Shown: positions 1 to 33,655 of the stretch, piece by piece
Layout: each line of letters opens with the position of its first letter
Numbering within the stretch: the stretch's first letter is position 1
Assembly (NCBI GenBank): GCA_026786085.1
Contig: JAJAYT010000558.1
Coordinates: forward strand, 1-33,655
Length of the DNA: 33,655 nt
Direction: 5' to 3'
Source: Microcoleus sp. CAN_BIN18
Lineage (GTDB): Bacteria; Cyanobacteriota; Cyanobacteriia; Cyanobacteriales; Microcoleaceae
The notes under the pieces: model-generated
Seen by the model: the letters and a program-made list of their open reading frames with translations, nothing else
Databases searched by the model: none
What the model was told of the DNA's origin: nothing
Program-made: the position numbers and the translations under genes

Positions 1-301
1 GCTTTGGGCAGTGCAACTAGATTTTTGGGCGGAGCGAAGCGGAGGGGACGCGGGCTGCCTCCTGTGCAAGCAAAGCAACCTCTCAATTCAAAGCGTAGCC
101 GCAAATGGGGCCCGCCGTCAACCAATTTTGGATTTTAGATTTTGGATTTTAGATTACTCGTTACCAGGCTCTGCCTGGTAACGCAGATCCGGAGGCTCTG
201 CCTCCATCTTGTTTTGCTTGTTTTGATGCGGGATTGGATAGTTATAATATTAGAATCAATTCAAGAAGTGCGATCGAACCCGCTATCATCAGCCGAAAAA
301 C

Positions 302-601
302 TTGCACTCAAGGATAATTATGCTGCACAATCTTCAACAAGATCACCAACAAGACATACAGACTATTACTCAGGTTTTGGCAAAAATCACTAGCCGCACA
401 CCGGATCAGATTAAACCATTACTAGATGTGATGCTAAAACGGCTAATAGAATCTCAACAACCTCCATTTTACGAAACAGCTACTACAACAGAATGGTTAA
501 TAGCATTTCAAGAATGGGTTGACAGTCATCGTAGCCTAAACCTCCCCAATCTTTCAGATGAAGCTATTAGCCGAGAGAGCATTTATGGAGACAGAGGTTA
601 A
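302..601 (+). CDS. Putative antitoxin partner of the downstream PIN-domain toxin; the real start may be the internal ATG at 320
   Basis: 99-aa ORF whose TAA stop (599-601) directly abuts the ATG of a PIN-domain ORF; small acidic C-terminus (LSDEAISRESIYGDRG) typical of cyanobacterial PIN antitoxins. Confidence 0.6.
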   Translation: MHSRIIMLHNLQQDHQQDIQTITQVLAKITSRTPDQIKPLLDVMLKRLIESQQPPFYETATTTEWLIAFQEWVDSHRSLNLPNLSDEAISRESIYGDRG

Positions 602-1045
602 ATGCCATTCCTCCTCGATACAAACATACTGCTGCGTAGCGTCGATAGCACACACCCAATGAATCCTGATGCTGTCAATGCCATCATTACTTTGCGTAAT
701 CGCGGGGAACAACTTTATATCGTACCCCAAAATTTGATAGAGTTTTGGAACGTCTGCACCCGCCAGATCCAGAGAAATGGATTAGGACGTAGTGCAACAG
801 AAGCAGAGGAAGAAATTAATCGCTTAAAACAGATTTTTCCTCTTTTGTTGGATACAGAAGCAATTTACCAAGAATGGGAGCGACTGGTGATAACATATAA
901 GGTTATAGGTGTCAACGTTCATGATGCGCGGCTAGTTGCGGCTATGATCGTTCATGGTTTAACCCATATCCTAACTTTTAATATTACTGACTTTGCTCGT
1001 TATTCAGAAATTACGGCTGTTAATCCCCCAAGTTTAAAGATGTAG
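602..1045 (+). CDS. PIN-domain (VapC-like) ribonuclease toxin
   Basis: Starts MPFLLDTNILLRSVD; acidic PIN motifs (LLDTNILLR, NVHDARLVAAMIVHGLTHILTFNITDF). Confidence 0.88.
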   Translation: MPFLLDTNILLRSVDSTHPMNPDAVNAIITLRNRGEQLYIVPQNLIEFWNVCTRQIQRNGLGRSATEAEEEINRLKQIFPLLLDTEAIYQEWERLVITYKVIGVNVHDARLVAAMIVHGLTHILTFNITDFARYSEITAVNPPSLKM

Positions 1046-1185
1046 ACGGCGGTTGAAACCGCGTCTACACAAACGATGTCCGCCTCCGCGGACTGAAGAC
1101 AATAACCTAATTTCAACGACCCTGTTTTCTTCAACCCGCGGAGGCGGGTTTTGTTTGTGTAGACGCGGTTGAAACCGCCCGGTCT
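1044..1185. repeat. Palindromic ~142-bp intergenic repeat, copy 1, between convergent PIN toxin and prfC stops
   Basis: Ends are inverted (gcgtctacacaaac ... gtttgtgtagacgc); its first 56 bp (1044-1099) are the exact reverse complement of 3425-3480. Confidence 0.8.
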
Positions 1186-2819
1186 TATTGCTCCGCGCTA
1201 ACAGTCAAACCAGAAACCACAGGCGCGATCGCATTTAACCTCAAAACAGGATGCTCACCTTCCACCTGACGGCAATTCCAGTCATTTCTAAACAGCAAAA
1301 CCGGCCTTCCCCAACTATCCTTAACCGTCACCGTATTAAACAACCGTCCAACTTTTGCCAGGGCATCCCAACCGCCGTCAACCCAACGAGCTACACTATA
1401 AGGCAACATTTCGATCGCAGTTTCCACATTATATTCCGACTGCATTCGGAACTGCACCACCTCAAATTGCAACTGTCCCACAGCCGCCAAAATCGGCTCC
1501 CGTTTCGACTCATCAACCGAATACATAATTTGCACCGCGCCCTCTTCCTGCAACTCCGAAACACCTTTGCGGAACTGCTTAAACTTAGAAGGATTGGGAT
1601 TTCTCAAATAAGCAAAAAGTTCAGGGGAAAAACAGGGAATCCCTTCATATTCCAGCTTTTGACCAGTGTAAATAGTATCGCCGATCGCAAAAACCCCCGG
1701 ATTGTTCAAACCAATCACATCACCCGGATACGCAACCTCGATCGACTCCCGATCCTGAGCAAATAACTTTTGAGGCCTTGACAAACGCACCGTTTTACCA
1801 GTCCGAGCGTGAGTCACGTTCATGTCCTTTTCAAACTTGCCCGTACAAACCCGAATAAACGCCACCCGATCGCGATGTCGCGGGTCCATATTCGCTTGCA
1901 ACTTAAACACAAACCCGGTAAAATCTTCATAAGTTGGGGGAAGTTCCCCGGCGCTGCTGTTGCGGGCGATCGGCTTCATCGCGTAATCTAAAAACGCATC
2001 CAAAAACAGCTCGACCCCAAAATTGCTCATCGCACTACCAAAGAAAACCGGAGTCATTTTCCCAGCTCGAACTAAATCTAAATCGAGTTCAGTTCCTAAC
2101 TCATCCAGCAGTTCCAACTCTTCTTTGAGCTGATAGTAAAGGTCTTGTTCCAACAAATCCTCAATCCGCGGATCGCCCAATTCAATTACTGTATCAACTG
2201 CCGCGCGAGAACCGTGTTTAGTCCGCTCGAATAAGTGAATTTTGCGCCCTCTGCGATCGAAAACACCCTTAAAGCGATCGCCCGTACCGATCGGCCAATT
2301 TACCGCATAAGTCTGCAACCCCAATTCTTTCTCAATTTCGTCCAACAAATCCAAAGGATCTCTGCTAGGGCGATCGAGCTTATTAAAGAAAGTAAAAATA
2401 GGCAAACGTCGCAGCTTACAAACTTCAAATAACTTCCGAGTTTGCGGTTCCAAACCCTTAGCAGCATCCTCAAGCATCACCGCATTATCAGCAGCCGCCA
2501 GAGTACGATAAGTATCTTCACTAAAATCTTGGTGTCCCGGAGTATCGAGCAGATTAATGTGATAATTTTGATACTCAAACTGCAAAACAGTAGAAGTAAT
2601 CGAAATTCCCCGCTGCTGTTCCATCGCCATCCAGTCAGAGGTAGCGTGTCGCTGAGCCCGCCGCGCTTTCACAGAACCTGCTTCATGAATCGCACCTCCG
2701 TAAAGCAGCAGCTTTTCTGTCAAAGTAGTTTTACCCGCGTCAGGGTGCGAGATAATCGCAAAGTTGCGCCGTCGCTCAACGGCAGTTAGCAATTCAGTTT
2801 CGAGTTCTGTTGTCATCAC
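1185..2819 (-). CDS. prfC: Peptide chain release factor 3
   Basis: 544 aa; [72 protein letters not shown] are RF3 GTPase motifs. Confidence 0.97.
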
Positions 2820-2918
2820 AAAGTAAGTAGGGGAATCATCACCCGATCGCCATTATAGCCTGTGCTAGAGTTGCTATAGAAGGTAAAATTATCACTAAAG
2901 TCAAGGAATACAAGTAAT

Positions 2919-3263
2919 ATGTACGACTCCGACAAGCGGAAGCTGCTATCACTGCTGTGCCACGGGGCTATTTTTTTGAGTACGTTAGGTTTGTCGATCG
3001 GAGTGCCGATCGCCGTATTATTAGTATCAGATGACCCCGTTGTCAAAGAAAACGCCACCGAAGCCATCAATTTTCACTTCAACGTCTGGCTGTACACCAC
3101 CATTATTGGGGTGGTAACTTTCCTGACTTTAGGTTTGGCCGGCTTTGTCCTAATACCAATCGGTTATCTGCTGCACTGGGGACTGACAATCTTGGCGATT
3201 CTCCAGATTTCAAAAGATCCCAACCAACCCTACCGCTACCCTTTTATTTTCCGAATAGTTTAG
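2919..3263 (+). CDS. DUF4870 domain-containing membrane protein
   Basis: 114 aa with hydrophobic helices and the EAINFHFNVWLYTTI signature of the DUF4870/Tic20-like family. Confidence 0.8.
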   Translation: MYDSDKRKLLSLLCHGAIFLSTLGLSIGVPIAVLLVSDDPVVKENATEAINFHFNVWLYTTIIGVVTFLTLGLAGFVLIPIGYLLHWGLTILAILQISKDPNQPYRYPFIFRIV

Positions 3264-3295
3264 ATATCAAATCTCGCTTCAGAATCGATTTAAAT

Positions 3296-3326
3296 AACCC
3301 GATTTCTTTCAGAAACCGGGTTTTTA
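3296..3326 (+). terminator. Candidate rho-independent terminator after the DUF4870 gene
   Basis: aacccgatttct-ttc-agaaaccgggtttttaa: ~12-bp stem with one mismatch followed by a T run. Confidence 0.6.
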
Positions 3327-3339
3327 ATTGTTTGATAGA

Positions 3340-3480
3340 CGACTGGTTGAAACCGCTTCTATACAAACAAAACCCACTCGCCTGCGGGTTGAAGAATGGT
3401 CGCTTAAAATTACCTCCTATCTTATCTTCAGTCCGCGGAGGCGGACATCGTTTGTGTAGACGCGGTTTCAACCGCCGTCT
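3340..3480. repeat. Palindromic intergenic repeat, copy 2 (inverted relative to copy 1)
   Basis: 3425-3480 is the exact reverse complement of 1044-1099; again lies between convergent genes. Confidence 0.8.
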
Positions 3481-3527
3481 GATCTGAATTGCCGATCGAC
3501 CAAAACACAATTCTTTATTCCCAACAT

Positions 3528-4004
3528 TCATCGCATTTCAACTACTCTCACAGGATCTGTGGGTGGCATAACCGCTTCTTTAGCATTCAACTTTATATTC
3601 AACTCGCGAATCCGGCGCGACAGCAAGCGAATAATATTCACAGCAATTCCCGGCGTTTCATCGATCGCATCATAAAGCTGCATTTGAGTCAGCATCAAAC
3701 ACTCCGATTGTTCGATAGTGCTAATAGAAGCCGATCGAGGTTCCGCATCAAACAGCGACATTTCCCCAAAACAAGCCCCCGCCTTCAACTGTGCCAAATC
3801 CCGATCGCCGATATGAACCCGCACCGTTCCCGATACCAAGATATAGAGCGATCGACCTTCTTGTCCTTCCGTAAAAATCCTGTGCTTGGAAGGAAACGAA
3901 AGTTCATCCATTACCGATGCTAGACGCACGAGAAAATCATCCCGCAGTTCCTTGAAAATCGGAACTTCCCTTACAAACAATAGGCGTTCGACGCTGGTTA
4001 ACAT
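3528..4004 (-). CDS. Cyclic nucleotide-binding (Crp/cNMP) domain protein, no obvious HTH
   Basis: 158 aa; EGQEGRSLYILVSGTVRVHIGDRDLAQLKAGACFGEMSLFDAEPRSASI matches the cNMP-binding fold. Confidence 0.88.
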   Translation of the reverse strand: MLTSVERLLFVREVPIFKELRDDFLVRLASVMDELSFPSKHRIFTEGQEGRSLYILVSGTVRVHIGDRDLAQLKAGACFGEMSLFDAEPRSASISTIEQSECLMLTQMQLYDAIDETPGIAVNIIRLLSRRIRELNIKLNAKEAVMPPTDPVRVVEMR

Positions 4005-4162
4005 AATGCGATGCAGTGATTAATTTAGACTTTTAAAGGAGAAGGAGAAGGAAAACAAGAGTGCAATAGCGGGAGAATGAGGGAAGGGTAGCAGATCATA
4101 ATTTTGACTTTTATATCTTTTACCTTCTTCCTTTTCCTTTATTCCTAATGACCAATTATCAA

Positions 4163-4300
4163 TCAATACGGTTCATTTAACATATTTATGCCCCGGAGAT
4201 CCCCCTAAATCCCCCTTAAGAAAGGGGACTTTAAGGGCATTCTTGTCCCCCCCTTTTTAAGGGGGGTGCCAGGGAGATCGTCTTAAGTAAACCGTATTGA
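4163..4300. mobile_element. MITE-like element A
   Basis: Terminal inverted repeats tcaatacggttcatttaa / ttaagtaaaccgtattga (18 bp, 2 mismatches); interior of ccccctaaatcccccttaa / ttaaggggggtgcc hairpins; no ORF. Confidence 0.7.
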
Positions 4301-4305
4301 ATTAT

Positions 4306-4420
4306 CGGCGTTGCTGATTCTGGGTATGATTCATCAATTATGCGATCGCTACAACCTTGGGTAGGGGCAATTCATGAATTGCCCCTACTCAAGGTTTCAT
4401 ACCTCAATCCAGCAACGCCG
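4306..4420. mobile_element. MITE-like element B (115 bp) with 6-bp target duplication
   Basis: Inverted ends cggcgttgctgattctgggtatga / tcatacctcaatccagcaacgccg; flanked by direct aattat (4300-4305 and 4421-4426); central perfect 28-bp palindrome gtaggggcaattcatgaattgcccctac; the first 79 bp recur identically at 33577-33655. Confidence 0.8.
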
Positions 4421-4426
4421 AATTAT

Positions 4427-4461
4427 CAATGACCAATGACCAATGACCAATGACCAATGAC
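4427..4461. repeat. Heptanucleotide tandem repeat (caatgac x5)
   Basis: Five perfect 7-bp units read directly. Confidence 0.95.
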
Positions 4462-4473
4462 TCATCTCTAACT

Positions 4474-7400
4474 TTACCTTTTTCTCCCAGCACCCAACTC
4501 TGCCATCATTTCTTCAACTTGAGCTGATACCAAATTATCGGGATCATCTTGCAGCCTGGGCAGCAATTCAAGCAAAGCCCGAGGCGAAGCTATTTTCAAA
4601 TAGGCTAACACTGCTTCGCGGACAAAACCCGTCGGGTGTTGCAGACAGACGAGAGTTTGTTGAGCAGTAAGGCTCCAGCGCGCTTCTCTAGCCAAGTGAA
4701 AGCAGCAGGCCAAAGCCCAATCCGAAAGGAAGTGGCGCAATTCTAGCAAGCGGCGCAAACGATCGCTAGGGGCTAGAGCTTTGTAAACCATCAATTCGGA
4801 GAGGTTGCTCAATTTTTCTCTTTCCGAGTGCTGCTCGAACAAATTCAGGAGCGATCGCTTCCTAGCGATATCCACAGTATTATCGAGAATTTCCAATCCC
4901 CTAGCCACCAAAGAAGGTTGACCCGAAGCGATGTTAAAAGCAGCGGCTTGTACAGTCTCCAGCGGATAAAGAAACTTCATCAGCAAAAAACACCGATCGG
5001 TGGCATCAGCTTCCAACCCCGTCAGAGCCCGCTGCAACAATTGAGCCGTATCGTTTCCATGTGTCCCGGCGCTGTTCGGATCTCGATCGGCAAAATTGCC
5101 GTAGGTTGTCACCCCAGACAAATCTACCAGACCGGCATAAATTTGACCGATAAACATCAACTCCTGCTCGATGAGAGTTTCCAATCCGCTGCGGCCGATG
5201 CGGTCTAGAACCCCTTCTATCCCCGCTTCCGAAGGCATTTTCAACAGGATGCGGAGGATGTTGCGCCTGGTAGTTCCCCAAGTCGTCATCAAATTGCTGA
5301 CCAAAATGTCGATCGCCTCCACAGTCCCAATTTGACCCAGAGCCGTCCAAGCTTGCAACCTGACCAAATCCGACTTATGGATATCCTCAGCCAAATAGAC
5401 GAGCAAAGGAATCGCATCATTGTGAAGTTTGACGATCGCCTGCAAAGCCGCTTCCCGAGTCGATTTGTAACCAAGTCCGCGCAGCAGCGAAGGATAATAT
5501 TCTTCCGAATGAGTAGAAGAAATCACGTCTAACAGAGCACAGCGCACTCGCAGAGATTCATCTTGCAACAAATTGGGGATGTACAGCCGCAGTCCTTGCA
5601 AATAATCGGCCTCTCCCAGAGCCCGCGTGCCCATCACCCGTTCCCGTTCTTGCTTGTGCGTCAGCATTTGGCGCAGCGTGTTAGTAGCCTCTGCCTTTTG
5701 CTGGCGATCGCCCCTTCTCATAATTAAAGCAGCAGCCGTACCCCGCACCACCGGATCGACGATCGGCTGCAAGTAAGGCCGCAAGCTGTCGATATTCGGT
5801 TCAGCTTCCGTCAGCCAGATGTAGCGCAAAGCCAAGGCCAGCACCTCCGGCGGCAAGGATTGCTGCGAAAGCGCCCGTACAGCTTCTAAATATTCCGGGT
5901 TCGGGTGTTGCAGCATAGTTTCCAAGCTCTGGCGCTGCAAAGCTGAAGGCAACACTTCCAGGATGGGTGCCAAAACTTCTCCGACATTTTTCGGGTCAAT
6001 TTGGGTCAGGAGTTCTATGCAAGCGCGCTTTTCATCTTCGCCCCCCGGCTTTTCCAAAGTTTCCACCACTGCACGCTTCAGAGCTTTGAGGTCAACGTCG
6101 GTGACGCCCAAGCGCCCGCGTTCGGCACTTTTGACCAACAAACCCACGTATTGAGAGCGGATCAGCCACACCACAAATACCCACAGCAGGGCCAAAAGTA
6201 CGATCGCCCCGATGAATACCAAGCTTTGGTTGTCGTGAAATAGCGTGTCCTTTTCGTCTTGGTGGGGCAGTACCTTGTCTGTCACCCACAGCATAATTAG
6301 GATGCCGACTCCTGTCACTCCGCAGGATAAAGGTTCGCCCACACCATTGACGAGAGTTTGAATGCCCGATCGAATATTGTCAGGGATGGGTTGAAACAAA
6401 ACCGGGCTAATCGTTTCCAACAGCGTGTAGTGTAGCAATTCGTCGAAAAATCTCAGCAATATCAGTCCGATGAACACAGGCACTAGCTGGCCGAGCGATG
6501 CTCCTATGGTCAGCACGCCTAGAATAGCGATACCCGCCGGCAAAATCATCGCCGTCACGAATACACCGATTCTTTCTACCAAGCGGCTGGATGCGAACCA
6601 CTGAGTCGCGACTTGAAACAAGCCTTGTATGCCTTCGTAAATGCCCAGGAAGCTAGCGATCCAGCTAGCTCCACTCGCGCCGTCCGAAGGGTTTTGGTAT
6701 TCTAGCTGGCTGTAGAATTGAAAATCTACCAACACGTAGACGACTTCTGCGAGGACGAAGAAACTGACTAGAGGTACGGCGTATTTTTGCAGCGGGCCTG
6801 TAACTTTGCGGGCGGTAAATTCTTGTTGATCGTCCTCGTCCTCGTCCTCTGTCCAGTGAGCCGTTTCCGGGAAAGCTTGGCGGTATTTTTCCGTCAGGTA
6901 GTACAGCAACAGCGAGCCTGTCGCCACCATTAACCCCGATATCAGAGTAACGTTTTTGAGTCCGACTACGTACAGCAAAACAGGCAGAGAAAACCCGCTG
7001 ACTACTCCAGCCACTAAATAGCCGCTGCTAACTAGCGGATAAGTGCGCTTGATTTCTCTAATATTAAACAGTTGGTTGGAAGTGATGGAAGTATTCAGGT
7101 CATTGAGGACATAGCAAGCTTCCACCCACAGCCACATCAAAAAAATAGTAATAAAAGCGATACTGATGCCAGCTATCTTAGTATTTTCGTAGCCGATGCC
7201 GAATCGAAACAGGAATAGCGGTACCGACATCATTGCCAGAACCACTACGACGGTGCGCCTTAGCGGCAGGATTTTTTGCAGCCACGAGTAGACAAATCCC
7301 AAACCAGAACCGATAAAGGCGCTGGCTATATAGATATAGGGCATTTTGTCCGCACCGAATTCGTCTAGAAAAAGACCTACTGTGCTGAGCTCCAGCCAGA

Positions 7401-7533
7401 TCAGCCCTACGGACGTTAAACTGTAGACAAGGAACATCAGTACGGTTCGCTCTACTTCTTCCGATCGCAGGTTAAGCGATCGCAGCACTTTTTGTCTCAC
7501 TCCCGCCGAACCGCTGATTTGAAAATTGTCCAT
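4474..7533 (-). CDS. Large membrane protein: MFS / ATP-ADP-translocase(NTT)-like N-terminal half plus C-terminal HEAT repeats
   Basis: 1019 aa; about 430 aa of multiple TM helices followed by a soluble alpha-helical repeat region (ERERVMGTRALGEADYLQGL, SLRVRCALLDVISS, LVRLQAWTALGQIGTVEAIDIL). Confidence 0.85.
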   Translation of the reverse strand: MDNFQISGSAGVRQKVLRSLNLRSEEVERTVLMFLVYSLTSVGLIWLELSTVGLFLDEFGADKMPYIYIASAFIGSGLGFVYSWLQKILPLRRTVVVVLAMMSVPLFLFRFGIGYENTKIAGISIAFITIFLMWLWVEACYVLNDLNTSITSNQLFNIREIKRTYPLVSSGYLVAGVVSGFSLPVLLYVVGLKNVTLISGLMVATGSLLLYYLTEKYRQAFPETAHWTEDEDEDDQQEFTARKVTGPLQKYAVPLVSFFVLAEVVYVLVDFQFYSQLEYQNPSDGASGASWIASFLGIYEGIQGLFQVATQWFASSRLVERIGVFVTAMILPAGIAILGVLTIGASLGQLVPVFIGLILLRFFDELLHYTLLETISPVLFQPIPDNIRSGIQTLVNGVGEPLSCGVTGVGILIMLWVTDKVLPHQDEKDTLFHDNQSLVFIGAIVLLALLWVFVVWLIRSQYVGLLVKSAERGRLGVTDVDLKALKRAVVETLEKPGGEDEKRACIELLTQIDPKNVGEVLAPILEVLPSALQRQSLETMLQHPNPEYLEAVRALSQQSLPPEVLALALRYIWLTEAEPNIDSLRPYLQPIVDPVVRGTAAALIMRRGDRQQKAEATNTLRQMLTHKQERERVMGTRALGEADYLQGLRLYIPNLLQDESLRVRCALLDVISSTHSEEYYPSLLRGLGYKSTREAALQAIVKLHNDAIPLLVYLAEDIHKSDLVRLQAWTALGQIGTVEAIDILVSNLMTTWGTTRRNILRILLKMPSEAGIEGVLDRIGRSGLETLIEQELMFIGQIYAGLVDLSGVTTYGNFADRDPNSAGTHGNDTAQLLQRALTGLEADATDRCFLLMKFLYPLETVQAAAFNIASGQPSLVARGLEILDNTVDIARKRSLLNLFEQHSEREKLSNLSELMVYKALAPSDRLRRLLELRHFLSDWALACCFHLAREARWSLTAQQTLVCLQHPTGFVREAVLAYLKIASPRALLELLPRLQDDPDNLVSAQVEEMMAELGAGRKR

Positions 7534-8017
7534 ACAGCGTTGATTTCCCTTTGTGGTAGCTGATTCCTGACGATTCTTGATGAACTTCGATCGTCAACAG
7601 CTATCAATCACCAGTTTTTTTATGACCAATGACTGATGACTAATGACTAATCATAAAAAATTTTGGTAAGTAAGTGGGAAACAAGCGTGGCTTTAGCCCT
7701 TTTTAGGGAAACGACACGGGCAGTTTCAACACTTCGGCTTCGCTCGGAGTGACAGCCGCTTAAATCCCCTTGCGAGGGTGGAGGGGTACAACGACTGACG
7801 ACGATGCCCCTCCGTGGAGATATGGTTGTCTCGCCCGCCCTTTCGGGTAATGTTCGCTTGTCTGTCAATGTTATCAGAGCTTTTTAGACCTACAACACTG
7901 CCGAGCCTGACTTTAAGACTATTTAATTGCAGATGACAGGGCTCTTTACTCTTAGTCGCATCCACAGGATGTCTTGACTCAAAAAACACTTGCCAGTTAA
8001 GGCTTAAGTCCTTCGGC

Positions 8018-8049
8018 ACAGCTTGAAGAGAGCGATCTCTTCAAGCTGT
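8018..8049. other. Perfect 14-bp stem hairpin downstream of infC
   Basis: acagcttgaagaga-gcga-tctcttcaagctgt, no adjacent U tract. Confidence 0.7.
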
Positions 8050-8079
8050 CCCTTTAGGTTTGAGTTACGGACTATCTAT

Positions 8080-8616
8080 TTATACTTTCTTCGGCGACAG
8101 CAGCATCATCATACTGCGTCCCTCTTTTTTCGGGGCTTGCTGCACTTCGGCGATTTCCTGCAAATCTGTGGCCATGCGCTTGAGCAAGTCCTCTGCTAGG
8201 TTGCTATGTTGGATTTCCCGACCTCTGAACATGATCGTGGCTTTTACTTTGTCCCCAGATTTGATAAAGCGGTCTGCTAGTTTGAGGCGCACTTGGTAGT
8301 CGTGTTCTTCAATTTTGTAGCGCATCTTCACTTCTTTAACATCGGCAGTGTGCTGCTTCCGCTTTGCTTCTCGCGCTTTCTTTTCCTGCTCGAATTTGTA
8401 CTTCCCGTAGTCCATTACCCGGCATACGGGCGGGTCAGCTTTGTCGCTGACAAGTACGAGGTCGAGTTCTTTTTCTTCGGCGAGGCGCAGCGCTTCTGCG
8501 GGCGTCAATATCCCTAGTTGCGCGCCGTCGGTATCGATTACCCGGATTTTGGGGTATCGAATGTTTTCATTGATCTGGGGTAGATTGCGATTTTGTCTTC
8601 TTTCAATCACAGGCAT
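8080..8616 (-). CDS. infC: Translation initiation factor IF-3
   Basis: 178 aa; [61 protein letters not shown] and [16 protein letters not shown] are diagnostic. Confidence 0.98.
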
Positions 8617-8751
8617 GAATTGTTTTACAAGCAGTAGTTTAATAGCGAAGCTTCTTGATAGTTACAGATTCGAGCGGTCAATATTTCACGATCGACGATC
8701 GAACTGTTTTGTAAGATTTTACCCTTACCGGACGTACTACCGTGCCCTGTC

Positions 8752-8777
8752 TCCCCGATCGCTAAAGCGATCGGGGA
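8752..8777. promoter_or_regulatory. Palindrome upstream of infC (terminator/attenuator or HIP1-derived repeat)
   Basis: tccccgatcgct-aa-agcgatcgggga, 12-bp perfect arms, ~136 bp before the infC start. Confidence 0.4.
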
Positions 8778-8996
8778 ATAATTGAACGATCGTAAACGAA
8801 TTCTTACAATACTTGCTATTCTACTCAGTCTGGCTGAGTTTCTGCGTAGTTTTATTTTAACTTCACACGATCGCCCGCTCCCGAACCCGCACGACGACAA
8901 AATTGTCAAAAATTCAGCCGAAAGCATTAAGAATCAGGTAAAACGGCTTTTGTTACCCCAGATAGCCCCGTCTGGCCAGTCCCCAAGTCGCCGGAT

Positions 8997-10055
8997 TTGC
9001 CTTGTAGAATATGTATAAGCAAGTGTAAATTTATGTTGCGAGCTGAGGCAAAATTGACAAATTCTCTGCAATGGCACCAACGGGTGGGAACTCAACGAGA
9101 CTGGATGTGGCGGGGTTGGCAAACTCGCTACACTTATTTGCGGCCGGATGGGGCACGAAATCAAGGCCCGATCGAACTTGAAGATTCTGCTGCCACACCA
9201 ATCGCCTCCGCCACCTCAACCACACCGATTATTTTACTGCACGGGTTTGGGGCTTCGATCGGTCACTGGCGCCAAAATCTCGCCCCACTCGCCGAAAACC
9301 ACACGGTTTACGCCTTGGATTTGTTGGGGTTTGGCGCTTCCCAAAAAGCTCCGGTCAACTACTCTGTGCCTTTGTGGGTCGATCAAGTCTATGATTTTTG
9401 GTTGACTTTTATCCGAGAGCCCGTGATCTTGGCAGGAAACTCGATCGGCTCCCTGATTTGTCTGGCCGCCGCCGCCGCTCACCCGGACATGGTTGCCGGC
9501 ACGGTGATGATTAGCCTTCCAGACCCCTCTGTGCGAGCCGAGGCAGTGCCCGCATGGCTCCTCCCGGCGATCCTGGCGGTTGAAAGTTTGTTTGTTTCCC
9601 CGATCATCCTGAGACCTCTGTTTTCTTTGGCCAGCAAGCCTGCGGTTGTCCGCCGTTGGGTGGGATTTGCCTACGCCAGCCCCGAAGCTGTTACTGACGA
9701 ATTAGTGGAAATTCTAGCAGGGCCGGCCGGCGATCGGGGAGCCGCCCGCGCCTTCTGCGCTTTATTTAAAGCTGTAGGCAATGCAGAATGTGGCCCTGGT
9801 GTCAAGACTGTGATGCGAAACTTAACAATCCCGATGTTGTTAATTTGGGGCAAACAAGACCGGATGATTCCGCCTCGGTTCGCCCGCCCCCACCAATTTG
9901 TCGAATGCAATCCTAAGTGTGTAGAGCTAGTTGAATTAGATAATGCGGGCCACTGTCCCCAGGATGAATGCCCGGAACAAGTAAATCAAGCAATTTTAAA
10001 CTGGTTGAGCCGGAATTTTGCACCTGTGGGCGAGAGCGAATTGCAGCGCTGTTGA
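8997..10055 (+). CDS. Alpha/beta hydrolase fold protein (start may be ATG at 9033)
   Basis: ILLHGFGASIGHWR, LDLLGFGAS, LAGNSIGSLICLAAAAAHPD (nucleophile elbow GNSIG), DNAGHCPQDECPEQVN (catalytic His). Confidence 0.93.
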   Translation: MPCRICISKCKFMLRAEAKLTNSLQWHQRVGTQRDWMWRGWQTRYTYLRPDGARNQGPIELEDSAATPIASATSTTPIILLHGFGASIGHWRQNLAPLAENHTVYALDLLGFGASQKAPVNYSVPLWVDQVYDFWLTFIREPVILAGNSIGSLICLAAAAAHPDMVAGTVMISLPDPSVRAEAVPAWLLPAILAVESLFVSPIILRPLFSLASKPAVVRRWVGFAYASPEAVTDELVEILAGPAGDRGAARAFCALFKAVGNAECGPGVKTVMRNLTIPMLLIWGKQDRMIPPRFARPHQFVECNPKCVELVELDNAGHCPQDECPEQVNQAILNWLSRNFAPVGESELQRC

Positions 10056-10344
10056 TTAGACACGCGGCGGTGCGTTGCTAATTGACAAAAAGAACTTGCG
10101 GGTATCGCTCCTGCTCAAGAATAAAGTTGTTAGAACTCGATCGCACTGGTGGTATGGTATGACAAAACTCCTGAACTAACCTCAACAACTTTTTAGGCGA
10201 GGGGCGACTCCAGCGGTCAAGCAAGTCTCCGTCTTTCGGTGAGGTCATTTATCTAGTTTTATGGTCGCTTTTTTCATAAAGTCAGACATTGACACAATCG
10301 CCAAGATAGTGTATCTTCTCTAACTGATAGTATACATACAAGTT

Positions 10345-10650
10345 ATGCAGTTAATCGAAAGGCAGGTCATCAAACCAAATCACAGGTTTTATCCAGAAGC
10401 CGATCGACTGTTTTTACTGGCCCAAAATCACAACTGCGATAACTATATCTACTGTCAAAACTTTTTCCGTCAACCAACCAATGCTCAGGGTGTCGATCGT
10501 GCACGATCAAAGAGTGTTGATGACAAAGCATTACCCGCCAAGGTGACACAAAACACTCTCCGGTTACTGCAAAAAGCATGGACTAGCTATCATAGTGTAA
10601 CCTTAGCGGGCGTGAGCGCGATCGCCAAACTAAGTTTCAAACAGCACTGA
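10345..10650 (+). pseudogene. N-terminal remnant of an IS200/IS605-family TnpB (OrfB)
   Basis: MQLIERQVIKPNHRFYPEADRLFLLAQNHNCDNYIY...DDKALPAKVTQNTLRLLQKAWTSY resembles cyanobacterial TnpB N-termini; catalytic RuvC and Zn-finger regions absent. Confidence 0.65.
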
Positions 10651-11258
10651 AAATCCCTGATCATAAAAAATCTAGAAAAAAGAAAGCAGGGGCTATATAG
10701 TTTTGTTTGACTCTCAACTGTCAGCAAAAACGCTTTTCCAAAAATATCTGCCAGTTTGTCTAGGATTAATATTTGGCAGTTCTCTAAAAGTCATGTCAAT
10801 CTGGGAAATCCTGATTGTTTGCGAAATAGGTTGTTAAGTTATCGAGGTGGTCGATGAAAAGTTAGAACAAAACCTAACACTCAAGCGGATTATGACCCTT
10901 AACGTAACGAGCTGCGCCAATATTAAAGAGCTATGAAACCTTTCCCTTGAAGATCCGTAAAATTCTACCTTCTAGCTTCTTGAAACACCTTGTTTCTTGC
11001 TTCTAAAAATAAATACCTTCCCTTGTACCAACAATCTTTCAGTCAGCTTATAACCGATCGCCCCCAAGTAGATGGGAAAGTTCAAAAATGCCATAATCTA
11101 GCATTTTGGAGCCCTTTAATGCCTAAAAAAGTCAATTTAGCCAACAACTGACGGCCGCCGTGTCCCAGTCGGCTGGCGGCTAACTGCTGAAAGCCACTCG
11201 ACGGGCAAGCAGCACCCTTCCAGCTTTTAGCAGTAACGCAAATGAGGAAAAAACTGTC

Positions 11259-13046
11259 GTGAAATTCCAGTGGCTACTACCGAGTTTCTTAAGTGTATTT
11301 TTGCTCGCCGGAGCCGCCGAAGCAGCTAGACTGCAATCTTGGCGGTTTGATGCTTCGGAGAACCGGCTTTATATTACAACAGACGGGGGAGTACAACCCA
11401 AGGCTCAACTGATTTTCAACCCGACGCGGTTGGTAATCGACTTACCGGGGACAAGTCTGGGTAGTCCTTCCACCAGTAAACCGCTCTCAGGGGCGATCGA
11501 ATCGGTGCGGGTAGGGCAGTTTGACAACAATACCACCAGAATCGTGGTAGAGCTCAGAGACGGGTTTACTCTAGACCCCCAGCAAGTAAAATTCCGAGGG
11601 ATTTCTCCCAGCGAGTGGACAGTCGATTTGCCGACACCGGTGCGCGCAGGAACTCAAAATTCTGTTTCAGAACCCGGAGGAGAAAGGTTATCGGTTGAAT
11701 CTTCAGCACCTACCGCCCAGTCTGCCGAAGAAACCGTAGTTCAGAACGTTCAACTGACAGCGGATGGCTTTTTAGTCCGCACTGCGGGCGGCCGCCCCCA
11801 AATTAATTTTCAACAAAGTCGGGCCGGAGACATCGCTACCCTGGATATTGAAGGAGCTACTTTAGCTCCGGGCGCGGGCGGGCAACAGCCTCAAACCAAC
11901 GGCAAGCACGGAGTTGACAAGATTGAAGTCCGGCAACTGCCCACAGACCCGCCCGTTACCCGCGTCACTTTGCGGATGAAGAGTTCTAATACTCAGTGGC
12001 GCGCATCTGTGAGCAATTCGGGTGGGGTTGCGCTATCGCCAGGGGGCGCGAGTCCGCCAATTCTGACGCGTTCAGGGCCTATAGCTGTTGGGAGACCGGA
12101 GCGAGGTACTTTAGCCAGAGTTCAGTCGATCGATTTAGCTAGTAACGGCACGCAACTGGTAGTGAGAACTGACCGCCAAGTCTCCTATACCAGCGGCTGG
12201 GACCAGGCGTCGAAAGCTTACTGGATTCGGGTCGCTTCTAGTTCCCTGGCGGGGCAAATTCCTCAGCTTGATGCTAACAGTCCTGTATCGTTTACGGCTA
12301 GCCAAGAAGACGCGGATACTGTGGTGATTTGGGTGCAGCCGCGATCGGGGGTACAGGTAGGCAGGGTGACGAGACCTAGCCCGCAGTTGCTGTCTTTGCA
12401 GTTGCGATCGAGTGCTAGCGCGCAGTCACCTTTGACTGGCGATCCTAATCCGCAGCCGTTGCCGAGAAGGACTCTCGGAGCGGTCGATTTGCCCCAAGTT
12501 TCTAACCGCCGCGTCGTGGTGGTGATCGATGCTGGTCACGGCGGCCGCGATCCTGGTGCAGTCGGGATTAGGGGCATTCAGGAGAAGGAGATTGTTTTGG
12601 ATATCTCGTATCAGGTGGCGAGGCTGCTGGAACAGCAAGGCGTGCAAGCGGTGATGACTCGGACTGACGACAGCGAAATCGACCTGGAACCGAGAGTTTC
12701 TTTGGCAGCACGGGTGAATGCTACTTTGTTTGTCAGCATTCACGCTAATGCGATTAATATGAGCCGGCCGGATGTTAACGGGATTGAGACTTATTATTTT
12801 GATAACGGGAAAGATTTAGCCCGGGTGATTCACGCCAGTATTTTGGACGGGACGGGGGCGAGGGACCGCCGGGTGCGACAAGCGAGATTTTATGTTTTGA
12901 GGAAGAGTTCTATGCCTTCTGTTTTGCTGGAAGTCGGTTTTGTCACGGGTGCTGAGGATGCTGCTAAACTTTCTGACCCAGCTTACCGCAGTCAAATGGC
13001 GGCTTCGATCGCTCGGGGCATCTTAGTTTATCTTCAACAAAGATAA
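11259..13046 (+). CDS. N-acetylmuramoyl-L-alanine amidase with AMIN domain(s), GTG start
   Basis: 595 aa; signal peptide, AMIN-like N-terminus (NRLYITTDGGVQPKAQLIFNPTRLVIDLPGT), Amidase_3 motifs (VVIDAGHGGRDPGAVG, EKEIVLDIS, FVSIHANA, LLEVGFVTG). Confidence 0.95.
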   Translation: MKFQWLLPSFLSVFLLAGAAEAARLQSWRFDASENRLYITTDGGVQPKAQLIFNPTRLVIDLPGTSLGSPSTSKPLSGAIESVRVGQFDNNTTRIVVELRDGFTLDPQQVKFRGISPSEWTVDLPTPVRAGTQNSVSEPGGERLSVESSAPTAQSAEETVVQNVQLTADGFLVRTAGGRPQINFQQSRAGDIATLDIEGATLAPGAGGQQPQTNGKHGVDKIEVRQLPTDPPVTRVTLRMKSSNTQWRASVSNSGGVALSPGGASPPILTRSGPIAVGRPERGTLARVQSIDLASNGTQLVVRTDRQVSYTSGWDQASKAYWIRVASSSLAGQIPQLDANSPVSFTASQEDADTVVIWVQPRSGVQVGRVTRPSPQLLSLQLRSSASAQSPLTGDPNPQPLPRRTLGAVDLPQVSNRRVVVVIDAGHGGRDPGAVGIRGIQEKEIVLDISYQVARLLEQQGVQAVMTRTDDSEIDLEPRVSLAARVNATLFVSIHANAINMSRPDVNGIETYYFDNGKDLARVIHASILDGTGARDRRVRQARFYVLRKSSMPSVLLEVGFVTGAEDAAKLSDPAYRSQMAASIARGILVYLQQR

Positions 13047-13142
13047 TGGCCAAACAGGGCATGGGCCAAACAGGGCATTGGCCAAACAGGGCATTGGCCA
13101 AACAGGGCATGGGCCAAACAGGGCATTGGCCAAACAGGGCAT
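13047..13142. repeat. Six tandem 16-bp units with a 48-bp higher-order period
   Basis: [T/G]GGCCAAACAGGGCAT repeated six times; first base pattern T,G,T,T,G,T; begins immediately after the amidase TAA stop. Confidence 0.95.
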
Positions 13143-13172
13143 TGGTAATTGGTAATTGGGAATTGGTAAGTT

Positions 13173-14054
13173 ATGACAACAGACAACAGACAACAGACAA
13201 CAGACAACAGTCAACAAAGAATCGGTATTTTTGACAGCGGTGTGGGCGGTTTGACTGTTTTGACGCAGTTATACAAACAATTGCCGAACGAATCAATACT
13301 TTATTTTGGAGATACGGCGAGACTGCCTTACGGCACTCGCGCAGCGTCGGAAATTGTGCATTTTGTCCGCGAAATTATGGCCTGGCTCGTGGAACAGGAT
13401 GTGAAAATGGTGATTATGGCCTGCAACACCAGTTCTGCTTTGGCGATGGAGATGGTGCAGGCTGAGTTTGATATTCCAGTGCTGGGAGTAATTCTGCCGG
13501 GGGCCCAGGCTGCGGTGCAGCAAGGCAAGCGGATCGGAGTCATCGCAACTCCGGCTACGGCTGCTAGCAATGCTTATCGAAATGCGATTTTGGAAATGGA
13601 CGCGGATTGTCGGGTATGGCAGGTTAGCTGTCCGGCTTTTGTGCCACTGGTGGAGCAAAACCGGATTCACGATCCTTATACTTCTGAGGTGGCGCGAGAG
13701 TATTTGGCTCCTTTGATTCAGCAGCGCATCGATACCCTGATTTATGGCTGCACTCATTATCCCCTGTTGGCTCCTGTGGTGCGATCGCTCTTGCCTACTG
13801 GAGTGAATTTAATCGATCCTGCGGTGCGTGTGGTGGCTGCTGCGGCGAGAGAATTGGAGGTCTTGGGGCTGCGGAATGCTGGGGAAGCGCTGCCGACTCG
13901 TTTTTGCGTGAGCGGGCTTCCGCAGCAGTTTGCGGACTTGTCGGTGCAGTGGCTGGGCTGTACTCCTGCGGTTGAGAAAATATCTCTGCCGACTGTTGCC
14001 CGTAGCGAAGCGGGGCGTAAGCCATCGCCCGTATCTGTGGAATCTGTCGAATAA
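13173..14054 (+). CDS. murI: Glutamate racemase
   Basis: RIGIFDSGVGGLTVL, YFGDTARLPYG, MACNTSSALA, YGCTHYPLLAP are diagnostic. Confidence 0.97.
   Translation: MTTDNRQQTTDNSQQRIGIFDSGVGGLTVLTQLYKQLPNESILYFGDTARLPYGTRAASEIVHFVREIMAWLVEQDVKMVIMACNTSSALAMEMVQAEFDIPVLGVILPGAQAAVQQGKRIGVIATPATAASNAYRNAILEMDADCRVWQVSCPAFVPLVEQNRIHDPYTSEVAREYLAPLIQQRIDTLIYGCTHYPLLAPVVRSLLPTGVNLIDPAVRVVAAAARELEVLGLRNAGEALPTRFCVSGLPQQFADLSVQWLGCTPAVEKISLPTVARSEAGRKPSPVSVESVE
13175..13216. repeat. Heptanucleotide tandem repeat overlapping the 5' end of murI
   Basis: gacaaca x5 followed by gtcaaca. Confidence 0.95.
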
Positions 14055-14263
14055 GCCGGAAAATTGATCGATCGCGCGACAATCGCCCAAACCTTCAATC
14101 TTAAATCTTACCCTCCAAAACCCTAGGGATTTGGGGGGTTTAGTTTTTGCTGGGAACATCGCAGCTAGCGATCGAACATCATTTTGTAATAAAATGCAAC
14201 AAAAGCTTTGATGAACAATGCAAATAATGTCCTCTATCTGCTGGAGCTATTCAGCCTTGAACC

Positions 14264-14818
14264 ATGTCACCCTATGTATCGCAAGCAGTTTTACTTGTAG
14301 ACGGCTATAACATAATTGGACTTTGGCCTCGACTCCGAGAGAAGCGCGATCGCGACGAACTCGAAACAGCTCGCCGCGAGTTGATTGAGGTTTTAGTTAA
14401 CTACAGCGCCGTTCAAGATTTTGAGGCCAGACTCGTGTTTGACGCCCACTATCGAGATACTCCCAGCGTTAAAGAAATGATTACTAAAAATTTATCTGTG
14501 CACTACACTGACTTCGGTCAGACAGCAGATACTTATATTGAAAAGTCTTGTGCTAATTTGCGCTACGAGTTGCGATCGATCAAAGGCAAAGGCCGCATGA
14601 TTGTCGCCACCTCCGATCGAGCGCAGCAATTGACCGTCGTCGGCTACGGCGCCGAATGGATGTCAGCCGATCAACTTGCTGCTGAAGTAGAATCCACCGC
14701 ACGTCGCAGCGAGCGCCAGCACAAATCTCGCAAACACAACTCCAGTCGCTTTCTGGCCAGTTCCCTCGATCCAGAATCCCAGCAACGCCTCGCCAAGTTG
14801 AGAATGGGGCTGCCTTAG
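14264..14818 (+). CDS. NYN domain (YacP/Rae1-like) putative ribonuclease
   Basis: VLLVDGYNIIG, VFDAHYRDTPSVKE, VHYTDFGQTADTYIEK, IVATSDRAQQ. Confidence 0.92.
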   Translation: MSPYVSQAVLLVDGYNIIGLWPRLREKRDRDELETARRELIEVLVNYSAVQDFEARLVFDAHYRDTPSVKEMITKNLSVHYTDFGQTADTYIEKSCANLRYELRSIKGKGRMIVATSDRAQQLTVVGYGAEWMSADQLAAEVESTARRSERQHKSRKHNSSRFLASSLDPESQQRLAKLRMGLP

Positions 14819-14926
14819 TAGCCCAAACCCTCTCGCTGTATGACAAAAAAAAAGTTTGTCAAAGGCCTTGCTAAATCTAATAAGTTCCGGTACTATTAGT
14901 AAATGTGGCTGACCAAAAAGCCTCAA

Positions 14927-14998
14927 TCCTCGGTAGCTCAGTGGTAGAGCAATCGGCTGTTAACCGATCGGTCGTAGGTTCAAATCCTACCCGGGGAG
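14927..14998 (+). tRNA. tRNA-Asn(GTT)
   Basis: Cloverleaf read by eye: acceptor tcctcgg/ccgggga, anticodon stem-loop atcggctGTTaaccgat, T arm gtaggttcaaatcctac; CCA not encoded. Confidence 0.96.
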
Positions 14999-15003
14999 TT
15001 ATT

Positions 15004-15042
15004 AAAAACCTGAAGTTGGAAGTTTCCAGCTTCAGGTTTTTT
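15004..15042 (+). terminator. Rho-independent terminator after tRNA-Asn
   Basis: aacctgaagttgga-agtt-tccagcttcaggttttttt; 14-bp stem with one G-T pair and T run. Confidence 0.75.
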
Positions 15043-15115
15043 ATGTTTATAAATAGGGCTTGCTGAATAACAGCTTATGCTATGATTTATCAGGAAAAAG
15101 ATATCCTAATTTCTT

Positions 15116-16225
15116 ATGACGCGATTCATTCACGATCGCTTTGCTAAAGAATTATTGGAAGAACTGCTTTCACCTCTGGGAACGGTAAATATCGGCCGCG
15201 ATGTGACTTCCGAAGTTCGAGAAATCGATGTTTACTTCACTCCAGGTCTGGCAATTCCTGAATACTCAGAAACCCTGGGATTGTTGGGGCAAATGGCAAG
15301 CAAAACTGCAATTATTGAACCGTTTCGCAATCTTGCAAATGTCGGCGAAGTCATTAGCTGTATCGTTAAGTTATGGGATTTGCGAGGTGAATTGGGGCGG
15401 GGTGCTAGAAGAAAAAATGCTCCCTATGATGCTGAGTTGCCCAGACTATGGATTTTGACACCTACAGCATCGAAAGCATTGTTAGAAGGTTTTGGTGCGA
15501 TACCCAACCCCGAAAATTGGGTTGACGGAATCTATTTTTTGCCGGAGCATTGGCAATCGGCGATCGTCGCGATTCACCAGTTGCCAGAAACTCCAGAAAC
15601 ACTGTGGTTGAGGATTTTAGGCAAAGGGGGAGTGCAGCAAAGGGCGATCGCCCAATTGAGCGCTTTAGCAACGGACGATCCGTTGCGGATTATCGCGCTA
15701 GAATTGCTGTATCGTCTACAGTCAAATTTAGTAGCCGATACCCCACAGGAATTAGAGCCAGAAGAGCGGGAGTTAATTATGGCGATCGCACCACTTTTTC
15801 GAGAACAAATACAAGCAGCAGAGCAACGAGCTAGGGCAAAAGGACTAGAACAAGGACTAGAACGAGGCAGACAAGAACAACAGCGGTTAATTTTAGAAAA
15901 TTTTCTGCGAGTTAGATTTGGAGAATCAAGCCCGAAAATGACTGCTTTTTTATCTCCAATATCAAAGTTGTCTGCTGCTGAATTTACCGTTTTATTGCTG
16001 GCAATATCGATGCTAACCGTCGATCAATCTGGGCGAGAACAAGCGGTGAAGTTGTTAGCTGAAAGTGTCTTGAAAATGTTCGTTACTAACTTGCAGGATA
16101 TTCTGCCCCAGGCTGTGACTAATTTATTGGCATTGTCTCTGGCAGAATTGACGTTGTTTGTTGAACAACTGCCACACTTATCAGATGCTGAATTGACGGA
16201 AAGGTTGGGGAAAATCCCTGACTAA
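15116..16225 (+). CDS. Rpn / PD-(D/E)XK-like nuclease family protein (often called 'flagellar assembly protein H' in cyanobacteria)
   Basis: MTRFIHDRFAKELLEELLSPLGTVNIGRDVTSEVREIDVYFTP plus C-terminal Gln/Glu-rich coil. Confidence 0.7.
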   Translation: MTRFIHDRFAKELLEELLSPLGTVNIGRDVTSEVREIDVYFTPGLAIPEYSETLGLLGQMASKTAIIEPFRNLANVGEVISCIVKLWDLRGELGRGARRKNAPYDAELPRLWILTPTASKALLEGFGAIPNPENWVDGIYFLPEHWQSAIVAIHQLPETPETLWLRILGKGGVQQRAIAQLSALATDDPLRIIALELLYRLQSNLVADTPQELEPEERELIMAIAPLFREQIQAAEQRARAKGLEQGLERGRQEQQRLILENFLRVRFGESSPKMTAFLSPISKLSAAEFTVLLLAISMLTVDQSGREQAVKLLAESVLKMFVTNLQDILPQAVTNLLALSLAELTLFVEQLPHLSDAELTERLGKIPD

Positions 16226-16240
16226 AAAAACAGGAAACTT

Positions 16241-16273
16241 AGAAACCCAATTTCTTGAAGAAGTCGGGTTTCT
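16241..16273 (+). terminator. Hairpin downstream of the Rpn-like gene
   Basis: agaaacccaatttcttgaagaagtcgggtttct, extended by flanking aactt / aaagtt. Confidence 0.5.
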
Positions 16274-16294
16274 AAAGTTCTAAGAATTTGACTC

Positions 16295-16763
16295 CGATCG
16301 CAAAATCAAGTGCAGCAGGCCATCGATCAGTCGATCGCAGTACCGAAATCGCAGCGCAACAAGCCACAATTGCTCGTTTAAGGGCCGAAAAACCAGGGAA
16401 AATCAAACCCAACAAGCCACAATTGCCCGCCAAAGAGCTCAAATTCGCAACGCTACAAGCGAGGAGCAGCGCCACTGGCAACTGTATCAAGAATGAGCAA
16501 TCTCTGCTTCAACTAGCGACAGCAAAAAACTCGCCACCAAAACAGCCCAACAGCAACTCAACGAAGCGCAAGCTAAACTCAGTCAAACTCAGGAATCCCG
16601 ACAACAGCAAATTATTGAAGCCGCAGCAAATCTCGATCGCATAGCCGAAGTGCGGCCCGTTGACGTGCAAGCAGCCTCCGCCGAAGTCAGTTCCGCCCAA
16701 GCCAATCTGGCTCTAGCTTACATCCATTCTCCGAGAGATTCCCAAGTCCTGAAAATTCACACA
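16295..16763 (+). pseudogene. Degraded devB-type (HlyD-family membrane fusion protein) gene
   Basis: Frame-corrected translation TQQATIARQRAQIRNATSEEQRHWQLYQE*AISAS...QQLNEAQAKLSQTQESRQQQIIEAAANLDRIAEVRPVDVQAASAEVSSAQANLALAYIHSPRDSQVLKIHT; in-frame TGA plus an upstream frameshift. Confidence 0.82.
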
Positions 16764-16850
16764 TATAGCGTTTCTCAGAAAGATGAGGTACCCGACGGGC
16801 ATAGGGGGTATGGCATAGGACATACCTCACCACGATTGAGAACCGCTATA
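16764..16850. mobile_element. 87-bp MITE-like palindrome between the devB and devC fragments
   Basis: Ends tatagcgtttctca...gaggta / tacctca...attgagaaccgctata; 87 bp is a multiple of 3, so the frame is preserved. Confidence 0.65.
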
Positions 16851-16957
16851 GCGATGGGTTTCGTAGTAGGAGTAATTATCGTTTACCAAGTCCGATCAAC
16901 CGATGTCGGCGACCAGATGGCAGAATACGCTACTTTTAAAGCAATGGGCTACCGCGG
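16851..16957 (+). pseudogene. Fragment of a devC-type (FtsX-like ABC permease) gene
   Basis: MGFVVGVIIVYQVRSTDVGDQMAEYATFKAMGYRG resembles the DevC C-terminal region; the rest is absent. Confidence 0.75.
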
Positions 16958-16962
16958 AGCCC

Positions 16963-17022
16963 CCAAAACGCCGAAAAGATGGTCAAATATAAGCGAGTTC
17001 CCTGACTGCTGGCTCCAATTGA
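16963..17022. repeat. 60-bp segmental duplication, copy 1
   Basis: 58/60 identical, same orientation, to 17214-17273 inside the lysozyme gene. Confidence 0.95.
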
Positions 17023-17085
17023 AAAGTTAGCTTAAATAGTTATTAGTTACTTGTTAGTTGTTATTTGTTGCTTCTAATAACAATT

Positions 17086-17127
17086 AACTAATAACCAATA
17101 ACTAATAACCAATAACCAATAACTAAT
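17086..17127. repeat. Heptanucleotide repeat (aactaat/aaccaat x6)
   Basis: Six contiguous 7-bp units; supplies the stop codon of the minus-strand lysozyme ORF (17123-17125). Confidence 0.9.
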
Positions 17128-18100
17128 TGCTAACAACCAATCCTTGGCGATAAATCCCCAAATTCTTTTGATACATTGCTTCGAGTTTGGGCATAGACGA
17201 TTCCACAGAACCACCAAAACGCCGAAAAGATGGCCAAATATAAGCGAGTTTCCTGACTGCTGGCTCCAATTGACCCGCTTCTATATCTCCCAAAGCACCT
17301 CGTTCTCGGATTAATTCTATAGCCATCAAATCTTGATTTTGGGGGCTGAAATCCTGGACGCCAAATTTTTTGGCGAATCTGTCCCAAGTTGTGCTGAGAA
17401 ACTGATATCGCCCCGCAGCGTCAGAACAGAGTTTTTTGCCGTAGCGACGGCCGCATCTCATTTCCCTGGGATGGTCGCTGAAACTGGCAAATTTGGTGCC
17501 GGTGTACTGGGTATAGTAGCCATCGGATGCGGCAGTGCCTTCTGCGCCTGCGATCATGTCGAGAAATGCTTTGACCCGATCGCGCTCGATGTCATCCTCT
17601 GCTTTGTCTGGTGAGTCGATCGCTGGAACTTTCGGCAACGGTTCTTTCGGCAACGAGATTTCTGCCGAGATAGTTTGTCCCCATAGTTTCGGGGTCATTC
17701 TACCCAAAAAAAAGCAGAAAAAGATGCACAAAGTCCACGAAAGTCTGAAACGGAGGCGTTTAGACGGCTTCCTACGCTCCCGCATCGGCCACCCTTGCAG
17801 GGGGATAGCCGCGGGCAAGATTCTCGTTTGCTGACCGAAGGCGAACAGCGATTTCAGTGCTAGCAAGGTTTGCTTGTAGAAACGGGGTGCAAGTTTGCGA
17901 GCCCTCATCGCTGCCGCGAAAGTCTGAACGTCTGCCAAAGTAACTTGTGCTAACGGTTTTTCGACAAAGGTTCGGAAATGGTTGGCTGCCTGCCAGCTAA
18001 AGCGCTTGTTGGGGGTAGATTTGCGGTTTACCCACAGGCGAATTAGCTCCTGGTCGGACATAGGGATCAGATGGCTTCCCAGATGTTCTGATGCGTGCAA
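17123..18100 (-). CDS. Glycoside hydrolase family 104-type (lambda R-like) lysozyme domain with an N-terminal recombinase SAM-like domain and a TM segment
   Basis: C-term FLDMIAGAEGTAASDGYYTQYTGTKFASFSDHPREM...LCSDAAGRYQFLSTTWDRFAKKFGVQDFSPQNQDLMAIELIRERGAL; N-term LIRLWVNRKSTPNKRFSWQAANHFRTFVEKPLAQVTLADVQTFAAAM...YKQTLLALKSLFAFG resembles phage-integrase SAM-like domains. Confidence 0.85.
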   Translation of the reverse strand: MHASEHLGSHLIPMSDQELIRLWVNRKSTPNKRFSWQAANHFRTFVEKPLAQVTLADVQTFAAAMRARKLAPRFYKQTLLALKSLFAFGQQTRILPAAIPLQGWPMRERRKPSKRLRFRLSWTLCIFFCFFLGRMTPKLWGQTISAEISLPKEPLPKVPAIDSPDKAEDDIERDRVKAFLDMIAGAEGTAASDGYYTQYTGTKFASFSDHPREMRCGRRYGKKLCSDAAGRYQFLSTTWDRFAKKFGVQDFSPQNQDLMAIELIRERGALGDIEAGQLEPAVRKLAYIWPSFRRFGGSVESSMPKLEAMYQKNLGIYRQGLVVSN

Positions 18101-18202
18101 GATTACCTCCTGATATCACTTCTAGCTGAAGGTTCCCAGTTACAACGGATGAGATGGACAGGGATCAAGGGAAACTGGCTTCAACCATACTAAGTGATAC
18201 TA

Positions 18203-19468
18203 CTAAGCGCTCACGGGGTCAAGTTTCATCGCCACTTTTTCGAGCAGTTGAGTGTAAAGTTGACCTAGTTGAGAGGCCACACCGTCCCAACTGAAATAGG
18301 TTTGGACGCGCCCGCGGCCTGCTTGTCCGAGTTGCTTGCGCCATACTGAGTCAACTAACAGTCGATCGATCGCACCGGCAAACAGTGCTTCATTTTTCGG
18401 AGGCGCGAGCAAACCTGTTTCTCGCGGCACTACGGTATATTTCAGCCCTCCCACGTCGGAGGCGACTACGGGCGTGCCGCAGGCCATCGCTTCAATGGCG
18501 ACTAAACCGAAGGGTTCGTAGTGGCTGGGAACCACGCAGACATCGGCTGCTGCGTAGTAGGCGGGCAGAATGTCTCGGCTCAAGCCGCCGGGAAAACTGG
18601 TAATGTCGCTTAAGCCTAATTCTTCAACGATGCTGCCGATGCGATCGCGCTCTTTGCCGTCGCATTCGCCCTCACGCCAGCCGCCACCGATAATTAGTTT
18701 TAAATCTGCTTGGCGCAGCGCCGACAGACTAACGGCGCGGACTAAAGTTTCGATGCCCTTCCGGGGGTCAAAACGGCCGACGTACAGCACGACTTTGGTT
18801 TCGGGGGCTATTCCCAACTGCTGGCGGGCGGCCTCGCGCCCGATCGACCCAAACCGATCTATTTCCGTACCGCAGGGAATGATGTCAATCTTGCCTTTTG
18901 AGGAAACCAGAGACCTCATGTGTTCTTTTTCTTGGGGACTGGTAGCCACCACGCGATCGGCTGTTTCCAGAAGTGTTTTTTCCACTTGCAGCCTGGTTTT
19001 AGCAATCATCGGAATTGTCGAAACCGACTTGTATTTAACTGCTGCCAAAGAATGATAAGTATGAACTTGCAGCAGTGGTTGCGATTTTTTCAACTCCATT
19101 CCCACCCAAGAAGACAGCCAGTAATTCGTGTGAACTAAGGGATATTGAAAGCCTGACTCTAACTGAAACTTCTGAAATTCGTGAACAAAAATCGGCAAAT
19201 ATCCGAAAAGTTCGTCGCGGGGAATAAATTCTTGTGGCCCTGCTACTAGCCGAATTGTCCGGCAATTGGGGCTGTGCTGGACAATGCTTGCTTGTTGGCG
19301 ATCGGATGAGCGGGTGAACATATCAACTTGCCACCCCTGTTTTGCCAAAGCTTCTCCTACTTGACGCACGTAAACATTTTGCCCGCCCGCTTCTTCTTTG
19401 CCAATTTCCACAGCCGGATCGCCGTGTACCGAGATCATGGCGATGCGTTTTTTAGTTGATGAAATCAT
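18203..19468 (-). CDS. Glycosyltransferase family 4 (sucrose-phosphate synthase/MshA-like)
   Basis: VHGDPAVEIGKEEAGGQNVYVRQVGEAL, YVGRFDPRKGIETLVRA, PSHYEPFGLVAIEAMACGTPVVASDVGGLKYTVV. Confidence 0.93.
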   Translation of the reverse strand: MISSTKKRIAMISVHGDPAVEIGKEEAGGQNVYVRQVGEALAKQGWQVDMFTRSSDRQQASIVQHSPNCRTIRLVAGPQEFIPRDELFGYLPIFVHEFQKFQLESGFQYPLVHTNYWLSSWVGMELKKSQPLLQVHTYHSLAAVKYKSVSTIPMIAKTRLQVEKTLLETADRVVATSPQEKEHMRSLVSSKGKIDIIPCGTEIDRFGSIGREAARQQLGIAPETKVVLYVGRFDPRKGIETLVRAVSLSALRQADLKLIIGGGWREGECDGKERDRIGSIVEELGLSDITSFPGGLSRDILPAYYAAADVCVVPSHYEPFGLVAIEAMACGTPVVASDVGGLKYTVVPRETGLLAPPKNEALFAGAIDRLLVDSVWRKQLGQAGRGRVQTYFSWDGVASQLGQLYTQLLEKVAMKLDPVSA

Positions 19469-19744
19469 GATTGTTTACCAAAATTTAAAAAAAACTTGCA
19501 GATTGAAAGTGCCATTTTGGCTGCTGCGCGAGGAGTGCAAGGTTAAATCTAATTTTAATTAAAGTCAAAATGTGCGATCTAAAGATCCCCCCTCAGACGG
19601 AAATTGACGAGAGTGAAGAGAATGGGAGCATCTCGATTTTGTGCGAAATATTACAAAAATATGATGCTCCCAGAGCATCTGCCCCGTGAGATATAACTAT
19701 CTTGAATACGATCGGGCGATCGACCTCTAACTCAGCATTGAATG

Positions 19745-20662
19745 TTAAGAGTTGTTCCGATGTTTGGGTCGGGGGGATTCCCCATTTTCGCTGTCGAGGA
19801 GATTCTTTCGTGAACCTCGCATTTTGGAGCCATATCGGTTAGCCCAAACTTGGGTAAACTCCGCACCTAAAAAGAGAATTTGAGCGGAATAATTAATCCA
19901 AAGCAGGATAATCACGAACGAACCCGCAGCACCGTAGGTAGAAGCAATACCGCTACCTCCGAGGTAAATTCCAATTAGCGATTTGCCGATCGTAAATAGC
20001 ACTGAAGTGATGGCGGCACCGATCCAAACATCATTCCAGGCAAGATCGACATCGGGCAAAAGTTTGTAAATTAAGGCAAAAAGCAGCGTGACTACGCCAA
20101 AGGAGATCGCAAAGTCCACAATCTGCCAAATGCCGACGGGTAACTGTAACAAGCCGTTCAACCAATAGCTAACGGCTGCTAAAACGGCGCTAATTACTAA
20201 AGATACTAGCAGTAAAAAGCCTATGCCTAAAATCATTGCAAAAGACAATACGCGGTCTTGGAAAAATCCCCAGATGCCGCGTCCGGGAGGCGGTGAAACA
20301 TTCCAAATAGTATTTAGGGCTTCTTTAAGATTAGTAAACACATTGGAAGCGCCCCACAAAAGTGTAGCGATACCGACTATAGTAGCAATCATTCCCGACT
20401 TGGGTTCGGAGGCTTTCAGAATCAGTTCTTGGATCGTTTGGGCGCCATCTTTGCCGATCAAACTTTGGAGTTGGGTGACGATTTGACCTTGGGCTGCGTC
20501 TGCACCAAACACTAAACCGGCGATCGCAATTACGATAATTAGCAGCGGGGCGAGGGAAAAAACCGTGTAATAGGCTAGGGCGGCGGCTAGGGTAGGCGCT
20601 TTATCTTTTTGCCATTGAGTAAAAGTTTCTTTGAGCAGCGATATGACTGTCTTTAACTGCAC
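19745..20662 (-). CDS. YihY/virulence factor BrkB family membrane protein
   Basis: KDKAPTLAAALAYYTVFSLAPLLIIVIAIAGLVFG; NTIWNVSPPPGRG; YGAAGSFVIILLWINYSAQILFLGAEFTQVWA. Confidence 0.93.
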   Translation of the reverse strand: MQLKTVISLLKETFTQWQKDKAPTLAAALAYYTVFSLAPLLIIVIAIAGLVFGADAAQGQIVTQLQSLIGKDGAQTIQELILKASEPKSGMIATIVGIATLLWGASNVFTNLKEALNTIWNVSPPPGRGIWGFFQDRVLSFAMILGIGFLLLVSLVISAVLAAVSYWLNGLLQLPVGIWQIVDFAISFGVVTLLFALIYKLLPDVDLAWNDVWIGAAITSVLFTIGKSLIGIYLGGSGIASTYGAAGSFVIILLWINYSAQILFLGAEFTQVWANRYGSKMRGSRKNLLDSENGESPRPKHRNNS

Positions 20663-20985
20663 GAGATTGAGTTTCCTTATATTTATCGTTCACCAACGGA
20701 TCATAATAGGTTAGGAGTTTTTCAGCCTCAGCCACAAGATAGATTTTTCGATTAGCAAATTGCTTTTTGAGCTGTTTTGAACAAACCGCGAAAATGCTAA
20801 TGGTGGGAAGGAATAAAAAAGACAAGAGAAAGAGTTGACAAATTCTACGGGTAAGGTGCGCAATGCACACCCTACGAAGAATACCGGTAGTGCGGATATC
20901 CGAAATGTGGGGCGGTAAATCTATCTGAATCGCAAGCTAAGATGAGAGAATTAACCTAAAACATCTATCATATTAGATATCTATC

Positions 20986-21879
20986 TTGAACAACTTTACT
21001 TCCCTGGAAATAGAAGTCGCCGAAACATTGCTGAGATTAGGAATGTTACTGGGCTTAACACTTTTAATCGCATTTTTTGTGGCGGCAGAACTAGCATTAG
21101 TATCAGCAGACAGACATCAAATCCGTCAACTCGCCCGGTTGCGCGATCGCCCAAACGCCAAAACCGCCGAACTCGTCCACCAAGCGCAGAAAAACATACC
21201 GCATTATCTGTCGGTGACTCAAACTGGCACAACAGCAGGGAGTTTGCTGTTGGGTTGGTTGGGCGAGGGAGCGACTGTGCACTGGATCGAGCCCTGGATC
21301 GACAAATTGGCGATCGGTCATTTTCCCGCTATGCTGACAGCGCATTCGATCGCAATTCCCGCAGCTTTCATCTTAGTAACTTACATCGAAATAGTATTAG
21401 GAGAACTCATTCCCAAAGTATTAGCAAACCACGCCCCAGAACGCACCGCTTTGCTGCTAATGCCTGCCCTCGAAATCTGTTCGAGATTACTGTGGCCGCT
21501 GCTAGCAATTCTCAACGGTACTGTGCGGCTGCTGACAGGTTGGATTACCAGTAAAAAATCAGAACCGCTGCTGCAAACTTCCGAAGCCACTATCATTCAA
21601 AAAGATGCTCATTCAGCACTAATTTCCGGCATCTGGGAAGTGACAGCAGTTAACCAAAAACTCGGGTTAAACCTGCCGATTAACGAAGCTTACCAAACAA
21701 TTGCTGGATTTATGATTCACAATTTAGGTAAAATGCCAACTCAAGGCGATAGATTATTGTGGGGCGAATTAGAAATAGAAGCAGCAACTGTAGTAGAAGG
21801 TAGTTTAGAAACAGTGCTGCTGCGCCAAGTAACACGCCCTTTGTTTGAGCCCCAACATCCAGAACTCGTATTGAATTAA
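20986..21879 (+). CDS. CNNM (DUF21)/HlyC-CorC family protein lacking CBS domains, TTG start
   Basis: DUF21-like N-term (FFVAAELALVSADRHQIRQLA, YIEIVLGELIPKVLA) followed directly by a CorC_HlyC-like C-term (GIWEVTAVNQKLGLNLPINEAYQTIAGFMIHNLGKMPTQGDRL). Confidence 0.85.
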   Translation: MNNFTSLEIEVAETLLRLGMLLGLTLLIAFFVAAELALVSADRHQIRQLARLRDRPNAKTAELVHQAQKNIPHYLSVTQTGTTAGSLLLGWLGEGATVHWIEPWIDKLAIGHFPAMLTAHSIAIPAAFILVTYIEIVLGELIPKVLANHAPERTALLLMPALEICSRLLWPLLAILNGTVRLLTGWITSKKSEPLLQTSEATIIQKDAHSALISGIWEVTAVNQKLGLNLPINEAYQTIAGFMIHNLGKMPTQGDRLLWGELEIEAATVVEGSLETVLLRQVTRPLFEPQHPELVLN

Positions 21880-21909
21880 ATTACCGTTTTTAATAATAGT
21901 AATATCCCC

Positions 21910-21978
21910 GTAGGGAAACGGCAGTGCCGTCTCCTCTGATAGAAACGGTAGGGAAACGGCAGTGCCGTCTCCTCTGAT
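21910..21978. repeat. 31-bp direct repeat x2 with palindromic core
   Basis: gtagggaaacggcagtgccgtctcctctgat at 21910-21940 and 21948-21978. Confidence 0.95.
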
Positions 21979-22054
21979 GGACAAGGCAATGCCCATTGAT
22001 GTCAATTTAAGGTCAAACCCTTAGTCCGGCAGGGACTGAAGTCCCTGCCTCAAA

Positions 22055-22112
22055 GCGAAAGTCCTCTAAAGAGGACTAATGAGTTCTTTAGTCCTCTTTA
22101 GAGGACTTTCGC
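22055..22112. repeat. Long inverted repeat with 25-bp perfect arms, each arm containing its own palindrome
   Basis: gcgaaagtcctctaaagaggactaa ... ttagtcctctttagaggactttcgc, 8-nt loop. Confidence 0.95.
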
Positions 22113-22280
22113 TATTAGACAGGGGTTTAAACCCCTGGCGGTCTTTCGGCTTAAGTTGACACCTATTGGCAATGCCGTGTCCCTACAGATATCGTCTACA
22201 ATCCACCGGATTTGAGATCAATTCAATCCTGAGATTTGAGACTAACAAATAATCCCAAACCTCAAAAACTGCACCCTTTC

Positions 22281-25200
22281 TCACCCAACAGCCACCTTAA
22301 CCCCAACAAACCGCTCGTAATCCTCCAACAACCACGGAGGCAAACAACTATTCGCATCCTGAACTTGCAACTGCCCAGCGCGACAAAACAGCATCGCCGC
22401 CAACAAATTATTTACAGCTTGAGGCGTTCCAAACCCTTTACTCAACTCAGCAACCAACGAGTTAAAAAACCCACGTTCGCTCTCAGTTAGAGGCTCGTTA
22501 ATAAACCCACTGTCCAGCATTGCGTTGTAACCTTTACCGAAATCGCTCCGGTACAAAAATTCCAATTGTTCAGCGGAAACGCTCAGCCACAAATCAGCAA
22601 TTTGCTTGCGAATTTGCCGCAAATCTGATATTACCAATTCAGCCGTCGGGTCGATTTCATAAAGATTCACAGCAGCAGTTAATTGATTGAGAAACTGCGG
22701 CAGATAATCTTGTTTAACAATGGTTGTTTCTGTTTGAGAAAATACGCTTTCAAACACATTTTCGTAATCGTCAATCAACCACTTGGGCAAGCGAGTCCGA
22801 GCGTCGGGAACCCGCATTTTTCCAGGAACAAAATAGAGCATTGCACCCAGCAAAGCATTGATAGCTTGAGGATTCACTAACCCTTTACTAATTTCAGTCA
22901 ACTGCTGCAAAAACTTTTGTTCGGCTTCAGTCATTGATTCTGCTTGCAAGCCGCAGCTAAGTAGTGCTTGATATCCCTTGCGGACTTCTCCTTGATAAAA
23001 ATTTTGCAATAGTTCTGTAGGAACAATCAGCCAAAAATCAGCCAGTTGTTTGCGGATTTGGCGGAGTTCCAAAACTACGGATTCGTCAGACGGATCGATG
23101 CGGTAAAGATTGACGCATCCTAATAGTTGATTTGCAAATTGCGGGGATTGAATGTATTGCGCTAGCAAGTCAGAACTTGACTCGGACTTGACTGTGGATT
23201 CTGGCTCAAAAACTTGTTCGTAATCGCCAATTAACCACTGCGGCAAGCGGTTTCGAGCTTCGGGAATTCGCATTGTTCCCGGTGGGAAATACAGCATCGC
23301 CCCCAGCAAGGCGTTGACTGATTTGGGATGCACTAATCCTTTGCTAATCTGGGTTAATTGCTGCAAAAATATTTGTTCGTCTTCCATCATTGCTTGCTTT
23401 TGAAAGCCGGAAGCAAGCAGGAATTTGTAGCTTTTACCGTCAGCACTTTTGTAGGCGGTTTCGAGATTTTCGGTGGGAATATTTAGCCAGAAATCTGCAA
23501 TTTGTTTGCGGATTTGACGCAGTTGAGATATTGCTGAGATGTTTGATGAATTTCTCTGGTAAAGCTGGACAGCATTCGAGAGTTTCTCGATCGCATCTGG
23601 CTGCTTGGGAATGCTATCCTGTAAGCTGCGGGATACTTCCAGGTGGCTGGTTTGCCATTTGCCAAAGAGTTCTTGGAATAATTTGCCGATCGCCCCCGAG
23701 TATGCAACACTGTCAAAACAGGCGGGATTGGCTTGCATTTTTTGCTGAATTTCCTGCCGTTTTTGCTGCCGCAATTGCGGGTTAGTCGCGAGATTAACGG
23801 CTAATTGAATGTAAGATGTTTCATCGCGCGCAATTAGATCAGAAATTCCCAATTCTCGCAGCATCGCCGCACCTTGACGGAAGCGCAAAGCATTTCCTTC
23901 CACAACCACCGTCGGTAATCCTACTTGCAAAGGATCGATTAACGATGTCGCCCCAGCGTAAGGATAGGAATCGAGATAAACATCTGCTAGCTGCAAAAAC
24001 TCTTTGACATCCGCCCGATTTGGCAGTTGTTTGACGAATAGCAAACGGTTATTATTCACGCCGTATTTAGCGCAGATAGCGTTCATATTGTTAACAAAAG
24101 GTGTCACTGGATAAGTGCGAGTCCAAGCCGGCCCGAAGGGATATAAAATCAAGATTGAATTGGGTACGGCTGCTAGAATTTTTACCCAAGTTTCTCTCAA
24201 TTCTGGCAGAATTTTGTAAAAGTTAGCGCCCGAGATAAACACTGTTGTGTTGTCGGAAATTCCCATACTTTGGCGAGTAGGTTTGACTGTTGCTACTTCC
24301 GATTCTGTGGCATATTTGAAACAAAAACCGCTGCCTTCGAGAGTTGCTAACTGTTCCCGATATTGTGCTTGATAACTCGCATCCGGCGTGGTAAATTTGC
24401 CTGCTATGTAGTAATCCATGTGCCGACTTCCGGTGGTTGTCGGGGAACAGAATGATGTAGTTTGTACCCTGGCTAAACGGTGCATTGCTAGGGAACCAAC
24501 TGGTTTGTTGATAGCTGTTAAATTCGTACCGAAAAACAGGATATCTAAGTCGTCGGCGCGAATAGTTTGGACTTGCGATCCAAATTCTTTCGGGAGTGCA
24601 ACAAGTTTGTCGGCGCGACTTTGACAGTATTGTTCTAATTGGTGGCCGCTGGTGTTGAGCGCGTACAGGTAAATCTCGAACTGGTTGCGGTCTAAATGCT
24701 CGAACACCGGGATGGTGGCGAAGGTTTCGGTTTGCGGCGCGAAATGGTCGCTGATGATGCCGAGGCGGATTTTTGTCCGCGCGGGCGATCGCCCTGGGAA
24801 GATACAATCAATCGAACAACCGCGATTTTTGAGCGCAAACTCGATAATATCCGCCCGCTTTGTGTAAATCTCGCGCAGATTAGCCGTGGTAAAGTACAGC
24901 GGAATAAAGTTAGCAACTTGCGAGAAAAATAAGGCAATATTCTGCCAAAGCGGTGAATCGGCATTCTGGAACAAATTAGTATGTATGTAATCAATCCACC
25001 CGGCAATAAATTGATAATAATTGTCTGCTTCACCTGCGGTTTGAAATAAGTTCGGACAGGTAAACATGAATTTGAGATATTCGTTGGCAAACCAATTCGG
25101 TAGCTTGGCGCGATCGTACTTGAGCGGCAATTGGTGGGGGCGGCGATACAGCATCGCTGCTAACAGGTAATTGATCGCCTTGGGATCATTAAATCCTTTT

Positions 25201-26561
25201 GCCACATTCGCAGTTAATTCGCTGACAAAACTCTCTTCTATATCAGTTAGCGGTTCATCTCGAATGTCGCTGTTAAGAATTCCCTGGTGCTGTTTTCCAG
25301 CATCACCTGCAAAGGCACTTGCCACTTGTTCGGCTGGTAAATTAAGCCAAATTGCTGCAATTTGTCTCCGAGCTTGGCGGACATTTGCTAGTGCAGATAA
25401 ATCGGCGGAATTTTTCTGGTATTGCTCGATAATGCTTGACAAAAATATTGGAGTTTCTGCCACCCTTCCAGAAATTTGCTGTTGGCTACCGCAGGCTTGC
25501 ATCAATGCTGCGCTAACAGTTTTTGCCATTTTTGACCAATTAAATTTGCGGGATTGTCCGAGTCCAGCCGAAATCAACGAGTTGCGAATATCCGGTTTCT
25601 GCACGTCAAATAGCGCATTTCCCAGTGCATTCACATCATTCTCACTAACATAAAATGCTGCTTCGCCTGCGACTTCGGGAATCGAGCTGTTGGGAGAAGT
25701 GATAACGGGACAACCGCAAGCCATTGCTTCTAATATGGGCAGCCCGAAGCCTTCATACTTCGTGGGGAATACGAGGGCGATCGCACCTGAGTAAGCCGCC
25801 CTTAATTCATCGTCACCCAAATACAGCAGGTGGACATTTACATCAGCAGTGTACCGTTGTAATGTGGGTTCTAGCGAAGGTTGACCGCTCGTACAAACAA
25901 CATCAAATCCTGATTTAGTGCTGAGTCTAGATAAAGCTTGAAAAAAGGCGATCGTATTTTTATAACCGTTGAATCCTAATCGTTCTCCAACTATGAGAAA
26001 GTAGGGTTTTTCAATCCGGTGTGCATTTTTAAATGCTGCTATTTCTGGTAGACTAGAAGCATAAAAATGTGGTTGAATGCCACAGTGGGCGATCGTAATT
26101 GATTGGGGAGATATTTCTGGAAAAAACTTTACTAAGTCGCGGGCTGTGCTCTGGGAAATGGCGATGTAGGAAGATGCTTGGCGGATAGCATGATGTTTTT
26201 CTCGCCACATGGGATTATTCATATCGCCTCCCGTAGCTTCGGGTATCATGTCATAGGCGACAAATGCCGATCGCGTGGAAAGCGGTGTTGTATAGTAGGT
26301 AGAGACAAATAAATCGGCATTTTCGCGATCGCACATTTGCTGCAACATTTGTCTGTCAGCATCAGTTTTGTTATAATCGTAAACCGGAATCGAGCGATAT
26401 TCAATGCCCGCAATCTTCGGTATTGTGCCCGCGCGGTCTAACATCACAATATGCTGAGCAAAACCAGATTTTACCCATTCTGCCATCAAAGACTGCCAAA
26501 CGCGAGAAATCCCGCTTTTCTGCTGACTTTGAAAAAATATGCCGTCAATAACTATTTTCAT
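22281..26561 (-). CDS. Giant modular glycosyltransferase: GT4 - repeat A - SPINDLY/OGT-like (GT41) - repeats B, C, D
   Basis: 1426 aa; GT4 motifs ([39 protein letters not shown]); SPINDLY-type motifs ([78 protein letters not shown]); four ~125-aa internal repeats. Confidence 0.92.
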
Positions 26562-26583
26562 GATTCGTGAGTTTCCTGTAAAA

Positions 26584-27912
26584 TTACGATAAAGCAGTTC
26601 GATAAGCAGCGATAGTTTCTTGAGTGCACCTTTCCCAGCTAAAAAGTTTAGCTTGCGCCAAAGATTTTAAAGACATACTTGCTCGCAGTGACGAATTGTT
26701 GTAGATTTCCAGCATACTATGACAAAGCGCATCAGTATCATTTGGATCTACCATAATTCCCGCATCCCCAACTACTTCCGGAAGCGAAGACGTATTGGAA
26801 GTAATCACCGGTACTCCGCACTGCATCGCTTCCAGAGGCGGCAAACCAAAACCTTCATAAAATGACGGATAGACAAATGCTAAAGCACTACTATACAGCG
26901 CTGCTAAATCCGATTCCGGGACATATCCGGTAAAAATTATCCGGTCTTTGAGAAAGTTTTTCTTAGAAACTTCTGCCATAATATTATCGTATTTCCACCC
27001 CGGAGTCCCCACTAAAACCAGATATAAGTCTTTAATATTTTGTTCCTCAATTAGTTTAGCAAAACTGCGGATTGCACCATCAAGATTTTTGCGCGGTTCC
27101 AGTGTACCCAAACTCAAAACATAAGGAGCATCTGGAATCCCGTATTTACTACGCATTGAAGCAAGTTTCGCCGCATCGCGACAGGGATAAAATATACTCG
27201 GTTCCGCAGCTAAGTGAGTAACAAAAACTCTCGATTCGTCAATCTTTAGATAATTGCAAAGGTCGTTTTTTGTTGAATAGGATATGCAAGTTATGCAGTC
27301 ATTTTGCAAAATACTAGCTAAGCTTTTTTTCTGAAGGAAAGAGACTCGCTCGTCGAGAATAAACTGCGGATGTAAAATTGGGATTAAGTCGTAACTTGTC
27401 AGAAATACTTGCAGTTTATTTACTGTCTTTACCGATGCCGGTATTTCATCGTAGGGAGAGTGAAAAATATCGACTTCATCTAAGTTTCCAGAGTCGATAG
27501 TATTAGAATAACCGCCCATCATTTGCAGCGTGTTTTCTAAATGATTTTTCACTTCGTTTAAAAATAACTTATCCTCCCCTAGATTGCTAGCCTCATTAAT
27601 TTTTGTTTGACACCCAACCAGATTGTAAGTATCGATCAGCTTTTTGTAAAAAATCCTGGCAAAGCTGGAGTGCAGCAGGGGAACTTTTGCTAATTTAGGA
27701 TTAGACTGTAGGTAATCGAGGCTAGCATCTAGCAACTGAAAATACTGATTAACGCTAAACATTAAATCGCATTCTTGCGAGCGTGTCAATCCTTCAGCAA
27801 TACTTTCAACAACTCGAAAAATTCCTGTGCGAGCGAGCAAATGCAAATGTCCTTGTCCGAGGACTGAAATATCGTAGATAACTTTTATTGGCTCTCGATT
27901 TGATGTTCGCAT
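26584..27912 (-). CDS. Glycosyltransferase family 4
   Basis: [67 protein letters not shown]. Confidence 0.95.
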
Positions 27913-27933
27913 AGGTTATGATTGATTATTTTT

Positions 27934-30867
27934 TTAGCTGGATAAAGCAATTTTGTAGGCAGCAATTGTCTCCTGAATGCACCTGTCCCAACTAAATTTT
28001 TGAGCTTGTTTGAGCGACTTTAATGACATCTCATGACGCAAAGATGGACTGTTATAAATTTTTAGCATATTGTGGCAAAGTCCGTCAGCATCTTGAGGAT
28101 CGAGCATAATTCCTGCATCGCCAACTACTTCGGGAAGAGATGAGGTATTTGAAGTAATGACAGGAGTACCGCACTGCATTGCTTCTAAAGGTGGAAGGCC
28201 AAAACCTTCATAGAGCGACGGATAAACAAATGCTAGCGCACCGCTGTAAAGTGCCGCTAAATCTTCATCAGCTACATAACCAGTCATAATCACCCGGTCT
28301 TTTGGTAAACTGTTCTGAGATATTTCTGTAAATATATGTTCGTAATCCCAGCCCAGAGGGCCAACTAATACGAGGTACAAATCTTTGATGCCTTGCTGTT
28401 GGACTACTTTTGCAAAACAACGGATGGCGTGTAGGATATTTTTGCGAGGTTCTATCGTACTTACACCCAAGATGTATTGTGCATCAGGTATGGAGTATTT
28501 TTTTCTGATAGTTGCAATCTTGTTGGTGTCACGGCAAGGATAGAATGTATTCGGATTAGCTGCTAGATAGGAAACACAAACTTTTGCTGGATCAAGATTT
28601 TTTACGTGATTGAGTAGGTCGTTTCTCGTGGCGCGAGATATGCAGATTATCGAATCTTCGGGAGTTAAAGTTTGTAATGACATTACCATTCTCTGATAAT
28701 CGACATCGTTTTTGCCTATAAATAAATCTGACAAGATAATGGGAATCAAATCGTAAATTGTCGAAATTTTTTTCAGGCTTTTAACTTGCCTTACTTGGTC
28801 TGGTATGTGATAAAATGTGGAGTGATAAATATTTGTTTCGTTCAAGATTTGGGGGTCGAGGGAGTTACGATCAATGGTGAGATTCATCGCCTGAGCTATA
28901 GGATCTTTTAAGCTTTCTATTAAAGACTGATTATCTGATTTACTGCCATTATTCATCATAACTTTACTCTGATTTTCCAGCATTCTGTAAAGTTCAGTTA
29001 GTTTGGTACGCAATTCACAAATAAACTTGGGATGTACGAAGGGTATGTCTTTGAAAATAGGCTGCGATTCCAAATAATTCAGGGAATTGTGCACGGCATA
29101 TATAGAATGAGTGGCAGAAAAAGATAGCTCTAATTCTGTTGAGGGAAGTAAGCCCAATGCAATATTCTCGATAACTCTAGCAACGCCTGTTCGAGAACGA
29201 TTTAGCTGATGTCCGTATCCGAGAACGGAGATGTCATAAATAATTTTGAGGGGTTTTTCTAATTGTTGACCGCTAACTGGTATTAACTGGGAATTGTCTG
29301 CTTTTTTATAATAGTCTTTGTGGATAATCAGCAGCAGAGAGGTAGCCACATAACCGCCCATTTCTAATTTTAGATGCGGTTCGGTATAAGGTTGTCTTGC
29401 TACTTTTAAGTCAGGCTGTTGATTGCCCATGTCATAGTTTACAGGCTCTACCCAGTGTCCTTGCTTTTCTAATTGTTGAATTAGCCGATCGATATCTTGA
29501 CGCCTGTAAAATACTAAATTGGGTAAATCTAGCGTACCAGCATTCGAGGTACAATTATATTCTGTTGTGTGAAGGGCAATTCCGCCACTCTTTAAACAAG
29601 CTAAAGATTTCTGAACAAATCGCAGCCCTTTTTCGATCGAGCCGATGTGTTCAAAAGCACAGGATGACCAAATAAAGTCGAATTTCTGCTGCTGTAAATC
29701 TTGAGGAATGTAGTTCATATCTACATCCCGAACTTCAACTAATCTATCAAATTGTTCGGGCGGACAAATTCGTTTCGCATTCAGAGCTTCTTTGCCTTTA
29801 CAAAGTTGGTTTGTCTCGCCCCATTCTTTTTGGCTAATAGGATTTAAACCTTGATCTGTGGCGACAATTTCGCAGCCCAAGGAAGCAAATAAAGAAGGCA
29901 GCGGTTCATTTCCGACAGCAAATCCTAAACCTCTTTTGCCATTAGCCAGAAAGTTTCTTTCTTGCAAAGCTTGGACAATTGCTACAAATTCCCACTGTTT
30001 GCGTGCGGGAGTAAACTCTTCTCTCATTTGGGCAATCCAATGCCGATAATAATCTGTTTGGAAATCTTTGTAGACACATAGCTTGCTGGTGAGCAAAAGT
30101 TTTTCTGGCTGTTGCGGAATGCTTGGGATTAAGTTTCTGGCAGCAACTTTGGTGATTTCGAGAACAGCAATCGCATTGGCAAAACTAAAGGGCGAATTAT
30201 ATTCTACATTGCTAAGTTCTAGGGGATTCGCTTGTACCCAAACTGAACGGTGTGTTGCTCTGTGGTAGGTTTGGACTAACTTTAAAAAACTGGGATTTAT
30301 CGCACTTTGTGGAATCTGGTATTTTTGAGATAAGAGGTTCAAGTAATCTCGATCGAACTGGATAAACCATCCCCTTTCTAAAAGCTTGCCAAAGGGTACT
30401 GTAATCAATGCTTGACCGCCATCAGACAGCAAATCATAAATTTTGGCGATCGCCTTTAAAGGCCCTTCTCGATCGCACTTTTCGAGATTTTCACCGTAAG
30501 TTTGATTTGGTTCAGCTCCTTGTCCGATATGTTCTACTGTAGAGATGGAGATTATAGCACTATATTTCTGGGATGGTGCAAGATCCATTAAATCTACATT
30601 CTCTACTCCGTCAGCTACTTCGTATTTATCTATAACTCTTCTAGCTTGAATTTGTGCCCGATCTTGCTCGATCAGTGCTTCATAATGTTTCAGCACGTTG
30701 CCGACTTCTAGCAGTCTGGTTTTGTCCTTTAATCTGGCCAGAAAATTGCAGGCTACGGGAATTTCTACTGCTCTCTCAGAACAGGGGAAATTATTGTGTT
30801 CGATGCGATTGTACGGCAACCGTTGCCCGTTGAAAATAAAAGTATCTGACAAGTCTAACATTGACAA
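27934..30867 (-). CDS. Fusion protein: two SAM-methyltransferase-like domains followed by a GT4 glycosyltransferase
   Basis: 977 aa; MT-like segments ([13 protein letters not shown]...[46 protein letters not shown]...[42 protein letters not shown]); C-terminal GT4 ([61 protein letters not shown]). Confidence 0.92.
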
Positions 30868-31316
30868 TTTACCACAAAAAATAAAGGTATATTAATCGTT
30901 TTTTCTGAACAGGCTAGGAGGGCCTGTTAAGAGAGAATGGTGCAAAATGTGAGTTTGACCCACTCAACACTTTGACCGAAGACGGCTGTATCGATCGGCT
31001 TGTTCCGTATGGGCAAAGATGCTCAACTCAGCTTGCACTCGCATAATATTTTCAAAATGCTTGACAAATTCATTTTTTAGGTGTATCCAACTGAGCTTTA
31101 TACATATCGATCGGCAGTTCGATCGCAGATTAAATCTAGCCCACAAGCGCAATCTTGGGAAGCCGGAGGGCGATCGTCGGTTGATGGTTTTAGACACCAG
31201 GGCGAATACTTTCAGCCTTACCAAGAAAGAATTGGTTTAAAGCCTCTCCCCTAAAGGCGAGAAATTAAAATCAGACGATTCATTACTCCAATCCTCTTCC
31301 TTCTAGGTAGAGATAG

Positions 31317-31354
31317 CTGTCAACTGTCAACTGTCAACTGTCAACTGTCAACTG
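31317..31354. repeat. Heptanucleotide tandem repeat (ctgtcaa x5 plus partial unit)
   Basis: Read directly. Confidence 0.95.
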
Positions 31355-31520
31355 AACAAGAAAGCCAGCCCAGCCCTATGCCATCTCTTCGAGAGCGCTA
31401 AATCCTGGTTGCTTCACAAAATAATTACGGGCCGCAAACAAGTTACAATTACGTTAAGATTGATGAACATAAATAAAAAATCCCAAGTCACAGGGACTAA
31501 AAATTAGGAGATCGACCTCG

Positions 31521-33359
31521 GTGAATAAACGCTGGAGAAACGCAGGCCTGTACGCACTTCTGGCTATTGTAGTCATTGCCTTAGCAACCGCATTTTTTGA
31601 TAAACAGCCCCCAAGCCGGGAAGTCTGGAAGTATAGCCAATTCATTCAGGAAGTCGAAAGCGACAGAGTAGACAAAATAAACATCAGTTCCGATCGCAGC
31701 AAAGCCCTCGTCACAGCCCAAGACGGCAGCAAAGTGATCGTCAACCTGCCGAACGACCCCGAACTGATCAACATCCTGACCAAAAATAAGGTAGATATTT
31801 CGGTTCTACCCCAAAACGACGAAGGCTTCTGGGTAAAAGCCCTCAGCAGCCTGTTCTTCCCGATTTTGCTCTTGGTGGGACTGTTTTTCTTGGTGCGACG
31901 CGCCCAAAACGGGCCCGGCAACCAAGCCATGAACTTCGGCAAATCCAAAGCTAGAGTCCAAATGGAGCCGCAAACTCAGGTGACTTTCAGCGACGTGGCC
32001 GGCATCGAACAAGCCAAGCTAGAACTCGCCGAAGTCGTAGACTTCCTGAAAAATGCCGATCGCTTCACCGCAGTCGGAGCAAAAATCCCCAAAGGTGTGC
32101 TGCTAGTCGGCCCTCCCGGAACAGGCAAAACCCTGCTGGCTAAAGCAGTTGCTGGAGAAGCAGGCGTTCCCTTCTTCTCGATTTCCGGTTCAGAATTTGT
32201 AGAAATGTTTGTGGGTGTGGGTGCTTCCCGCGTCCGCGACTTGTTTGAACAAGCTAAAACCAACGCTCCTTGCATCGTATTTATCGATGAAATTGACGCC
32301 GTAGGCCGTCAACGCGGCGCCGGTATGGGTGGTGGTAACGACGAACGGGAACAAACCCTGAACCAGTTGCTGACCGAAATGGACGGTTTTGAAGGCAATA
32401 CTGGGATTATTCTGATTGCTGCTACAAACCGCCCTGATGTGCTGGATGCTGCGCTGCTGCGTCCAGGTCGCTTCGATCGCCAAGTTGTGGTCGATCGCCC
32501 CGACTTCGGAGGCCGTCTCGAAATTCTCAACGTTCACGCCCGCGGCAAAACTTTGTCAAAAGATGTGGATTTAGAGAAAATCGCCCGCCGGACACCCGGT
32601 TTCACCGGTGCAGATTTGGCGAACTTGCTGAACGAATCGGCAATTTTGGCAGCCCGCCGCAACTTGACCGAAGTCTCGATGGATGAAGTCAACGATGCGA
32701 TCGACCGCGTGCTCGCAGGCCCAGAAAAGAAAGACCGTGTGATGAGCGAAAAGCGCAAAACCTTAGTTGCTTACCACGAAGCCGGTCACGCCTTAGTCGG
32801 TGCTTTGATGCCCGATTATGACCCAGTTCAAAAAATTAGCATTATCCCCCGCGGCCGCGCTGGCGGTTTGACTTGGTTCACACCAAGCGAAGATCGGATG
32901 GATTCTGGCTTATATTCTCGCTCTTACTTGCAAAATCAAATGGCGGTAGCTCTAGGCGGCCGCATTGCTGAAGAGATTGTCTTCGGTGAAGAAGAAGTGA
33001 CCACCGGTGCTTCCAACGATTTGCAACAAGTAGCAAGAGTCGCACGCCAAATGGTGACTCGCTTCGGTATGAGCGATCGACTAGGCCCTGTAGCTCTGGG
33101 TCGCCAACAAGGCAATATGTTCATGGGTCGCGATATCATGGCTGAACGGGATTTCTCCGAAGAAACCGCATCCATGATCGACGATGAAGTGCGTTTGTTG
33201 GTAGAACAAGCTTATCGCCGCGCTAAAGATGTACTCGTCGGCAACCGCCACGTCCTCAATGCTTTGGCTGATATGCTAGTTGAAAAGGAAACTGTGGATT
33301 CGGACGAATTGCAAAATTTGCTGGCTAACAGCGATGTCAAGATGGCGACTATTGCCTAA
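31521..33359 (+). CDS. ftsH: ATP-dependent zinc metalloprotease FtsH, GTG start
   Basis: 612 aa; [52 protein letters not shown] region, HEAGH zinc motif. Confidence 0.98.
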
Positions 33360-33415
33360 TTGATTTTAGATTTTGGATTTGAAATTTTGGATTCAATCTA
33401 AAGTTTTAAATCTGT

Positions 33416-33460
33416 AATTGGGGTGGTTCTGGGATTGTCTGGAATCGCCCCGATTTTTTT
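33416..33460 (+). terminator. Candidate ftsH terminator
   Basis: attggggtggttctg ... tggaatcgccccgattttttt; stem with G-T pairs then T7. Confidence 0.5.
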
Positions 33461-33576
33461 GTGGGTGCAATGGCTGTTTCCGATCAAATCCGCTGACATC
33501 GGAATTCTACCAGAGTGCGATCGTCCCCGCTCGCCAGGATATCACTCGCGAGGGGGCGATCGCACTGTATCATTTC

Positions 33577-33655
33577 CGGCGTTGCTGATTCTGGGTATGA
33601 TTCATCAATTATGCGATCGCTACAACCTTGGGTAGGGGCAATTCATGAATTGCCC
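33577..33655. mobile_element. Second copy of MITE-like element B, truncated by the window end
   Basis: 79 bp identical to 4306-4384. Confidence 0.9.

Follow-up and report, generated by a model that had tools for sequence, protein, structure and literature searches.

How the acceptors of family 41 glycosyltransferases (GT41) are chosen is an open question, and its answers have so far rested on two accessory domains, the TPR and the AAD. The window analyzed here, the whole stretch of 33,655 nucleotides from Microcoleus sp. CAN_BIN18, encodes a 1426-residue protein in which a GT4 and a GT41 domain are accompanied by four copies of another segment, and the locus raises the question of what this repeated module is and what it might do for the enzymes that carry it. 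A third, unrelated helical module, occurring with an enzyme, as a tail and free, would allow acceptor recognition to be probed with small soluble proteins.

A Pfam search of the protein assigned its N-terminus to GT4 and a region of its latter half to GT41, with no match to any of the four module segments. Both enzyme domains of the original prediction were thereby confirmed (GT4, residues 1-360; GT41, SPINDLY-like, about residues 593-970), and its coordinates for copies A to D agree within a few residues with the boundaries set here by a hidden Markov model (HMM). The best 19-residue hydropathy was 1.35 and no transmembrane-like stretch was present, so that the protein is predicted to be cytoplasmic. 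The features of the window are the following:

20986..21879 (+): CNNM/CorC-type gene; borders the tail side, conserved, yardstick of vertical inheritance
22281..26561 (-): ORF encoding the 1426-aa protein; GT4 - module A - linker - GT41 - modules B, C, D
22311..22673 (-): module copy D, aa 1297-1417; C-terminal
22758..23117 (-): module copy C, aa 1149-1268; copy used for the single-module model (pLDDT 93.9)
23214..23573 (-): module copy B, aa 997-1116
23652..24785 (-): GT41 (SPINDLY/OGT-like) GT-B domain, about aa 593-970
23754..23840 (-): head/tail exchange boundary zone, aa 908-936; 10 of 26 related genomes show the identity jump here
24786..25055 (-): helical linker, aa 503-592; precedes GT41, conserved together with GT41
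25071..25433 (-): module copy A, aa 377-497; GT41-associated type
25482..26561 (-): GT4 domain, aa 1-360; exchangeable enzyme at the N-terminus
26584..27912 (-): GT4 gene upstream, part of the variable island
27934..30867 (-): methyltransferase-GT4 gene, likewise upstream and within the variable island
31521..33359 (+): ftsH; conserved gene at the edge of the island, with 97-100% identity where covered

A repeated all-helical module

An alignment of the four copies spans 129 columns, 28 of them invariant, with pairwise identities of 36% (AB), 33% (AC), 36% (AD), 59% (BC), 43% (BD), and 49% (CD), and every pair scored 39-80 standard deviations above shuffled sequence. An HMM of 121 positions was refined on loci of Microcoleus sp. 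CAN_BIN18 and other genomes, with 117 module copies left after those more than 85% identical were dropped. A module copy had no match in Pfam even at E=5 and none in NCBIfam, and a profile of 80 copies matched no chain among the PDB sequences at E=10. AlphaFold modelling of copy C (80 sequences) yielded eight helices with a pLDDT of 93.9 and a pTM of 0.88. Foldseek comparison of this model with the PDB gave a best E of 3.4 and TM values of 0.35 or less, with NGT not among the matches, and comparison with BFVD gave nothing below E=0.9. The lack of a PDB or BFVD fold match for a high-confidence model indicates that the module is neither a TPR nor the AAD of NGT, and its modelled fold is likely new when compared with these two collections. 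A second model, of residues 369-1426, arranged the helices of every copy in the same order and included a GT-B domain that matches OGT and SPINDLY; with an overall pTM of 0.57, it leaves the placement of the modules relative to the active site uncertain.

These results uphold the original prediction of four homologous segments of an uncharacterized, all-helical repeat: the alignment, the shuffling test, and the common helix order agree on the homology, and AlphaFold and the empty Pfam and PDB searches on the rest. The two checks that it proposed, a profile search and a structure prediction, went the same way, as no known Pfam family, TPR included, was found for the repeat and the four predicted segments share their helix order. 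A search of the open literature found no described cyanobacterial GT41 module. The module is both real and conserved, and the resources searched hold no description of it; the system is best read as a variety of GT41 protein glycosylation that relies on a probably new helical domain.

The suggestion that the repeat stands in the place of TPRs was also borne out for this genome. Five other GT41 proteins of CAN_BIN18 carry TPRs (one of them weakly), the two module-bearing ones have none, and Pfam found no TPR match in the 1426-residue protein. It might be argued that the module is itself a very divergent TPR- or SEL1-like superhelix, and the protein an ordinary OGT type, since the module is all helical and occupies the TPR place in GT41 proteins. 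The silence of Pfam at E=5, the empty PDB profile search, and the poor best fold match (E=3.4, TM at most 0.35) of a model with a pLDDT of 94 nevertheless make this explanation highly improbable, as does a unit of about 121 residues with helices of unequal length, unlike the 34-residue TPR unit.

Copy A, the exchanged heads and the constant tail

Membership of the catalytic domain in family 41 was found both by profile (PF13844, E=1.6e-35) and by its GT-B fold, which matched OGT, XcOGT, and SPY at E of about 1e-20 to 1e-16. The NGT family model covered no more than a short stretch of the GT41 core, and in a PDB search with the whole-protein model AaNGT appeared at rank 50, presumably via the GT-B part. 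K783 aligns with the nucleotide-contact lysine K665 of SPY (K842 of OGT) and is invariant in 33 homologues, and Y868 and T872 align with Y744 and T748 of SPY; the importance of all three SPY residues was shown by mutation (PMC9715652). The active-site histidine H495 of SPY (H558 of OGT) was aligned with a proline by phmmer, where a local shift is possible. The GT41 domain is probably an active transferase.

The module and GT41 also occur together without GT4 (L146, L074), and in pairwise comparisons of 27 Microcoleus genomes identity in copy A tracks identity in GT41 (r=0.89) and not in the tail (r=0.29). Given these observations and the lack of TPRs in the module-bearing GT41 proteins, copy A is best seen as the N-terminal part of the GT41 unit, and the proposal that it is a linker stitching GT4 to GT41 was not sustained. 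B-C-D is a tail separate from the A-GT41 unit.

The tail and the enzymes have had different histories. In genomes that cover both borders, the locus is flanked by ftsH and by the CNNM gene, followed by brkB. Across the 27 Microcoleus genomes, tail identity tracks CNNM identity (r=0.84, Mantel p=0.0002). The correlation with CNNM is weak for GT41 (r=0.14) and for the N-terminal cassette (r=0.15), and GT41 is less than 70% identical in 87 of the 179 genome pairs with a tail identity of at least 80%. Ten of the 26 relatives show a jump at residues 908-936, where their nucleotide identity to the window, about 63% before it, becomes 83-89% (log-likelihood gain of 54-113). A further break lies near residue 345 in L056 (same contig as L156), where GT41 is 97% identical at the DNA level and GT4 65%. 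The sharp breaks, together with the contrast in correlation, reveal that the heads are exchanged while the tail stays. A mere difference in rate was ruled out as the cause of the low GT41 identities, because in genomes that share the allele the conservation of GT41 usually equals or exceeds that of the tail, and because the low values are accompanied by the sharp break.

The region from ftsH to the CNNM gene (20986-33359, and loci L155-L180) is a variable island of glycan enzymes. The genes at 26584-27912 and 27934-30867 have orthologues in only some Microcoleus genomes, and long fused GT2/FkbM/methyltransferase heads replace them in others.

A tree built from 79 modules clusters the copies of Microcoleus, Kamptonema, and relatives according to their position in the protein, which places the four-copy layout before the radiation of these genera and rules out recent tandem duplication. 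In this unrooted tree copy D joins the A-type group, with good support for the split (100/97). The view that A was an older insertion and B-D a later tandem expansion thus proved too simple: the copies are indeed homologous, but all four are old and D lies on the side of A. That the tail is constant and the enzymes are exchanged could not be seen from the one sequence. The tails of Okeania and Trichodesmium have two module copies, not three. The reading frame and all four copies are intact in 27 of 27 Microcoleus genomes, and the dN/dS of each copy, about 0.1-0.3, indicates that all four are under purifying selection.

Hosts of the module and its standalone relatives

The module was present in all 30 Microcoleus genomes examined, in 7 of 7 other genera tested from the same family, and in 43 of 386 genomes sampled across the phylum. 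Weak matches in two genomes from a different class within the phylum were judged to be due to chance (E about 2e-4, in-frame stop). The module is a cyanobacterial family. Its hosts include GT41 proteins whose heads are GT4, GT2, methyltransferase, or sulfotransferase-like, GT2-only proteins (L092, L093, L098) and a CmcI-like methyltransferase (L135), both of which carry it as a tail, and a plasmid-borne TIGR03032-family protein of Acaryochloris. The module also occurs outside glycosyltransferases, beyond what the original prediction could see.

At two further loci (L085, L086), a sulfotransferase-like domain, the module, and GT41 are combined in a single protein, and a large RTX-type ORF lies close by. 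Elsewhere in the CAN_BIN18 genome (L150:4106-7129, contig C233), a TPR-GT41 protein has a C-terminal DUF4915 (PF16261, E=1e-139), and an RTX/FG-GAP gene lies near it.

Standalone proteins of two modules were found at 13 loci in 12 genomes, within a family with genomes of 1.9-3.3 Mb, presumably picocyanobacteria to judge by their genome size and gene content. A HlyD-type match lies 0.4-1.2 kb away at 8 of the 13 loci. Given 3-18 HlyD matches in each genome, chance alone is estimated to bring one within 1.2 kb of about 1-2% of loci, although the loci are related and hence not independent. HlyD, ABC exporter, and PPIase genes occur at other module loci; at L129-L133, the two-module protein is near such a cluster, and at L130 and L131 a TPR-GT9 protein adjoins it. 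GT41 genes are about 5-6 kb away at 5 of the 13 loci, and Pfam GT41 is absent from 3 of the 12 genomes, so that the module cannot act only with GT41.

An RTX exoprotein gene adjoins all three GT41-linked loci examined (L127, L128, L134), and the gene order in two GT41-linked loci is two-module protein, GT4, RTX protein, and GT41. At L127, L128, and L134 the two-module protein adjoins GT4 (PF12000) and the RTX protein, with GT41 about 5-6 kb off, and each looks like a locus for glycosylation of an RTX exoprotein. The two-module protein of L134 is divided between two overlapping ORFs (7122-8035), which suggests a frameshift or decay.

Beside the Microcoleus locus itself, an RTX gene was sought and not found, and no type I secretion gene was seen; the link to export thus rests on distant relatives. 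A search of filamentous relatives for HlyD genes close to the module found none. The CAN_BIN18 genome abounds in RTX matches, so that their mere presence says little.

Proposed role and comparison with known systems

The reading preferred here is that the module is an undescribed cyanobacterial domain of a cytoplasmic protein glycosylation that precedes export, with copy A facing the acceptor and B-C-D serving as a docking tail; we give it an even chance of being correct. The enzyme would glycosylate proteins in the cytoplasm before they are exported. Copy A would bind the acceptor in place of the TPRs of OGT and SPINDLY or the AAD of NGT, a role assigned by analogy, because the TPRs of SPY contact the protein substrate (PMC9715652) and the AAD of NGT recognizes the acceptor sequon (PMC10507012). 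The B-C-D tail would dock the enzyme to a partner, either a secreted acceptor protein or other module-bearing enzymes, and the swap of catalytic heads from strain to strain would change the sugar decoration while the target is kept. RTX exoproteins are plausible acceptors, since SwmA and oscillin are glycosylated RTX surface proteins of cyanobacteria (PMC3034196). The role in acceptor choice or scaffolding that was originally put forward is likewise kept here as an inference.

A further reading, offered tentatively, treats the module as a universal docking handle of new fold, in which the fixed B-C-D tail would define the target and the heads (GT4, GT2, FkbM or other methyltransferases, and GT41 alleles) would be swapped by recombination to diversify the surface glycan. 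Such a constant/variable design would be comparable to that of restriction-specificity and polymorphic-toxin genes.

The main rival to the preferred reading is a pure scaffold, in which modules bind each other and gather enzymes for an exopolysaccharide or lipid-linked glycan, with no protein acceptor involved. It finds support in the L135 cluster of one lineage, where GT2/GT4, three-module, methyltransferase, and GT2-GT41 proteins each bear a module, and in heads that form multi-enzyme chains of GT2, GT4, and methyltransferases. The GT41 fold, however, is known from protein glycosylation, and the standalone two-module proteins adjoin type I secretion genes even where Pfam GT41 is absent; the scaffold is considered somewhat unlikely. 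The more sober rival holds that the constancy of the tail reflects no more than its position outside a recombining island of glycan genes; B-C-D would then only mark the place at which homologous recombination stops, and would not act as a dedicated platform. The exchanged region does extend from within the gene toward ftsH, and the tail diverges like the adjoining CNNM gene, as a flanking recombination arm would. Yet the frame and three tail copies are kept in 27 of 27 genomes, the copies are under purifying selection, and related tails occur in other genera and on other enzymes, which renders this account doubtful. That heads are exchanged while the tail stays constant suggests that protein glycosylation in the filamentous cyanobacteria dominating soil crusts and mats is modular and recombines naturally.

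Of the known systems nearest to it, SPINDLY and bacterial OGT share with the Microcoleus protein a GT41 catalytic domain with the Lys, Tyr, and Thr around the nucleotide kept, and a helical module N-terminal to it. Unlike them, the Microcoleus protein lacks TPRs and does not keep the SPY H495 position, has extra module copies as a C-terminal tail, and belongs to a GT41 type fused to GT4, GT2, and methyltransferase domains. The HMW1C-like NGT, which transfers hexose to the Asn of N-X-S/T, also combines the GT41 fold with a non-TPR helical domain, and glycosylates exported proteins in the cytoplasm with an AAD that reads the acceptor; the module has no fold match to the AAD, and is repeated and mobile here. 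The glycosylation and export loci of SwmA and oscillin resemble those of the module's standalone relatives, which adjoin RTX, GT4, GT41, and type I secretion genes, whereas the Microcoleus locus has no such neighbor. The likeness to docking domains of assembly-line enzymes, such as polyketide synthases, is an analogy of layout only: in both, a small helical domain is carried by different enzymes whose catalytic parts can be exchanged.
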